This document shows, one piece after another, positions 1 through 64,000 of a DNA stretch of 64,000 nt. The notes under the pieces are model-generated. The model was given only the letters and a program-made list of their open reading frames with translations. It did not search any database and was not told the origin of the DNA. A program made the translations under genes and the position numbers. Position 1 is the stretch's first letter; each line of letters opens with the position of its first letter. Source of the DNA: Verrucomicrobiales bacterium (lineage in GTDB: Bacteria; Verrucomicrobiota; Verrucomicrobiia; Verrucomicrobiales; DEV007); contig JARGNG010000010.1 of the NCBI GenBank assembly GCA_029213265.1, forward strand, positions 62,001 through 126,000. Reading direction: 5' to 3'.

Positions 1-271
1 TGACCATGTGCTGATGGGTATAAAGACCGGTCGCCAGAGTCATCAAGGAAGGGCGGCATAGGGCTGTCGGAACGTAGCCTCTTCTGAATAGCGCCGACCT
101 GTCGGCCAGCTTATCGAGATGGGGTGTCTCAATCTGCTCATGTCCCATAAAGCTGTAATCTGTCCAGGACTGATCGTCCGATAGAATCAGCACGATATTC
201 GGTCTCTTCTCCGCAGCGGAAAGGAGTCCAGTCGCCGCAGCGAACACGATAAAGAAAAATTTGCACTTCAT
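1..271 (-). CDS. Sulfatase, N-terminal part (cut by window edge)
   Basis: Ninety residues of a secreted formylglycine-dependent sulfatase are visible; the rest lies beyond the left edge. Residues 1-19 form a signal peptide. The segment NIVLILSDDQSW carries the paired aspartates (D32, D33) that bind the catalytic calcium in this family. C72 lies in CRPSLMTLATG, the position of the cysteine converted to formylglycine. The usual CxPSR core has Leu where Arg is expected, so maturation and activity are less certain than for a canonical member. Sulfatases of this kind remove sulfate esters from algal or host glycans in the periplasm; the substrate cannot be told from this fragment. The start is the ATG at 271, which gives the signal peptide directly. 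Confidence 0.88.
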   Translation of the reverse strand, partial: MKCKFFFIVFAAATGLLSAAEKRPNIVLILSDDQSWTDYSFMGHEQIETPHLDKLADRSALFRRGYVPTALCRPSLMTLATGLYTHQHMV

Positions 272-375
272 TGGGAAACGAACACCGCTGTGGTTTCCCC
301 GTCAATCGTCACCGTCCAAACCCGCAATCCGTAATGACGGCGAAATATGTCTCTCCGTGAAGCCACTGTTACCAT
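268..375 (-). CDS. Possible 35-residue upstream ORF coupled to the sulfatase
   Basis: A short frame starts with ATG at 375 and ends with TGA at 268-270, overlapping the sulfatase ATG as ATGA. The peptide begins MVTVASRRDIF and ends in TAVFVSQ; I recognise no domain. The ATGA junction would permit translational coupling, but an open frame this short can occur by chance, so this is a weak call. The rest of the 272-517 interval holds only AT-rich, promoter-like sequence between divergent genes. Confidence 0.18.
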   Translation of the reverse strand: MVTVASRRDIFRRHYGLRVWTVTIDGETTAVFVSQ

Positions 376-517
376 GATGGCAAAATTGGAGGCAAAAAGT
401 CAGAATTCACTTTGATGCATCTGCCTGATAGACAATCCCTTTCCAAAAAAAAGCCATATCCGCTTCGTCTGCCAAAATAGTTTGTTTAAGTATAGTTTTT
501 ATGATAATTTTATAAAA

Positions 518-2020
518 ATGAAGCCGCATACGACTCAATTCAGGAATCGATCAACCGGGAAAGGGTTTGTCCAACCCCCTCCTGTGGCGATCTCTGAACA
601 GGAGACTCCCCAGCCGGAGTCCCGGGAGATTTCCTTATCCAACGAGTCGGACGCAGTCGAAACTCTTCGCCAACTGGAAAAGGTGGTATCCGAATTCATG
701 ATCACCTATCCTTCGCATACCCAGAGGATCCCTTCGATCCGACCGGGTGAAAATGCGATGATTGGTTTCGTCCGTGCGATGGTTGCGTCGATGGCTGCCA
801 AGCAGGAGGAATTAGAAAGACTGAACGAAGAAGTGCTCGAAGCGGCGTCTGAGAAGGAACGCTTCTTTGCCAATATGAGTCACGAGGTTCGCACTCCCAT
901 GAACGGGATTTTCGGGATGGTAAACCTCCTTCGTGAGATGGATCTCGACCCCGTGCAGCGCGAATATATGGACATGGTTCATGCTTCGAGCGAGTCGCTG
1001 CTCAACATTCTCGATGACATTCTGGACTATGCGAAATTGAATTCCGGAGAATTTCAGCTTCGCCCGCGCTCATTCGATCTCGGCAAATTGATCCGCGAAG
1101 CACTCTGCGTCTACAAACCGACTGCGGACAAAAAAGGCATCGATCTAGGGGCCACTATTTGCTCCTCCCTTCCCGATGAGTTTATCGCGGACGACCTTCG
1201 ACTCAAACAAATCCTCTCCAACCTCGTCAGCAATGCGATCAAATTTACGGACGAAGGTGGAGTCAGCGTGCAAGTGCGAGGCATCGAAAAGTCAGGCCGC
1301 TTACAACTCCTCTTTGAAGTAAAAGATACCGGAATCGGCATTTCTCCGGAGGCGGGAAAAACTTTGTTTTCCCCCTTTCGCCAAATCGAATCCGAGGATG
1401 AACGCCGCTACGATGGAACCGGCCTCGGCCTCGCAATTTCCAAAAACCTGGTTGAAGCAATGGGCGGAAGGGTCTGGTTTGAGAGCGAATCCGGAGTTGG
1501 GACCGCATTTCTTTTCACGGTTGACTACGAAGAGGCAAATATTCCCGAAGAGGAACCTGATGACCTCGTCAATCGACGTACACTCAATGAAGAACGCACA
1601 CAGGCGATTCGAACGAGAACAAAGAAGAGAGTTCTTCTTGTCGAGGACAACAAGATGAACCAAAAGGTCGCCAGTCTAACCCTGCAGCAGCTGGGATGCG
1701 AAGTAACGATCGCCAACAACGGTCAGGAAGCCGTTGATCTGGCAGATGGACCAATTCACTTTGATCTGATCTGCATGGATGTAAACATGCCTGTGATGAA
1801 CGGTCTCGACGCAGCCAAAGCCATTCGACAACTCAATCACCACAATGCCACAACCCGTATTCTGGCAATGACCGGCATGGCATTCGAGGAGGATCGCGAT
1901 AACTGCATCGCCGCCGGGATGGACGACGTCGTCACAAAGCCGTTTGATCTCAACGACCTCCGGACTCGTGTCGAGGAAATCGGAAACACTGATCTGGCCG
2001 GCGTTGCCCTGAGTTCCTGA
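518..2020 (+). CDS. Hybrid sensor histidine kinase/response regulator
   Basis: This is a 500-residue soluble hybrid kinase with no membrane segment. In numbering that adds 12 residues for an upstream in-frame TTG at 482: a helical segment (about 60-125) leads into HisKA with phospho-acceptor H134 in NMSHEVRTPMNG. The HATPase domain follows, with N251 (LVSNAIKFT), DTGIGISPE and GTGLGLAIS. A C-terminal receiver has the acidic pair in VLLVEDNKMNQ, phospho-acceptor D433 (CMDVNMPVMNG), and the conserved threonine and lysine (MTG, TKPFD). All catalytic residues are present. No input domain is recognised in the N-terminal 60 residues, so the signal is unknown. I prefer the ATG at 518; neither start has a clear Shine-Dalgarno sequence. 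Confidence 0.9.
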   Translation: MKPHTTQFRNRSTGKGFVQPPPVAISEQETPQPESREISLSNESDAVETLRQLEKVVSEFMITYPSHTQRIPSIRPGENAMIGFVRAMVASMAAKQEELERLNEEVLEAASEKERFFANMSHEVRTPMNGIFGMVNLLREMDLDPVQREYMDMVHASSESLLNILDDILDYAKLNSGEFQLRPRSFDLGKLIREALCVYKPTADKKGIDLGATICSSLPDEFIADDLRLKQILSNLVSNAIKFTDEGGVSVQVRGIEKSGRLQLLFEVKDTGIGISPEAGKTLFSPFRQIESEDERRYDGTGLGLAISKNLVEAMGGRVWFESESGVGTAFLFTVDYEEANIPEEEPDDLVNRRTLNEERTQAIRTRTKKRVLLVEDNKMNQKVASLTLQQLGCEVTIANNGQEAVDLADGPIHFDLICMDVNMPVMNGLDAAKAIRQLNHHNATTRILAMTGMAFEEDRDNCIAAGMDDVVTKPFDLNDLRTRVEEIGNTDLAGVALSS

Positions 2021-2112
2021 TCATTTCCGGCTCGCCCTTGTTTCCGCAATCCCGCACCAATGCGTCCATTGCGGTATCATCATGAAAACGGATCGTGTCG
2101 TAAACTTCCACG

Positions 2113-4983
2113 ATGCGATTCCATCTCCAGCAGCTCCCCTTCCCTGCCCTTCAAGCACTTTGCTGGGGCGGCCTGCTACTTTCTTCGTTTTCCGTCGCTG
2201 AGGAGACTTCCTTCGACTCCTCACAAATTCAGTTTTTCGAAAACGAGATCCGTCCCCTTCTCTCTGACAACTGCCTTGAGTGCCACACCGGAACCAAAGC
2301 CAAAGTTGGTCTGCAACTGAATCATCGCCGCGGTTGGCTCAAAGGCAGTGACTATCGCCCGGTGATCAATCAGGAGAACGCTGCCGACAGCCTCGTTCTT
2401 CACGCCATCAATCAAACCCCCGGAAAGAATGTGAAGCCGATGCCCTATGAAAGAGGAAAAATCGCCGCAGAGAAAATTGCCAAACTGACCAAATGGATCG
2501 AGATGGGCCTCCCCTGGCCGGAATCGCCGAAAGACGTTCCTGACGACCCCCGCCAACACTGGTCGTTCCAAACGGTAGCCCCGTCAGATGTCCCAGCCGA
2601 TTCGCACCCGATTGACTTTTTTCTCCGGAAAGCACGAAAGGCGGCAGGAGTTTCTCCGGCAATAAAGGCGGACCGGTCTACACTTTTCCGCCGTGCCTCT
2701 TTTACCCTGCTCGGTCTGCCGCCTGAATATGAAGATCTCAAGGAATTCGTTGAAGATTCGAAGACCGATTCAGAAGCGTGGGAGACTATGATTCAAGCCA
2801 TGATGGCATCGCCCCACTACGGAGAACGGTGGGCGAGACTCTGGATGGACGTCGCCCGCTACTCCGATACGAAAGGCTACGAAGCAGGAGGGCGGGAGCG
2901 CCGCTTTGTCTACAGCTACGCCTACCGCGATTGGCTCATCAAGGCTCTCAACAAAGACATGCCCTACGACCAGTTTCTTATTTACCAACTCGCAGCCGAA
3001 CAACTGGTCGATTGGAACGGGCCGGAAAAAGAACATCTCGCCGCGATGGGCTTTCTTTCCCTCAGTAAAAACGGAAGGTCCGAATTGATTATTGACGACC
3101 GCATCGACACCACCTTCCGTGGCATGATGGCTCTGACCGTGGCCTGTGCCCGCTGTCACGATCACAAGTTCGACCCGATCCCGACGAAAGAATACTACAG
3201 TCTCTACAGCATCTTCTCGAACTCACTCGACGTGGCCACCCCGGTGATCGGAGAACCGAAATCGGGACCGGAATACGAAAAGTATCTTCAGGACCTCGCG
3301 GAAAAACAGAAGGTCATTGATGACTTCCTTGAACCGAAGCTGGCTAAAATTGCAGAAGAAAATCCGAATCTTGCCAACCGGAGAATTCAACTGGTCGCCA
3401 AACTCGACCGGGTGGATCGACGCGAACTTCAAAACAAGCAACGGGTCGTCGACAAGTTCGTCGCGGACGCAGGTATGGAGCCGGACAAAGCGATTATCCT
3501 GAAGGACAAGGAAACACCCTCCGGTCACGCCGTTTTCATCCGGGGCAATCCCGCCCGGCGCGGGGAAGCGGTGCAGCGTCATTTTCTCTCGATCGCTTCC
3601 CCCGGGGAACCGGCGGTGTATCAGAAAGGAAGCGGCCGCCTCGAAATGGCGAAGGACATCGCGAGCGCTGAAAACCCCCTCACCGCTCGAAACATTGTGA
3701 ACCGCGTCTGGATGTGGCACTTCGGGGAAGGCATCGTCCGGACGATTGATGATTTCGGCATCCAGGGGGAAAAGCCGGACCACCCGGAATTGCTTGATTA
3801 TCTCGCCCACTGGTTTGTCGAAAACGGATGGTCGCTCAAGAAGCTTCACCACCTCATCATGACTTCCGACGCGTGGCAGCAGTCCTCGGCCAATTCCGCT
3901 GCCGAAAACAACATGCTCGTCGATTCCGAAAATCGTCTCCTCTGGAAATTCAATCGCAGGCGTCTTGAACTGGAACAAATGCGCGACGCCGTTCTCGACG
4001 TCGCGGGCAGCCTCAGCGACCAAATGTATGGACGGGCCGTCAAAATCCTCGAACCGCCCTACTCCACCCGCCGCTCCGTCTATGCCTTTATCGATCGTCA
4101 AAATCTTAATCCCATCTTCCGGAACTTTGATTTCTCCAACCCGCAGGAAACCACTGCAAAGCGCCCCCGCACCACCATTCCGATGCAGGCCCTGTTCACA
4201 TTAAACAGCGATTTCATGCAGAACCAGGCCGCCCTCCTCGCGGATACGGCGAAGAAGCAGGAGGATGGAATCGGCTATCTTCACAAGGCCGTTTTTGCTT
4301 CGGAACCCTCGGAAAGTGATCGCGTTCTCGCCGACAGCTTTCTCACGGCATTTGAAAGCGAATCCGCCTCACTCGGCAAGCGTCAGACCAATACCGAGTG
4401 GAGCTATGGATGGGGAACGGTCGATCAGAAAACCGGTAAGGTTACCTTCCAGCCCTACCCGCACTGGACGGGTGAGACCTGGCAGATCGCGAAGGAATAC
4501 CCGCTCAAGGACAATCCACTCAGCTATCTCCATGCGCGCAGCGGATCCACCCACCCCGGCTACACCAGCAACGAATCGGCGATCTACCAATGGCGTGCCC
4601 CGAAGGATATGACAGTGACCATTTCGGGACTTCTCGAGCGCTCCAGTGTCGGGAAGGGCAACGGGGTGCGTGTGTTTATCACGTCAGAAAGTTCCGGGAT
4701 TCTTTTTGATCAGGTTCTCGACCCGTCGAAGGACAAGCTCGTCACCTCGCTGAAGGATGTCACGCTCGCTAAAAACGAGCGGCTCTACTTCCTTGTCGAC
4801 CCGCACGAAAACAATTCCAGCTTCGACTCGGTGCGATGGAGCCCTCAAGTCCTTGATCAAAGCGGAGCCTGGCCGAAGTCGGGACTCGCTGAAACCTTTT
4901 CCGGTCCCGCCACTCCGGCCACCGCCTGGAGCGCCTATACTCACGCCCTGCTCAACACGAACCGGTTTCTCTTTGTCGAATAG
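2113..4983 (+). CDS. DUF1549/DUF1553 protein with planctomycete-type cytochrome c domain
   Basis: A 956-residue secreted protein of the PSCyt1-DUF1549-DUF1553 architecture that is abundant in Planctomycetes and Verrucomicrobia. An N-terminal hydrophobic segment (about 10-29) is followed by one haem-c motif, CLECH at C54-H58. DUF1549 (about 160-370) includes the conserved RWARLWMDVARYSDT region, and DUF1553 (about 490-760) includes ENPLTARNIVNRVWMWHFG. A C-terminal beta-rich region (about 790-900) looks like a carbohydrate-binding or jelly-roll fold. The biochemical role of the family is not established; gene pairing with DUF1501 is typical, often near sulfatases and glycoside hydrolases, which fits a role in polysaccharide use. 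The next gene starts 2 bases after the stop, so the two are surely co-transcribed. Confidence 0.93.
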   Translation: MRFHLQQLPFPALQALCWGGLLLSSFSVAEETSFDSSQIQFFENEIRPLLSDNCLECHTGTKAKVGLQLNHRRGWLKGSDYRPVINQENAADSLVLHAINQTPGKNVKPMPYERGKIAAEKIAKLTKWIEMGLPWPESPKDVPDDPRQHWSFQTVAPSDVPADSHPIDFFLRKARKAAGVSPAIKADRSTLFRRASFTLLGLPPEYEDLKEFVEDSKTDSEAWETMIQAMMASPHYGERWARLWMDVARYSDTKGYEAGGRERRFVYSYAYRDWLIKALNKDMPYDQFLIYQLAAEQLVDWNGPEKEHLAAMGFLSLSKNGRSELIIDDRIDTTFRGMMALTVACARCHDHKFDPIPTKEYYSLYSIFSNSLDVATPVIGEPKSGPEYEKYLQDLAEKQKVIDDFLEPKLAKIAEENPNLANRRIQLVAKLDRVDRRELQNKQRVVDKFVADAGMEPDKAIILKDKETPSGHAVFIRGNPARRGEAVQRHFLSIASPGEPAVYQKGSGRLEMAKDIASAENPLTARNIVNRVWMWHFGEGIVRTIDDFGIQGEKPDHPELLDYLAHWFVENGWSLKKLHHLIMTSDAWQQSSANSAAENNMLVDSENRLLWKFNRRRLELEQMRDAVLDVAGSLSDQMYGRAVKILEPPYSTRRSVYAFIDRQNLNPIFRNFDFSNPQETTAKRPRTTIPMQALFTLNSDFMQNQAALLADTAKKQEDGIGYLHKAVFASEPSESDRVLADSFLTAFESESASLGKRQTNTEWSYGWGTVDQKTGKVTFQPYPHWTGETWQIAKEYPLKDNPLSYLHARSGSTHPGYTSNESAIYQWRAPKDMTVTISGLLERSSVGKGNGVRVFITSESSGILFDQVLDPSKDKLVTSLKDVTLAKNERLYFLVDPHENNSSFDSVRWSPQVLDQSGAWPKSGLAETFSGPATPATAWSAYTHALLNTNRFLFVE

Positions 4984-4985
4984 CC

Positions 4986-6410
4986 ATGAACACTCTTCCC
5001 GCCACCCGACGTGAGTTTCTTTCCCGCACCGGAATGGGAATGGGCGCACTTGGACTCAGTCCGTTTCTTTCCTCCCTTCAGGCATCGAACCGCTCGCTCA
5101 ATCCGCTAGCACCCGGTGCGACCCACTTCCCTGCCAGGGCAAAGCGGGTCATCCATATTTTTGCCAATGGGGGTCCATCGCAAGTCGACTCCTTCGACTA
5201 CAAGCCGGAACTGGAAAAGTATCACGGGAAAGAAGTTCCGGGGGAGCACCTCCGAACGGAAAGGAAAACCGGCACGCTTATGAAGTCGCCCTTCAACTTT
5301 TCCCAACACGGGGAAAGCGGAATCTGGGCGAGCGATCTGTTTCCGAAAGTTTCGGAAATGGTCGATGACCTCTGCATCATCAATTCGATGCATGCCAACG
5401 TCCCGAATCACGAGCCATCACTGATGCTCATGAACACGGGCGCGGAGCGCGTCAACCTCGTGCGTCCGAGCATGGGAAGCTGGGTCACCTACGGACTGGG
5501 GACCGAAAATGAAAACCTTCCCGGTTTCGTTTCCCTCTGTCCCGGAGGAGTGCCGATCGTCGAAACACAGAACTGGCGCTCCGCCTTCCTTCCCGGTGCC
5601 TACCAGGGGACTCACATTGACACCAAGAATACGAATATCGCCAAGCTGATCCCCGACATCCGCAATCCGAGAATGCCGCGGGAGTTGCAGCGAAAGCAGC
5701 TCGACCTGATCCAGGAAATGAATCGGCAGGATGGAGAAGACGGAGGCCTCGATCCTGATGCCGAAGCCCGTATTCACTCCCTCGAGCTCGCCTACAAGAT
5801 GCAGATCGAAGCGACCGATGCCTTCAACGTCGAACGCGAGCCGGAGTCAGTCCGCAAGCTCTACGGGGAAACCCTTCACGGACGTCAGATGCTCATCGCC
5901 CGCCGACTGGTCGAGCGTGGCGTTCGCTTTGTTCAGGTCTGGCACGGAGCCGGGCAGCCCTGGGACAGCCATGCGGAGATTGCAAAAAATCATGGCAAGC
6001 TGGGCCAGGAAGCCGATCAACCAATCGCCGCCCTGCTAACCGATTTGAAGCAGCGCGGACTTCTTGAAGACACACTCGTCATCTGGGGCGGTGAGTTCGG
6101 TCGCACCCCGACCGTGGAACTTCCCACACCCGGTTCCAACGCTGCCAACACGAAGTTGGGCCGTGATCACAACCACCACGGCTTTACCATGTGGATGGCC
6201 GGGGGCGGAGTCAAAAGCGGCTTTCAATACGGAAAGTCCGACGACTTCGGTTTCAAGGCGGTCGAGAATCGCATGCACGTGCATGACCTCCACGCAACAA
6301 TTCTGCACCTATTAGGTTTTGATCACGAAAAACTCACCTATCGCTATGCCGGTCGGGATTTCCGACTGACCGACGTCCACGGCGAAGTTTTTCACGACCT
6401 CCTCGCGTAA
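4986..6410 (+). CDS. DUF1501 domain protein, Tat-exported
   Basis: A 474-residue protein with a twin-arginine signal at the N-terminus (TRREFLSRTGMGMGALGLS), so it is probably exported folded. The remainder matches DUF1501, a sulfatase/alkaline-phosphatase-superfamily-like fold: FANGGPSQVDSFDYKP near residue 55, WGGEFGRTP near 367 and DHNHHGFTMW near 393 are the conserved blocks, rich in possible metal ligands. It is translationally linked to the preceding DUF1549/DUF1553 gene (2-base gap) and is its standard partner in this phylum. No enzymatic reaction has been proven for the family. It ends in convergent orientation to the histidine kinase gene, with a 74-base gap that holds only a weak dyad. 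Confidence 0.93.
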   Translation: MNTLPATRREFLSRTGMGMGALGLSPFLSSLQASNRSLNPLAPGATHFPARAKRVIHIFANGGPSQVDSFDYKPELEKYHGKEVPGEHLRTERKTGTLMKSPFNFSQHGESGIWASDLFPKVSEMVDDLCIINSMHANVPNHEPSLMLMNTGAERVNLVRPSMGSWVTYGLGTENENLPGFVSLCPGGVPIVETQNWRSAFLPGAYQGTHIDTKNTNIAKLIPDIRNPRMPRELQRKQLDLIQEMNRQDGEDGGLDPDAEARIHSLELAYKMQIEATDAFNVEREPESVRKLYGETLHGRQMLIARRLVERGVRFVQVWHGAGQPWDSHAEIAKNHGKLGQEADQPIAALLTDLKQRGLLEDTLVIWGGEFGRTPTVELPTPGSNAANTKLGRDHNHHGFTMWMAGGGVKSGFQYGKSDDFGFKAVENRMHVHDLHATILHLLGFDHEKLTYRYAGRDFRLTDVHGEVFHDLLA

Positions 6411-6484
6411 CTTACAGACATCCAGAGGCGGGCGTATTTCGGGATCTTCCGAATCCACGGGCGGGGTAGCTTTTCAAGCCCGGA

Positions 6485-8092
6485 TTATACCGCCATCGAA
6501 ACCGGCAATCGAATTTCAAACTTCGTCCACTCCCGGTCAGCCTGCGCGAGGCTGATCTCTCCACCGTGCCCTTCCACGACCGCCTGTGCGAGGCTGAGAC
6601 CGAGACCAAAGCCATCGACTCCGCGGGAGCGAGCTTTGTCTGCGCGGAAGAACCGGTCAAAGACTTTGCTCTTTTCTTCCCCGGTAATTCCGGGCCCGGT
6701 GTTTTCGACCGAAATCAGGATCACACCTTTCTCCGATTTCATCGCAATTCGGACGATGCCCTCTTCTTCGTTGTACTTGATCGCATTGTTGATCAGGTTG
6801 AGCAGGGCCTGTTGCAGAAGAGTTGGATCGCCTTGTATTTTGATCCCACTTTCGATGTCCGACTCGATGCGAACTCCACCCGACTCGGCCATGATTTCGG
6901 CATCTTCGCAGAGCGTTTCCAGTTCCGTGGAAAGATCAATGGGATCCGACTTTCGGATCAGCTCGCCTACATCAGCCTGAGAAAGCAACATCAAACTTCG
7001 GGTGATTGACTTGAGTCGATCCGTCTCGCCGCGAAGAATCAGCAGCCGGTTCTCCTCCGGTGCCCCGGGTTCACATTCCCGAAGGGCCGTCTCGATTTCG
7101 GCCTGCATCACGGTGATCGGAGTCTTCAGTTCATGCGACACATCGGCGCTGAATCGGGTGGCATGGGAAAACCCTTTTTCGAGACGGTCCATCATTCCGT
7201 TGAGGACTTCGACAAGATGCTCAATTTCCGGGTCCGAGTGCCCCTTTTCCTCCATCCGCGCATCAAGTTGCTTTGCGGTAACGTGACTGGCCGTCTCGGC
7301 AATTTTTCGAATCGGTCGCAATGCCCGCTCTGCCACGAGCCACCCCCCGAAACCAATGAAGGCGAGCGCGAGAGGAATTCCGATGAAGAGACCGCGTTCC
7401 AGCCGTTTCAATCCGGCAATTGACGCAGTGAGATCGAGAGCGACCATGACATAGTAACCGCGCTCATGAGCGATCATGATCCGCCAGTCTTTCCCCTTCC
7501 AGTTTACCGTCGCGAGTTCTGCCACTTCGAATGGATCGACATCAAAGGGATTGCTCGACTCCAGTGGCGGGATTTGCCCATCGCCCGGCAGGAATTCCTC
7601 CCCCAAAATCTCCGCGAGGAAAGCGTCCCCTTCGGAACGAGGCCCTTTCCGCCCTTTCAAGCCGCGGCCGGGCGCTCCTTTCGGCGACCGGGGAGCACCC
7701 TTCACCAGATTATCGTCACGCCAATCCGGGCGTTCCTTTGGCTGCGGTTGCCGGGCGGGAAACCCTTCAGGAAAGGCTTCCTGAAATTCTTCATAGTCGT
7801 CGAAAGACGAAAATATTTCGAGGCCTTCGATATCATCCCTCATGTGCAGATGAAGAAGCTCTCCATCAATATCATCCCCATAGCTGATACGAATGTTGTT
7901 CTCCACCTGGTTCCAGTTGGCTCTCGGATGAAGGTCATGGATCAGTCGACTGCTTATGCCATCGAGGCGCAGGTCGAGAGATTCCCTCACCGATTCAACC
8001 ATGAAATACCAGGCGAGAACGCTCACGCCGATGATCGCCACTCCCGAAACGAAAGTGGAAATCAGTGCCAGTCGCGTGCGGAGGGATCGCAT
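6485..8092 (-). CDS. Membrane sensor histidine kinase (HAMP-HisKA-HATPase)
   Basis: A 535-residue two-membrane-pass kinase. TM1 is about 8-32, a periplasmic loop about 33-232, TM2 about 233-254, HAMP about 255-308, HisKA with H320 in FSADVSHELKTPITVM, and HATPase with N-box LLNLINNAIKYN, G1 ENTGPGI and G2 GFGLGLSLAQA. The domain order matches the CusS/QseC type of OmpR-linked kinases. The periplasmic loop carries an unusual low-complexity stretch rich in Pro, Lys, Gly and Arg (about 112-152). The gene starts 3 bases after the response-regulator stop, so the two form one unit. The signal is unknown. Confidence 0.93.
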   Translation of the reverse strand: MRSLRTRLALISTFVSGVAIIGVSVLAWYFMVESVRESLDLRLDGISSRLIHDLHPRANWNQVENNIRISYGDDIDGELLHLHMRDDIEGLEIFSSFDDYEEFQEAFPEGFPARQPQPKERPDWRDDNLVKGAPRSPKGAPGRGLKGRKGPRSEGDAFLAEILGEEFLPGDGQIPPLESSNPFDVDPFEVAELATVNWKGKDWRIMIAHERGYYVMVALDLTASIAGLKRLERGLFIGIPLALAFIGFGGWLVAERALRPIRKIAETASHVTAKQLDARMEEKGHSDPEIEHLVEVLNGMMDRLEKGFSHATRFSADVSHELKTPITVMQAEIETALRECEPGAPEENRLLILRGETDRLKSITRSLMLLSQADVGELIRKSDPIDLSTELETLCEDAEIMAESGGVRIESDIESGIKIQGDPTLLQQALLNLINNAIKYNEEEGIVRIAMKSEKGVILISVENTGPGITGEEKSKVFDRFFRADKARSRGVDGFGLGLSLAQAVVEGHGGEISLAQADREWTKFEIRLPVSMAV

Positions 8093-8095
8093 CTC

Positions 8096-8770
8096 TTACT
8101 GGGGCTTGCCGATTCGGTAGCCGACTCCCCGAACCGTCTCGATCAGTTTGGTGGGAAACTCCTTGTCCACCTTCTTGCGAATGCGCTGAATGTAAACATC
8201 AACGAGGTTGGTGTCAGGGTCGAAAGAGTAGTTCCAGACATGCTCGCAGATCTGCATGCGACTGACGACCCGACCCGGTGATTTCATCAAATATTCGAGA
8301 AGGGAAAATTCACGCATCGAGAGCTGAATCTCTTCCTCGCCCCGCTTCACGACCCGGTTGACGAGATCCATGAAAAGATCTTCCACTTTCAGCAAATGAG
8401 TCGCTTCACCCGCAGAACGGCGCACAATCGTATGGAGCCGGGCGATCAATTCCTCGATGTAAAACGGCTTCGTCATGTAGTCATCCGCTCCGAGATTCAA
8501 GCCCTCGAGCCGCTCGTCGAGCTCGCTGCGGGCTGTCAGCAAGAGGACAGGCACATTGTTCCCCTTCTTTCGCAGGTTCTTGAGAATGCTGAGTCCGTCC
8601 CGGCCGGGAAGCATGATATCGAGAACGATCGCGTCGTAGGGCTCGGTCGTCGCGAGAGCGTAGCCGTCATCCCCATCGCGGGTCAGGTCGACAACAAAGC
8701 CCTGTTCCTTCAATCCTTTTTCAATAAACGAAGCAATGCGCTCCTGATCTTCGACAACGAGAACTCTCAT
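8096..8770 (-). CDS. OmpR-family response regulator
   Basis: A 224-residue regulator with an N-terminal receiver (acidic pair E7/D8 in VVEDQ, phospho-acceptor D51 in VLDIMLPGRDG, TKPF lysine) and a C-terminal winged-helix DNA-binding domain (about 125-222, ending VRGVGYRIGKPQ). The frame stays open upstream to 8863, but the ATG at 8770 gives the standard family start MRVLVVEDQ. It is co-transcribed with the downstream kinase. A terminator hairpin at 8828-8877 separates it from the upstream peroxidase gene, so its promoter should lie in about 8771-8830. Confidence 0.94.
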   Translation of the reverse strand: MRVLVVEDQERIASFIEKGLKEQGFVVDLTRDGDDGYALATTEPYDAIVLDIMLPGRDGLSILKNLRKKGNNVPVLLLTARSELDERLEGLNLGADDYMTKPFYIEELIARLHTIVRRSAGEATHLLKVEDLFMDLVNRVVKRGEEEIQLSMREFSLLEYLMKSPGRVVSRMQICEHVWNYSFDPDTNLVDVYIQRIRKKVDKEFPTKLIETVRGVGYRIGKPQ

Positions 8771-8827
8771 GGATGCTGAACTGATTAGATAGATTTCAAA
8801 AATTGCTTCAAGCGAAATACGGTGTCG

Positions 8828-8877
8828 ATGAAAAGAAAGGACAGGGCTCCGGCGAAACCGCAAGCCGGAACCCTGTC
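8828..8877 (-). terminator. Rho-independent terminator after the peroxidase gene
   Basis: Arms 8840-8853 and 8864-8877 (GACAGGGCTCCGGC against GCCGGAACCCTGTC) pair over 14 bases with one mismatch and a 10-base loop. Read on the minus strand, the stem is followed by a T-rich tract (8828-8839). It sits just past the peroxidase stop and ahead of the response regulator. Confidence 0.75.
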
Positions 8878-8906
8878 ACTCCCTCAACCAACCAGGGAAG
8901 TAAAAA

Positions 8907-10715
8907 TTATCGTCTTCCGGCTCCGGGACCACGAAGTGGCGGATGGCTGGAGTGCCTGTCCCGGTCAGAATCGCGCACTTCCCTTCGATCCACGGTCCAG
9001 AGATCTTCGGGCAGTTCACGGGATATCTCCGTATTGCGGCGAATGATCCGGGCCAGGGTCTGCTGCTCAATGAGTCTCTGCAGTTCCGGATCGAGATGAT
9101 TCTGATACCAGAACCGGTCCCCGTCCCGGAGGCGGAGAAACTGGTCCCGCAGGACCGCATGCACCGTTTCCCCAACCATGGCACCGCGAAGGGGGCGCTC
9201 CGCCAATCCACCAGCCCAAACATCGATCGCCTCGACCGAGCCATACGTTTCTTCAAGAGCGTCCTGCAAATCTTCGTCCGGGGTGATTTCATCAAAGTCC
9301 CGCACAGGATCGAGGCCGTAATTTCTCCGGACCTCATTGTAGCCGGGGAGTCCGTGATCCCTTCCCCGCTGGATGTTCAAAGCGGCGAGGTCAAATCCGC
9401 CTGCTCCGGGAGGGCCAAAGAGGAAATTCCGCATGTCGTCGACGAGACGCGTATTGATCGCCTGGGCGGGTTGACGCGCGAGACCGCGAAGAATCGGATC
9501 AATCCCGCCTTCGTCTGTGATTCGGTCGGGATCAAAGAAAGCAGACGCGAGAGGGAGGTGGCCTTCCTCAATTTCCCGCAATCTACGGTCGAGGCGCAGC
9601 AATTGGGGAGACAGCATCGAATGCCCGAAACGATAGGAAGCCGTCGCGAATACATTGGCAATTCCCGGATTCAAATCCTCTCGATACCCCCGGTAGCGGG
9701 GAAGCGCGCCCGGCCCGAGGAGGCGGGGCAGAAACTCACGAAACGTGATGACCTGCATTTCCGCGCCGACAATTGACCGGGCGACCTCGTAGATCTGGTC
9801 ACCAGTGAGATTTTCGTTCGCCCTGGCAATCGCATCCGCCCAGTGATTGTGCTCACGGAGAAACACCGTATGGAGAGAGGTCAGGCCCACTTGCTCATTC
9901 GCGCGGAAGTCCCCTGCGAGGAAAAAATTCGTCGCGTGATCGGACGGCGCGTTGGGAAGCCCTTCGGTATTGAAAGGCAGCAAATTCCCTTCGCTAACGA
10001 GAAGCCGCCCACTCTCGTCATCGACGCGGAGGGCAAGTGATCGCACCGAATCCGATCCATAGACATTCGAAGCATCGATGAAGGCCGTAATATCGTTGAT
10101 CTGCTGACGCACCCCGTCAACCGCCTCGCTGTAGGACCGGTCCATATCAATTTCCGCTTCGCCGGTTCCGCCCGGATCAAACCAGGGATCACCGGCCGGA
10201 ACCGCAATATTGAAAGGCTCGATCAGATCGCTGGTCGGCGTCAGGGTGATGTCATGGTCGAGAAACTGTCCCCATTGCCCCAGAAAATCGGAGGCGAAAT
10301 GACGATTCAGAATCGAGCCCTCCTGCGCACAGATCGCATTGCTGATCTCCCGGGCATTGGGACGATCCGCCCCGGAGGGAGAATCGACTCCGTCCGCATA
10401 GTCGATGGTTGTTTTCCTCAGGAAAGGAACTTCCGCCGCTCCCCACTCCGGATTCGCCTCATTGTTGCCGAACCCGTCGATTGTCCGGAATTCCTCCGGA
10501 AACCGGATGCTCCGAAGCCCCATTTTCACACTTCCGGGCTTCTGATGATTCTTTCCAGAAGATTGCGCCCCCCGTCGCTCCGACTTCCGAAGATCGTTCG
10601 GAGATGGCCCGCGGGATGCGTCCTGGGAAAAGGCCGATCCCGGGAAAAAGGAGAGACTCAGGACAACGAGAAGGTAATGCCGTGCAATGAGAGGCTGAAG
10701 GAGGAAGAGTTTCAT
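8907..10715 (-). CDS. Animal-type haem peroxidase, secreted
   Basis: A 602-residue member of the peroxidase-cyclooxygenase (An_peroxidase) superfamily. A signal peptide (1-30) is followed by a basic, Ser-rich linker. The catalytic domain (about 70-590) has distal histidine H154 in WGQFLDHDITLTP, a candidate catalytic Arg in RANEQVGL (about 272), proximal histidine H365 in SYRFGHSML, and the family signature LNIQRGRDHGLPGYNEVR near 450. Eukaryotic members oxidise halides or phenols with hydrogen peroxide. Bacterial relatives are sporadic and mostly uncharacterised, so halide or tyrosine oxidation outside the cell is inference. It is divergently transcribed from glgX across a 93-base gap that contains an operator-like dyad. 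Confidence 0.92.
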   Translation of the reverse strand: MKLFLLQPLIARHYLLVVLSLSFFPGSAFSQDASRGPSPNDLRKSERRGAQSSGKNHQKPGSVKMGLRSIRFPEEFRTIDGFGNNEANPEWGAAEVPFLRKTTIDYADGVDSPSGADRPNAREISNAICAQEGSILNRHFASDFLGQWGQFLDHDITLTPTSDLIEPFNIAVPAGDPWFDPGGTGEAEIDMDRSYSEAVDGVRQQINDITAFIDASNVYGSDSVRSLALRVDDESGRLLVSEGNLLPFNTEGLPNAPSDHATNFFLAGDFRANEQVGLTSLHTVFLREHNHWADAIARANENLTGDQIYEVARSIVGAEMQVITFREFLPRLLGPGALPRYRGYREDLNPGIANVFATASYRFGHSMLSPQLLRLDRRLREIEEGHLPLASAFFDPDRITDEGGIDPILRGLARQPAQAINTRLVDDMRNFLFGPPGAGGFDLAALNIQRGRDHGLPGYNEVRRNYGLDPVRDFDEITPDEDLQDALEETYGSVEAIDVWAGGLAERPLRGAMVGETVHAVLRDQFLRLRDGDRFWYQNHLDPELQRLIEQQTLARIIRRNTEISRELPEDLWTVDRREVRDSDRDRHSSHPPLRGPGAGRR

Positions 10716-10763
10716 AACATCCCCACTTTGAGTGTCGGAGGTGACATTTCGATGGATGCAAAC

Positions 10764-10779
10764 ATGACAAAACTGTCAT
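10764..10779. promoter_or_regulatory. Operator-like dyad in the peroxidase/glgX divergent promoter
   Basis: ATGACA-AAAC-TGTCAT is a perfect 6-4-6 inverted repeat located 30-45 bases from the glgX start and about 50 bases from the peroxidase start. The position suits a repressor or activator serving one or both genes. No known binding consensus is claimed. Confidence 0.4.
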
Positions 10780-10808
10780 TTTGAGGAATTTTTTTCCGCT
10801 CTCGCTTC

Positions 10809-12953
10809 GTGCTGGCACGAAAGCTGATCCCGTCTACCTTGGCCGCCCTTACAGTTAATCCCGTGACACCGATCGAAACATTTTCTCCCTCCGCTTCTGA
10901 AGCTCAGGCATTTCCCAACGGCGCTACGCCACTGGAAGACGGCCGGATTTTCTTCTCCGTTGTTTCTGAATTCGCCGATTCCGTGACTCTTTGCCTCTTC
11001 ACCGATTCGGATCGCCCCTACCGCGAAACCGAACAGATCGCTCTCATCAAAGGAGACCGAAACCGATGGAGCGTTTTCGTCCGGGGCATTCCCAACGGCG
11101 CCACGTATGGATACCGGGTCGACGGCCCGTGGAAGCCATCCGAAGGACACTTTTTTCTTCCCGAAAAGCTTCTTCTCGATCCCTACGCCACATGCATCGA
11201 CGGCCCCTCCCGCTACGTCGACTCCATGCGATCCATGCGACCGGACCGGAAGCCGATTCGCGCCGACAGTGGCATCCATGCCCCGAGGGCTGTCGTCCCC
11301 CGACCAGATTACTACGACTGGGAAAATGATACTCTCCCCCGTATTCCGATGACGGAATCAACCCTTTGCGAACTCCACGTCAAAGGGTTCTCCAAGCTCA
11401 ACCCTGCGGTCCCCGAGGAACTACGGGGCACCTACGCCGGACTCGCCCACGAATCGAGCATTGCCTACCTCCGGGAACTCGGCATCACCACCGTGCAATT
11501 ACTGCCGGTTCACCAGCATCTCGACGATTCTTTCCTCCTCGAAAAAGGTCTCGTCAACTACTGGGGTTACAACACGATTGGATTCTTTGCTCCCGAAGCC
11601 GGCTATGCTTCCGGAGACGATCCCGTGAGTGAATTTCGCGATATGGTGAAGGCGTTTCACCGTGCTGGAATGGAAGTGATTCTCGACGTGGTATACAATC
11701 ACACCGGAGAGGCAGGACAAACCGGACCGACCTGTTTCCTACGCGGATTCGACAACCTGAATTACTACCATTCCGTCCCCGGAAAACCCGCGCACTACTA
11801 CGACACCACCGGTTGCGGAAACTCGGTCGACGTCTCCCATCCACAGGTGCTTACCTTCGTGCTCGACAGCCTTCGCTACTGGGTTACGGAAATGCACGTG
11901 GACGGATTCCGTTTCGATCTCGCCGTGGAAATGTGCCGGGACGAACTTGGATTCAATCAACGGTGCGCCTTTCTTCAGGCCGCCTTTCAGGATCCCGTTC
12001 TCAAGCAGGTCAAACTCATCGCCGAGCCCTGGGACCTTGGTCCGGACGGATATCAGCTCGGAGGATTTCCGATCGACTGGGCCGAGCTTAATGGAAAGTT
12101 CCGTGACGACGTTCGACAGTTCTGGCGCGGGGATCCGGGTATCACGGGAGACTTTGCGAGAAGGTTGACCGGCAGTGAGCAGCAGTTCGGCTACAATGGT
12201 CGGGGCCCCTGGGCGAGCGTGAACCTGATCACCTCTCACGATGGATTCACTCTGAACGATCTCGTCAGCTACAACGACAAACACAATCTCGCCAATGGCG
12301 AAAAGAACCGGGACGGTGACTCACACAACATCTCCTACAACCACGGCACCGAAGGGCCCACCAAGGACAAGGCGATCATCGAAATCCGACAGCGACAGAT
12401 TCGCAATTTCCTCGCCACCATGATCTGCTCCCAGGGCGTGCCCTTTCTACTCGCCGGGGATGAGCGGCTACGGACTCAAAAAGGCAACAACAACACCTAT
12501 TGCCAGGACAACGAACTGAGCTGGATCTCCTGGGAAGATTCGGAGGAGGCAAAATCCCTGCGGGAGTTTGTGAAACGTCTGTTCCAGCTCCGCCGCGATC
12601 ATCCCCCGCTGCGCCGCTCCCGCTTTTTTACCGGGGAAGCCGATCTGGAAACCGGAATCCCTGATGTCTGCTGGCTCCGACCCGACGGTGCGATCAAGGA
12701 ATCAGCCGATTGGAATCAGAAGAAGGCAGGCGCCTTTGCCATGATGATTCATGCCGAAGCGGAGGAGAAAGCGCTCCTCTTCTTCTTCAATGCCCGCTCC
12801 GGGGAAACCAAATTTGCTTTCCCAAAAAACCCCGTCAAACTCTGGCACCTCCTCATCGACACCGCCGAACCCGAACGGGAGGGTGAGGAAATGAAAAAGA
12901 GCGAATCCCACGAACTGCTTGGGAGATCGATGCAAATTTGGGAGCAGGCCTAG
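10809..12953 (+). CDS. glgX: Glycogen debranching enzyme (GlgX-type, GH13)
   Basis: A 714-residue isoamylase/GlgX-type alpha-1,6-glucosidase that removes branches from glycogen in the cytoplasm. An N-terminal CBM48-like domain (about 25-130) precedes the GH13 barrel. GH13 regions are VILDVVYNHTGE, the nucleophile Asp in DGFRFDLAVEM, the acid/base Glu in LIAEPWDLG, and the transition-state Asp in LITSHDGFTLND. The predicted start is a GTG at 10809; an in-frame GTG at 10863 would remove 18 residues with no loss of domain. It stands alone and converges on the ABC permease gene, with only a weak hairpin (12959-12981) between them. Confidence 0.92.
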   Translation: MLARKLIPSTLAALTVNPVTPIETFSPSASEAQAFPNGATPLEDGRIFFSVVSEFADSVTLCLFTDSDRPYRETEQIALIKGDRNRWSVFVRGIPNGATYGYRVDGPWKPSEGHFFLPEKLLLDPYATCIDGPSRYVDSMRSMRPDRKPIRADSGIHAPRAVVPRPDYYDWENDTLPRIPMTESTLCELHVKGFSKLNPAVPEELRGTYAGLAHESSIAYLRELGITTVQLLPVHQHLDDSFLLEKGLVNYWGYNTIGFFAPEAGYASGDDPVSEFRDMVKAFHRAGMEVILDVVYNHTGEAGQTGPTCFLRGFDNLNYYHSVPGKPAHYYDTTGCGNSVDVSHPQVLTFVLDSLRYWVTEMHVDGFRFDLAVEMCRDELGFNQRCAFLQAAFQDPVLKQVKLIAEPWDLGPDGYQLGGFPIDWAELNGKFRDDVRQFWRGDPGITGDFARRLTGSEQQFGYNGRGPWASVNLITSHDGFTLNDLVSYNDKHNLANGEKNRDGDSHNISYNHGTEGPTKDKAIIEIRQRQIRNFLATMICSQGVPFLLAGDERLRTQKGNNNTYCQDNELSWISWEDSEEAKSLREFVKRLFQLRRDHPPLRRSRFFTGEADLETGIPDVCWLRPDGAIKESADWNQKKAGAFAMMIHAEAEEKALLFFFNARSGETKFAFPKNPVKLWHLLIDTAEPEREGEEMKKSESHELLGRSMQIWEQA

Positions 12954-12990
12954 AGTAGTTCGCTGGATTTGCCAAAGCGAAGCCTCCCCC

Positions 12991-13845
12991 TCACGATTTT
13001 ACATCGCGGCGCTCAAACACGAGCCAGCCGATCACGAAGCCGGTCAGGCCGATTCCGAGCAGCCAGCCAGACTGTTCCCAGAAGCGGGCCCAGGGGATGT
13101 CCTGATAGAGTAACAAGAGCCAGGCATCCATCCGGGAGGTGATGAAGTACTCGCGATAAGGATCAAAAGCCGGCAGTGGAATTGCGGAGAGAACGCGATC
13201 CGCGACAATGATGGCCACGGTCACGATCGTCGCGGCGGCGGGTTTGATTCGAAAGCAGCCCAGCATGAAGGCAATCCCCGTCACCGGCAGGTAAACGAGG
13301 GAAAAACCCAGCACCGCGAAGAAATAGCGTCCCATACCTTCCCACCACCCGAACAAACTGACCTTGGGAAGTTCCGGTGTCCAAACCAGCATCCCCCCGC
13401 CCCATCCGCGCCCGAGACAGCCCACAGCGAGGGCCGTCACTCCGACGAAGAGGAAGAGCACGGTGGTGTAGATCTGGCAGGAGAGAAATTTGATGACGAG
13501 CAGACGCAGTCGCGAAATCGGTCGCACCAGAATGAGACGGAGGTTTCCGTCCTCCGTTTCCTTCGCCAGAATATCCCCGGCGATGAGGGCGACAAACACA
13601 ACTCCGAGAAGGAGCATCGTGAAGGCGACAATCAGAAAGGCGAGCGTGAGCCCGGAAAAGTATTCGTCAAAACCTCCCGCCACATTCCCGATGAATTGCT
13701 CCATCTGAGCCTCGGCCTTTTCCCGGGTCCAGACATAGTAGAACAGCACTTCCACGAGAAGAAAGATTCCGAAACCGATGTAGGTCCGTCGCCGGGCGAA
13801 AAGCCGAAACAATTCCCATCCGAGTTGGCGGAGAAACAGGCTCAT
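12991..13845 (-). CDS. ABC-2 type transporter permease
   Basis: A 284-residue integral membrane protein with six predicted membrane spans and a large extracytoplasmic section between the first two, as in ABC-2 exporter permeases. The segment ETEDGNLRLILVRPISRLRL after the second span is typical of the family. Its start overlaps the stop of the ATPase gene by 4 bases, so the two form one exporter. The substrate is unknown. Confidence 0.88.
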   Translation of the reverse strand: MSLFLRQLGWELFRLFARRRTYIGFGIFLLVEVLFYYVWTREKAEAQMEQFIGNVAGGFDEYFSGLTLAFLIVAFTMLLLGVVFVALIAGDILAKETEDGNLRLILVRPISRLRLLVIKFLSCQIYTTVLFLFVGVTALAVGCLGRGWGGGMLVWTPELPKVSLFGWWEGMGRYFFAVLGFSLVYLPVTGIAFMLGCFRIKPAAATIVTVAIIVADRVLSAIPLPAFDPYREYFITSRMDAWLLLLYQDIPWARFWEQSGWLLGIGLTGFVIGWLVFERRDVKS

Positions 13846-14750
13846 GCGTCCCCCCCCTTCTCACCGCGAGTGGAACTGACCCGCAAATAGAGAGCCTCGA
13901 GCGAGTCCTTTTGCTCGGCAAAGTGATTCACCTGGATTCCCGCTTCCAGCAGGGAGGCCAGCAATTCGCTCGCCTTCCGACTGCCGGAATAGACGCACTC
14001 GTCTCCGGAAAAATTGCCGCCGATCGATTTCCAGGCGCCGGGGAGATCTCCACCTGGATCCACCTCGATACGGAAACTTCGTTCGGTGCCGCCGAAGTCA
14101 CGTACGCCGCCGTCATAAACCTTTTTTCCTCCCTGGAGGATGACGACTTCATCGCAGACCTGCTCGACCTCACTGAGCAGGTGGGAACTCAGCAGAACGG
14201 TCAACCCGAGACGCTCCCGCAACTCGAGCAGTTGCGTACGAAACTCAACGATCCCCTCCGGATCCAACCCGTCCGTCGGCTCGTCGAGAATGAGAAGCTC
14301 CGGCTTCGGAAGCAGGGCCTGAGCGAGAGCCAGCCGCTGTCGCATCCCGTGGCTGTAGGTTCCCACCTGATCGTGAATGCGCTTTTCCAGACCGACCCAC
14401 TCAATCATTTCCTGCATCCAACCGGCTGAAACACCACCGGAATGAGCGCTGAGGATTTTCAGATTGTGCAACCCTGACAAATACTCATAGAAGGAGGGCG
14501 TTTCAAAAATCGCTCCGACTTTGCGAATCGCCTTTTCCCTCTCCTGCTGCACAACGGTACCATCGATCGAGACCTCTCCCGAATCTGGATACACCATTCC
14601 CAGAATCACACCCAGCGCTGTGCTCTTGCCGGCACCGTTATGCCCCAGCAAACCACAGATACTTCCCCGGGGAACCTCGAAGGATACCTCGTCGACCGCC
14701 GGGGCTTTCCTGCGATCAAACCGCTTCGAGATACCGGAGACAGATAACAT
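13842..14750 (-). CDS. ABC transporter ATP-binding protein
   Basis: A 302-residue ABC ATPase with Walker A GHNGAGKSTA (about 36-45), signature YSHGMRQRLALAQALL (about 133), Walker B LLILDEPTDGLDPEG and switch histidine SSHLLSEVE. A C-terminal extension of about 85 residues follows the nucleotide-binding domain. It overlaps the upstream prepilin-like gene by one base (TGATG) and the downstream permease by four, so all are translated from one message. It powers export by the adjacent ABC-2 permease; the cargo is unknown. Confidence 0.92.
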   Translation of the reverse strand: MLSVSGISKRFDRRKAPAVDEVSFEVPRGSICGLLGHNGAGKSTALGVILGMVYPDSGEVSIDGTVVQQEREKAIRKVGAIFETPSFYEYLSGLHNLKILSAHSGGVSAGWMQEMIEWVGLEKRIHDQVGTYSHGMRQRLALAQALLPKPELLILDEPTDGLDPEGIVEFRTQLLELRERLGLTVLLSSHLLSEVEQVCDEVVILQGGKKVYDGGVRDFGGTERSFRIEVDPGGDLPGAWKSIGGNFSGDECVYSGSRKASELLASLLEAGIQVNHFAEQKDSLEALYLRVSSTRGEKGGDA

Positions 14751-15454
14751 CAGCGACCGACCGTCAATTGCAGATTCCGACTCACGTGACCATCCGCATA
14801 GAGGATATTCACCCCGTCGCCCACGTGCTTGTGAAAATTTTCTTTGTCGGAGACGGTCGGAATCCCCGACTCCGATTCCGTCAGCCCGAGTAGATCCATA
14901 TTCCCCATCTTCTGCCCGTTGATCAGACTGTTCCAGAGGTAACTCGATCCGGTCTTTTCAAAAATCCCTGCGTGATCAGAAGGGCACTGGAAAAGTGTTT
15001 CGTCCTTCACATAGTCGAGAAGAACCGTATCGATCGCGGGAACGTCTTCGTCCCGGCTCTCACGCGCCGCGACCATCGTGGGAAAGGTGGTTCCGTGATC
15101 GAGAAAGTAGTTACTCATCCCGATCCCAATCTCGCGGAGCTTGCCGACACACTGATTTGAACGGGCTGCCAGCTTGATTCGCTCCATCGAGGGAATGAGG
15201 ATGGCGGAAAGAACGCCGATGATGGCAAGGACGACCATAATCTCAAGCAGGGTCATTCCTTTGTTCCCACCGAAACGCGGGGAAACCAAAGAGAGTTGCC
15301 TGCGAGACCTGCCCCTGTTGAATGGGTGAACTACTTTGGTGCGGCCCGCCTGTAGCCGGAGGCTGAAATCCCGGATAGTATATCCGCTTTCCGGTGTTCG
15401 GCCATCCCGGACCCGAAGAGGCCGGCCACCGTTCTCTGTCGAGCTCGTCTTCAT
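14750..15454 (-). CDS. Prepilin-type protein (type II/IV pilin-like N-terminus)
   Basis: A 234-residue protein with a prepilin peptidase site, FGGNKG-MTLLEIMVVLAIIG, followed by a 20-residue hydrophobic helix ending AILIPSMERIKLAARSN. The C-terminal part has a conserved ADGHVS segment found in verrucomicrobial/planctomycetal pseudopilins (H-X9-DG type). Using the ATG at 15454, one base after the preceding stop, the leader before cleavage would be about 64 residues, much longer than the usual 6-25. A start at a later non-ATG codon is possible. The +1 residue is Met rather than Phe. It lies inside an ABC exporter operon and not beside other secretion genes. Confidence 0.8.
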   Translation of the reverse strand: MKTSSTENGGRPLRVRDGRTPESGYTIRDFSLRLQAGRTKVVHPFNRGRSRRQLSLVSPRFGGNKGMTLLEIMVVLAIIGVLSAILIPSMERIKLAARSNQCVGKLREIGIGMSNYFLDHGTTFPTMVAARESRDEDVPAIDTVLLDYVKDETLFQCPSDHAGIFEKTGSSYLWNSLINGQKMGNMDLLGLTESESGIPTVSDKENFHKHVGDGVNILYADGHVSRNLQLTVGR

Positions 15455-15455
15455 C

Positions 15456-16049
15456 TCAGCGCCGCCTCCCCATTCTTCCCATCGCGCCCTGCATTTCCTC
15501 CATGAGCGGGGCCAGATCGATCTTGGTCTCGGCGCTCGCCTCGGTGTAGTAGGCTTTGAAGCCGGCTTCGGCAATCTTCTCAACGATCTCCGGGTCCCGC
15601 TCTTCGAGATCGCCCCTTTCTTCGCGGTTCTCCCGCATGCGCCGAAGGGATCGTTCAACGAGTTGCTTTCTTTCGTCCCGTTCCATTTCGTTGAAGGACT
15701 GCATCATCTGCTCGAAGGCCCGGCCGACTCGTTTCTCCAGAAAGAAGAGTTGTTCGTCCTGATTCATTCCCTCGAAAAAGCGCCGACGGGGAGCGTCCTC
15801 ATCGCCATCAGAGAATTTCGCAACTTCGCTCGCCTCCATCTGATTGAGCATATCGGCCAACTTGGCGATGTGTGCCATGCGCTCGTCAGGATTCTCGATC
15901 TCAGAAAGAGGATTCTTTTCCTGAAAAGCCACTACCTTCTCTGCGGTTGGTTTGATCGATCCGGCCACTTTGACAATTCCGATTACAACAATCCAGACAA
16001 CTGCCAGGGCTACCAGGCCACGGATGAGAATTCGGTTTCGCGCATTCAT
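15456..16049 (-). CDS. Single-pass membrane-anchored protein of unknown function
   Basis: A 197-residue protein with one N-terminal membrane helix (about 9-31) and an extracytoplasmic, highly charged and helical remainder rich in Glu, Arg and Met, ending GAMGRMGRRR. I recognise no family. It is the first gene of a four-gene operon: the prepilin-like gene starts one base after its stop, followed by the ABC ATPase and permease. Coiled-coil-like composition at about 90-160 suggests protein contacts; a role in assembling the pilin-like protein or exporter is only inference. Confidence 0.75.
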   Translation of the reverse strand: MNARNRILIRGLVALAVVWIVVIGIVKVAGSIKPTAEKVVAFQEKNPLSEIENPDERMAHIAKLADMLNQMEASEVAKFSDGDEDAPRRRFFEGMNQDEQLFFLEKRVGRAFEQMMQSFNEMERDERKQLVERSLRRMRENREERGDLEERDPEIVEKIAEAGFKAYYTEASAETKIDLAPLMEEMQGAMGRMGRRR

Positions 16050-16081
16050 TCAAAAGAGTAGACGGGGGAACTCACAGAAAG

Positions 16082-17629
16082 TTACGTCCGCGGCGACCTC
16101 TTCAGCCGCGCCTTCAATTCTGACACAGAATAGACACGGGTGGCAATCACCGCCGTAAAATAGATTACGACGCCGATCGCAACGAGACCGCAGAGGACTC
16201 CCACGCGTATCAGGAAACTCCCGTCCGTCATCAGCCAGGGATTGGCATACCCGGCAAGAAACCAGATCAGTCCGCCCATGATGGCCGATGCCATCACCAT
16301 GCGGGTCACCCGGGTGACGAAGGAGGCGGTTACTCTGAGATAGCCATCCCTGCGGAGTCCTAACCAGAGAAGAACCAGATTGACCCAACCTGCAATCGAC
16401 GTTGCCAGAGCACAGCCGGCCGGTCCAAGCCAGAGAAACAGGGGATAAGCGAGGACGATGTTTACGACCGCGGAGATAATCGTATAGCGCATCGGCGTTT
16501 TCGTATCTTCCCGTGCGAAGTAGGCCGGTTGGAGCACTTTGGCGAGCACGTAGGTCGGCGTGCCGAGGGCGAAGGCGGCGAGTACTTTTCCAGCCTCCCT
16601 CGCGGCCTCGGACGTGAATTCCCCCTGCACAAAGAGGGCATGCATGATCGGGCCCGGGATCACTAGCATCGCCGCCACTGCGGGCAGCCCAAAGAGAAGC
16701 GCGATTTCCATTCCCTGGAGAAGAGTTCCCCGGGCCCCTTTCTCGTCCCCTCCGCGAAGGCGACGGGTGATCTCAGGCAGCAGAACGGTTCCGAGGGCAA
16801 TCCCGAGGAGCCCGAGAGGGAGTTGATTGATTCGATCCGCGTAGAAAAACAGGGCCACTCCTCCCACCTGCAGCGATACAACGGTCTGGCCGACGAGGAG
16901 ATTAAGCTGCTGCACTCCCGCACTGACCAGGCCCGGTGCCATGAGTTTTCCCAACTGTTTCGTTTCGGCATCCACCTTCGGCATCGCAAAACCGAGGTGC
17001 ACCCCTTTACGAACCGCCGCGACCACGACAACGAGAAGTTGCAGCAAGCCGCTGCACATGACCGACCAGCAGAGAACGCGAAGAGGATCCCCCGTTTTCG
17101 GTATGACGAAGACAAGTGCCACCAGGAAAACGATATTAAGAACGACGTAGGAAAAGGCAGGGGCCGCGAAGACGCGCCGGCTGTTAAGAATTCCGCTGAA
17201 GGCGGCAACAAGGCAGATAAAGACTAGATAGCCGACCGTGATCCTCGAAGCATGCACCGCCGGATCGAGACGTCCATCCTGAGCAAAACCAACCGTCGTC
17301 ACCCGGACGATCGGCTCCATAAAAATGAAGGCGAGCACGAAGATTACCATCAGGATCACGAACATCAGCGAAATCACCCGCCGCGCGAATCGATCCGCCT
17401 CTGCCTCTCCTTTCTCTTCGATCCGACGACTATACATCGGCACGAATGCCGCATTGAAGGCACCCTCCCCGAAGATCCGTCGAAAGAGATTGGGGAGACG
17501 GAACGCGGCGACCCAGACATCAGCCGTGGCACCCGCGCCCAGATACTTGGCGATGAGAACATCCCGGGCGAAGCCCAGCAGGCGACTCAGGAGAGTAAAT
17601 CCACTGACCGTAAAGAGAGAACGAAACAT
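16082..17629 (-). CDS. murJ: Lipid II flippase MurJ
   Basis: A 515-residue polytopic membrane protein of the MurJ/MviN family in the MOP superfamily, with about 14 membrane spans. It begins SLFTVSGFTLLSRLLGFARD, the conserved first helix with Arg17 and Arg22-type positions. Loops such as GEGAFNAAFVPMYSRR and the QPAYFAREDTKTPMRY segment near residue 365 are diagnostic. It moves the peptidoglycan precursor lipid II across the inner membrane. It is a single gene, in the same direction as the LRR lipoprotein gene upstream (42-base gap). Confidence 0.95.
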   Translation of the reverse strand: MFRSLFTVSGFTLLSRLLGFARDVLIAKYLGAGATADVWVAAFRLPNLFRRIFGEGAFNAAFVPMYSRRIEEKGEAEADRFARRVISLMFVILMVIFVLAFIFMEPIVRVTTVGFAQDGRLDPAVHASRITVGYLVFICLVAAFSGILNSRRVFAAPAFSYVVLNIVFLVALVFVIPKTGDPLRVLCWSVMCSGLLQLLVVVVAAVRKGVHLGFAMPKVDAETKQLGKLMAPGLVSAGVQQLNLLVGQTVVSLQVGGVALFFYADRINQLPLGLLGIALGTVLLPEITRRLRGGDEKGARGTLLQGMEIALLFGLPAVAAMLVIPGPIMHALFVQGEFTSEAAREAGKVLAAFALGTPTYVLAKVLQPAYFAREDTKTPMRYTIISAVVNIVLAYPLFLWLGPAGCALATSIAGWVNLVLLWLGLRRDGYLRVTASFVTRVTRMVMASAIMGGLIWFLAGYANPWLMTDGSFLIRVGVLCGLVAIGVVIYFTAVIATRVYSVSELKARLKRSPRT

Positions 17630-17671
17630 GATCAGCAGAACGTATCGGTTTCCCGTCGTCTTTCAGAAAAC

Positions 17672-18556
17672 TCAGCCCTGCGACTGCCAGAAAGCGGGAC
17701 CCGGCTGGAGATCGTTGGCCCCGTCCTCAAATTTGGTTCCGATCTGCTGCATGTTCGGCATCGCTTTGATCACATCGATCCCCTTCGTGATTTTGGCAGG
17801 ATCAAAAACGAGTCGAGTCAGGGGAAGACCGGCGAGCGGGGACAAATCGGTCACCGGCGTTTCCCCAATGTGGAGACGTTGCAATTGGGTATTCGCGAGA
17901 GGCGATAAATCCGTCACCGGGGTGCGATGCAGAGTGAGGCTGACGAGCGGACTCTTGGAAAGAGGGGAAATATCTTTTACCGGAGAATCCGTCAGCCACA
18001 ACATTCCCAGGGGCATTCCCTCCAGAGGAGAGATATCTTCCACTCTCGTGTTTACCAGATTCAATTCCTTGATTCCCAAACCCTTCAGGGGCGACAGATC
18101 ACTGACCACCGTTCCACTGAGATAGAGTTTCTGAAGCCCCGTCATTTCCGCGAGTGGCGACAGATCTTTCACTGCGGAATTTTCAAGATAAAGCTCTACC
18201 AATGGCATTCCCTTGAGAGGCGTGATATCGGGAACAGCGCAACCCTGCAGATACAGCGCCATCAGCTTCATTCCCGCGAAGGGCGACAGATCGGTGACTC
18301 CGCAATTATCGAGAGCGATCGCCTGCACCTGGCCGGCCTGATCAATCTGAAACTGTCCGTTTCCAGAGTAGCCCGGATTGGCCTCCCGAATCACTTCGTG
18401 AAGTTTCACTTCACTCCAAAACTGAGGTTGGGGCGGCGGAGTTTGTTCGGGCGCCTTAGGTTCCGGATTCGCAGCTGGAGCATCTGCCACCTCATTTTCC
18501 CCGCAGGAGGCGAGAAAGAGAATCGACAATGCACAAAGAAAAAAGCGGTTTTGCAT
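17672..18556 (-). CDS. Leucine-rich-repeat lipoprotein
   Basis: A 294-residue lipoprotein: the signal peptide ends in lipobox LASC with lipidated C18, followed by a Pro-rich linker (about 24-46). Residues about 85-253 hold eight tandem leucine-rich repeats of 21 residues (one of 22), each with a D-L/I-S-P-L core such as TPVTDLSPLAGLPLTRL. The pattern resembles internalin/SDS22-type repeats, which usually run at 22. Such a curved solenoid on the cell surface or in the periplasm would bind protein or glycan; the ligand is unknown. It is divergent from the large secreted cytochrome gene. Confidence 0.85.
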   Translation of the reverse strand: MQNRFFLCALSILFLASCGENEVADAPAANPEPKAPEQTPPPQPQFWSEVKLHEVIREANPGYSGNGQFQIDQAGQVQAIALDNCGVTDLSPFAGMKLMALYLQGCAVPDITPLKGMPLVELYLENSAVKDLSPLAEMTGLQKLYLSGTVVSDLSPLKGLGIKELNLVNTRVEDISPLEGMPLGMLWLTDSPVKDISPLSKSPLVSLTLHRTPVTDLSPLANTQLQRLHIGETPVTDLSPLAGLPLTRLVFDPAKITKGIDVIKAMPNMQQIGTKFEDGANDLQPGPAFWQSQG

Positions 18557-18760
18557 TTCCGATTCTCAACGCAAGTGGGCCCGCATTCAAGAACGGTGTT
18601 TTCGCCTTCATTTTCCCTCTCCCGGGCACCACCCGAACCGACAAGGCCGAATGCCATACTCACTCAAAACATCAATTATCTATAAGATTTATATTACCTA
18701 ACAAAAATACCCAAAGTTCGGTCTCGACAGGGCTTTACGAGAGATATATTTCTCATAAAT

Positions 18761-21700
18761 ATGATAAGACGCCGGCATTGGAGCATCGGGATGCTCTGCC
18801 TATTCTCTGCAACGAACGGATTGTTCGGGCAGGGCTTCCCCAACGTGGTTCAATCCCCGGGGGATTTGCTTACACCGTTGCTGGCCCCGAATCAGGGCCG
18901 AACGGCGGTCATAGCCTATCACAATGGCTGGCTCTACACGGTTCCGGAAATGCCGGCAAGCCAACCCAATTCCGACTTCCTTGTCCGCCGCTGGGACCTG
19001 TCCGATCTCAGTAATGTCCGCGCTGTCGAAGTGTACAACGAAACCGAGCACCCTGTCATGGCGCACGGATACCTCAAAATCGGAGACTACCTCGCTCTTG
19101 GAGACAACTGGCCGGAAGATCTGCCGTTCTCCTTTCGTGCGGTTTCCCCGAATGTGAACCAGAGGAGCATTACTCCGGGACTTCGGGGCCCATATGATCG
19201 AGGTGACCTCTTTCAGCCCTGGCATATCAACACTTACTGGTCCTACAACACCGAAGAACTCGACGATCTCGCAGTGCTGCGAAAGAACGATACCGTTCTC
19301 GCAACCTGGGATCACATTGGGGAGACGGGCGTGATCGGACATCCGTTTATCATTGGAAACCTTTTGATCTTTGCCTCCGACCAAAGTCGCACCGGAGTGG
19401 CTACCTACGATATCAGCGATCCCACCAACCCGCGCCTTCTCGATGTTCTCAAAACGGGAGGCCCCGGAGGCTACTGGCCGGAGCTCTGGGGCGGCGACGG
19501 AAAACTCTACATCGTATTCCCCTATCGCGAACCGACCCCGGGCATGCGCGTCGTGGACGTGACCGACCCGGAGAACATGGAATTCGTTGCTGATGTAACC
19601 CTCCCGGGTGCCCAGGCGATGTATGTGCAATTTCAGGACGAATTCGCGTTTCTTGGCAGCCACAAAGTCGACATGAGAACAACCTCCTCGGTTCTCCGGC
19701 TCGACACAGAAGGCGAGTCGATTGATACGAGCCAGTTTCTCCTCCCGCTGGGGAATCTGCTCGCGACAGGCGGTGTCGATCAGAACCAGGGGCTCGCAAT
19801 CTGGGCGCACCAGGCGGAGCCGGACACGCGGGGCCCTTCGGTCGGCTACCACCTCCCTCGCGCCGGACAAACCAACTATCCTACCGGCGCGCCGATCTCG
19901 CTGCTGATACATGAAACGCTGGAATCCCCGACCATCACCGTGGGAGAGAATCTGATCGTCCGCCCCATCGGTGGGTCGGCCATTTCCGGGCGGGCCGTTT
20001 TTGCATTCAATGACATCCTGACATTCACACCTGATTCGCCACTTCTTCCGGATACCACCTATGAAGTCGTCATTCCAGGCGGGGGAATCAAGGATGTCTC
20101 CGGCAACGGTATTGAAGGATACTCTTTTGCCTTTTCGACCGGTTCCACCATCAGCGGAAACCTTCCGCCGGAAGTCACCAATTTTTCCAGCTCAGTCTAC
20201 CCGGCCGCGCCCGGAACGATCGTTAGCTTTTCGGCCACGGCAACGGATCCGGAGGACGATGAACTGGAATTCCGTTTCGATTTCGGTGACGGCACGTCAC
20301 TCACTCCGTGGAGCACCACGGCGACGACCAGCCATACCTACAATGCCGTCGGCCACTACCCCGCCAAGGTGCAGGTCCGCGATCCGAGCGGAGTTCAAGC
20401 GTCGTCCATTCTCACTGTCACGGTAACGGACCGTACCGCAGAGGCACCTCCGGCCCGCAGCTCCACCGTTGTCCTCGACGAAACTCGCCGGCAGGTCTGG
20501 ACCGTGAACCCGGACAACAACACCGTCACTGCCATCGATGCGGACACGCTCGAAAAAAGATTCGAAGCCGATGTGGGAAAAACCCCGACAACGATCGCGA
20601 TCGACGCCAACGGCAATGCCTGGGTGACCTGCCGGGGGGCAGACCGGATCGACCGGATTTCCCCTATCGGTTTACCGCTCCCGCCGATAGGGCTGGACTA
20701 CGGTGACGCCCCCTACGGCATCGTGATTTCCCCGACGACGGGAAAAGCCTTTGTTTCCCTGTCAGGGCCCGGCGAAGTAATTCGAATCAATACGAACACG
20801 CCGACTATCGAAGCAAGAACCGACGTCGGTCCAACGCCCTGTGCCCTCGCCTTGTCTCCGGACGACGCTACTCTCTACGTTGCCAGATTTCTATCGGCGA
20901 CTCACTACGGGGAGGTGCGAGCCGTGAATCCCGGGACCCTTTCTGTTCGACAAGTCATCCGACTGAACAAACTCGGAGGCGACGCGCATCGCGACAGTTC
21001 GGCCGAAGGAAAAGGAACGCCCAACTATCTCGCGGGAATGGCGGTTTCTCACGACGGGGCCCGTCTTCTTGTCGTTTCGAACAAGATGAACACTGATCGC
21101 GGGACGCTCACGGGAGCCGACCTCGATCAGGACAACTCCGTTCGCAATCTTCTCACCGTGATCGACACCGGGTCTTCGGAAGTGGTCCAGTCCATCGACA
21201 TTGACAACAGCGATTCCGCCTCGGCAGTGTGCTTCAGCCCCCTCGGCGACTACTTCTTCGTCACCCTGCAAGGCAACAACGACCTTTCCGTCTTCGACAC
21301 CTACAGCCTTGCGACCTCCTCCGGGCTGGGCGCATTCCTTTCCCGGCAAAGAATCGGGAAGGCACCCCGCGGCCTCTGCGTCGACCCCACGACAGACCGG
21401 CTCTTTGTGAAAAATTTTCTAAGCCGTGACCTGACTGTCTTCGAATTGGAGGGTTTAGCGGCAAGAGGGCGTGCTGACTTCCCTAAAATATCTGTTCCAA
21501 CCGTGGAGACCGAAACGCTCGCCAGGACGATTCTGCGCGGGAAGCAGGTCTTCTACGATGCTGCAGATCCCCGCATGAGTGGGGAAGGCTATCTTTCCTG
21601 CGCCACTTGTCATGCAGACGGCGGACACGACGGTAGAACCTGGGATTTCACCGGTCGCGGGGAAGGGCTCCGGAATACAACGACACTCCTTGGAAAAGGA

Positions 21701-23428
21701 GGCGTCGCTCAGGGAAACTTGCACTGGACGGCAAACTTCGACGAGTTGCAGGATTTTGAACACGACATTCGAAATGCCTTCGGCGGAACCGGGTTCCTGA
21801 CGAATGCACAATTCTCCAACGCCAGCACTCCGGGAGGGAATCCGAAGGCGGGGCTCAATCCTGACCTCGACGCGCTCGCCGACTACGTCACCAGTCTCAG
21901 GCACGAAACGATTCCCCGCAGTCCTCACCGCACTTCCGCAGGCGAGCTGACCGCAACTGCGGAGGCCGGATCCGTCATTTTTAAGAGAGAAGGATGCACC
22001 ACCTGCCACAGCGGTAGCGAAATGACCGATGGCGTTCTCCACGACATCGGAACCCTGCGCGACACATCCGGAGGACGACTGGGTGGTGAACTCCCGGGGA
22101 TCGAAACGCCTACTCTGAATGGGATCTGGGAATCGGCGCCTTACTTTCACAATGGAAGCGCCGGAACTCTTGAGGAAGTCTTTACCTCTGCCGGGGGAAC
22201 ATCTATCCAGGCCGAGGGTGGAGCCACGAATGGCAATGCCGGCATCGAAACGGAATGGACCGAATACAACAATGACGCGACCCTTCGTGGAGGCGGATTG
22301 GCTCAGGTCTGGGAGGGCGGCACCCTCACCTTTACCGATGTCGACGGCGGACCCGGAGGAATCGGTGCGCTCGAAGTTCGCTACAGTTCCGGATACAGGG
22401 AAGGAACACTGACGATTCGTGTCAACGGGACAGCCTATCACACCTCCATTTCCCCCACTGGAAATATCCCGGACTGGCGCTACGTCAATTGGGACACGCG
22501 ACGATTCGAGGGGGTGCAACTGCACGAGGGAACCACGAATACGATTGAGATTTCCGTTTCCGATCCCGTTTGGTTACCTGTTGCGGTCGACGAACTGCTC
22601 CTATCAACCGCAGAGGATCTTGCGAAAGCCGCGCCCCATCGAAACGTGAGCGCCCTTTCCCTCGATGAGCAAAGTCAGCTCCTCGCCTTTTTGCGTCAAC
22701 TGGACGGAAACGCCGGGGGCGGATCTCCTCCTCCAACGCCGGTCGGATTGCGGATTTCCCAATCTCAAAGTGCACCTCCTCTGTTGCAGTGGGATGCGTC
22801 ACCGGCATCCTCCTCCTACCGGGTTTATCGCTCGCGTGACCGCTCGTTTTCCAACGCCGCTCTCCTTGGGGAAACCGCGGGCCTTTCCTTAACCGATGAG
22901 TCCGCTGAACAGACCGACTCGTTTTTCTACTGGGTCACGGCTCTCAACAACAGCGGGGAAAGCGCGATCGGGCCCGCGGTGCAAAAAGAAGCCCTCGACC
23001 GGGAACCGCCTCCTCTGCCACTTCCCGATCTCAGCCTCGGAAAATCCGGTGCCACAATGATTGGAAACGATATTTACGAAAGGCCGCAGACCTATTTTCT
23101 TCCTGTCCGGACCCGGCGCCTCGCCAGGGCATTCTTTACTTTGCAGAATGACTCCGGTCTGGATAACCTCCTCCTCACTGCCCCGCGGAAGGATCGGAAC
23201 GTGAACATTCGCTACTTTCAAAAGAGGGGTGGGCGCAGAAACATAACCGCCACCATCACCTCTGGAAGATATCGCGTTGCCGACCTCGCTCCCGGAAGAA
23301 CCGATCCCTTTCAAATGCTGATTCGAGCCGCTGGAACTGCGAATCGAAAGAATCTCCCGCTTCGTGCTCAAGCGGAGTCGAGCCCGGGTCGTCATGACAG
23401 GGTCATTCTCAGACTGATCGTCAGGTAA
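18761..23428 (+). CDS. Giant secreted multidomain cytochrome c / beta-propeller protein
   Basis: A 1555-residue protein with an N-terminal signal (about 1-25). Domains in order: LVIVD-type beta-propeller (about 40-370), Ig-like Big_5 domain (about 380-465), PKD domain (about 470-560; FDFGDGTS), YVTN-type beta-propeller (about 565-905), and a dihaem cytochrome region of the MauG/cytochrome-c-peroxidase type with CATCH at C947-H951 and CTTCH at C1079-H1083. A beta-sandwich resembling a carbohydrate-binding module (about 1150-1280) is inserted before the last helix of the cytochrome domain (LDEQSQLLAFLRQLDG, about 1295). A fibronectin-III-like domain (about 1320-1400) and an unassigned beta-rich tail follow. 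Likely extracellular, bound to a glycan, with redox chemistry; the substrate is unknown. Confidence 0.88.
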   Translation: MIRRRHWSIGMLCLFSATNGLFGQGFPNVVQSPGDLLTPLLAPNQGRTAVIAYHNGWLYTVPEMPASQPNSDFLVRRWDLSDLSNVRAVEVYNETEHPVMAHGYLKIGDYLALGDNWPEDLPFSFRAVSPNVNQRSITPGLRGPYDRGDLFQPWHINTYWSYNTEELDDLAVLRKNDTVLATWDHIGETGVIGHPFIIGNLLIFASDQSRTGVATYDISDPTNPRLLDVLKTGGPGGYWPELWGGDGKLYIVFPYREPTPGMRVVDVTDPENMEFVADVTLPGAQAMYVQFQDEFAFLGSHKVDMRTTSSVLRLDTEGESIDTSQFLLPLGNLLATGGVDQNQGLAIWAHQAEPDTRGPSVGYHLPRAGQTNYPTGAPISLLIHETLESPTITVGENLIVRPIGGSAISGRAVFAFNDILTFTPDSPLLPDTTYEVVIPGGGIKDVSGNGIEGYSFAFSTGSTISGNLPPEVTNFSSSVYPAAPGTIVSFSATATDPEDDELEFRFDFGDGTSLTPWSTTATTSHTYNAVGHYPAKVQVRDPSGVQASSILTVTVTDRTAEAPPARSSTVVLDETRRQVWTVNPDNNTVTAIDADTLEKRFEADVGKTPTTIAIDANGNAWVTCRGADRIDRISPIGLPLPPIGLDYGDAPYGIVISPTTGKAFVSLSGPGEVIRINTNTPTIEARTDVGPTPCALALSPDDATLYVARFLSATHYGEVRAVNPGTLSVRQVIRLNKLGGDAHRDSSAEGKGTPNYLAGMAVSHDGARLLVVSNKMNTDRGTLTGADLDQDNSVRNLLTVIDTGSSEVVQSIDIDNSDSASAVCFSPLGDYFFVTLQGNNDLSVFDTYSLATSSGLGAFLSRQRIGKAPRGLCVDPTTDRLFVKNFLSRDLTVFELEGLAARGRADFPKISVPTVETETLARTILRGKQVFYDAADPRMSGEGYLSCATCHADGGHDGRTWDFTGRGEGLRNTTTLLGKGGVAQGNLHWTANFDELQDFEHDIRNAFGGTGFLTNAQFSNASTPGGNPKAGLNPDLDALADYVTSLRHETIPRSPHRTSAGELTATAEAGSVIFKREGCTTCHSGSEMTDGVLHDIGTLRDTSGGRLGGELPGIETPTLNGIWESAPYFHNGSAGTLEEVFTSAGGTSIQAEGGATNGNAGIETEWTEYNNDATLRGGGLAQVWEGGTLTFTDVDGGPGGIGALEVRYSSGYREGTLTIRVNGTAYHTSISPTGNIPDWRYVNWDTRRFEGVQLHEGTTNTIEISVSDPVWLPVAVDELLLSTAEDLAKAAPHRNVSALSLDEQSQLLAFLRQLDGNAGGGSPPPTPVGLRISQSQSAPPLLQWDASPASSSYRVYRSRDRSFSNAALLGETAGLSLTDESAEQTDSFFYWVTALNNSGESAIGPAVQKEALDREPPPLPLPDLSLGKSGATMIGNDIYERPQTYFLPVRTRRLARAFFTLQNDSGLDNLLLTAPRKDRNVNIRYFQKRGGRRNITATITSGRYRVADLAPGRTDPFQMLIRAAGTANRKNLPLRAQAESSPGRHDRVILRLIVR

Positions 23429-23499
23429 CGAAGTTTTTCTTGAAAGAATGAGCAGCCAAGGGTCGCAATGGTCTGACAGGGAATCCCTCCCGCCAGAAA

Positions 23500-24206
23500 A
23501 TGAACGACGATCTTGAGCATGGCCCGGATGAACCAAACGAATTCTCCGTCGAACCGCCTCCCAACTTTCGAAGACGGAAGGTCCTGACCTTTCTCGCCCT
23601 GGAAACGATCACCGGCGCCGCCACTTATCGCCCCCTCCGGGACGGCACCCCATGGCAAAGCCTGGCGGTCGAAGCGCATCGCTGGAAAAACCGCATTGCC
23701 CACCGGCTCGAAGCGGAATGGGAAGAGTTTCGGGAGGGATTTACGCATCCTACTCCCACACCGCGAACACTGGAATCAGAAACAGAATACACTCAATTTC
23801 TCGCGGCGATTTTCCTTCGCTACCTCACCACGGAAGAAACCATTCGCCCCCACCGCAATATTCGTGATGGAGTTGCCAATGAGCTGCCGCCGCGGGCCTA
23901 CTGGAAGCGGATCGAAAAGACATTGCGGGTTGCGGACGAAATTCGACACCGCCTCGGCAAGCAGCTCTACTGCATCAATTCCGCGTATCGGAGCCCGTCC
24001 TACAATGCCGCCTGCCCCGGCACTGCACCATGGTCCTACCACATGAAAAACCAGGCGCTGGATCTGATGTTCACAGGAGGCTCCGCCGCTGCTGCGGAAG
24101 TCGCAAAAAACTACGCGAAGAAAAATTCTTCCACGGTGGAATCGGCACCTATTCGAATTTTATTCACATCGACACGCGCGGTTCCAACGCTACCTGGGAA
24201 GCGTGA
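23500..24206 (+). CDS. Peptidase M15-type (DUF882/M15_3) protein, frameshifted near its end
   Basis: The first frame encodes about 208 residues with the M15 elements SAYRSPSYN (about 161-169) and zinc ligands H181 and D188 in SYHMKNQALDLMF. After codon 208 the reading frame moves away from the family: the uninterrupted frame runs to 24219 with no similarity. The frame shifted by -1, from 24126, reads FFHGGIGTYSNFIHIDTRG and ends at TGA 24204-24206. It contains the expected final ligand motif HIDTRG. The break lies in the run AAGAAAAATTC at 24118-24128. One extra A, or a -1 slip at AAA-AAT, restores the family. It is a D-Ala-D-Ala-carboxypeptidase-like murein hydrolase by family. Whether this is an assembly error, a real mutation or programmed slippage cannot be told from sequence alone. 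Confidence 0.75.
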
Positions 24207-24263
24207 GACAACACCCTGAGTCGATTTGACTGAATTTACGTTGTCCTGACATCTTTCGCGGGA

Positions 24264-24291
24264 TCTTCACTTTTTTCGAAAAAAGAGAAGA
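24264..24291. terminator. 28-base palindrome with A/T runs, probable bidirectional terminator
   Basis: TCTTC-A-CTTTTTTCGAAAAAAG-A-GAAGA pairs symmetrically around CG at 24277/24278, with a single A-A mismatch. It lies between the M15 peptidase gene and the HAD gene, 30 bases upstream of the latter. The T run is within the stem and no U-tract follows, so a protein-binding palindrome is an alternative. Confidence 0.4.
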
Positions 24292-24321
24292 CCGACTGCG
24301 CTCGCGGAATACTGTCCGCCT

Positions 24322-25011
24322 ATGCAATCCTCTTCCTTTTCTGACCTCGGCGTCGTGTTTGATCTCGACGGCGTTCTCATCGATTCGCACGACCAGCACG
24401 AACAAAGCTGGTTCCAACTCGCCGACCAACTCGGAAAGTCTCTCACCAAAGAGCAGTTCAAACGCTCCTTCGGCATGAGAAATGAAATGTGCATTCCCGA
24501 TGTTTTCGGATGGGCTACCCGCAATGATCCGGAAACCATCCGGGAACTGGGAGAGCGAAAGGAGGAATTTTACCGCAAGCTGCTGGCGGAAGGCCAACTC
24601 GAACCGCTCCCCGGCGTTCTGGCATTGGTTGAGGGACTCAAAGAAGCAGGCATTCCGATTTCACTTGGATCCTCAACTTCACGAAAAAACATCGAGGTCT
24701 GCTTTGCCACGACCGGACTCGACTCTTTCTTTGGTGAGAATTACACGGGTGCGGAGGATGTCACCCGGGGGAAACCCGCCCCGGATGTCTTTCTCGAAGC
24801 CGCCCGGAAAATTGATCGAAGTCCGGAAAACTGCCTCGTTATTGAAGATGCCCACGTCGGTATTGAGGCAGCTCTCGCGGCAGGAATGAAAGCACTTGCC
24901 GTCACCACGACCCATCCTCTCGAGTCTCTCGTCGGCACCGGTGCCTCACGGATCGTGGATTCGCTGGAAGAGGTAAATTCCGATTCGATTGCGACGCTCC
25001 TTGCTGAATAG
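24322..25011 (+). CDS. HAD-superfamily phosphatase/phosphoglucomutase-like
   Basis: A 229-residue HAD hydrolase, subfamily IA with an alpha-helical cap (beta-phosphoglucomutase-like). Motif I is FDLDGVLIDS (nucleophile and acid Asp), motif II SLGSSTSRKN, motif III Lys in TRGKPAPDVF, motif IV LVIEDAHVGIEAA. All catalytic residues are present. Substrates in this subfamily are sugar phosphates or small phosphomonoesters; specificity is not readable here. The next gene begins 14 bases downstream. Confidence 0.9.
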   Translation: MQSSSFSDLGVVFDLDGVLIDSHDQHEQSWFQLADQLGKSLTKEQFKRSFGMRNEMCIPDVFGWATRNDPETIRELGERKEEFYRKLLAEGQLEPLPGVLALVEGLKEAGIPISLGSSTSRKNIEVCFATTGLDSFFGENYTGAEDVTRGKPAPDVFLEAARKIDRSPENCLVIEDAHVGIEAALAAGMKALAVTTTHPLESLVGTGASRIVDSLEEVNSDSIATLLAE

Positions 25012-25025
25012 AAGTTTTCGTCCTC

Positions 25026-26156
25026 ATGATGAAACAAGACGAAAACGCAAAGGAAAGAAAAGCATTCAAGGACTGGTTCGATGCGAGTGCGGTTCGGAGA
25101 CTGTCGGATCAGTTTGCCTCAGCCACGGATCAGTTTGATCGGAAAAAGTTCTCCCGTCTCGCGAAATCAGGGCTCGAAGACCTTGAGTTTCACGGTCGGG
25201 TCAAGCACCTCTCGAATGCGCTGCGGGAAACGCTGCCTTCCCACGTTCCCGGGGCGTTGAAGATTCTTACCGACAGCCTGCCGGAAAAACAGCCGGACTG
25301 CGATTCGGTGACCGACGGCTGGCTGCAATGGCCCCTGGGGCAATGGATCGCTGATCATGGTGTGCATCACTACGACGAGTCCATGGCCGCGATGGTCGAG
25401 CTGACAAAGCGCTTTTCCTCTGAGTTTGCCGTCCGGCCTTTCGTCGAGAAATACCCCGACCGGATTTTTTCCCACTTGCTGGATCTCGCAGATGATCCCA
25501 ATCCCCATGTTCGGCGCTGGTGTTCCGAAGGAATTCGTACGCGGCTCCCCTGGGGGAAAAAGCTCCATTTTTTGATCGAAGATCCCTCCCCCATCCTTCC
25601 GATTCTGGAGCGACTCAAGGATGACGACGAACTCTACGTCCGAAGATCCCTCGCCAACAACCTGAACGATATCGCGAAGGATCACCCTGAGCTGGTCGCA
25701 GGTATTTGCAGCCAATGGACGAAAGGAGCGGGCGACGAGCGGATACGACTGATCAAACACGCGCTGCGCTCCCTCGTGAAAGACGGGCATCCCGGTGGGC
25801 TCCTCGTTCTGGGCTTTTCCCCTCCCCACCGGGTCTCAGCGACGATGGAGGTGGAACCGGCAGCCGTCTCGATCGGTGGCTCGGTAACCTTGAGAGCCAC
25901 GATTCGGAACGATTCGAAAAAGCGGATCGCGATGATCGTGGACTACGCCGTTCACTACGTTCGGAAAGGCGACAAAACCTCGGACAAGGTCTTCAAATGG
26001 AAGACGGTCGAGCTGGCTGCCGGGGAGGAAATCACCCTCAAAAAGAAACATTCGCTCAAGGCGACGACGATCCGGGCGCTCTATCCGGGATGCCACCGCG
26101 TCGATCTGCAAATCAACGGCGTCCGGCTGGCTGAAGCTGAATTTGAGCTTCGTTGA
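25026..26156 (+). CDS. DNA alkylation repair (AlkD/HEAT-like) family protein
   Basis: A 376-residue helical-repeat protein. Residues about 30-265 form HEAT-like repeats matching the AlkD-related DNA alkylation repair family, with HVRRWCSEGIRTRLPWG and LYVRRSLANNLNDIAKDHP as typical helices. The C-terminal 110 residues (about 270-376) form a beta domain with Ig-like pattern, typical of the longer form of this family. AlkD proper removes alkylated purines, but many paralogues lack the residues for glycosylase activity, so a repair role is by family only. It probably shares a transcript with the HAD gene just upstream. Confidence 0.83.
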   Translation: MMKQDENAKERKAFKDWFDASAVRRLSDQFASATDQFDRKKFSRLAKSGLEDLEFHGRVKHLSNALRETLPSHVPGALKILTDSLPEKQPDCDSVTDGWLQWPLGQWIADHGVHHYDESMAAMVELTKRFSSEFAVRPFVEKYPDRIFSHLLDLADDPNPHVRRWCSEGIRTRLPWGKKLHFLIEDPSPILPILERLKDDDELYVRRSLANNLNDIAKDHPELVAGICSQWTKGAGDERIRLIKHALRSLVKDGHPGGLLVLGFSPPHRVSATMEVEPAAVSIGGSVTLRATIRNDSKKRIAMIVDYAVHYVRKGDKTSDKVFKWKTVELAAGEEITLKKKHSLKATTIRALYPGCHRVDLQINGVRLAEAEFELR

Positions 26157-26220
26157 AATTTTGTCAGTTGTGAACTCGCCGCTTCGTTGTAGGAGTGCCA
26201 ACAGACCTGCCTATTTTTCT

Positions 26221-27453
26221 ATGAAAGTGAAAGCCTTCCCCTCGCTCGTTCCCGCACCCGGCAAAGCCGAAACGGTCGCATCAGTGCCCTACGACGTCGT
26301 AAACACTGAAGAGGCCCGCGCCCTCGCCGGTGACAATGCCCACAGCTTTCTCCACGTCGTGCGCGCCGAAATTGATTTCCCGGCCGGAACCGACCCCTAC
26401 GGCGATGAAATCTACGCCAAGTCGAAAGCGAACCTCGACGCGCTTCAGTCGAACGGCATTCTCGTCCGTGAGCCGGAGCCCTGTGTTTACCTCTACCGCC
26501 AGATCATGAACGGCCACGCGCAGGTTGGGATCACGCTCGCCTGCCACATCGAGGACTACGAGAACGACATCATTCGCAAGCACGAGAAGACGCGTCCCGT
26601 GAAAGAGAATGACCGGACCCGTCTCACCGACACTCTCAGCGCCAACACCGGCCCGGTATTTCTGACCTACAAGGATGTCGAGACGATTGACGCCTTTGTC
26701 GATTCGTGGATCTCCGATCACGAGCCCACTGTCGACTTTGTCGATGATGTGGAGGTTCAACACACGGTCTGGCGCGTCACGCAGGGCGAGGCAGGACCGA
26801 TTCTCGATTCCTTCGGGGAAGTTCCCCTTTCCTACGTCGCCGACGGCCATCACCGCAGCGCCAGCGCCGCCCGGGTCGGCAAGGAACGCCGCGACGCCAA
26901 TCCGGATCATGACGGCACGGAAAACTACAATTGGTTCCTCGCCGTCCTCTTCCCGGCAAGCCAGCTCAATATCCTTCCTTACAACCGCGTCGTGAAGGAT
27001 CTCAACGGCCTCTCTGCAGACGGATTTCTGCAGCGTCTCAACGAGAATTTCATGCTCGATTCCAACGGCGAGAAGGTTCCCGACTCGGCCGAATGCCTTT
27101 CCGTCTATGTCGCCGGACAATGGCACCAGATTCGCTGGGGCGAAGTGGACGCCGACAACCCGATCGACCGGCTCGACGTCTCCGTCTTGCAGGATCGGAT
27201 TCTGACGCCGTTGCTGGGAATCGGGGACCCCAGAACCGATGAGAGAATTGATTTCATCGGGGGGATTCGCGGACCGGAAGAACTTGAAAAGCGCGTCGAC
27301 AGTGGAGATTGGTCGGTCGCCTTTTCCATGTATCCAACCACCGTGCAGCAGCTCACCGATATCGCCGACGCAGGAGAGATCATGCCTCCGAAGTCGACCT
27401 GGTTTGAGCCGAAACTCCGCTCCGGCCTGTTCGTCTACACGCTGGAGGATTAA
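26221..27453 (+). CDS. DUF1015 family protein
   Basis: A 410-residue protein spanning the DUF1015 family: begins MKVKAFPSLVPAPGKAE and contains SVPYDVVNTEEAR, YLYRQIMNG and YVADGHHRSASAAR. The conserved HH within the last block resembles ParB/sulfiredoxin-type nucleotide-binding motifs, but function is not established. In many bacteria the gene neighbours serA, which is not seen here. The frame is open from 26143, but ATG 26221 gives the usual family start. Its stop TAA overlaps the stop of the convergent nuclease gene in the tetranucleotide TTAA. Confidence 0.88.
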   Translation: MKVKAFPSLVPAPGKAETVASVPYDVVNTEEARALAGDNAHSFLHVVRAEIDFPAGTDPYGDEIYAKSKANLDALQSNGILVREPEPCVYLYRQIMNGHAQVGITLACHIEDYENDIIRKHEKTRPVKENDRTRLTDTLSANTGPVFLTYKDVETIDAFVDSWISDHEPTVDFVDDVEVQHTVWRVTQGEAGPILDSFGEVPLSYVADGHHRSASAARVGKERRDANPDHDGTENYNWFLAVLFPASQLNILPYNRVVKDLNGLSADGFLQRLNENFMLDSNGEKVPDSAECLSVYVAGQWHQIRWGEVDADNPIDRLDVSVLQDRILTPLLGIGDPRTDERIDFIGGIRGPEELEKRVDSGDWSVAFSMYPTTVQQLTDIADAGEIMPPKSTWFEPKLRSGLFVYTLED

Positions 27454-27917
27454 ATCCCCGGAAACTCGGTTCCCTCGTTGTTGTCCTCCATCTTTTTGAG
27501 GACAATGGACATGTCTTCGACCGCTTCCCAGACGTGTTCCGCGACAAAAATGGGCGCTTCCGCCTGGACTGCGAGAGCAATGCTATCACTGGGCCGGGCA
27601 TCAATTTCGACGATTTTCCGGGCCTGAAGTTCGTTTTCCGCCCCGATAATTAATCGGGCGAAATAGACCGTATCTGTAAAATCATTGATCACAACCCGCT
27701 CTACATGAGCTCCCAAGGCAACTAAAACGTCCCCGAATAGGTCATGCGTTTGAGGCCTTGGCTTGGGGGTTCCGTGAAGAAACATGTTAATCGCGGAACC
27801 CACTGAGTGGTCGACATAGATGACGAAGACTTTCTCGTCATTGCCCAGAAACACAGCCGATCCGGCGCTGGTGGCCAGCACATTCTTCACCTCAACTTCG
27901 ACGACTGATTTTTCCAT
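27450..27917 (-). CDS. Bifunctional nuclease family (DUF151) protein
   Basis: A 155-residue protein of the BFN/DUF151 family, with core AVFLGNDEKVFVIYVDHSVG and the diagnostic DARPSDSIALAVQAEAPIFV. Family members from plants and Thermotoga have been reported to cut DNA and RNA; in bacteria the role is not settled. ATG 27917 is chosen over the longer frame to 27965 because it puts the first beta strand (VVEVEVKNVL) at the start, as in relatives. It converges on the DUF1015 gene with a shared stop region. Confidence 0.88.
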   Translation of the reverse strand: MEKSVVEVEVKNVLATSAGSAVFLGNDEKVFVIYVDHSVGSAINMFLHGTPKPRPQTHDLFGDVLVALGAHVERVVINDFTDTVYFARLIIGAENELQARKIVEIDARPSDSIALAVQAEAPIFVAEHVWEAVEDMSIVLKKMEDNNEGTEFPGI

Positions 27918-27988
27918 TCGATTTCTCCAGTAACTATCGCGACCGAATCGCCGGTTGGCAAACACGGAGTCGGCCTATCCGGCGAATT

Positions 27989-28516
27989 TCAACCAGCCAT
28001 GGCATCACGATGCTCCGAAGCCACCTGAATGTATTTTTCCGCCCAGTGCCGCAACTCCCCCTGCTCCTCTGCGGAAAGCGACCTTACTACCTTCGCCGGT
28101 GAGCCCATCACGAGAGACCCCTCAGGAGCCTGAAACCCCTTTGTAACAAGGGATCCAGCCGCTACGATGCTCCGCGAACCGATCACAGCCTCGTCCATCA
28201 CAATCGCACCCATACCCACGAGCACCTCATCCCCGATCGTGCAGGCATGCAGAAGGGCTTTGTGCCCCACCGTCGTGAAGCTCCCCACATTTGTTCCCCG
28301 GTCGCTGGCCATATGAATCACGGTCCCGTCCTGAATATTCGTACCTTCCCCGATCACAATGGGGGAAATGTCGGCGCGGAGAACGCATTGATACCAAACA
28401 CTGGACTGTTCTCCCAGTGTGACATCGCCCAGAATATTGGCTCCCGGGGCAATGAAGACGCTTGTGGGAATGTCAGGGCTGGAACCGAGATGAGTGCAAA
28501 CGGGATTGGAGTTCAT
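27989..28516 (-). CDS. Gamma carbonic anhydrase-like hexapeptide protein
   Basis: A 175-residue left-handed beta-helix protein of the YrdA/PaaY/gamma-carbonic-anhydrase group. Hexapeptide repeats run from about 22 to 140 and the candidate metal ligands are the His in DGTVIHM and the two in GHKALLHACTIG. The C-terminal helix (ELRHWAEKYIQVA) is typical. Relatives bind zinc or iron and may hydrate CO2 or act as acyltransferases; activity here is not certain. It lies 71 bases downstream of the nuclease gene start in the same direction. Confidence 0.9.
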   Translation of the reverse strand: MNSNPVCTHLGSSPDIPTSVFIAPGANILGDVTLGEQSSVWYQCVLRADISPIVIGEGTNIQDGTVIHMASDRGTNVGSFTTVGHKALLHACTIGDEVLVGMGAIVMDEAVIGSRSIVAAGSLVTKGFQAPEGSLVMGSPAKVVRSLSAEEQGELRHWAEKYIQVASEHRDAMAG

Positions 28517-28578
28517 TTTTGTAAAAATCGGACAGGGTTGAAATGAGTTAGAATGGGAAGAAACCTGAAAATTTAAGC

Positions 28579-28607
28579 TTGCTAAAGTAAATTTCGGTTC
28601 ATAGTAA
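28579..28607 (+). promoter_or_regulatory. Possible promoter for the HU gene
   Basis: TTGCTA and TAGTAA are separated by 17 bases, about 107 bases before the HU start codon, in an AT-richer stretch. The match to a sigma-70 promoter is moderate. The region between it and the start codon would be a leader of about 100 bases. Confidence 0.3.
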
Positions 28608-28713
28608 GGGATTGAGACAAACGCTCAAACCGTTGATTTACGGAGGTTTCAACGAGAATCCACCGGAAAGAAGCGGCCTTACTAACTACCAGACTACAAC
28701 TACCAATTCGATT

Positions 28714-28989
28714 ATGAACAAGGGAGAACTCATTGAAGCAGTACAAAAATCACTCGGCGGAGACACCTCCAAGAAGGCTGCCGAAGCAGCAGTGAAGGCA
28801 GTGCTCGAAACCATCGCCAAAGGCGTTAAGAAAGACGGCAGCGTTCAGCTGATCGGATTCGGAACCTTTGAAGTACGGAAGCGCTCAGCCAGAACCGGTC
28901 GCAACCCCAAGACTGGCGAGACCATCAAGATCAAAGCGTCCAAGACGGTTGGCTTCAAGCCTTCGTCCGCGCTCAAAGGATCTCTCTAA
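28714..28989 (+). CDS. HU family DNA-binding protein
   Basis: A 91-residue histone-like protein starting MNKGELIEAVQKSL, with the family signature GFGTFEVRKRSARTGRNPKTGE and closing IKASKTVGFKPSSALK. It binds and bends DNA as a dimer in the nucleoid. The frame is open upstream to 28612, but ATG 28714 gives the normal length and start. It is a stand-alone gene with its own promoter candidate and a strong terminator. Confidence 0.96.
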   Translation: MNKGELIEAVQKSLGGDTSKKAAEAAVKAVLETIAKGVKKDGSVQLIGFGTFEVRKRSARTGRNPKTGETIKIKASKTVGFKPSSALKGSL

Positions 28990-29023
28990 GATCCTTTGCT
29001 GCTGACGATCTAAAATATCTCAA

Positions 29024-29054
29024 AGGCGCGACAGGCAACTGTCGCGCTTTTTTG
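29024..29054 (+). terminator. Rho-independent terminator of the HU gene
   Basis: Arms 29026-29034 and 29039-29047 (GCGCGACAG/CTGTCGCGC) pair perfectly with a GCAA tetraloop, followed by six T. It lies 35 bases after the HU stop. Confidence 0.92.
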
Positions 29055-29108
29055 TGTCTGGACACTCTCCAGGTTTCGCCAGCGCCGCCTGTCCTCCCCT
29101 TCTGCTAA

Positions 29109-29459
29109 TCAGTCTTCCTCCCGAGGCACCGGGATCGCTTCGCACTTCTCTTTCCATCCCGGGAAATTCCATTCGTTCGGAAAACCGGCGCATTGCCCAG
29201 GCTTGACCGGCTGGATCGTGCACTCGATTCCCTCGAGAAAAATGCATTCCCCGTTGGGCTTGTCGATCAAGGTGAGTCCGGCACGGTTGAGCCTGAGGTC
29301 TGTGAATTCCGCCACGAAATCGTAGAGCGGCATTTCAAGGTGCCCCGCGATCTTCTTCACCTCTTCATCCGTGACCGGAACCTCACCATGCCATCTGCAA
29401 CAGTTTCCGCAACGCTGGCATTCATAACGAACGCCTTCTTCCATGTCGTACAAGCTCAA
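29109..29459 (-). CDS. YkgJ-family cysteine cluster protein
   Basis: A 116-residue protein with an N-terminal cluster C14, C17, C20, C21 (ECQRCGNCCRWHG) and later cysteines in NGECIFL, IECTIQ and PGQCAGFP. The arrangement matches the YkgJ zinc- or iron-chelating family, sometimes annotated as flagellin methylase related. No specific function is known. It is divergent from mreB with a 192-base gap. Confidence 0.87.
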   Translation of the reverse strand: MSLYDMEEGVRYECQRCGNCCRWHGEVPVTDEEVKKIAGHLEMPLYDFVAEFTDLRLNRAGLTLIDKPNGECIFLEGIECTIQPVKPGQCAGFPNEWNFPGWKEKCEAIPVPREED

Positions 29460-29651
29460 TTCGGTAAAGGGAGTCGGTCGAAATATGGACGAATTGCCAC
29501 AAAAAGTCGAATTCCCCGGCTTTTTTTCGCACAGAGACTTCTGGTCCGGTGGAAAAATGGATTCCGCGTGTTACCTTCTCCTCTTTTTACACCGCTTCCC
29601 AGGATGCCGATCTAACAGGTTGGCGTTCTATCTATTTGTGGCACTCTCCTT

Positions 29652-30683
29652 ATGATCAGCAAAATCATCGGCGCTTTCTCCAGCGACATTGGCGTTGACC
29701 TCGGCACAGCGAATACTCTGGTCTATGTCCGCGACCAGGGGATCGTCCTTCGTGAGCCCTCTGTTGTCGCCGTAAAGTCCGGCACGAATCTGGTCCTCGC
29801 CGTTGGCGACGACGCCAAGCGAATGCTCGGACGAACTCCGGGTAACATTGTCGCGATCCGCCCTCTTCGCGACGGAGTGATTGCAGACTACGAAGTGACC
29901 GAGGCGATGCTTCGCCATTTTATCCGGAAAGTTCACAACCGCAGAAACTGGATCCGCCCCCGCATTGTCATTGCGGTTCCCTCCGGTATTACCGAGGTCG
30001 AAAAACGAGCCGTAAATGAGTCCGCTGCTGCTGCCGGAGCGCGCGAAGTGCACCTCATCGAAGAGCCCATGGCCGCTGCGATCGGAGTGGGACTCCCCGT
30101 GCAGGAGGCGGCCGCCAACATGATCGTCGACATCGGCGGTGGAACGACTGAAATCGCGATCATTTCCCTCTACGGTCTCGTCTACAGCCGCAGCGTGCGG
30201 GTTGCCGGAGATGAGCTGGACGAAGCCATTATTCAGTTCATGCGTCGCGCTTACAACCTGATGATCGGGGAACGCACCGCCGAAGAAATCAAGATCCGGA
30301 TGGGGTCGGCCTACCCCCAAGCCAAAGAAACCACGGTCGAAGTGAAAGGCCGTGATCTCGTCGCAGGGCTCCCGAAGACCATCAAAGTGACGTCTTCCGA
30401 AATCCGCGAGGCACTGATGGATCCGCTCAATATCATCATCGAGTCCATTCGGGTGACTCTGGAGCGCTGTCCACCGGAACTGTCTGCGGACCTTGTCGAC
30501 CGGGGCATTATGCTGGCGGGCGGTGGCGCCCTTCTCACCGGGATCGATCAACTCATTTCGGAGGAAACGGGACTTCCCGTTCACGTGGCGGAAGATCCTC
30601 TCAGCGCGGTCGCCGAGGGAACGGGAAAGCTTCTCGATGAACTGGATTTCCTGAAAAAGGTATCCCAGCCCGGCCGGACTTAG
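29652..30683 (+). CDS. mreB: Rod shape-determining protein MreB
   Basis: A 343-residue actin homologue. Phosphate-1 loop [11 protein letters not shown] (about 16-26), phosphate-2 [13 protein letters not shown] (about 159-171), adenosine loop [12 protein letters not shown] (about 298-309), and the N-terminal amphipathic segment that binds the membrane are all present. It forms filaments that guide lateral wall synthesis. It heads mreB-mreC-mreD-PBP2, with a 40-base gap to mreC. Its presence with PBP2 supports a peptidoglycan-walled verrucomicrobial host. Confidence 0.97.
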
Positions 30684-30723
30684 AATTCCAGCCCCTTCCT
30701 TTACGCCCTGCGTCTGACTGTAT

Positions 30724-31638
30724 ATGAGCCGACTGAATATCATCTTTCTGATCGTATTCGTTGCGCTTTTAGTCGCGATCACTCTTTTCAGCCCCGAAAC
30801 GGTTTCCCGGGTCCAAAGCGGGGCCATGGTCGCTTTTCGCCCCTTCATGAAAGCTTCCAGCAGGTTGGAAACCGGCGTCGAGACAGTCGGGACCGAGTCT
30901 TTGAGCCATTCTCAGCTCAGCGAAATGGTGGAGGAGCTGAAGCGCGAGCGAAACCGTCTCAAACTGGAGGTCATTCAGCTCGACGAAATTGTGCGTGAGA
31001 ACAACCAACTGCGCCGGGCCCTTCAATATATTGAGAAAGAACCGCTATCCGTTCTCGCGACGCGCGTCATCAGCCGCAAGCCGTCGAACTGGTACAACAC
31101 CATGGTGATTGACAAAGGAAGCGCCCATGGCATCGAGGTCGATAGCCCGGTGATTGTTCCGGTTGGCGAAGACGCCGGGCTCGTTGGAAAAGTCTCCGAG
31201 GTGATCGGGAAAAACTCCGCCGTTGTCCTGCTGCTCACGGATGAAATGTGCCAGGTTTCCGCGAAGTTGCAGAACACCCAGGAGCAGGGAATCCTCAATG
31301 GCCAGCGCGGAGCTCTTAGAACGATGCCGAATCTCCGCCTGCGTTACCTTTCCCGCGAAGCGGAAGTCGCTGCGGGCCGAAAGGTGGTCAGCTCAGGGAC
31401 TGGCGGCCTGTTTCCGCCTGATCTGCTGCTTGGGGAGGTGCTCAGCTTTGAGATCGGCTCGATCGACGCGGAGGCGACCGTCAAACCGAGCGTGAATTTT
31501 GAAGAACTGATCGACGTTTTCGTCGTTCTTCCCGTCAGGGATCCCGAAGAGGAGGAACTGGACGATCCATCCGGTGCAGCTTTGCCGAAAGAACCTGCTT
31601 CCTCTCCGGATCCGAAGGCCGTGGAGAGAAAACAATGA
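30724..31638 (+). CDS. mreC: Rod shape-determining protein MreC
   Basis: A 304-residue bitopic protein: one N-terminal membrane helix (about 4-20), a coiled coil (about 55-95) and the MreC beta-domains (about 100-265), with KPSNWYNTMVIDKGSAHG and SSGTGGLFPPDLLLGEV as family blocks. An acidic, Pro-rich tail (about 268-304) is probably disordered. It links MreB to PBP2 in the periplasm. It ends in a 4-base ATGA overlap with the next gene. Confidence 0.95.
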   Translation: MSRLNIIFLIVFVALLVAITLFSPETVSRVQSGAMVAFRPFMKASSRLETGVETVGTESLSHSQLSEMVEELKRERNRLKLEVIQLDEIVRENNQLRRALQYIEKEPLSVLATRVISRKPSNWYNTMVIDKGSAHGIEVDSPVIVPVGEDAGLVGKVSEVIGKNSAVVLLLTDEMCQVSAKLQNTQEQGILNGQRGALRTMPNLRLRYLSREAEVAAGRKVVSSGTGGLFPPDLLLGEVLSFEIGSIDAEATVKPSVNFEELIDVFVVLPVRDPEEEELDDPSGAALPKEPASSPDPKAVERKQ

Positions 31639-32228
31639 GGTTTTTCCTGTGTATCATCGGGCTGCTCGCCGCCTCCTTCTTTGTGCAGGAATTCATTCCC
31701 GCCTTCGAATGGGCTTATGCCGCCCGCCTGCTCATCGTGCACATCACCTTTCTCGCTGTCGCGGTGGCAGTCCCCTTCCCCGCCATGCTCACCTTCGCGA
31801 TGATTACCGGTTTCCTATGGGACGCCCGGTATCACATGCCCCTGTATCTCCCCGATGCGATCGGCGGCGTGCTGACCCAGGCGGAGTTGCCTTTCGGATT
31901 TACCATTTTCATCTTCGGGCTCACGGGAGCCCTCATTCAGGGAGTTCGCCCCCTCTTTCGTCGCGGACGATGGGAGCTTCCAGTCCTTATGATCGGTATC
32001 TGCACTTCTCTCGCACTCCTGATCGAATATCTCGTGATCAGCTTTCATCGCGGCGGACTCGAAATCCCACCTGAATTTTGGTGGAAACTCCTCATGACGG
32101 GATTGTTTTCTGCTCTTGTTTCCCCGTTTTTGCTGCTATTGTTAAGTCGACTCGCCAGTCGCACCCGCTATCGGTTGCGAACAGAAGGCTTAAAACGACG
32201 ACATAACTACGATGGTGACGCACTTTAG
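31635..32228 (+). CDS. mreD: MreD-like rod shape membrane protein
   Basis: A 197-residue polytopic membrane protein with about five spans, in the MreD position between mreC and PBP2, overlapping both (4 and 17 bases). MreD is poorly conserved, so the call rests on size, topology and gene order more than on sequence. It would act with MreC and PBP2 in the elongasome. Confidence 0.75.
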   Translation: MRFFLCIIGLLAASFFVQEFIPAFEWAYAARLLIVHITFLAVAVAVPFPAMLTFAMITGFLWDARYHMPLYLPDAIGGVLTQAELPFGFTIFIFGLTGALIQGVRPLFRRGRWELPVLMIGICTSLALLIEYLVISFHRGGLEIPPEFWWKLLMTGLFSALVSPFLLLLLSRLASRTRYRLRTEGLKRRHNYDGDAL

Positions 32229-34383
32229 AGTCCGGCTCTACCTACTGGCCCTCTTCGTGATGGCAGGGTTCAGCCTGCTCGTGTACCGCCTTTACCAAAT
32301 TCAGGTCGTAGAGCACGAGCACTACGCGTCCCGGGTCCCGGGTAGCAAGTTCGAATCCGTTCGAATCCCGGGTATTCGCGGGGAAATCAAGGACCGGAAC
32401 GGACTTACCCTCGTCGACAGCACCCCGAATTACGAGCTCCGGCTCAACCTCCGGGAAATCGTCGAGGCGTATCTCAAGACTCATGAAAGTCTTCCGAAAT
32501 ATACCTGGGAGCGATTTGACAGCTACGGGCAGCGCCAGAAAAAGACCGAAACCGACATCGTCAAAGTTGTCGAGGAAACGGTCTTCCCCGGATTGCAGGA
32601 ACTTGGGATGCTGGCGGACTACAGTACCAGTTCGATGCGGGTTCACTACCGGTCCACGAGGGGAATTGTGCCCTTCACCTATCGCCGGGACCTCAGTTTC
32701 AGAGAATTCGCCCGGTTTGCGGAGAACAACATCGGAATCCCGGGGGTTACCGTTTCGCGCACGGGACGCCGCCGCTACCTCTACGATTCCCTTGCCTGCC
32801 ACATTCTTGGCTACATGAACCTTGCTGATATCGATCAGGTTCCGGAAGACAAGAAGGCAGAATTTAATTATTACGTCGGCGACGACTACGGAGTCATGGG
32901 CATCGAGAAGACGATGGATCACTATCTCCAGGGAAAACCCGGAAAGCTTGTGATCGAGAAAAACGAAAAGGGGAAAATTGTCGGTGAGGTAAGCCGGACC
33001 TCCGCAATGCCCGGTTCCGACGTCTATCTCACGATCGATGCGAGAATTCAGGCCATCACCGAACGCAGCCTGCGCAAGGTGGGCCGCGGTGCTGCTGTCG
33101 TGATCGAACCGAAAACGGGGGAGATTCTCGCCATCGCGTCCGTCCCTTCTTTCAATCCCAATGTTTTCATTCCCGAGGTCAATATCGACGACTGGAAGCG
33201 CTACACCGAGGATCCAACCAGCCCCATGTTCAGTCGGGCGATCAACCCCTACTCACCGGGTTCCACCTGTAAAATCCCGATCGCCCTTGCCGGCTGTCTT
33301 TCCGAATCCTGGAAGTACCGTTTCAGTTGCGGGGGCGGAGCTCACTACGGGAACAAATTCATGAAGTGCTGGTCTTCCGGTCACGGCTCCGTTGATGTCA
33401 GCACCGCGATCAAAGTGAGCTGCAACGGCTTTTTCTACCGCTATGCCAATCACACTGGAATTCGCAATATCCAGACCGTGACCGGCCTGCTCGGGATGGG
33501 AAAAAAGACCGGCATCAAGATTACCGGCGAAAACCCCGGAAACATTCCGTCCCCCGAGTGGCTGAGAATGCAGGGACTCCTCTGGAGTGATGCCTTCACC
33601 GCTCTCGTTGCGATCGGGCAGGGAGCAACGGAAGCCAGCCCTCTGCAAATGGCATCGGTCACCGGCACGGTCGCAAACGGCGGCAAAGTCTACCAGCCTC
33701 GACTCATCAAAAAGGTGGTGGAGAAGAACGGTGAAATCGTTTCTGAGGATCCTCCCGAAATCAAAGCCGACCTGACGAAAGAAGGCATCACGGCCGAGCA
33801 GATTGAGATCGTTAAGCGCGGTATGTGGCGGGTTGTCAATGAAGGCGGCGGGACTGCCGGACGCGCCAAATCCGAATTCACGGTGCTCTCAGGAAAAACC
33901 GGCACGGCACAGACTGCCAATCCTCTTCAGCCGACCAACGCGTGGTTCATTTCATTCGCTCCCTACGACGATCCCAAATACGCCGTGTGTGTGTTTGTCG
34001 AAAATGGCAACTCGGGAGGAGGCGCGGCATCCCCGATCGCGAAGCGGATCATCGAAGACGCCACCACTTTGGAACAGGGACGTGAAGTTGAGGTCACCGC
34101 ATTGCCTGAGGCCATCGGCCGAACCGATCGCGTGATCAGTGTTTCTTTCGACAACTCGGATCTCGATGCCTTTGCCATGGCAAGCGAGGAAACGTCAGTC
34201 GATGTCACCGCCTTTGTTCCCGAGTCGCTGCAGCAGCGACGCACCTATCGTCCGGTGAGCGGGCTTGCCAGCCCGACCATCAAAAAATCCACCGACCGTC
34301 GCGGTCAGGTGGGAAGTATGAATTCCAAGCCGAAGCCAAAGTTTCGCCCTTTCCAATGGTTGAAACGGAAAAAAAACAGATAA
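32212..34383 (+). CDS. mrdA: Penicillin-binding protein 2 (elongasome transpeptidase)
   Basis: A 723-residue class B PBP. One N-terminal membrane helix (about 8-24), dimerisation domain (about 50-240; IPGIRGEIKDRNG is the entry motif), transpeptidase domain with SxxK in YSPGSTCKIP, SxN in VSCNGFFY and KTG in LSGKTGTAQT. Catalytic motifs are intact, so it should cross-link peptidoglycan during elongation. It is about 100 residues longer than usual because of a C-terminal tail (about 620-723) that is polar and ends in a strongly basic run (PFQWLKRKKNR). No rodA gene is beside it. Confidence 0.95.
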   Translation: MVTHFRVRLYLLALFVMAGFSLLVYRLYQIQVVEHEHYASRVPGSKFESVRIPGIRGEIKDRNGLTLVDSTPNYELRLNLREIVEAYLKTHESLPKYTWERFDSYGQRQKKTETDIVKVVEETVFPGLQELGMLADYSTSSMRVHYRSTRGIVPFTYRRDLSFREFARFAENNIGIPGVTVSRTGRRRYLYDSLACHILGYMNLADIDQVPEDKKAEFNYYVGDDYGVMGIEKTMDHYLQGKPGKLVIEKNEKGKIVGEVSRTSAMPGSDVYLTIDARIQAITERSLRKVGRGAAVVIEPKTGEILAIASVPSFNPNVFIPEVNIDDWKRYTEDPTSPMFSRAINPYSPGSTCKIPIALAGCLSESWKYRFSCGGGAHYGNKFMKCWSSGHGSVDVSTAIKVSCNGFFYRYANHTGIRNIQTVTGLLGMGKKTGIKITGENPGNIPSPEWLRMQGLLWSDAFTALVAIGQGATEASPLQMASVTGTVANGGKVYQPRLIKKVVEKNGEIVSEDPPEIKADLTKEGITAEQIEIVKRGMWRVVNEGGGTAGRAKSEFTVLSGKTGTAQTANPLQPTNAWFISFAPYDDPKYAVCVFVENGNSGGGAASPIAKRIIEDATTLEQGREVEVTALPEAIGRTDRVISVSFDNSDLDAFAMASEETSVDVTAFVPESLQQRRTYRPVSGLASPTIKKSTDRRGQVGSMNSKPKPKFRPFQWLKRKKNR

Positions 34384-34413
34384 CGCCTTCGATGGAATTT
34401 TTTCTCTATTGTT

Positions 34414-34432
34414 GCCGTCTACTCCAGACGGC
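34414..34432 (+). other. Hairpin in the leader of the RNase E/G gene
   Basis: GCCGTCT-ACTCC-AGACGGC is a perfect 7-base stem located 31 bases after the PBP2 stop and 121 bases before the RNase start. There is no following T tract, so it is not a good terminator. A leader hairpin is of interest because E. coli rne is autoregulated through hairpins in its 5-prime leader; here this is only inference. Confidence 0.4.
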
Positions 34433-34552
34433 GTCCCACCCCGTCGGCCAAGCTGAATTCCAATCAGTGATCCCGCCGACTCTTTCTGTGTTTTCCTCCC
34501 AATCCGGGCGGAATTTCACAATCTCTATTTCTAACCATTCTCAAAAAGAATC

Positions 34553-36178
34553 ATGTTCAGTAAAATCCGTAAGTTTTTTGGTCCCAAGAAGTTAGCCGAA
34601 GGAAACAAAATTGTCGTCAATTGTGAAAAGCTCGAAACCCGTGTCGCTCTCCTCGAGCAGGGTTCGCTTGAAGAATATACCGTGGAGCGGGTCAACGATG
34701 AAAATATCGTAGGCTCCATTTTCAAAGGTATCGTTCGAAACATTGAGCCCGGCCTCAATGCCATGTTTGTCGACATTGGCTTTGAGAAGAATGCTTTTCT
34801 TCACTTCTGGGATGCCATCCCCGAAGCCCTCGACGCCGGCCTCGAACCCATTCAACGGGGTGGCAAAGGTGGCGGTGGCAATAACCAGAACCAGGGGGTC
34901 GGTGGCAAAGGAAAGGGCAAAGGTCGCCCCAAAAAGCGTCGCATTCAGTCCAAGGACATCCCCTCCCTCTATCCCGTGGGGTCAGAGGTCCTCGTCCAGG
35001 TAACGAAAGGGCCGATCGGAACCAAGGGCCCCAGAATCACCACGAATATTTCCCTGCCGGGTCGCTACATGGTTCTCATGCCGCGCAACGACCAACTCGG
35101 TATTTCCCGGAAAATTGAGGACCCGAAAGAGAGGGCCCGCCTTCGCAAGATCATGGGGGAAAAGCTCACCGTCCCGGACAAAATGGGAGTGATTCTCCGC
35201 ACCGTGTCCGCGGGTCAAAAGGTCCGCTATTTTGTCCGCGACCTTGCCATCCTTCTCGACGAGTGGGACGAGATCGACGAAAAATCGGCCGAATGCAAGG
35301 CACCCGCCTGTGTCTTCAAAGAGCCCGACCTCATCGAGCGTACCGTCCGGGACATTCTCACCGATGAGATCGACGAAGTGCTCTGTGACGACGCCGAATC
35401 CGTCGAGCGGATGAAAGACCTCATCGGAATCATCTCCCGCCGGTCGAAAAAGAAAATCCAGCTTTTCCAGAGTCCGACTCCGATTTTTGAAAAACTGGGA
35501 ATCCAGCGCCAAATCGACGACGCGTTTTACCGGCAGGTTTGGCTCCCCAGCGGTGGCTATCTCGTAATCGACGAAACCGAGGCCATGATCGCCGTCGACG
35601 TCAACACGGGACGGGCCAAAAATCAGGACAAGATGATCCTGCAAACCAACATCGAGGCAGCCGAAGAAGTGGCCCGTCAACTCCGCCTGCGAAATATCGG
35701 CGGCTTGATTGTGGTCGACTTTATCGACATGCGAGCGCGCCGTGATCAAATGGCCGTTTACAAAGTCATGAGGGAACGTCTGCGCAATGACAAGGCGAAG
35801 ACGCAAGCCCTTCAGATTTCCCAGTTGGGTCTGATGGAAATGACCCGACAGCGCCTTAATGAAAGCCTCAACATTACCGTTAACGAGCCCTGCCACTACT
35901 GCCAGGGTCGGGGAATGGTGAAGAGCGCCGAGTCCATGAGCGTGGAACTTCAGCGCCGGATCAACGGGGTTCTTGCGAAAGGCGAAGGTTCCCACAGCGA
36001 ACTGGTTGTCATTCTGCACCCGGACGTGATGGAACGCCTCCGGACCCACGACGGCGAACTCTTTGTCGAACTGGAACGCCGCCACAATGCGCGGCTCACC
36101 TTCCGAAGCGACGCATCCTACTACCGCGAGCAGGTGGTTATCGCGGATGCCAAGACGCAGAAGGAGATTCGTGAATAA
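34553..36178 (+). CDS. rng: Ribonuclease E/G family endoribonuclease
   Basis: A 541-residue single-strand endoribonuclease. An S1 domain (about 40-165) contains a Gly/Lys-rich insertion (about 101-130, GGKGGGGNN and GGKGKGKGRPKKRR). The catalytic DNase-I-like region carries the metal-binding aspartates in YLVIDETEAMIAVDVNTG and GLIVVDFIDMRA. The zinc-link is PCHYCQGRG. Length and absence of a long C-terminal scaffold region fit RNase G rather than full RNase E. Location after the mre genes parallels the mreBCD-rng order of E. coli. It is followed by a strong terminator. Confidence 0.94.
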   Translation: MFSKIRKFFGPKKLAEGNKIVVNCEKLETRVALLEQGSLEEYTVERVNDENIVGSIFKGIVRNIEPGLNAMFVDIGFEKNAFLHFWDAIPEALDAGLEPIQRGGKGGGGNNQNQGVGGKGKGKGRPKKRRIQSKDIPSLYPVGSEVLVQVTKGPIGTKGPRITTNISLPGRYMVLMPRNDQLGISRKIEDPKERARLRKIMGEKLTVPDKMGVILRTVSAGQKVRYFVRDLAILLDEWDEIDEKSAECKAPACVFKEPDLIERTVRDILTDEIDEVLCDDAESVERMKDLIGIISRRSKKKIQLFQSPTPIFEKLGIQRQIDDAFYRQVWLPSGGYLVIDETEAMIAVDVNTGRAKNQDKMILQTNIEAAEEVARQLRLRNIGGLIVVDFIDMRARRDQMAVYKVMRERLRNDKAKTQALQISQLGLMEMTRQRLNESLNITVNEPCHYCQGRGMVKSAESMSVELQRRINGVLAKGEGSHSELVVILHPDVMERLRTHDGELFVELERRHNARLTFRSDASYYREQVVIADAKTQKEIRE

Positions 36179-36211
36179 CGGAGCCTGATGGTTTCCATAT
36201 CGCACTCAGAG

Positions 36212-36238
36212 AAAGCCGGGAATTTCCCGGCTTTTTTC
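36212..36238 (+). terminator. Rho-independent terminator of the RNase gene
   Basis: Arms 36212-36220 and 36226-36234 (AAAGCCGGG/CCCGGCTTT) with loop AATTT and a T tract through 36237. It closes the mre-rng region. Confidence 0.9.
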
Positions 36239-36269
36239 TTTTCCGAAGGAAAGCCGCAATTTTTTCTGA

Positions 36270-36298
36270 TTGGATGGCGATTTGATTCGTCCTATAAA
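36270..36298 (+). promoter_or_regulatory. Sigma-70-like promoter for the SH3-like secreted protein
   Basis: TTGGAT (36270-36275) and TATAAA (36293-36298) are separated by exactly 17 bases and lie 65 bases before the ATG at 36363, just after the rng terminator. This is the best -35/-10 match I found in the window. Confidence 0.55.
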
Positions 36299-36362
36299 CA
36301 GGGGAGAGATCTGTACTCCGGGAATCTCCCGAACCCTTGCTCCCCTCCACCCCCTGACATCC

Positions 36363-37118
36363 ATGAAGATTTCGAAGAGCCTTCCTCTCGTTCTCGTCCC
36401 TCTATTGCTCGCCTCGAGTGCCCTCGGACAACTCCGCCGACCGGGCATCGTTACCGTGGAACGTGAGGATCGAACTTCCAGTCGACTCGTCAAAGAGGAC
36501 GGGGCGATCTACCTGGAGGAAATGATGGTCGAAGAAGTATTCGGAAAAACCACCTCTGCGGCACCGATCTACTCCACCCTTTCTGCGGACCGCTGGCTGG
36601 GAAATCTGATTCCGGGGCAGAAGGCCGTTCTTCTCGCGGTAAGCGAAAAAGCCTACCGGGTCCGGGCGCAGGCAAAGCAGGGACAAGTCGCCGGCTGGGT
36701 CAGCAAAGCTGCAGTCGCCGGTTTTCCGGAGGGATTCGAAGAAAACCTGCGGGAGTTTCATGCCCGCTGGGTCGTCGTAAAGGAACTGATCGAAAAGCAT
36801 CAGGTCGCTCTCGGTATGACCGTCGAGGAAGTCACCGCCTCCATCGGACCTCCGGATAAACGCTCTTCCAAGATTACGGGAGAAGGCCGTACCGATGCCC
36901 TCGAATACATATCCTACGAAAGAGTCCCGCAGACAGGCCTCAGTTATGATTCGTTTGGTCGCCCCGTGCCCACCACTCAGTATATCGAAGTGGAGTCCGG
37001 ACGGGTCACGATCGAATTTTCCGATGATATGGTGACCGCAATCTCCGAAACCGAAGGCATCGACCTCGCAGTGAACGGAGCCTATCGCGTTGTGCCACGT
37101 CCCATCGTCCTTTTCTGA
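36363..37118 (+). CDS. Secreted SH3-like domain protein of unknown function
   Basis: A 251-residue protein with a signal peptide (1-23, ending SSALGQ). Residues about 65-120 form an SH3b-like module (APIYSTLSADRWLGNL to AGWVSKAAVAG). Residues about 150-170 read HQVALGMTVEEVTASIGPPD, the pattern seen at the start of SmpA/OmlA-type (BamE-like) folds, followed by a two-strand repeat to the end. SH3b modules often bind peptidoglycan or cell-wall polymers. The exact function is unknown. The frame extends upstream but ATG 36363 gives the signal peptide and a promoter lies just ahead. Confidence 0.8.
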   Translation: MKISKSLPLVLVPLLLASSALGQLRRPGIVTVEREDRTSSRLVKEDGAIYLEEMMVEEVFGKTTSAAPIYSTLSADRWLGNLIPGQKAVLLAVSEKAYRVRAQAKQGQVAGWVSKAAVAGFPEGFEENLREFHARWVVVKELIEKHQVALGMTVEEVTASIGPPDKRSSKITGEGRTDALEYISYERVPQTGLSYDSFGRPVPTTQYIEVESGRVTIEFSDDMVTAISETEGIDLAVNGAYRVVPRPIVLF

Positions 37119-37324
37119 GAAAGGGAGCGTCGGTGAACGCCGGGGCGGGTTTTCCCTCCAGCTGTTTTTTCTACGCACCTCCCTTTCTCAACATGGGCAA
37201 AGTCTGAAAACCACCCCTATCACTGGTTTTCCCGAGGTGTTATCAAGATTGTAAAAGTGGCGGAAATTCATGCCTCGAATCCTGATTTTTTTCGCTTATT
37301 CCGCCTTTCCGGACGTAACGGGTT

Positions 37325-37355
37325 TTGACAATTCTTCGCCCTTCGCTTCTCATAT
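37325..37355 (+). promoter_or_regulatory. Possible promoter of the superoxide dismutase gene
   Basis: A perfect -35 hexamer TTGACA at 37325-37330 is followed by TCATAT at 37350-37355, a 19-base spacer, which is longer than ideal. It lies 47 bases before the ATG. The 283-base gap upstream holds nothing else I can identify. Confidence 0.35.
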
Positions 37356-37401
37356 AGACCCACAAATTGATTCAACGAGAACCAAAACCACTTCCCGCAA
37401 A

Positions 37402-38028
37402 ATGGCACACGAACTACCTGACCTTCCCTACGCACACGACGCACTTGAGCCTCATATTGATGCCAAGACCATGGAGATCCACCATGGAAAACACCACGCG
37501 ACTTACATCGCCAATCTGAATGGCGCTCTCGAAGGACATTCTGAGTTGGAAGCCAAGTCCATCGAAGATCTTATCTCTGATCTTGGCTCGGTTCCTGAAG
37601 GAATTCGCGGAGCTGTCCGCAATAACGGTGGCGGCCACGCCAACCACTCTCTCTTCTGGAGCATTCTCGGTCCTGACGGCGGCGCTCCTTCCGGAGATCT
37701 CGCCGCAGCCATCGACAGCGCTTTCGGGTCTCTCGACGCGATGAAAGACGAATTCAAAAAGGCAGCTCTTACCCGCTTCGGTTCGGGATGGGCCTGGCTG
37801 GGAGTCAAGGATGACGGCACGCTTGCGATCACGAGCACACCGAATCAGGACAATCCAATCATGGGTGAAGCCGCTGATTGCTGCGGTTGCACACCGATTC
37901 TCGGACTCGACGTTTGGGAACACGCCTACTATCTCAACTATCAGAACCGCCGCCCCGACTATGTCGACGGCTTCTGGAATGTCGTGAACTGGGACGCAGT
38001 AGCTGAGCGTTTCGCTGCTGCGAAATAG
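37402..38028 (+). CDS. Superoxide dismutase, Mn/Fe family
   Basis: A 208-residue Fe/Mn superoxide dismutase. Metal ligands are H27 ([14 protein letters not shown]), H82 ([11 protein letters not shown]), D170 and H174 ([12 protein letters not shown]). The GGGHANHS sequence favours manganese over iron, but metal choice is not certain from sequence. It removes superoxide in the cytoplasm. A Cys-rich insert DCCGC (159-163) lies just before the third ligand. ATG 37402 yields the standard start ([19 protein letters not shown]); the longer frame from 37270 does not look coding. It stands alone with a strong terminator. Confidence 0.96.
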
Positions 38029-38058
38029 CCCGCCAACGAAAGCGAATACTGTCGTTCC

Positions 38059-38092
38059 GGGGGCGAATCGTAGACGATTTGCCCCCTTTTTT
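38059..38092 (+). terminator. Rho-independent terminator of the superoxide dismutase gene
   Basis: Arms 38059-38070 and 38075-38086 (GGGGGCGAATCG against CGATTTGCCCCC, with one G-T pair) close a TAGA loop and are followed by six T. Confidence 0.92.
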
Positions 38093-38463
38093 GCCTACGA
38101 TTGCGAGTTGGGTTATCGAAATTCCGAGAAGTCTTGGTATTCAACATTACTGAATCTTTTTCTTCCCCGTTTGGCGGGAGAAATGCTGGTTGTATATTTC
38201 TGAGCGGAAAAAGTGAAAAAAATGGCAAATTAGTCTTGAACGACCACTACATGTTGTGCATTCTATCAACCCGCTACCAAGATATGGTGTTTTTCACGTA
38301 ATTTCGGTTAGCGCGTAAATCTCCCGTTTTTCTGAAAATTTGACCAAAATCCGCCACTGGAGAGGGAAAATTTGTGATATTCAGGAAGTTTACGAAACTT
38401 AGAGAATCATTCTCGACCTACCCGTAATCCAACACATAAAACCATCCTAACGCCCCTCGATCT
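38093..38463 (+). other. AT-rich intergenic region ahead of nrdB
   Basis: The 371 bases between the sod terminator and nrdB are clearly more AT-rich than the genes. I see no convincing coding sequence or RNA gene; a 66-codon frame at 38101-38301 has no recognisable features. The last 80 bases contain two adjacent dyads, described separately. Confidence 0.6.
38386..38414 (+). promoter_or_regulatory. Two adjacent inverted repeats upstream of nrdB
   Basis: AAGTTT-ACG-AAACTT (38386-38400) is followed directly by GAGAAT-C-ATTCTC (38402-38414), ending 49 bases before the nrdB ATG. The second has the 1-base-spaced layout of a Fur/PerR-type box (compare TGATAATNATTATCA, 10 of 14 positions agree counting flanks). 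No NrdR-box pair was recognised. Regulator identity is inference. Confidence 0.4.
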
Positions 38464-39546
38464 ATGGACAAAACATTCAAAATCGGTGATCGCACTTTCG
38501 TGCTCGATCAGGACAAAGCTGAAGAAGCATTTGCAGCCAAAAAAGTAATCAACGGCCGTGAGACAGAAGCTTTTAACCTTCTTCCTCTCAAATATACCTG
38601 GGCCTACGACATCTATCGGACGATGAAGGCGAACCACTGGGAGCCGGAAGACATCCAGATGCAGCGCGATATCGAGCAGTGGCAAGGAACCGAACTTTCC
38701 GACAGTGAGCGTTGGATTATCCGGATGGGAATCGGTTATTTCTCCGCGGCAGAGGGCATTGTCGGAGACAACATTCTTCACGTGATTCGCGAAAAGGTGA
38801 CGGCTCCGGAGCTCAAACTCGTTCTGGGACGTCATGCGCATGAGGAAAACATTCACGCGGACTCCCTTCTCTACATGATCAGCAGTCTCGGAATCAATCC
38901 GCATGAGTGCGAAGCCATGTTTGAGCAGATCCCCACGATCAAGCGTAAGAATGAGTTCGTCACCCGCGTCTCTCACGCCGTTCGCCGCGACATGGATCTC
39001 AACGATCCGGAAAACAAGAAGCTCTTCGCAAAGAACCTCTTCCTTTTTGGACAGTGCATGGAGGGAACCCAGTTCTACGGCCTCTTCGGAATGATCCTGA
39101 GCCTCTATCGCCAGAACAAGTTCCCCGGCATCGGACAAATGTTCCGCTACACCTTGCGCGACGAATCGAATCACATCGAGCTGCTCCGCAATCTTTTCAT
39201 GGATCTCATTGGAGAAAACATGGAAATCTGGACCGCTGAATTCAAACAGGAGCTCGTCGATACCATGGCCGAAGCAGTCCGCCTGGAGAAAGAATTTATT
39301 CAGGATTGTCTCCCCGTCAGCTCGGTGGGATTGAACTGCGAAGAGTTCTTCCAGTATATCGACTTCATTGCTGACCGCCGCCTCGAAGGCGTTGGTTTGA
39401 ACCCGATCAATTTCGGTGTTCAGAATCCTTTTCCATGGCTTGCCGAGATGATGGATCTGCGCAAGGAGCAGAACTTCTTTGAAGGCAAAGTCACCGAGTA
39501 TCAGAAATCTTCGTCTCTTGTTATGGGCGACGACGACGACCTCTAG
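38464..39546 (+). CDS. nrdB: Ribonucleotide reductase small subunit, class Ic-like residues
   Basis: A 360-residue R2 protein of the ferritin-like fold; with NrdA it reduces ribonucleotides to deoxyribonucleotides. Candidate metal ligands are E97, E128, H131, E200, E234 and H237. Spacing matches E. coli R2 exactly (D84 to E115 is 31 residues, as E97 to E128; E204 to E238 is 34, as E200 to E234). By this alignment the first ligand is Glu rather than Asp, and the radical tyrosine (E. coli Y122) is L135 in ENIHADSLLYM. Both changes mark class Ic R2 proteins, in which a Mn(IV)/Fe(III) centre replaces the tyrosyl radical, first described in Chlamydia. nrdA follows after 203 bases. Confidence 0.95.
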   Translation: MDKTFKIGDRTFVLDQDKAEEAFAAKKVINGRETEAFNLLPLKYTWAYDIYRTMKANHWEPEDIQMQRDIEQWQGTELSDSERWIIRMGIGYFSAAEGIVGDNILHVIREKVTAPELKLVLGRHAHEENIHADSLLYMISSLGINPHECEAMFEQIPTIKRKNEFVTRVSHAVRRDMDLNDPENKKLFAKNLFLFGQCMEGTQFYGLFGMILSLYRQNKFPGIGQMFRYTLRDESNHIELLRNLFMDLIGENMEIWTAEFKQELVDTMAEAVRLEKEFIQDCLPVSSVGLNCEEFFQYIDFIADRRLEGVGLNPINFGVQNPFPWLAEMMDLRKEQNFFEGKVTEYQKSSSLVMGDDDDL

Positions 39547-39558
39547 GAATTTCGGGTC

Positions 39559-39597
39559 ATTCAACAAGGTTGGATTAAGCACCCAACCCTGTTGAAT
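39559..39597 (+). other. Long hairpin in the nrdB-nrdA gap
   Basis: Arms 39559-39573 and 39583-39597 (ATTCAACAAGGTTGG / CCAACCCTGTTGAAT) pair over 15 bases with one mismatch and a 9-base loop, starting 12 bases after the nrdB stop. No T tract follows. It could be a Rho-independent terminator of weak type, an mRNA stabiliser or an RNase processing site that sets the R2:R1 ratio. Confidence 0.6.
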
Positions 39598-39749
39598 ATC
39601 GCCCTGTTTACATCACACCCCGCACGCTTGTTAATCTGAGCTCTTCCTGAGCTTTTCCCGTTCAAATCCGGACCTTTCCGCAGACCGCCTCCTGTTTCGC
39701 GAATTCGTCCGCTCGTTCCCCTACCTACCCAACCGCACTACCAACCCGC

Positions 39750-43016
<3,267 letters not shown>

Positions 43017-43050
43017 GCATTGCTCACAACTACATTTCGTTGAAAACTCA

Positions 43051-43087
43051 AACGGCCTCCGTGGAATTCCACGGAGGCCGTTTTTTT
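43051..43087 (+). terminator. Rho-independent terminator of nrdA
   Basis: Arms 43052-43064 and 43069-43081 pair perfectly over 13 bases (ACGGCCTCCGTGG) with an AATT loop, followed by a T run to 43087. Confidence 0.95.
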
Positions 43088-43166
43088 CGCGAAAACGTGG
43101 TTTTGGATATTGGATGTTGGGGAGATTCCTCCACACTGACTTCTGAATGCCGCTCTCCTCTAACTC

Positions 43167-44234
43167 ATGTTCTTTCTCGCCTGCATCGCGCTCGGAATCA
43201 TTCCGATGGTCATCTACGCTGCTATTGTCTGGCGCCTGGATCGCTGGGAGAAGGAGCCCATCCCTCTTCTCATCGCGGCTTTTTTCTGGGGCAGCGTTCC
43301 TGCCATCATCTTCGCAATTATTGCCCAGGGCATTCTCGGAATCCCCGTCGACGACTTCCCCGAGGAGGCTTCCTTTCTCGTTCAAATTTACCAGGCCAGC
43401 TTTGTAGCGCCCTTCACCGAAGAGATTATCAAGGGCGTCGGTCTCCTGCTCCTCTTCTTCTTTTTCCGCCGGGAGATTGACTCGGTTCTTGATGGGCTCA
43501 TCTACGGTAGCATGATCGGCTTTGGTTTTTCGGCGGTCGAAAATGTTCTCTACTTCGCCGGTCAGGAGGACACCGCCGGCCTCCTCATGCTGTTCTTTCT
43601 GCGCGCCTTTGTTTTTGGAATGCTTCACGCGCTCTTCACGGGATTAACCGGAGCGGGCCTCGCTCTGGGAAAATTCTCCCGAAGTACGATCATGAAAGTG
43701 CTCTGGCCTGTCATCGGGCTCTCCCTCGCGATGTTCACTCACGCGCTTCACAACTACCTTGCGACCCTGGGCGGTGAACACATTTTCTATGCCATTTTCG
43801 GAATCAGTCTCGGAATCCTCTGGTTCATCGCAACCATCGCCACCTGTTTGTATCATGAAAACCGGTGGATCCGGATCCACCTTTCCGAAGAGGTCGAGAA
43901 CGGAGTTCTTTTCGCCGAACAGGCGCTCGACACCTCTCACTTCTGGACACGCAGCTCACTGAGCCTGTTTACGCAGGGCCCCGGAATTGTTTTCAAACGC
44001 AAGCGCCTCTTGCACGAAGCGACGGAACTGGCCTTTGAGAAACAGCGTCAACAGCACTTTGGTGCGACCGGTGAATGCATCCAGCGGATTGCGGCTCTGC
44101 GGGACCGGGTCCGTAAGCTGAGCCGCGAAGATCCCCTCGTTCTGGCCGGGGTCATTCGCCCGGGAGGCGTCCTTCCCCCTCCCCTGCCTCCGTTGAGGAG
44201 GGATCCGCCGCCCCTTCCGGACACAGCTTCCTAG
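43167..44234 (+). CDS. PrsW-family intramembrane metalloprotease-like protein
   Basis: A 355-residue protein with about eight membrane helices in the first 240 residues. The family motif EExxK is at E85-E86-K89 (APFTEEIIKG), followed by E125-N126 (SAVENVLYF) and a His in FGMLHALFTG and HALHNYLA. These match PrsW, the protease that starts anti-sigma-factor cleavage in Bacillus. The C-terminal 115 residues are cytoplasmic, charged, and end Pro-rich. The target here is not known; no sigma/anti-sigma pair is nearby. Its last 83 bases overlap the convergent membrane-protein gene. Confidence 0.88.
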   Translation: MFFLACIALGIIPMVIYAAIVWRLDRWEKEPIPLLIAAFFWGSVPAIIFAIIAQGILGIPVDDFPEEASFLVQIYQASFVAPFTEEIIKGVGLLLLFFFFRREIDSVLDGLIYGSMIGFGFSAVENVLYFAGQEDTAGLLMLFFLRAFVFGMLHALFTGLTGAGLALGKFSRSTIMKVLWPVIGLSLAMFTHALHNYLATLGGEHIFYAIFGISLGILWFIATIATCLYHENRWIRIHLSEEVENGVLFAEQALDTSHFWTRSSLSLFTQGPGIVFKRKRLLHEATELAFEKQRQQHFGATGECIQRIAALRDRVRKLSREDPLVLAGVIRPGGVLPPPLPPLRRDPPPLPDTAS

Positions 44235-44697
44235 CCCAAATTCGCGCCGTGCCGATCAATGCGACACCCGCAACGAAGGTGATCGCCGTTTCGGTAAGAT
44301 CATAGTAGGAGGGCTGATCATTCGGATGAAATCGATATTCCGAGCTGCGTGCAATGGCGAAAAAGTGAATCCAGTTAAATGCCTCGCCGAATGACTGGAG
44401 AGCAAACCATCCGCCCAGCCCAAGTAACACAGTAGCAAAGAGCTGCTGGAGCGTTACTCCCTTGAGATTGATCTCCCGGTTTTCCTTCCCAGCCATCCAA
44501 TGGGAAAGCCTCGGAGCAACCAACCAGAGCATTGCTCCCACGACAAAACACGCGAGGGTCGCAGCGAAGTTCAGAAAATACACTTCCTCCTGAATTCGGC
44601 TTGTCGCCAGCGCAGAGACCAGATGAGCAAGCCCTTCAACGATCCACTTGAGGGCAACCAATCGAAGAAGAATCTGGGTAAGGGCGGAAACGGGCAT
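44152..44697 (-). CDS. Integral membrane protein of unknown function
   Basis: A 181-residue protein with four predicted membrane helices (about 8-28, 42-60, 84-104, 137-154) and a polar tail that ends GEGEGRLPGE. I recognise no family. The gene converges on the PrsW-like gene and their 3-prime ends overlap by 83 bases. The interval 44698-44913 next to it contains no recognisable gene. Confidence 0.65.
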   Translation of the reverse strand: MPVSALTQILLRLVALKWIVEGLAHLVSALATSRIQEEVYFLNFAATLACFVVGAMLWLVAPRLSHWMAGKENREINLKGVTLQQLFATVLLGLGGWFALQSFGEAFNWIHFFAIARSSEYRFHPNDQPSYYDLTETAITFVAGVALIGTARIWARKLCPEGAADPSSTEAGEGEGRLPGE

Positions 44698-44913
44698 GAC
44701 TTGTCATAGCAGACGCACTATCTTCCAGCAAGCGGGCTGAACCGCGACAGGGGTCCTTGAACGGTGGAGGCGACGAAGCAGAGGCGCGGACGGCCCTCCC
44801 CTCTTCGCACCTGCTCCTCGTCGAGCAACTTGCGAAATTCGGCAAGGAAGCCCGACATGATTTCGCGTCGCAATTCGCCAACACAGGGATCAAGGCAATC
44901 TTACAAAAACCTT

Positions 44914-47900
44914 TTACTTGGGGTGATATTCCTGCAATGCCATTACGCTGAGATCCGCAGCTTTTTGCGAACGTATCGCTCCGACACAGGCACGGACAGC
45001 ACGCATCGTCGTAATGATCGGAACCCGACTCGCGAGAGCTCCGCTTCGGATTCTTGTCTCGTCACGGCGGGGAATCCTCCCACTCGGACGATTGATCACC
45101 ATGGCGATCTCTCCGTTCTTGATCATGTCGAGAACATTGGGACGTCCCTCGGCCAGCTTGTGAAGGCGATGCACCGGAACTCCTTCTTCCTGGAGGCGCT
45201 TCGCCGTTCCGGAAGTAGAGAAGATTGTGAAACCAAGATCACTGAATTCCTTGGCGACTTCAACCGCCGCGTCTTTGTCCTGATCTTTCACCGAGATGAA
45301 AATATTTCCTTCGAGCGGCAGTTCCGATGACGCTGCCATCTGAGCCTTCGCGTAGGCCATTCCAAGATCGGCGTCTATGCCCATGACCTCTCCAGTCGAC
45401 TTCATCTCCGGCCCGAGGCTGATATCAACGCCGGGGAATTTTGCGAAAGGGAAGACAGCTTCTTTCACTGAGTAGTGCTCAGGAAAAACCGGAGCCGTAA
45501 ATCCAAGATCCACCAGCTTCTCGCCTGCCATTACCTTTGCCGCCAGTTTGGCGAGGGGGACACCGATCGCTTTGGAGACAAACGGAACCGTCCGGGAAGC
45601 ACGGGGATTCACCTCGATGACGTAGAGGTCCTCATCTTTCACCGCAAACTGGATGTTCATGAGCCCGCGAACCTCCAGTTCGACAGCAAGATCTTTCGCT
45701 GCAGAGGAGATTTTTTCCCTCATCGAATCGGTCAGTGAGAACGAAGGAATAACACAGGCACTGTCACCACTGTGAATGCCGGCTTCCTCGATATGCTCCA
45801 TGATCGCTCCAACCACGGTCGTTTCCCCGTCGGAGATACAATCCACATCCACCTCGGTCGCATCCTCAAGGAAACGATCGACGAGAACGGGGCGGTCCGG
45901 CCCCGCGTCGACAGCGTTTTGCATGTACTGACGAAGCTCATCGTCATTGTAGACGATCATCATGGCGCGCCCGCCGAGAACAAAGGAAGGGCGCACGAGA
46001 ACAGGATACCCAATCCGATCCGCGATCGTGACCGCTTCCTCAGCGGACACTGCCGTTCCCGCAGGAGCCTGCTTCAAACCGAGCCTGTCGAGAAGAACTG
46101 AGAAAAATTTCCGGTCTTCCGCCTGCTCGATACTCTTGGGAGAAGTCCCGATAATATTGCAGCCATGACGCTCGAGGTCGGCGGCAAGGTTCAGCGGAGT
46201 TTGCCCTCCAAACTGAACGATGACGCCCCAGCACTCCTCTTCCTCATAAATATTGAGAACGTCTTCCAGCGTGAGCGGCTCAAAGTAAAGTTTGTCACTC
46301 GTGTCGTAGTCGGTCGAGACGGTCTCCGGATTCGAGTTGACCATAATCGTCTCGAACCCGAGCTCCTTCAGCGCAAAGGAAGCGTGCACACAACAGTAGT
46401 CGAATTCGATTCCCTGACCGATCCGGTTCGGACCGCCGCCCAGAATCATAACCTTCTTCTTATCGCCGCCACGGGCCTCATTTTCGATCCCGTAGGTAGA
46501 GTAGAAATACGGGGTGTAGGCCTCAAACTCGGCCGCACAGGTGTCCACAAGTCGATAGGTGGGAATGACGCCCGCCTCTTTTCGTTTTGCCCGAACTTCG
46601 TCAGGAGTGGTTCCGGTCAGATACGCGAGTTGGGGATCCGAATAACCAAGTTTTTTGGCGCGGCGAAAATCCAGCGAGTCGAGGTCGGTTCCGAATTCCT
46701 TTTCTGCGGCAAGGATGTCCTCAATATTTTTGAGGAACCACGGATCAATCGCGGAGAGATCAAAAATCTCCTCGAGGCTCAAGCCGGCTTCGAAAGCGAG
46801 GCGGACAAAGAAAATCCGCTCTGCATTCGGCGTCGCGAGACGCTCGCGGATGTAGCTGACATCAGGATTCCCGTCCTTGCCGTCGGCACCGAGTCCAAAA
46901 CGACCTGTCTCCAGCGAACGGAGAGCCTTCTGGAGCGATTCTTTGAATGTTCTCCCGATCGACATAGCCTCACCGACGCTCTTCATCTGCGTGGTCAGGG
47001 TCGCGTCGGCATCGGCAAACTTCTCGAACGTGAAACGGGGAATTTTTACTACGCAGTAGTCGATCGTCGGCTCAAAGCTGGCCGGCGTTTCCCGGGTGAT
47101 GTCATTGGGAATTTCATCGAGCGTATATCCCACGGCCAGCTTTGCCGCGATCTTGGCGATCGGGAAACCGGTCGCCTTCGAAGCGAGAGCAGAAGAGCGG
47201 GAAACCCTCGGGTTCATTTCGATCACGATCATGCGTCCGTTCTCTGGATTCACCGAAAACTGAATGTTGGACCCCCCCGTTTCGACGCCAATTTCACGAA
47301 TCACAGCAAACGAAGCATCCCGCATCATTTGATATTCACGATCCGTCAAGGTCTGCGCCGGGGCCACTGTGATCGAGTCTCCGGTATGAACTCCCATCGG
47401 ATCGAAATTCTCGATCGAACAAATCACGACGCAGTTGTCGGCGCAGTCGCGCATGACCTCCATTTCGTATTCCTTCCACCCGAGAAGAGATTCTTCAACG
47501 AGAACCTCCGTCACCGGTGAAAGATCGAGACCGCGTCGCACAATGGTATCAAAGTCCTCCTTGTTGTAGGCAATACCACCGCCGGATCCTCCCAGCGTGT
47601 AGGCCGGACGGATGATCATAGGAAAGGCGCCGATCTCCTTCGCAATCTCAAGCGCCTCATCCATGGTATGGGCGACGCCTGACTGCGGCATATCGAGGCC
47701 GATTTTGATCATCGCCTCTTTGAAGAGAAGTCGATCTTCGCCTTTCTCAATCGCATCGGCATTGGCCCCGATCATCTTCACGCCGGCACGCTCAAGGTAT
47801 CCGGAGCGGAAAAGCTCCATCGCGGCATTCAATGCCGTTTGACCGCCAAGAGTCGGAAGCAACGCATCCGGCTTTTCCTTCTCGATGATCTTTTCAATCA

Positions 47901-48117
47901 CCGCCGGAGTAATCGGTTCAACATAGGTCCGGGCGGCAAATTCCGGGTCTGTCATGATGGTGGCCGGGTTCGAATTGACCAGGACTACAGTGTAGCCCTC
48001 TTCCTGGAGAGCCTTGCAGGCCTGCACTCCGGAATAGTCAAACTCACATCCCTGCCCAATTACAATGGGCCCGGAACCAATCAGCAGAATTTTCTCAATC
48101 GAGGTATCTCGCGGCAT
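44914..48117 (-). CDS. carB: Carbamoyl-phosphate synthase large subunit
   Basis: A 1067-residue protein with two tandem ATP-grasp halves ([20 protein letters not shown] and [19 protein letters not shown] are the two paired starts), a central oligomerisation region and a C-terminal MGS-like allosteric domain (from about residue 930; [17 protein letters not shown]). It makes carbamoyl phosphate for arginine and pyrimidines with the small subunit CarA, which is not in the neighbourhood. The frame opens at 48150, but ATG 48117 gives the family start [14 protein letters not shown]. Confidence 0.97.
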
Positions 48118-48291
48118 GAAACGAAGGGTAAAATTTCTCACCCCTTGCATCGGGAAACCGTCTTGGCAACGGAGGAAATCGGATTTTCGAAAAGAGTTTC
48201 GGTTCAGAGAGCCCGAATATATCGGAATCAGGAGAATTTCCCCTTGAAATTAGCCCAATTTCTCCCAAAGATGAAGCAGACAGCTGTGTCC

Positions 48292-48699
48292 ATGAACACG
48301 ATGAAATTTTTCTCTCTCACTCTCACCATTATTCTTTCCGGATCCGCCTTCGCTACGGCGCAGGATAACGTGCCGAAGCAATACCAGAACATTGAGCCGG
48401 AGTTGAAGTGCCACTACCCGAGAAAAGATCGCAGCTTCTGCAAAGTTTTTCCCCAGTTTTCCTTTAAGAAGGGTCTCTGCAATCCGGAACCTGAGCTTCT
48501 CGGGCACATCGTCTGGTGCAGCGAAGAGATTTCCGTTACGGAACGCGATGAGTGCGGGAAGATGGAAACCTTCGACGCAGTGGTCGTCACCTACCGTAAA
48601 GTCTATTGCAACGGTGCCTGGGGTGACAAGTTCAAGCGAACCTATCGCAAAGAACCCACCATTGTGACCCCTGCTCTCGCCAAAAACGTGATCAAATAG
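48292..48699 (+). CDS. Small secreted cysteine-rich protein
   Basis: A 135-residue protein with a signal peptide (about 1-23, ending SAFATAQ). The mature part contains six cysteines (ELKC, SFC, GLC, VWC, DEC, VYC), enough for three disulfide bonds. I recognise no family. The start may be ATG 48292 or 48301; both retain the signal. It is divergent from carB and is followed, 39 bases on, by the flavin-reductase-family gene. Confidence 0.65.
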   Translation: MNTMKFFSLTLTIILSGSAFATAQDNVPKQYQNIEPELKCHYPRKDRSFCKVFPQFSFKKGLCNPEPELLGHIVWCSEEISVTERDECGKMETFDAVVVTYRKVYCNGAWGDKFKRTYRKEPTIVTPALAKNVIK

Positions 48700-48738
48700 C
48701 GGACTCCGCAGCGGGTTGGCTTCATCCTGCTCCTACCG

Positions 48739-49341
48739 ATGGAGTTTGACCTGACCGGCGAGCACTCCCGCTACGCCTACCGCCTTCTCGCAGGACTGGT
48801 GACGCCGCGTCCGATCGCCTGGGTTACGACGATTGATGAGGAAAGCCGCGTCAACGCGGCCCCCTTCTCCTTCTTCAACGTGTTCGGCACAAGACCTCCG
48901 ATTCTCGGGTTTGCCCCGGGTGACAAGGAACCTGGAATTCCAAAAGACACCGCCCGCAACATTCGTCGAACCGGAGAATTCGTGGTGAACCTCGTCGATG
49001 AAGCCTGCGCCGAAGCGATGAACCAGACCTCTACCGAAGTCGAATTTGGCGTCAGTGAAATCGAGTTGGCCGGACTTCACACGACATCAAGTAGCGCGGT
49101 TTCCCCTCCGCGAATCACCGAGGCACCTGTGGCACTCGAATGCCGCGAGTGGTCGACCCTGGAAATCGGAAAAAACCGTCTCGTCATCGGGCTGATCGAC
49201 CGCGTCATTACGAAAGAAGGGATCCTCGATCCAGAGACCCTCTTGGTGAATGCGGAAAACTTTTCCCCCATCGGAAGGATGGAAGTTCCTTCCGGCTACT
49301 GCCGCACGGAAGACCGGTTTCAGATGGATCGGCCGGAGTGA
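48739..49341 (+). CDS. Flavin reductase-like (FMN-binding) family protein
   Basis: A 200-residue protein of the flavin-reductase-like split-barrel group. LVTPRPIAWVTTIDE and NAAPFSFFNVFGTRPPILGFAPGD are the typical FMN-binding parts, followed by KDTARNIRRTGEFVVNLVDE. Family members bind FMN and reduce flavins or act as small oxidoreductases; many are uncharacterised. It may share a transcript with the small secreted protein upstream. Confidence 0.9.
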   Translation: MEFDLTGEHSRYAYRLLAGLVTPRPIAWVTTIDEESRVNAAPFSFFNVFGTRPPILGFAPGDKEPGIPKDTARNIRRTGEFVVNLVDEACAEAMNQTSTEVEFGVSEIELAGLHTTSSSAVSPPRITEAPVALECREWSTLEIGKNRLVIGLIDRVITKEGILDPETLLVNAENFSPIGRMEVPSGYCRTEDRFQMDRPE

Positions 49342-49477
49342 GTCTCCCGCTCGATTGCTGAAAGGGCCGTTTCCCTCCCTTTAATCACTAAATTGCTCGA
49401 ATTTACTTACTTCGGCTTCATAAATAATTTGGCAAAGTGTAATAATTCGCTTCCTTTTGGGGGCATCCAGTTCCTAA

Positions 49478-51274
49478 ATGAGCGTGACCGCAATTGCCCC
49501 CTTTCGCGCCGTGGCCGAAAACCCAACAGAATCGCTAGGTAAAAACTACTTCCAGACCCGGGAGAAGTTGAGCAAAGCCATTGCTTCACTGAACGAGTTG
49601 GGAACCGATTCCGGAATCGACGCGGCTCGTCTTGATCTATTGAAGAATCTGATGGCGAGCCTGGAGGACCCGTTCCTCTTCGTCGTCGTCGGGGAAGTGA
49701 ATGCCGGCAAGTCAACGCTGCTCAATGCACTTTTCGGACAGGATTTCTGCAATGCCGATGTCATCCCGACGACGGACCGGATCGCGTTTTTCAAATACGG
49801 CGAGGAAGCCCACGAATTCGACTTTTCGGAAGATATTGCGGAAGTTTTCCGTCCGAACCCTTTCCTCAGGGACTTCAACATTGTCGACACTCCGGGGACC
49901 AATTCCATTGAATCGGACCATCAGAAAATTACCGAGCAGTTCCTGCCAATGGCGGACCTCGCCATTTTCGTATTTTCGGTGACCAACCCGTGGGGAGCTA
50001 CGACCTGGGATTTTCTCGACCGGATTCATCATCAGTGGAAAAAGAAAATCATCTTTGTTTTGCAGCAATGCGATCTGCGAACCGAAGAAGAAGTCGCGGC
50101 GATTCTCGAGCACCTGCAGAAAACGGCCCATCACCGCTTCGGACAGCACTTTCCCACTTTCGCCATTTCAGCCAAGCAGGCCTTTCTGGCGAAAACATCC
50201 GAGACTGGAAATGACGAACTGGGAGACGACAGCCAGATCGCCGGCCTGGAACGCTACATCGCCGGCGTCGTGGAATCTTCCGAGGCCCGCCTCGTGAAAC
50301 TGATCAAGGCCTGGCGCGCCTCCTGTTTTGTCCTCGGGGAGATCAAAGAAAAGCTCGGTGCTGCCTCGGAGATCATTCGTGCCGATACCGAACTGTTGAG
50401 CGAACTGGAACCGGCCTGCCGCGTTCAGCAGGAACGGACATTGAAAAAGTGCGAACCGCTTTTTGAAGCCTTTGACCAAAGCTTTATGGCAGCCGGCATT
50501 CAGGCCGAGCCATTGCTCGACTCCGAATTCCGGATCATGTCCGCGCTTCTGCCGCAGCGAAAAAGCGCTGAGGAGATCGAGGGACTCATCTTCGCAACGA
50601 CGATGAAGGCAGTGCGCCGCAGTGTCGGAGCGGGAGCCAATGCCGTGCAGGAAGACGTTCAACATCTCTGGGAACGCGTTTCAGAGGAAATGGAGCAACA
50701 TTTCAACCTGGAGCTGAGCGTTGGCGAAAACGGCAGCCCCGACTGGACCGAATCCCACAACCGCATTCAAACCGAGGTGGAGGAATCCACCGCCAAAGTC
50801 CTTCGTGATCTTCATCTAAAAGACGAACTCGGCCGCCTCTTCGCCCGCCGCAGCCGTTCGATCTGGGGCTTTATCTTTTCCGCCGTCGTCGCCATTCTCG
50901 GAGGTGTCATCCTTTCGATGCTTCAGATCTCCCCGTGGAACGCAGCCGCATTCGGTCTCGCTGCCGTTTTCCTGGCGCTGGGAGCTGTCGTGGGAGCCCG
51001 CTCGGTCAAGCAAACCCGCGCCTTTTACACCGGAGTGATTGAGGAGCATAGGGATACCGTTGCGAAGACTCAGCGCAACGCCTTTGCGGATGCCACTTCC
51101 GCTTTTTACGGCGATTTTATCCACCTCTTTGAGCCGCTCCGAAAAGTCTGTCGAGAACACCGGGAAAGGTACGAGCCCCAGCTGGCCGTAATTCAGGACA
51201 CCGAATCCGCGCTCGCGGAGTTGGAACGAATTCTCGCGCCGGTCGAAAAAGCGCTCAGCTCCCGGCAATCGTAG
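49478..51274 (+). CDS. Dynamin-like GTPase
   Basis: A 598-residue bacterial dynamin-like protein. G1 is GEVNAGKS at 72-79, G2 threonine in IPTTDRI (about 98), G3 DTPG at 137-140, and the G4 position reads LQQCD near 199. A long helical region follows, with a paired membrane hairpin (about 462-508) near the C-terminus, then a final helix. The layout matches bacterial dynamin-like proteins that remodel membranes or respond to envelope stress. They often come as two adjacent genes; only one is found here. Its end overlaps the convergent gmhA by 20 bases. Confidence 0.87.
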   Translation: MSVTAIAPFRAVAENPTESLGKNYFQTREKLSKAIASLNELGTDSGIDAARLDLLKNLMASLEDPFLFVVVGEVNAGKSTLLNALFGQDFCNADVIPTTDRIAFFKYGEEAHEFDFSEDIAEVFRPNPFLRDFNIVDTPGTNSIESDHQKITEQFLPMADLAIFVFSVTNPWGATTWDFLDRIHHQWKKKIIFVLQQCDLRTEEEVAAILEHLQKTAHHRFGQHFPTFAISAKQAFLAKTSETGNDELGDDSQIAGLERYIAGVVESSEARLVKLIKAWRASCFVLGEIKEKLGAASEIIRADTELLSELEPACRVQQERTLKKCEPLFEAFDQSFMAAGIQAEPLLDSEFRIMSALLPQRKSAEEIEGLIFATTMKAVRRSVGAGANAVQEDVQHLWERVSEEMEQHFNLELSVGENGSPDWTESHNRIQTEVEESTAKVLRDLHLKDELGRLFARRSRSIWGFIFSAVVAILGGVILSMLQISPWNAAAFGLAAVFLALGAVVGARSVKQTRAFYTGVIEEHRDTVAKTQRNAFADATSAFYGDFIHLFEPLRKVCREHRERYEPQLAVIQDTESALAELERILAPVEKALSSRQS

Positions 51275-51854
51275 ATTTCGTGTCGGCAAAGGCGATCTCG
51301 ACGAGGTCACAGATGAGGTGACCGGCAATGAGATGGCACTCCTGAACGCGGGCCGTTACCGGTGATGGAACCGCGAGAAGGCAGTCTGCGTTTTCGCCGC
51401 AGGCTCCACCGCTTTCCCCGGTAAAAGCAAAGGCCGTAATTCCATTGTCCTTCGCGAATTCCAAAGCGGCGACGACGTTCCGGCTGCTCCCCGAAGTGGA
51501 GATTCCAACAACGATATCACCGGGCACACAGAGTGCTTCCACCTGGCGGGCAAAAACGGCATCATATCCGAAATCGTTGGCACAGGCAGTGAGGATGGAG
51601 GTATCGGTGGTGAAGGCGAGCGCAGGAAGTCCCTTCCGGTTTTTCCTAAAACGCACCACAAACTCGGCGGCAAAATGCTGGGAATCGGCAGCGCTTCCCC
51701 CGTTTCCGAAGAAGCAGACCTTGCGACCGCTTTTCAACGCCTCGACACACTTTTCCGCCATTTCCGCAATCACCGTGGAACAGGCCTCCTCAAACCGGGT
51801 GACAGTAACGGTATGGTCAGCAATGGTTTCCTGAATAAGTTTCGAAGACGACAT
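51255..51854 (-). CDS. gmhA: Sedoheptulose-7-phosphate isomerase-type SIS protein
   Basis: A 199-residue SIS-domain protein. FFGNGGSAADSQHFAAEFV and ISTSGSSRNVVAAL are the conserved sugar-phosphate-binding parts, and CHLIAGHLICDLVE near the end holds the metal- or substrate-contacting His residues of GmhA. It would convert sedoheptulose 7-phosphate to D-glycero-D-manno-heptose 7-phosphate. A TTG at 51875 extends the frame by seven residues, but ATG 51854 is likelier and lies 17 bases after the stop of the heptose-kinase gene. The two act in consecutive steps. Confidence 0.9.
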   Translation of the reverse strand: MSSSKLIQETIADHTVTVTRFEEACSTVIAEMAEKCVEALKSGRKVCFFGNGGSAADSQHFAAEFVVRFRKNRKGLPALAFTTDTSILTACANDFGYDAVFARQVEALCVPGDIVVGISTSGSSRNVVAALEFAKDNGITAFAFTGESGGACGENADCLLAVPSPVTARVQECHLIAGHLICDLVEIAFADTKSTIAGS

Positions 51855-51871
51855 AAGAGAACTAGAATGGA

Positions 51872-52921
51872 TCAAGCGTTTGGAATGCCCCCGGGATACT
51901 CTCTCACAATCGCTTCGAGCAATTCTTCCCGTTCAATTGGAGTCGTTCCCAGCTTTCCAACGACGATGCTGCTCGCCAAATTAGAAATTCCCGCGGCAAT
52001 CGATGCCTCAAGCCCCGCGCAAAGCCCCAGGGTGTAAATGGCAATCGCGGTATCGCCGGCACCGGAAACGTCGAAAACCTCACGTGCGCGGGCCGGAATG
52101 TGCCTCGGATCTTCATTCTCAGTGAAGACCAGCATCCCCTGCTCTCCCAGGGTCAGTAAAATTTGGTGACAGGCCCATTTTTCGAGCAGGACGCGCCCGG
52201 TTTCGAGAAGAGGCTCGTCGGCAAACGGGTCGACCCCTTCGTCGCGGTGAAAATCCTGGATCCCTGCGCTGGCAAACGCCTCGGAGCGGTTCGGTTTTAC
52301 CGTCGTAACCCCCCGCCACTCGATTGGATTCCCCGGCTTTGGATCGACCGTGATCACAATATCGTGCGGTTCGGCGGCCCTGAGCAATCCGGAAACAAAT
52401 CCCGGGGTAACGAGACCTTTTCCATAGTCCTCGATAATGAGACCGTCGATCTCCGAAAGGATCGGTTCGATCTGGGCAAGCAGCGCCTTCTCCTGGGTTT
52501 CAGAAATGGGTCGGCACTTTTCCCTGTCAATCCGCACGACCTGCTGATGCTGGGCGACGACACGTGTCTTTGTGATCGTCTGCATTTCTTTTTCCTGGAG
52601 GCAGAATTCGACACCAATCCCGGCCTCGGAAAGGGTTTCCAGCAAAAGGGCCCCGTTCGGGTCTTCCCCATAGAGCCCGGACAGATCCACGCGGGAGCCA
52701 AAAGGAGTGATGTTTCTGGCAACATTGGCAGCGCCTCCGGGATAGCGGGACTCGCGCTGTACCTCGACGACTGGCACAGGAGCCTCCGGAGAAATGCGGG
52801 AAACGCCCCCCCAGATAAACCAGTCCAGCATGACATCCCCGACCACGAGAATCCGCTGTCGCGAAAACTGGTCGAGCAAATAAGCCGGAGTGATGAACTG
52901 GTCCCCCATGATGCGCGCCAT
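51872..52921 (-). CDS. D-glycero-D-manno-heptose-7-phosphate kinase (HldA/RfaE1 type)
   Basis: A 349-residue PfkB-fold kinase similar to the N-terminal half of HldE. GDVMLDWFIWGGVSRISPEAP is close to the family start, YPGGAANVARN binds sugar, and VSGAGDTAIAIYTLG contains the catalytic base Asp. The C-terminal nucleotidyltransferase domain of HldE is absent, so this is a stand-alone kinase; the transfer step must be done by another gene. It precedes gmhA in the same operon. Start alternatives are ATG 52921 and 52909. Confidence 0.88.
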   Translation of the reverse strand: MARIMGDQFITPAYLLDQFSRQRILVVGDVMLDWFIWGGVSRISPEAPVPVVEVQRESRYPGGAANVARNITPFGSRVDLSGLYGEDPNGALLLETLSEAGIGVEFCLQEKEMQTITKTRVVAQHQQVVRIDREKCRPISETQEKALLAQIEPILSEIDGLIIEDYGKGLVTPGFVSGLLRAAEPHDIVITVDPKPGNPIEWRGVTTVKPNRSEAFASAGIQDFHRDEGVDPFADEPLLETGRVLLEKWACHQILLTLGEQGMLVFTENEDPRHIPARAREVFDVSGAGDTAIAIYTLGLCAGLEASIAAGISNLASSIVVGKLGTTPIEREELLEAIVREYPGGIPNA

Positions 52922-53031
52922 GCTACGACCTGAGCCGAAAGATTGCAACCAAGCTCATAGCGGAACCATCCAACAGAGTTCGGCCGGGGATTCAACCCTC
53001 TTGGGTCACACCCGCAGACCGGAGATACCAG

Positions 53032-53598
53032 CTATCGAATTTCGCCCCGAATCTCCCCGGGGCGGCTCAGGGACTGCAGCGATACCACGGCTTCCCTCTC
53101 CTCACCGAGCCAGTCAAGGAGAACTCGCACCCGATCCTGACCTGAAAGCAGGCGGGTCACGATCGTGTGCATTCCGGCCATGGGACCTTCGGTGAGAATC
53201 ACTTCATCGCCTTCTTCGATCTCGGGTTCGATCACCCGTATTTCGTTTTCCTCCTCGGGAAACTCGGCGCGAAGACTCGCAATGTAGTCATTGCTGATTT
53301 GCGGATAATCGTCCGAAAAGCGGAGAACCCCGGTAACACCCGAGGAGGCATTCACCGCTCGCAGATCCGCGGCAAGATCAAAGCGGGCAAAAATGTATCC
53401 CGGAAACAGTGCCTCCACGAACCAGACCTTTCCCCGGCGCGTCGACTTTTCGTAACGAATGCGGGGACAAAACACTTCGTCCAGATTCGCAAACCCCTGC
53501 AGGTTTCGCGCCGCCAGATGCTCACTTTTCGGCTTCGTCCGGACGCAATACCACCCCGAATCGGGGTCTACACTGGAAGGAGTACTGGAATCGGCCAT
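53032..53598 (-). CDS. NusG-like transcription elongation/antitermination factor
   Basis: A 188-residue NusG paralogue. The NGN domain (about 15-115) includes WYCVRTKPKSEHLAARNL and EALFPGYIFARFD; the KOW domain (about 128-180) has EGDEVILTEGPMAGMHTIV. The gene is not in the secE-nusG-rplK context of the housekeeping factor but beside surface-polysaccharide genes, as for RfaH, UpxY and LoaP, which help polymerase read through long polysaccharide operons. That role is inference from family and context. It is divergent from the MsbA-type exporter. Confidence 0.87.
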   Translation of the reverse strand: MADSSTPSSVDPDSGWYCVRTKPKSEHLAARNLQGFANLDEVFCPRIRYEKSTRRGKVWFVEALFPGYIFARFDLAADLRAVNASSGVTGVLRFSDDYPQISNDYIASLRAEFPEEENEIRVIEPEIEEGDEVILTEGPMAGMHTIVTRLLSGQDRVRVLLDWLGEEREAVVSLQSLSRPGEIRGEIR

Positions 53599-53761
53599 GC
53601 CTGCAATCTACTGATCTTTTCAAACCATAGGGCTGGAAGCGACTCCCGCAAGCCGTCTCGCCGGTCCGATTCCGATTCGGAGGAATTCTTGCGAATTCTC
53701 AAAATCGCCATTACCAGTCCCTCCGTCCCACCGGAATTCCGGGAAGGGATTTTTTCTGGAT

Positions 53762-55645
53762 ATGGCAACCCCCAACGACCCGGTCCGTGCGATCGATATT
53801 GCGACGGCTTCCTCCGATGATCTGGCGGAAGACAGACGCGCCATTTTCCGGCGGCTTTTCAGCTACATACTGAACTACAGAGGGCGCCTTGCCTGGGGAA
53901 TCTTCTTCGGAATCCTCGCCGGCCTGGTCAACGGCCTGTTCCTTCTCGTCATCAAGACCGTCTTTGCCGTCGTTCTACCCGGAGCTGACGGGGAAGCGGT
54001 TCCGAAAGTCTATTATCCCTTCGAAGATCTGCCGTTCTTTACCGATTTTGCGCTGCGGGCACCGGATTTAGCCCCTGACAAACAGTGGATCTTTGTGCTT
54101 GTCGTCTGCCTCAGCATTCCTGTCATGCTTCTCATCCGGGGCATCTTTCACTATCTCCACGCCTATTGCATGATCTGGATCAACATGCGGGTGATGTATC
54201 GACTTCGGGACGAGTCGTTCTCGAGCCTCATGAAACAGTCGCTCTCTTTCTTCAACAAAGTGAAGCAGGGGGAACTGATCCAAACGGTCGCAAACCAGAC
54301 CAAAACCTCGGCCGATGCCGCGAGCCAAATGCTCAGCGCCGCGATCCAGCATCCCGCCGCCATCATTTCCATCATCGTGGTCATCGCGGTGATGCAGCCT
54401 CTCTACACCTTCGGCGCCCTCGTCGTCTTTCCGCTCTGCATCATTCCCGTGGCCCTCGTCAGTCGAAAGGTTCGCAAAGCGGGCGGACGCGAAGAAGAGG
54501 AGTCGGAGGAGCTGATGGTTACGCTTCACGAGAGCTTTGGCGGCGTTCGCCTCGTCAAGGCGCACGGTCGCGAAGAATACCAGCGCAGTCGTTTCAACGA
54601 AGGAAGCAAGCGCATCGTCAAATTCATCATGCGCTGGCGCAAGGCCATGGAAATCTCCAGTCCAATGGTTGAGATCGTGGGCGCACTCGGAATTTCCATC
54701 GGAATGGTCTACGCCTGGGTTACGAAGATGAATGTGGATACCTTCACGACGGTGAATCTGGGCCTCATCAGCATTTATCCCCATGCCAAGGCGCTCAGCC
54801 GGATTCAGGTTCAGGTGCAGAAATGCTTCGTCGCTGCCCTGAAAGTATTTTCCTACATCGACGCGGAGCCGGAAGTGCAGGACAAAAAGGATGCCGTGGT
54901 TTTGTCGGAGAGCCAGGGTGCCATTGAGATGAAAGACGTTCAGTTTTCCTACGTCAGGGACAAGGCGGCTCTCGACGGTGTCTCCCTTTCTTTCGATTCC
55001 GGAAAGCGCTATGCGCTGGTCGGCCAGAGCGGCTCCGGAAAGTCGACGATTCTCTCTCTGATTCTGCGATTCTACGATCCTGACAAAGGGACTATTTTTA
55101 TCGATGGGCGCAATATCCGCGACTACACCCAGCAGTCACTGCGGGATCAGATCGGCCTTGTGAGCCAGGATACCTTTCTTTTCCACGACACCATCGCGAA
55201 CAACATTCGCTACGGTCACCTTGAAGCGACTGAGGAGCAGATCCTCCATGCAGCCAAACTGGCTCACGCCCATGAGTTCATCGTCGAGCAGGCCGACGGC
55301 TACGAAACGATGCTGGGAGACAAGGGCTGCACTCTGTCGGGCGGCCAACAGCAACGACTCTCGATCGCCCGCGCCATTCTTCGCGATGCTCCGATTCTCT
55401 TTCTCGACGAGGCGACGTCCGCGCTCGATTCAGAATCCGAAAAAGCGATCCAGGATGCTCTGGAAGAGCTTTCCAGGGGCAAGACCGTCATCGCAATTGC
55501 TCACCGGCTTTCGACCGTGCTCGACTCTGACGAAATTATCGTCATGAGCGACGGGCGCGTCATTGATGTCGCGCCGCACGAAACGCTACTGGACCGCTGC
55601 CCCGAGTATCAGCAGCTCTATCAACTGCAATTCGAAGGCGGATAG
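53762..55645 (+). CDS. MsbA-type ABC exporter (TM-NBD half transporter)
   Basis: A 627-residue half transporter with six membrane helices (about 40-340) and a nucleotide-binding domain (about 385-625): Walker A GQSGSGKST, Q-loop SQDTFLFHD, signature LSGGQQQRLSIARA, Walker B ILFLDEATSALD, H-loop AHRLST. It would function as a homodimer. Close relatives flip lipid A-core or other lipid-linked glycans, which fits the heptose and glycosyltransferase neighbours; the actual substrate is not known. It is divergent from the NusG-like gene across 163 bases. Confidence 0.93.
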   Translation: MATPNDPVRAIDIATASSDDLAEDRRAIFRRLFSYILNYRGRLAWGIFFGILAGLVNGLFLLVIKTVFAVVLPGADGEAVPKVYYPFEDLPFFTDFALRAPDLAPDKQWIFVLVVCLSIPVMLLIRGIFHYLHAYCMIWINMRVMYRLRDESFSSLMKQSLSFFNKVKQGELIQTVANQTKTSADAASQMLSAAIQHPAAIISIIVVIAVMQPLYTFGALVVFPLCIIPVALVSRKVRKAGGREEEESEELMVTLHESFGGVRLVKAHGREEYQRSRFNEGSKRIVKFIMRWRKAMEISSPMVEIVGALGISIGMVYAWVTKMNVDTFTTVNLGLISIYPHAKALSRIQVQVQKCFVAALKVFSYIDAEPEVQDKKDAVVLSESQGAIEMKDVQFSYVRDKAALDGVSLSFDSGKRYALVGQSGSGKSTILSLILRFYDPDKGTIFIDGRNIRDYTQQSLRDQIGLVSQDTFLFHDTIANNIRYGHLEATEEQILHAAKLAHAHEFIVEQADGYETMLGDKGCTLSGGQQQRLSIARAILRDAPILFLDEATSALDSESEKAIQDALEELSRGKTVIAIAHRLSTVLDSDEIIVMSDGRVIDVAPHETLLDRCPEYQQLYQLQFEGG

Positions 55646-55648
55646 TGA

Positions 55649-56884
55649 TCAGCCAGCCAACGCTACGCTGCGGAGTTCTGAGATTTCTTCGAACAGCTTT
55701 CGTCCTCGGTCTTCCCAGCGGAAGGACGCTTCACAAACATCGATAGAATGCCGGCGCATGTGATTGAGTCGATCGAAGTCATCGATGACCTCCGACACTG
55801 ACTGAATCAGAGAGTCGGTGTCCGGAGTCAGTAGAATCGCTTCCGGGCTGGTTAGCGGAAGCCCTTCGACAGCATGAAACAGCCCGGCCAAAGGCAATCC
55901 GTGAAAGATGTATTCGAGGGTCTTCAGTTTGAAACCCCCGCCAAACTCTTCAACGATCAGCCCCATTCGGGCATTGAGAAGATAGGGTTCCATTTCCGGC
56001 ACTCTTCCCACGAAATCGACGGCGGGAAACTTGCGAATCATTTCCTGACGAAATTGTTCTTCTGTTTTCCCGACGATCTGAAGTTCAATTCCGGCCTCTG
56101 CAAGCGGCGTGGCGGCTTTTTCCAGAAAGATCTCGAGGTTGATACGCTTCGCAATCCACTCAAACGAACCTGACATAACCACCCGACGGGGAATTTCGTC
56201 AGTAATCTTCCGGTCGCGATGAATCGGGCCTTCGTAGCCCGGCGTAAGGCTGATGTATCTCTGATTCGGGAAATTCTCCCGATATGCCTCGACTTCCGCC
56301 CCGGTGATCGCAGTGACGAGATCCACTTCCCGGCAAAGTTCATCTTCCTGGCGAGCGTATTTCTCGGCGTCATATTGCAGCGCGAGTTTCCTGGCAAATC
56401 CGTCTGTCGAATTCCTCGCTATTTCGCGCCGGATCTTCGCTTCATGATTGTGAGACACGTAGACGAGAGCAGGCCCTTTTTCGCCCTGTCTTTCTTTGCG
56501 GAAATTTCGAATCGGGCCGAGTGCCCATCCGATCGCCGCATGATCGATCACAATCGCATCCCAACACTCTGTGCGGAGGGCCTCAACGAGGGCCTTTTTC
56601 GGGCCTCCGTTTTTGAGCCTCCACGAATCACTTGGATACTTGGTAAACAGGCTCGCAAAGCGGGAACCCAGTTCCGGACTGCCAAGACGCCATTCGACTT
56701 GATCTGTATCGACATGAGAACTCGACTCGCTCCCGTCGCCTACAGGAACCTCGTCATTGTCATGAGCAAGAACAGTCAAATCTACACCGGTTGACGCGAA
56801 GGAACGGATCAATCCATTGGAATAAATTAATTCACCGCTGTTGCTGGGACGCGGATACTTTCGGGTGAGCCAAAGACATTTCAT
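55649..56884 (-). CDS. Glycosyltransferase (GT-B fold, GT4-like)
   Basis: A 411-residue protein with a GT-B pattern: N-terminal LWLTRKYPRPSNSGELIYSNG with the Gly-loop, and C-terminal VMSGSFEWIAKRIN, then GLIVEEFGGGFKLKTLEYIFHGLPL, the nucleotide-sugar-binding part (about 300-325). It would transfer a sugar from an activated donor to a lipid or glycan at the inner membrane; donor and acceptor are unknown. It is the last gene of a three-gene operon with an acyltransferase (12-base gap) and an acyl-CoA ligase. It ends 3 bases from the convergent exporter gene. Confidence 0.88.
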   Translation of the reverse strand: MKCLWLTRKYPRPSNSGELIYSNGLIRSFASTGVDLTVLAHDNDEVPVGDGSESSSHVDTDQVEWRLGSPELGSRFASLFTKYPSDSWRLKNGGPKKALVEALRTECWDAIVIDHAAIGWALGPIRNFRKERQGEKGPALVYVSHNHEAKIRREIARNSTDGFARKLALQYDAEKYARQEDELCREVDLVTAITGAEVEAYRENFPNQRYISLTPGYEGPIHRDRKITDEIPRRVVMSGSFEWIAKRINLEIFLEKAATPLAEAGIELQIVGKTEEQFRQEMIRKFPAVDFVGRVPEMEPYLLNARMGLIVEEFGGGFKLKTLEYIFHGLPLAGLFHAVEGLPLTSPEAILLTPDTDSLIQSVSEVIDDFDRLNHMRRHSIDVCEASFRWEDRGRKLFEEISELRSVALAG

Positions 56885-56896
56885 AGCAAAAGGGGA

Positions 56897-57925
56897 TTAG
56901 AGAAGAGGCAGGTCTCCTTCAAAAGGAACGCAGGACTTTTCGCAATTCAGTCGATCTTTCGGGATCTGGTAGTAGAGAAATGAGTCGCGCCGCAGCCCGG
57001 GCGCCACTGGTTTTCCGGCCGAACCGAGGACAGACCAACTCAGAAGGTTTGTGTCCAAATGGAGGCCGCATTTCTCCTTTGATTTCGTAAGTCGCCGGAT
57101 CAAACGCCCCAGACCATTCCGATCGGGTTGCAGGTCGACATAGTCCATCAAGAGGCAGGCATTCACACCGCACCGCTTCTTATAGATGCCGATGGCGTAG
57201 GCTACGAGTTCTCCGAATTCATTGCAAAGTCCGAAGAAACTCCGTTCGTCTGTTCCCACCGAACTGAGCCAGGAAAGGGATTCGATCGTGATTCGCCGTC
57301 GTAGCTTCCCATCCTGCAAAACGGGAATGGATTCGATCTCTTCCGGATGAGTCGCCATGTAATAACCACTCTCGTCCTCTTCACCGGGAAGTTCAAAGCA
57401 CCAACCGAATCCGCGAAGGACAGCACTCGAAACGCTTCCGCCCAAAGATGAAAGCGGGAAGAAATATTGATAGCGCTCTCCCGACTTCTCATATCCGAGT
57501 CGTCCGAGAAGCTGTCTCATCTCGGGAGAAGGAGAACCGTCAATCATATGGAATTTGCGGGCCAGCGAACGCTGCCTTGTCAGCAATCCCATCACAGCAC
57601 TGCGGTGGGCTTCCCTCACAAAGAAAGTAGTCGTCACGAGCGAGGGAACGATTTCCCCGTTCACCTCATACTCAAAAGGAATCATTCCGTTGAAACCAAC
57701 GATGGAACCATCGTCATCCCGAAGCACAAACCCCTTTGGCGAGATTTCCTGACAAAACGGATTGTCGTCCCACCACCAACGGAAGCGCTGCGCCCAGACG
57801 AGAGCATCATCATCGCCGGGTTTCGGCTTTCCCAACTCACCATCGCGAACAAAGGCGGCAAGAAATCCGGCAATATCGGAGTTCGTCTCGGCGTTGCCGT
57901 GCACTTCCTGGATTCGATACCCCAT
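56897..57925 (-). CDS. GNAT/FemAB-like acyltransferase
   Basis: A 342-residue protein with a GNAT-like acyltransferase fold: an N-terminal half with GFNGMIPFEYEVNG and TTFFVREAHRSAVMGLLTRQ as core strands, and a second GNAT-like half with EFGELVAYAIGIYKK and DYVDLQPDRNGLGRLIRRL. This resembles the acyltransferases in polysaccharide and exosortase-type clusters. It starts 7 bases after the acyl-CoA ligase, so it may attach the activated acyl group to a sugar amine or hydroxyl made by the next gene. Substrates are unknown. Confidence 0.78.
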   Translation of the reverse strand: MGYRIQEVHGNAETNSDIAGFLAAFVRDGELGKPKPGDDDALVWAQRFRWWWDDNPFCQEISPKGFVLRDDDGSIVGFNGMIPFEYEVNGEIVPSLVTTTFFVREAHRSAVMGLLTRQRSLARKFHMIDGSPSPEMRQLLGRLGYEKSGERYQYFFPLSSLGGSVSSAVLRGFGWCFELPGEEDESGYYMATHPEEIESIPVLQDGKLRRRITIESLSWLSSVGTDERSFFGLCNEFGELVAYAIGIYKKRCGVNACLLMDYVDLQPDRNGLGRLIRRLTKSKEKCGLHLDTNLLSWSVLGSAGKPVAPGLRRDSFLYYQIPKDRLNCEKSCVPFEGDLPLL

Positions 57926-57932
57926 TCGTTTT

Positions 57933-59483
57933 TTACTCTTCCAAAGACGCCGCGAGCTGTTTCCGGTCGATTTTTCCGTTCATTGATTTTGGCATTTCCG
58001 GAAGAATCAGGACAAACTCCGGAACCTTTGCCGGCTCGAGGATTTCATTCAAATCACGCAGAATCTGATCCGGTTCAATCTCCCTGGAGACAGTCACGAA
58101 CAGATGAAGCGTATCGTCCTCCTCCCGCTTCAGTAGACTCGCCTCCACGACACCGTCGAGATCGCAGGCCTCATTTTCGATTTCCACCGGACTGATCCGA
58201 TTCCCGCGATGTTTGAGCCAATCGTCGCTTCGGGCAGAAAAATAGAGGAACCCGTCTTCATCAACAGATCCAGAGTCACCGGTAAACAATTCCACCGCAC
58301 TCTCCGGAGCCCGCTTGCGAAAGCGCTTCCCGGTTTCTTCCGGTGCCCGCCAATAGCCATGAGCAACATGACGGCCGCGCACGACCAATTCTCCCACTTC
58401 GCCCGGTGGAAGTCGATTCCCCTCCGCGTCGACCGCATACACTTCCGTGCCGGCAAGCGGGCGCCCAACGGAATCAGGATGCTTCAGCAGCTCCATCGGA
58501 GTCATGATCGAGACCCGTTTGCACTCGGTCAGTCCATACATTACGAAAACCTCCAACCCGGGAAGCATTGTCTGCATCTCCTCGATGTAGGAATGGGGAA
58601 GTCGTTCGCCGGTATTCGTGATGGCCCGAAGTTCGGGAAGATCAAGAGTCCTGCGACGCCCGAGAGTGATCAAGGCTGCATAGACGGAGGGAACTCCTGG
58701 CAGAACGGAAATTCCGGCGGCCTTCATGATCTGCGGAAGCCTGGGGCCGACTTGTTCCGGATCACCTATGTAGAGTTTCGCTCCCGCCTGCGCGGCGAGA
58801 AAAATTTGATAGAGTCCGTAGTCAAACGCGAGTGGAAGAAAGCAACCTATCGTATCTTCCGCCCGATACTGCAATCGGTCCTGAATCGCTCCGACGACGT
58901 AGCTGATATTGTCGTGGGAAAGGGTCACCCCGCGGGGAACGCCGGTAGAACCCGAGGTAAAGACGAGACATGCGGCATCGACGTCAAATCCCGGCCACTC
59001 ATTGTTGCAGACCGAATGCTGCAACGCATCATTCCAAAGTGTCCAGTCCTGGCCGGCCGGGTCTCCGATCAAAATTTTCGTCGGAATGGTATCGGAAGAT
59101 TCCAGATTACTCAGCGTCGAGTCATCTGCCAAAATCGCCTTCGGCTCAGCCTGATGGAGAATTTTTTGAAGCCCCTTCGGCTTCAGCTTCGCATTCAGGA
59201 CCACATAGACAGCTCCAAGCAGGGAAACGGCATAGAGCGCGATCGCAATCTCGGCCCGGTTTTGAAAATGAATCGCGACCCGGTCTCCCCGGCCGACTCC
59301 CTGAGAACCCAAATATCCTGCCAGAGAACGTACGGCCCTTTCCGTTTCCTCATAGGTCAAAACGGTACCGTGCCGGTCTTCCAGATAGACGGAATCCGGC
59401 CGCGCATGGGCAGCAGAAAACAGCAATCCCGACACACCCGTGCCCGATTGCCATTGTTGTGCGAGGGTGGGAACTCGACTCAT
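57933..59483 (-). CDS. AMP-dependent acyl-CoA synthetase/ligase
   Basis: A 516-residue ANL-family adenylating enzyme. P-loop VFTSGSTGVPRGVTLSHD, A5-like MYGLTECKRVSIM, A7 YFSARSDDWLKHRG and A10 catalytic Lys in PKSMNGKIDRKQL are present and intact. It activates a carboxylic acid with ATP and passes it to CoA or an acyl carrier. Relatives lie in polysaccharide and exosortase-linked clusters. The next two genes are an acyltransferase and a glycosyltransferase. No acyl carrier protein gene is visible nearby, so CoA is the likelier acceptor. Confidence 0.92.
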   Translation of the reverse strand: MSRVPTLAQQWQSGTGVSGLLFSAAHARPDSVYLEDRHGTVLTYEETERAVRSLAGYLGSQGVGRGDRVAIHFQNRAEIAIALYAVSLLGAVYVVLNAKLKPKGLQKILHQAEPKAILADDSTLSNLESSDTIPTKILIGDPAGQDWTLWNDALQHSVCNNEWPGFDVDAACLVFTSGSTGVPRGVTLSHDNISYVVGAIQDRLQYRAEDTIGCFLPLAFDYGLYQIFLAAQAGAKLYIGDPEQVGPRLPQIMKAAGISVLPGVPSVYAALITLGRRRTLDLPELRAITNTGERLPHSYIEEMQTMLPGLEVFVMYGLTECKRVSIMTPMELLKHPDSVGRPLAGTEVYAVDAEGNRLPPGEVGELVVRGRHVAHGYWRAPEETGKRFRKRAPESAVELFTGDSGSVDEDGFLYFSARSDDWLKHRGNRISPVEIENEACDLDGVVEASLLKREEDDTLHLFVTVSREIEPDQILRDLNEILEPAKVPEFVLILPEMPKSMNGKIDRKQLAASLEE

Positions 59484-59591
59484 TTCGATTACTGTATTTC
59501 ATAATTTCAATAAATACAATAAATAAGGCTTTCTTTTGGATATCTTGAGATGAAATCTGCTTTCCCACGGGAAGGCAGGTAGGAGGATAGG

Positions 59592-59671
59592 GCTCCTGCT
59601 CTGTCCCCTTCGCCGCCTTCCACCCAACGCGTCCATCTTCAGCCGAACGCGGACACAGACAGAGCGGGAGC
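59592..59671. repeat. Palindromic intergenic repeat, copy A
   Basis: Inverted arms GCTCCTGCTCTGTCC (59592-59606) and GACAGAGCGGGAGC (59658-59671) frame a 51-base core. A nested perfect hairpin, GACAGAG/CTCTGTC, uses 59658-59677. The element is similar in arms, core and length to copy B at 61816-61896. It lies in a 221-base gap past the pfkB-type gene. REP-like in appearance. Confidence 0.65.
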
Positions 59672-59704
59672 TCTGTCCTCCGCTGGAGGCCGGCCACAAA
59701 AGCT

Positions 59705-60610
59705 CTAGTGTCCGCTCAGAAAAGACGAAACTTCCTCTGCAGAGGCCAATGCTCCCCGCCCACCGAGGCCTTTTGCATTGAGCGCAGCCGCCGCACTCGC
59801 CATTCGGGCGCAGGATTGCCACGACTCCCCTTTCGCCTTCGAAGCGAGAAAGGCCCCGTGAAAAACATCTCCACATCCGGTCGTATCAACTACGGAGTCG
59901 ACGGGAAAAGCGGCCTGGTGAAATAACTCTCCTTCCGCGGTTCGAAACCAGCTTCCCCGCACCCCGTCGGTGATCCCGACAATTTTTGCGTTCCATTGCG
60001 ACAAAGCAGCCAGTTGATCCTCGTGATCTTCCGATCCGGAGAGCTTGACCGCGAAATCACGAGCCACGATGAGGATATCGACGAACGCGAGAAGTGCCCG
60101 GAATTTTGCATCATAACGATTCGCCCCGCCGTCAAAAGAGACGAGCCCGCCGGAGGATCGAACGACTTCGGCCGCTTTCACACAGGCCGGCCAGTGCCTA
60201 CCATTGAGATGCAGGATCCGGCAGTCTTTCAACACCTGTCCGGGAAGTTCGTCTTCTCTCAATTCCGAAAAGTCACCGCGGTGGAAAACAATGTGCCGCT
60301 CCCCGTCCCGCAAACGAACGAGAACAATGCCAAAACTGCTGGTCCTGCCCTCTTCCAGTTGCAGAAACTTCGTATCCACCCCGAAACGCTCATAGTCTTC
60401 GCGAATCAATCTCCCGCGCCAGTCGGCACCAACACGGTCAAGGACCGCTGTGGAAGCCCCGAGGCGGGAAGCCGCGCACAAGGCGGTAGGAACAGGGCCG
60501 CCACCCATCAGGGCAGAGTCTTTCACCTCAGTCACTCCCGTCCCCGACGGAAACTCTTCGATCTGCTGGATCGAATCGATCATGGACATTCCGATACCGA
60601 GAATGTCCAT
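59705..60610 (-). CDS. PfkB-family sugar kinase
   Basis: A 301-residue ribokinase-fold kinase. MGGGPVPTALCAASRLG holds the N-terminal glycine motif and DTTGCGDVFHGAFLA the anion-hole and catalytic Asp, with GCGD in place of the usual GAGD. Substrate cannot be assigned; ribokinase-, KDG-kinase- and sulfofructose-kinase-like proteins are all possible. It starts 10 bases after the alpha/beta-hydrolase stop, so they share an operon. Confidence 0.9.
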   Translation of the reverse strand: MDILGIGMSMIDSIQQIEEFPSGTGVTEVKDSALMGGGPVPTALCAASRLGASTAVLDRVGADWRGRLIREDYERFGVDTKFLQLEEGRTSSFGIVLVRLRDGERHIVFHRGDFSELREDELPGQVLKDCRILHLNGRHWPACVKAAEVVRSSGGLVSFDGGANRYDAKFRALLAFVDILIVARDFAVKLSGSEDHEDQLAALSQWNAKIVGITDGVRGSWFRTAEGELFHQAAFPVDSVVDTTGCGDVFHGAFLASKAKGESWQSCARMASAAAALNAKGLGGRGALASAEEVSSFLSGH

Positions 60611-60620
60611 GAGAAATGAA

Positions 60621-61355
60621 TCAGCTATGGTGCTCTTTCAGCCAGCCTACCACCGCCGAAGTCATCTTTTCAAGGCCATCACCACTGTAGACGTGGTCCA
60701 CACCTTCCAGGATGACGAGATCTTTCGGCTCATAGGCGGCCTGGTAGATTTCGCGACCTTCTTCGACCGGAACCACGTCGTCGGCATCACCGTGAACAAT
60801 GAGCCAGGGAACCTCCACCTTCTCGGTTTTAGCGAGAACGTTGTCGATCTTGTTCATGTCGTCGACGAAAGCCTGCGAAAGAGGGCATTCCTTGTCATCC
60901 CACATGCATCCCTTGCCGGGCTTTTGATCCCCAAACTCCGTTTCACAGAACCTTTTTGTATGGACCATGCCCGAAAGCGAAATGAGGAGTGCGATCCTCT
61001 CGTCTTTTACAGCGGAAAGAACCCCCACTGCTCCGCCCATGCTGTGACCCACGTAGCAGGTGCGGTGATATCCTTCATCGTCGGCAGCATCGATGATGGC
61101 CTTGAGGTCTTTCACTTCTTTCGAAATCGTACAGGCTTCAAAATCACCCTCGGATTCGCCATTTCCGGCAAAGGAAAATCGAAGGGAATTGATACCCGCT
61201 TCGTCGAGGGCTTCCGCCAATCCGACCGCCCAGGGACGATCCTTGTTTCCGGTAACTCCGTGGCCAATGACCACGAGGAGTGAGGTGTCTGAAGGATCAC
61301 CGTGAAACTCGTAGTCGAGCTTCTCTTTTGAGGAATTCAGAATTTCGAGGTGCAT
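60621..61355 (-). CDS. Alpha/beta hydrolase (serine esterase-like)
   Basis: A 244-residue alpha/beta hydrolase. Oxyanion region VIGHGVTGNKD, nucleophile elbow GHSMGG (Ser about 104), acid IVHGDADDVVP and His in LEGVDHVYSGD complete a catalytic triad. It has no signal peptide, so it is cytoplasmic. Natural substrate is unknown; esters or acyl groups are likely. It sits between the Dabb gene (61 bases upstream) and the PfkB kinase. Confidence 0.9.
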   Translation of the reverse strand: MHLEILNSSKEKLDYEFHGDPSDTSLLVVIGHGVTGNKDRPWAVGLAEALDEAGINSLRFSFAGNGESEGDFEACTISKEVKDLKAIIDAADDEGYHRTCYVGHSMGGAVGVLSAVKDERIALLISLSGMVHTKRFCETEFGDQKPGKGCMWDDKECPLSQAFVDDMNKIDNVLAKTEKVEVPWLIVHGDADDVVPVEEGREIYQAAYEPKDLVILEGVDHVYSGDGLEKMTSAVVGWLKEHHS

Positions 61356-61416
61356 AATGGTACGGGAATACTGTGCGGGACTGTTTGCAAAAGTCTAAGG
61401 TAAATTCGATCCGGAA

Positions 61417-61719
61417 TCAAAATTGCGTATCGTAGACCCGGACTTCTTTGAACCACTGGCTGAAGCTGTCGACGAAGACGTGATGCTCGTCATGAACCTG
61501 ATAGGCGTTGTGCTGCTCGACCGAGTCGAACTCCAACACGAGCGCGTAATCGAACGTGTTCTGCGTTACCGGACGCACCGGCGTTCCCGCAGCCTTTCCG
61601 AAGGTGCCGTTCGCGACGACATCGATTTCGAAAAGCGCGCGCAGCCCGTCTTCAAAGGATGCCTTCTGCTCCTCGCTGAGCGATTCATCCAACCAGAAGT
61701 AAACATTGTGTCTCACCAT
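61417..61719 (-). CDS. Dabb (stress-responsive A/B barrel) domain protein
   Basis: A 100-residue protein matching the Dabb domain: starts VRHNVYFWLDESLSEEQK and has the DYALVLEFDSVEQHNAYQVHDEH block typical of these dimeric barrels. Members include plant stress proteins and a few biosynthetic enzymes; most bacterial ones have no known role. It is the first gene of a probable operon with the hydrolase and PfkB kinase. Confidence 0.9.
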   Translation of the reverse strand: MVRHNVYFWLDESLSEEQKASFEDGLRALFEIDVVANGTFGKAAGTPVRPVTQNTFDYALVLEFDSVEQHNAYQVHDEHHVFVDSFSQWFKEVRVYDTQF

Positions 61720-61815
61720 AGTACGGGAGAGTAGGATAGCGTTTCCGGATAATCAAATCGAGTCTCGCCACGAGAGGCAAAATTTTTGATCATCAAGAGT
61801 GGAAAGGAGAAAAGC

Positions 61816-61896
61816 GCTCCCACTCTGTCCGCTACGGCGCGATCCAACTCATAGCGTCCAGCGTCAACCGAACGTGATTAGAGACAGCGCGGGAGC
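61816..61896. repeat. Palindromic intergenic repeat, copy B
   Basis: Arms GCTCCCACTCTGTCC (61816-61830) and GACAGCGCGGGAGC (61883-61896) frame a 52-base core sharing AGCGTCCA and CCGAACG blocks with copy A at 59592-59671, same orientation. It fills most of the gap between the Dabb gene and metX. Probably a REP-type element or the remains of a small nonautonomous mobile element. Confidence 0.65.
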
Positions 61897-61915
61897 TCCG
61901 AATGTGAGTGGCACC

Positions 61916-63079
61916 CTAGCGGCTCGCGTTCTCCAGCATTACCTGAATGTGAGGAGTGTAGAGATCCGGCTCGAGGAGAAAGGAATCGTGCCCCTTCTCG
62001 GAATGAACCGTCAGAAACAAATGCGGGACGTCCGCCTCTTTCAGCTGAGCGACCAGGGCGGCCTGCTCCTCCGGGTAAAAGCAATAGTCTTCGTCGATGC
62101 TGAACACGAGATACTGATGCCCCGCCTCTCTGGAGCGGGAGAACAGATCCGTAGGATCTACCGCACCGCCCTCAATCACCGGATTGTGACGACTCCATAG
62201 CTCACAAATCCGGAGATAGGTGTTCGCATCGAAGCGATCTGTGAATTTCTTTCCCTGATGGAGCATGTAGCTCTCCACATGATCGTGGGCCTGATACCAG
62301 GAAAACCGGTCCCCGGGCTGAACAACATCCTTATTCGCTCTCCGCTCGATCGCATTGAGGTGGACGAAAGTCTTGTGACTGATCATGCGGGCAAGGCTGA
62401 GCCCCGTCTCGGGAGCACCGGTCTTGTAGTATTCACCGGCGCAAAATTGCGGATCGTTTTCGATCGCGAGAATCTGCTCCAGTAAAATGATCCGGTTCAA
62501 GACGGTTGTTCTCGTGCCCGTCGCGATGGGGATTACCAACCGAACCCGCTCCGGATAATTCGTCGCAAAACTGACGCAACTGAGACCACCCGTGGAAGGC
62601 CCGACAACCGCAAGTAACTGATCGATCCCCAGCCTGTCGAGAAGTCTCGTCTGACTCTCAACCAGATCCCGCACGGTAATGTGAGGAAACGAAGACCCGT
62701 AGGGTTTTTCAGTCAATGGATTGACCGTTGCCGGCCCGGTCGAACCATAACATCCACCCACGTAGTTGGCACAAATGATGAAATACTTGTCCGTGTCGAG
62801 GGCCTTGCCGGGCCCGATGAAAAGGTTCCACCAGCCTTCCTCACATTCCTGCGTCCAGAAAGGGCAGCCTTCGACCGAAGGATTGTATCCAGCTGCATGC
62901 TGACTTCCGGAGAAGGCATGAAACAACAGAATGGCGTTCGAGGCGTCTCCGTTCAATTCGCCGTATGCTTCATAGGCGATCTCGACATGATCGAGAGACT
63001 CTCCGCTCAGGAAAACAAACGGATTGTCCGGGGTCGCAATCGTTTCAAAACGAGTCTCTGTCTGTCCAACCGTGTTCAT
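61916..63079 (-). CDS. metX: Homoserine O-acyltransferase (MetX family)
   Basis: A 387-residue alpha/beta-hydrolase-fold acyltransferase of methionine biosynthesis. It contains VEIAYEAYGELN, GGCYGSTGPATVNP, FPHITVRDLVESQ, FTDRFDANTYLRI and the catalytic His in EKGHDSFLLEPD. The nucleophile elbow reads GPSTGG, where MetX normally has GGSMGG; the Ser is kept. Acetyl or succinyl specificity cannot be decided. A terminator-like hairpin ends just before the start codon. The left end borders repeat copy B. Confidence 0.87.
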   Translation of the reverse strand: MNTVGQTETRFETIATPDNPFVFLSGESLDHVEIAYEAYGELNGDASNAILLFHAFSGSQHAAGYNPSVEGCPFWTQECEEGWWNLFIGPGKALDTDKYFIICANYVGGCYGSTGPATVNPLTEKPYGSSFPHITVRDLVESQTRLLDRLGIDQLLAVVGPSTGGLSCVSFATNYPERVRLVIPIATGTRTTVLNRIILLEQILAIENDPQFCAGEYYKTGAPETGLSLARMISHKTFVHLNAIERRANKDVVQPGDRFSWYQAHDHVESYMLHQGKKFTDRFDANTYLRICELWSRHNPVIEGGAVDPTDLFSRSREAGHQYLVFSIDEDYCFYPEEQAALVAQLKEADVPHLFLTVHSEKGHDSFLLEPDLYTPHIQVMLENASR

Positions 63080-63081
63080 TC

Positions 63082-63120
63082 AAAAAGGCGCACAGGCTAG
63101 CGCGGAAAGCCCGAATGTGC
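63082..63120 (-). promoter_or_regulatory. Terminator-like hairpin immediately before metX
   Basis: On the minus strand, GCACA (63120-63116) pairs with TGTGC (63094-63090), and an inner GGCT/AGCC stem stacks on it with a 4-base bulge. A run of five T (63086-63082) follows, two bases before the metX ATG at 63079. It leaves no room for a ribosome-binding site downstream of the stem. Terminator or attenuator. Confidence 0.5.
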
Positions 63121-63285
63121 CAGTGAATTGGGTGTCATACGCGAAGAGAGGGAAAATAAAGGGGGTGGGTCTGCCCGGAAGCCCTCCGAAAAACGTGGCC
63201 GCTCCAGTGCGACGCCACCACACAAAAAAGCGGGGTTTAGACTCCCGATTCGGCCACCGCCTTCTTGTGAAGGCAGCTACCTTCC

Positions 63286-64000
63286 TTACATCCGGCGCAA
63301 GGTGAGCCAGCAAAGGCAGGTGTTCGTATTGCTTCCCTTTTTCCCGATTGTCACGCTAAGTCGATCCCCGTCCGGGGTGACGACAACCTTTCTCTCAACG
63401 AACGCACCCGCAGTCGTGTCGACGTCTTGAAAGATCCATTCGCCTTCCACCCGAACATTCTGTCCTTTCTGTTCGTGCCCGGAATCTCCGATGCAGACGG
63501 TCACTTCATATTGGACCCCGGGCTGCACCGCGACCTGCCAGGTATCCTCCTCGCGCGTGAACAGGAAGGTGTCACGATAGGTCTCGGGGTAGTATGATCG
63601 CTTGCGGTGATTCGCGCTCAGGTCCCGCTTCCAGCCGAACTTCCTGCCTTCGTGCCATGGCTTTCCGCTGTCCCACTCGACACCTTTGGAAAAAGAACCG
63701 GAAAAGTTGAACCGGCGCTCCATCGATGTTTTTTCGCCGTCCCAGAGCCCGTCAGTCTCCGGTGTGAGGACGGGGGACTTCACGCCCCAGAGGATGGGAT
63801 CATTGGGAGTGAGGTAAAGCGCATCGTCGAGGTCTGCGATTCCATCGCCGTCGGTATCACCCTCCCCTTTCACGGGAAAAGGAGTCATCTCCAATCCCGC
63901 TGCCTGAATCGATTCCCACCATCGTTTGCAGAATTCACTTCGCGTAATTTCGGCATCGCTGGGAAAAGGAAGTTCCGCCGCTCCGGGAAACTGCGTTTCA
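63286..64000 (-). CDS. Secreted protein C-terminus with Ca-binding repeat and galactose-binding-like domain (partial)
   Basis: The frame is open from the right edge to TAA at 63286-63288; about 238 residues are visible and the N-terminus lies outside. After about 40 residues comes GEGDTDGDGIADLDDALYL, a thrombospondin type-3/dockerin-like calcium-binding repeat. The last 120 residues, from YYPETYRDTFLF onward with VAVQPGVQYEVTVCIGD and GAFVERKVVVTPDGDRLSVTIG, form a beta-sandwich like the galactose-binding or malectin-type domains of secreted polysaccharide-acting enzymes. The catalytic part, if any, is out of view. Between this gene and metX, 63121-63285 shows no gene. Confidence 0.72.
   Translation of the reverse strand, partial: ETQFPGAAELPFPSDAEITRSEFCKRWWESIQAAGLEMTPFPVKGEGDTDGDGIADLDDALYLTPNDPILWGVKSPVLTPETDGLWDGEKTSMERRFNFSGSFSKGVEWDSGKPWHEGRKFGWKRDLSANHRKRSYYPETYRDTFLFTREEDTWQVAVQPGVQYEVTVCIGDSGHEQKGQNVRVEGEWIFQDVDTTAGAFVERKVVVTPDGDRLSVTIGKKGSNTNTCLCWLTLRRM

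What the first reader, a model, noticed from the sequence alone, without database searches (positions are those of the whole stretch)
38464..39546. NrdB lacks the radical tyrosine and carries Glu as first metal ligand: class Ic (Mn/Fe) signature with Leu
Seen: ligands E97, E128, H131, E200, E234, H237 with spacings identical to E. coli R2; E97 sits at the Asp84 position and L135 at the Tyr122 position. Known: class Ic R2 proteins (first shown in Chlamydia trachomatis) have Phe, Leu or Val at the tyrosine site, Glu as first ligand, and a Mn(IV)/Fe(III) oxidant. Inference: this verrucomicrobial enzyme is tyrosyl-radical-free and uses Mn/Fe, with Leu instead of the Phe of Chlamydia. It would extend the class across the PVC superphylum.
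Basis: partly seen in the sequence, partly recalled or inferred. Interest (0 to 1): 0.72.

Follow-up and report, generated by a model that had tools for sequence, protein, structure and literature searches.

The report
Leucine-type, tyrosine-free ribonucleotide reductase subunit
This gene encodes the radical-making half of a DNA-building enzyme that, judged by its sequence, lacks the usual radical tyrosine and probably uses a manganese/iron centre instead, as in Chlamydia; it belongs to a known class that already includes leucine variants.

Summary
Window 38464-39546 (+) is nrdB (360 aa), followed by nrdA. It has ligands E97, E128, H131, E200, E234, H237, with Leu135 where E. coli R2 has Tyr122. 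One detail is wrong: the H131-E200 interval is 69, against 86 in E. coli and 70 in Chlamydia. Y137 aligns with Chlamydia Tyr129.

By each published sequence criterion tested it is class Ic (RNRdb NrdBzc): Glu first ligand, second-shell Glu127 and Asp233, non-Tyr radical site, tree position with Chlamydia R2. It is the only R2 found in a 93%-complete genome in which one NrdA and no NrdD were found.

Leu is not new: a 2011 review defines class Ic by Phe, Leu or Val. All 162 rows over 60% identical have it, in Verrucomicrobiota, Armatimonadota, Actinomycetota, Rhodothermota and, by MAG names, Planctomycetota and Bacteroidota, so it is not a PVC trait. In the pooled set Glu-first goes with Leu/Phe in 201 of 201 rows, Asp-first with Tyr in 65 of 65; one class Id-like row read later is Glu/Tyr.

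The metal stays open: the sequence searches found no solved structure of the Leu clade, and its second shell (H124, H126, D133, Q203, T230) differs from the Phe clade. New member of a known kind.

The parts
38464..39546 (+). nrdB, class I ribonucleotide reductase small (R2) subunit, Leu-type class Ic (NrdBzc), 360 aa
38752..38754 (+). codon of Glu97, first metal ligand (Asp84 in E. coli, Glu89 in C. trachomatis)
38842..38847 (+). codons of Glu127 (second shell, Ct E119) and Glu128 (ligand, Ct E120)
   Evidence: PMC6370689 Tables 3-4
38854..38856 (+). codon of His131 (ligand, Ct H123)
38866..38868 (+). codon of Leu135 at the Tyr122 (E. coli) / Phe127 (C. trachomatis) position
39061..39063 (+). 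codon of Glu200 (ligand, Ct E193)
39148..39150 (+). codon of Tyr229 (Ct Tyr222, redox relay)
   Evidence: relay role from PMC4118035 (passage)
39160..39165 (+). codons of Asp233 (second shell, Ct D226) and Glu234 (ligand, Ct E227)
39172..39174 (+). codon of His237 (ligand, Ct H230)
38638..38640 (+). codon of Trp59 (Ct Trp51, redox relay)
   Evidence: relay role from PMC4118035 (passage)
39499..39501 (+). codon of Tyr346 (Ct Tyr338), C-terminal inter-subunit tyrosine
   Evidence: role recalled
39750..43016 (+). nrdA, catalytic subunit, 1088 aa: barrel domain, one clear ATP cone at residues 163-249 (three ATP-cone stretches only at a loose limit), TTYYLR and CEAC motifs
   Evidence: E up to 10; best PDB match 5im3, E=9e-296
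38244..38290 (+). candidate pair of NrdR boxes; GTG ends 31 bp apart by eye
   Evidence: 24 of 50 relatives reach a pair score of 24, 0 of 50 shuffles, the scorer itself registering the window's pair (score 27) at 33. Single boxes match the recalled consensus no better than shuffles (4 matches in the window, 11 of 100 shuffles as many)
38059..38086 (+). terminator-like hairpin between the upstream superoxide dismutase gene and nrdB
   Evidence: 8 such sites found in the region, 6.1 expected

Best explanation
This is the radical-initiating subunit of a class Ic-type (NrdBzc) ribonucleotide reductase and the only R2 found in its genome. It most likely binds Mn in site 1 and Fe in site 2 and reacts with O2 or H2O2. 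The extra electron comes through Tyr229/Trp59 to give Mn(IV)/Fe(III). That metal centre, not a tyrosyl radical, is then used as the reversible one-electron oxidant, passed through Trp59/Tyr346 to the NrdA tyrosine pair and the active-site cysteine. Leu135 is an inert filler at the former radical site. Shown here: ligands, Leu, relay residues, partner gene, tree position. Inferred from C. trachomatis R2c: metal identity, oxidation states, activation route.
For: Nearest solved proteins are C. trachomatis R2 and then 6y2n, both Phe-type with the same ligands. The published NrdBzc signature (E-E-H-E-E-H, second shell E and D, Phe/Leu/Val at the Tyr site) is met in full. In the pooled rows Glu-first goes with Leu/Phe in 201 of 201 and Asp-first with Tyr in 65 of 65. 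In viral contigs Glu-first goes with Val 67, Phe 4, Ile 4 and Asp-first with Tyr 4, of 80 (1 unread). The tree puts the Leu clade (100/99) on the Chlamydia side of a 100/99 branch, with the trait columns left out. Trp59, Tyr229, Asp233 and Tyr346 stand in 160, 161, 161 and 160 of 161 Leu-clade rows, the misses being gaps. Own genome: one PF00268, one PF02867, no PF13597 match, one NrdR.
Against: No Leu-clade protein was found with a structure or, in the papers seen, an assay. The clade's second shell differs from Ct at fixed positions (H124 for Q116, D133 for H125, Q203 for F196, T230 for I223; H126 for F118 in 98%), which could shift metal preference. In the tree the same group also holds Tyr/Asp enzymes (7 from the Planctomycetota survey, 4 viral), so group membership alone does not prove a metal-centred oxidant. 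Glu-first is not exclusive to Ic: L303, a class Id-like R2 in the window's genus, is Glu-first with Tyr. The genome is 93.5% complete, so another RNR could be missing.
Confidence: 0.8

Rival explanations
1. The Leu clade has Ic-like ligands but uses a dimanganese oxidant, as class Id does.
For: Class Id also has Glu as first ligand and a metal-centred oxidant (PMC6370689 Table 4; PMC6754362 passages). The Leu clade has its own second shell.
Confidence: 0.08
2. A diiron enzyme, with a transient radical on another residue or Fe(IV)/Fe(III) as the oxidant.
For: C. trachomatis R2 was first isolated with a diiron cofactor, and Fe can bind both sites (PMC4118035 passages).
Against: Ct R2 is highly active only with Mn/Fe (PMC4118035 passages). 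No Tyr sits at the radical site, and Y137 is the counterpart of Ct Tyr129.
Confidence: 0.07
3. Not an RNR but an R2-like ligand-binding oxidase.
For: R2lox also has Glu as first ligand and a Mn/Fe site (PMC4118035 passages).
Against: nrdA follows at once, and 71 of 80 named loci hold NrdA in the fetched flank. The Ct Phe197 position is F204, not Ala. Tyr229 is the counterpart of Ct Tyr222, described as conserved in R2c but not R2lox. The C-terminal Tyr346 tail is kept. The five NCBIfam R2lox models score 21-52 bits against cut-offs of 194-346.
Confidence: 0.01
4. Class Ia with a shifted radical tyrosine (for example Y137).
For: Tyr137 stands in all 160 Leu-clade and 27 Phe-clade rows compared.
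Against: Gap-free alignment from H131 on puts Leu135 at the site and Y137 at Ct Tyr129. Asp, the class Ia first ligand, is absent. A diverged Leu-type row, L081, has His at 137.
Confidence: 0.03

Closest known systems
Chlamydia trachomatis R2c / NrdB (class Ic, PDB 1syy, 4d8f, 4m1i)
   Same: Six ligands, second-shell Glu and Asp, Trp/Tyr relay; 40-42% identity; same side of the tree.
   Different: Leu instead of Phe at the radical site; fixed second-shell differences (H124, H126, D133, Q203, T230); gene order nrdB-nrdA rather than nrdA-nrdB (Ct order from PMC3019208).
RNRdb group NrdBzc, Leu variants (definition in PMC6370689; 'Phe, Leu or Val' in PMC3267527)
   Same: Meets the whole published signature, Leu included.
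   Different: I could not check RNRdb itself, so whether this clade is named there as such is unknown.
PDB 6y2n R2
   Same: Same six ligands and second shell, Phe-type, 34-38% identity.
   Different: Sits with Tyr/Asp enzymes of the same group in the tree.
Class Id NrdBi (Flavobacterium johnsoniae, Leeuwenhoekiella blandensis)
   Same: Glu as first ligand, metal-centred oxidant.
   Different: Tyr kept, Cys/Ser second shell, dimanganese.

Membership tests
class Ic R2 (NrdBzc) | Phe, Leu or Val in place of the radical Tyr | tested here: met
   Leu135; definition PMC3267527, PMC6370689
class Ic R2 (NrdBzc) | first-sphere ligands E-E-H-E-E-H | tested here: met
   E97 E128 H131 E200 E234 H237; PMC6370689 Table 4
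class Ic R2 (NrdBzc) | second-sphere Glu before ligand 2 and Asp before ligand 5 | tested here: met
   E127, D233
class Ic R2 (NrdBzc) | groups with C. trachomatis R2 in a tree | tested here: met
   100/99 branch with trait columns removed, repeated with viral rows; the Leu clade is its own branch (100/99), and Tyr/Asp enzymes lie inside the group
class Ic R2 (NrdBzc) | Trp51, Tyr222, Tyr338 relay residues | tested here: met
   W59, Y229, Y346 by alignment; the role of Tyr338 is recalled
class Ic R2 (NrdBzc) | Mn(IV)/Fe(III) cofactor, Mn in site 1, no tyrosyl radical | not testable with these tools
   needs purified protein
class Id R2 (NrdBi) | radical-site Tyr kept | tested here: not met
   Leu135
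class Id R2 (NrdBi) | Cys/Ser at the second-sphere position before ligand 2 | tested here: not met
   Glu127; PMC6370689 Table 4
class Ia R2 | Asp first ligand and radical Tyr | tested here: not met
   Glu97, Leu135
class Ie R2 | carboxylate ligands 2, 4, 5 replaced | tested here: not met
   all three are Glu; criterion PMC6370689
R2lox | Ala for Phe197; Tyr222 not conserved | tested here: not met
   F204 and Y229 kept; criteria from PMC4118035
Cyano SP R2 (listed as If) | Asp at the second-sphere position before ligand 2 | tested here: not met
   Glu127; PMC6370689 Table 4

The most novel reading that the evidence does not exclude
The Leu-type R2s are a separate, multi-phylum lineage whose fixed second shell (two extra histidines H124 and H126, D133, Q203, T230) tunes the site to another metal pairing or activation route than the Chlamydia enzyme, so that class Ic as now defined by one residue would be two enzyme types.
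Probability: 0.12. Interest if true: 0.65.

Novelty: new member of a known kind. Interest (0 to 1): 0.3.

Why it matters
The Mn/Fe radical-initiation chemistry was worked out on one Phe-type pathogen enzyme. As of a 2014 review, R2c of C. trachomatis was the only R2 among the three Mn/Fe proteins studied experimentally, the other two being R2lox (PMC4118035, passages). [quoted passage not shown] Here a Verrucomicrobiota genome (5.87 Mb, 93.5% complete) shows no other RNR, and the Leu clade recurs in several phyla. A Leu-type enzyme would therefore be a direct test of whether Glu-first plus an inert residue is enough to predict Mn/Fe.

Tried and rejected
Superoxide dismutase upstream (37270-38028) as a partner gene: rejected. 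A terminator-like hairpin lies between the two genes, and only 4 of 80 named loci hold a homologue in the fetched flank, some flanks being short.

Plasmid or phage carriage of the Leu clade: all 2455 phage records and all 364 plasmid records with a match are under 60% identity. The best viral contig is 42% (80 best of 402 kept).

First tree (104 rows picked from the 268): long branches (degenerate paralogue, NrdF-like and other distant rows) put three Tyr rows next to the Leu clade. I rebuilt without 22 of the 104 rows and thinned near-copies to 69. In a third tree I added 19 of the 80 viral rows and dropped the 6 distant TyrE rows (82 rows).

AU tests: Leu+Phe as one side without the nested Tyr rows p=0.047; Phe alone p=0.044. 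These are borderline, and the groups were named after seeing the tree, so I do not lean on them.

AlphaFold model: mean pLDDT 73.9 with only 12 rows; residues 25-63 and 331-360 are under 50, so Trp59 and Tyr346 are not judged from the model.

Not in print: the listings of searches showed no paper that I recognised as describing a Verrucomicrobiota Leu-type R2. I did not open every listed paper (for example PMC11287211). Supplements and most subscription papers could not be searched. RNRdb's own 2009 paper (PMC2795772) has none of my six terms in its main text.

Limits of the counts. For the Planctomycetota survey 30 of 36 and for the Rhodothermota-centred survey 30 of 50 matching genomes' loci were read. 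Those surveys are 'phylum of' a centre genome known only by its record title; in GTDB the phylum of Roseithermus is Bacteroidota (recalled). 284 ORF hits gave 264 distinct rows, plus window and 3 references; the window's own protein is in the pool twice (P0001, L001). Six E/F rows of Thermoleophilia are only 16-23% identical with Asp in the second shell, look like another family (R2lox-like, recalled) and may be misaligned; 2 of the 36 E/F rows are references. One of 99 loci, L099, gave no R2 ORF. The 50 upstream regions were chosen by hand out of 80, the scoring consensus was drawn from the same promoters, the shuffles were mononucleotide, and distant relatives (L147, L169, L170) score only 17-18.

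Full report
OBSERVATION. The ORF at 38464-39546 (+) encodes a 360-aa R2 protein, with PF00268 at E=9.8e-70 and NCBIfam NF005550 above its cut-off. The phmmer alignment to C. trachomatis R2 (1syy, E=8.4e-82) has no gap from E97 past Y137: E97/E89, E128/E120, H131/H123, L135/F127, Y137/Y129. PDB 2ani, the F127Y mutant of the Chlamydia protein, shows Tyr in the column of L135, so the column is the radical site. One statement is wrong: the interval H131-E200 is 69, close to Chlamydia (70) and not to E. coli (86); the other four intervals match E. coli (numbers from PMC6370689 Table 3, passages seen).

MORE THAN CHANCE. I gathered R2 rows from a survey of 288 genomes of the window's phylum (95 with PF00268; loci), the 80 best named relatives, and surveys around four centre genomes: 246 genomes of the phylum of a Planctomycetaceae MAG (36 with a match), 148 of the phylum of Roseithermus, named Rhodothermota at NCBI (50), 151 of the phylum of a Fimbriimonadaceae MAG, Armatimonadota (18), and 149 of the class of Solirubrobacter, Thermoleophilia (14). 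In the pooled alignment of 268 distinct rows (window and three references included), 267 could be read at both sites: Glu-first with Leu 165, Glu-first with Phe 36, Asp-first with Tyr 65, and one degenerate paralogue Gln/Leu. All 162 rows above 60% identity to the window have Leu. In the Verrucomicrobiota survey, 65 of 100 R2 rows are Glu/Leu (the window's own included), 12 Glu/Phe, 22 Asp/Tyr and 1 partial. So the Leu is a fixed trait of a clade and goes with the Glu ligand. Glu-first alone does not mean Ic: a class Id-like row read later, L303, is Glu-first with Tyr.

TREE. With the ligand and radical-site columns removed, the Leu rows form one clade (100/99), and together with the Phe rows, Chlamydia R2 and 6y2n they stand on one side of a 100/99 branch from the other Tyr rows (69 rows). 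Adding 19 viral rows keeps this and brings in viral Val and Ile types (82 rows). Inside the group, seven Tyr/Asp rows of the Planctomycetota survey and four viral ones sit next to 6y2n. So either Tyr was regained there or it was lost more than once. The root is not inferred and the AU tests are borderline, so the direction stays open. NrdABz was already known to hold both Tyr and non-Tyr members (PMC6370689 Table 2).

GENOME AND OPERON. nrdA follows at 39750-43016: barrel domain, one ATP cone over the cut-off (163-249; three stretches at a limit of E 10), the TTYYLR and CEAC motifs, best PDB match 5im3. Tandem ATP cones are described for C. trachomatis and P. aeruginosa (PMC3267527 passages). 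In the named loci NrdA was found in 71 of 80. The window's genome (5.87 Mb, 182 contigs, completeness 93.5) gave one R2, one alpha barrel gene, the nrdA itself, no NrdD match, one NrdR and two Nramp-type genes seen as three matches. Upstream of nrdB lies a pair of box-like dyads at 38244-38290, partly conserved in the nearest relatives. 24 of 50 relatives reach a pair score of 24, 23 of them with 31-32 bp spacing, against 0 of 50 shuffles; the window scores 27, registered at 33, and distant relatives score low. NrdR binds two boxes about three helix turns apart (PMC9110341 passages). This is ordinary RNR regulation, inferred only.

HOST. The nearest named relative with the same gene neighbourhood is a Verrucomicrobiales MAG (JARGNI01, L100, 86%). 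Its place (G288:C115) coincides in contig number and coordinates with G994:C115, listed as same genus as the window.

MECHANISM. By analogy with C. trachomatis R2c (PMC8463856 and PMC4118035 passages; PMC11883743 passages): Mn in site 1, Fe in site 2, O2 or H2O2 activation through Mn(IV)/Fe(IV), one electron through Tyr222/Trp51, and Mn(IV)/Fe(III) as the stored oxidant. The sequence shows the parts; the metal is inferred. Against a careless transfer, the Leu clade differs from the Phe clade at fixed positions next to the ligands in sequence (H124, D133, Q203, T230, and H126 in 98%); how near they lie to the metals was not measured.

NOVELTY. 'Phe, Leu or Val' for class Ic is stated in PMC3267527 (2011; passage) and used as the RNRdb criterion in PMC6370689 (passage). 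Phe-type Ic in haloarchaea and Chlamydia is in PMC3019208 (passages), and a class Ic RNR in the chlamydial ancestor in PMC9816063 (passages). The finding is a well-seen member of a known class. What is worth keeping: a uniform Leu clade in several phyla (Verrucomicrobiota, Armatimonadota, Actinomycetota, Rhodothermota; Planctomycetota and Bacteroidota by MAG titles) without a solved member found in the PDB copy (best match Chlamydia), in a genome with no other RNR found.

Noticed in passing
L300:1799-3013 (Persicirhabdus sediminis, G299:C8), L297:937-2049 (G993, same genus as the window), L301:2203-4029 (G116) and L302:4896-6143 (G206): A second, diverged NrdB lies in tandem with a normal Leu-type NrdB. 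In Persicirhabdus it has lost four ligands (E97Q, H131R, E234V, H237R) and the C-terminal Tyr; in G993 E97G, H131G, E200K and the Tyr; in G116 and G206 the ligands and Tyr346 stay but Y229N, Y137H, F208H and the NFFE motif is lost. This recalls the metal-poor beta-prime subunit of yeast (Rnr4, recalled) and could be a bacterial heterodimeric R2.
   Followed up: partly
L298 (G1000:C77) and L299 (G1000:C108): In one genome of the window's genus both the normal and the tandem nrdB appear in several pieces; assembly errors or real breaks, not examined further.
   Followed up: no
L303:854-2620 (G1010): A genome of the same genus (96% complete) gave no Leu-type NrdB but an R2 with an ATP-cone-like stretch and Glu first ligand, Ser second shell and Tyr kept: a class Id-like pattern, so the RNR type may have been swapped within the genus.
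   Followed up: partly
L304-L383 (viral contigs): Viral R2s of the same group carry Val (67), Phe (4) or Ile (4) at the radical site with Glu as first ligand, of 80; Ile is not among the three residues named in the definitions that I read.
   Followed up: partly
L204-L210 (Planctomycetota survey): Tyr/Asp R2s with second-shell Glu sit inside the Phe-type group next to 6y2n, which fits a regain of the radical Tyr in that branch or repeated loss elsewhere.
   Followed up: partly
L130 (6.7 kb contig of a Planctomycetaceae MAG): Its Leu-type NrdB groups inside a Verrucomicrobiota clade (99/93); recent transfer or a mis-binned contig.
   Followed up: no
window 37270-38028: Superoxide dismutase gene directly upstream of nrdB; found in the flank of only 4 of 80 named relatives.
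   Followed up: partly
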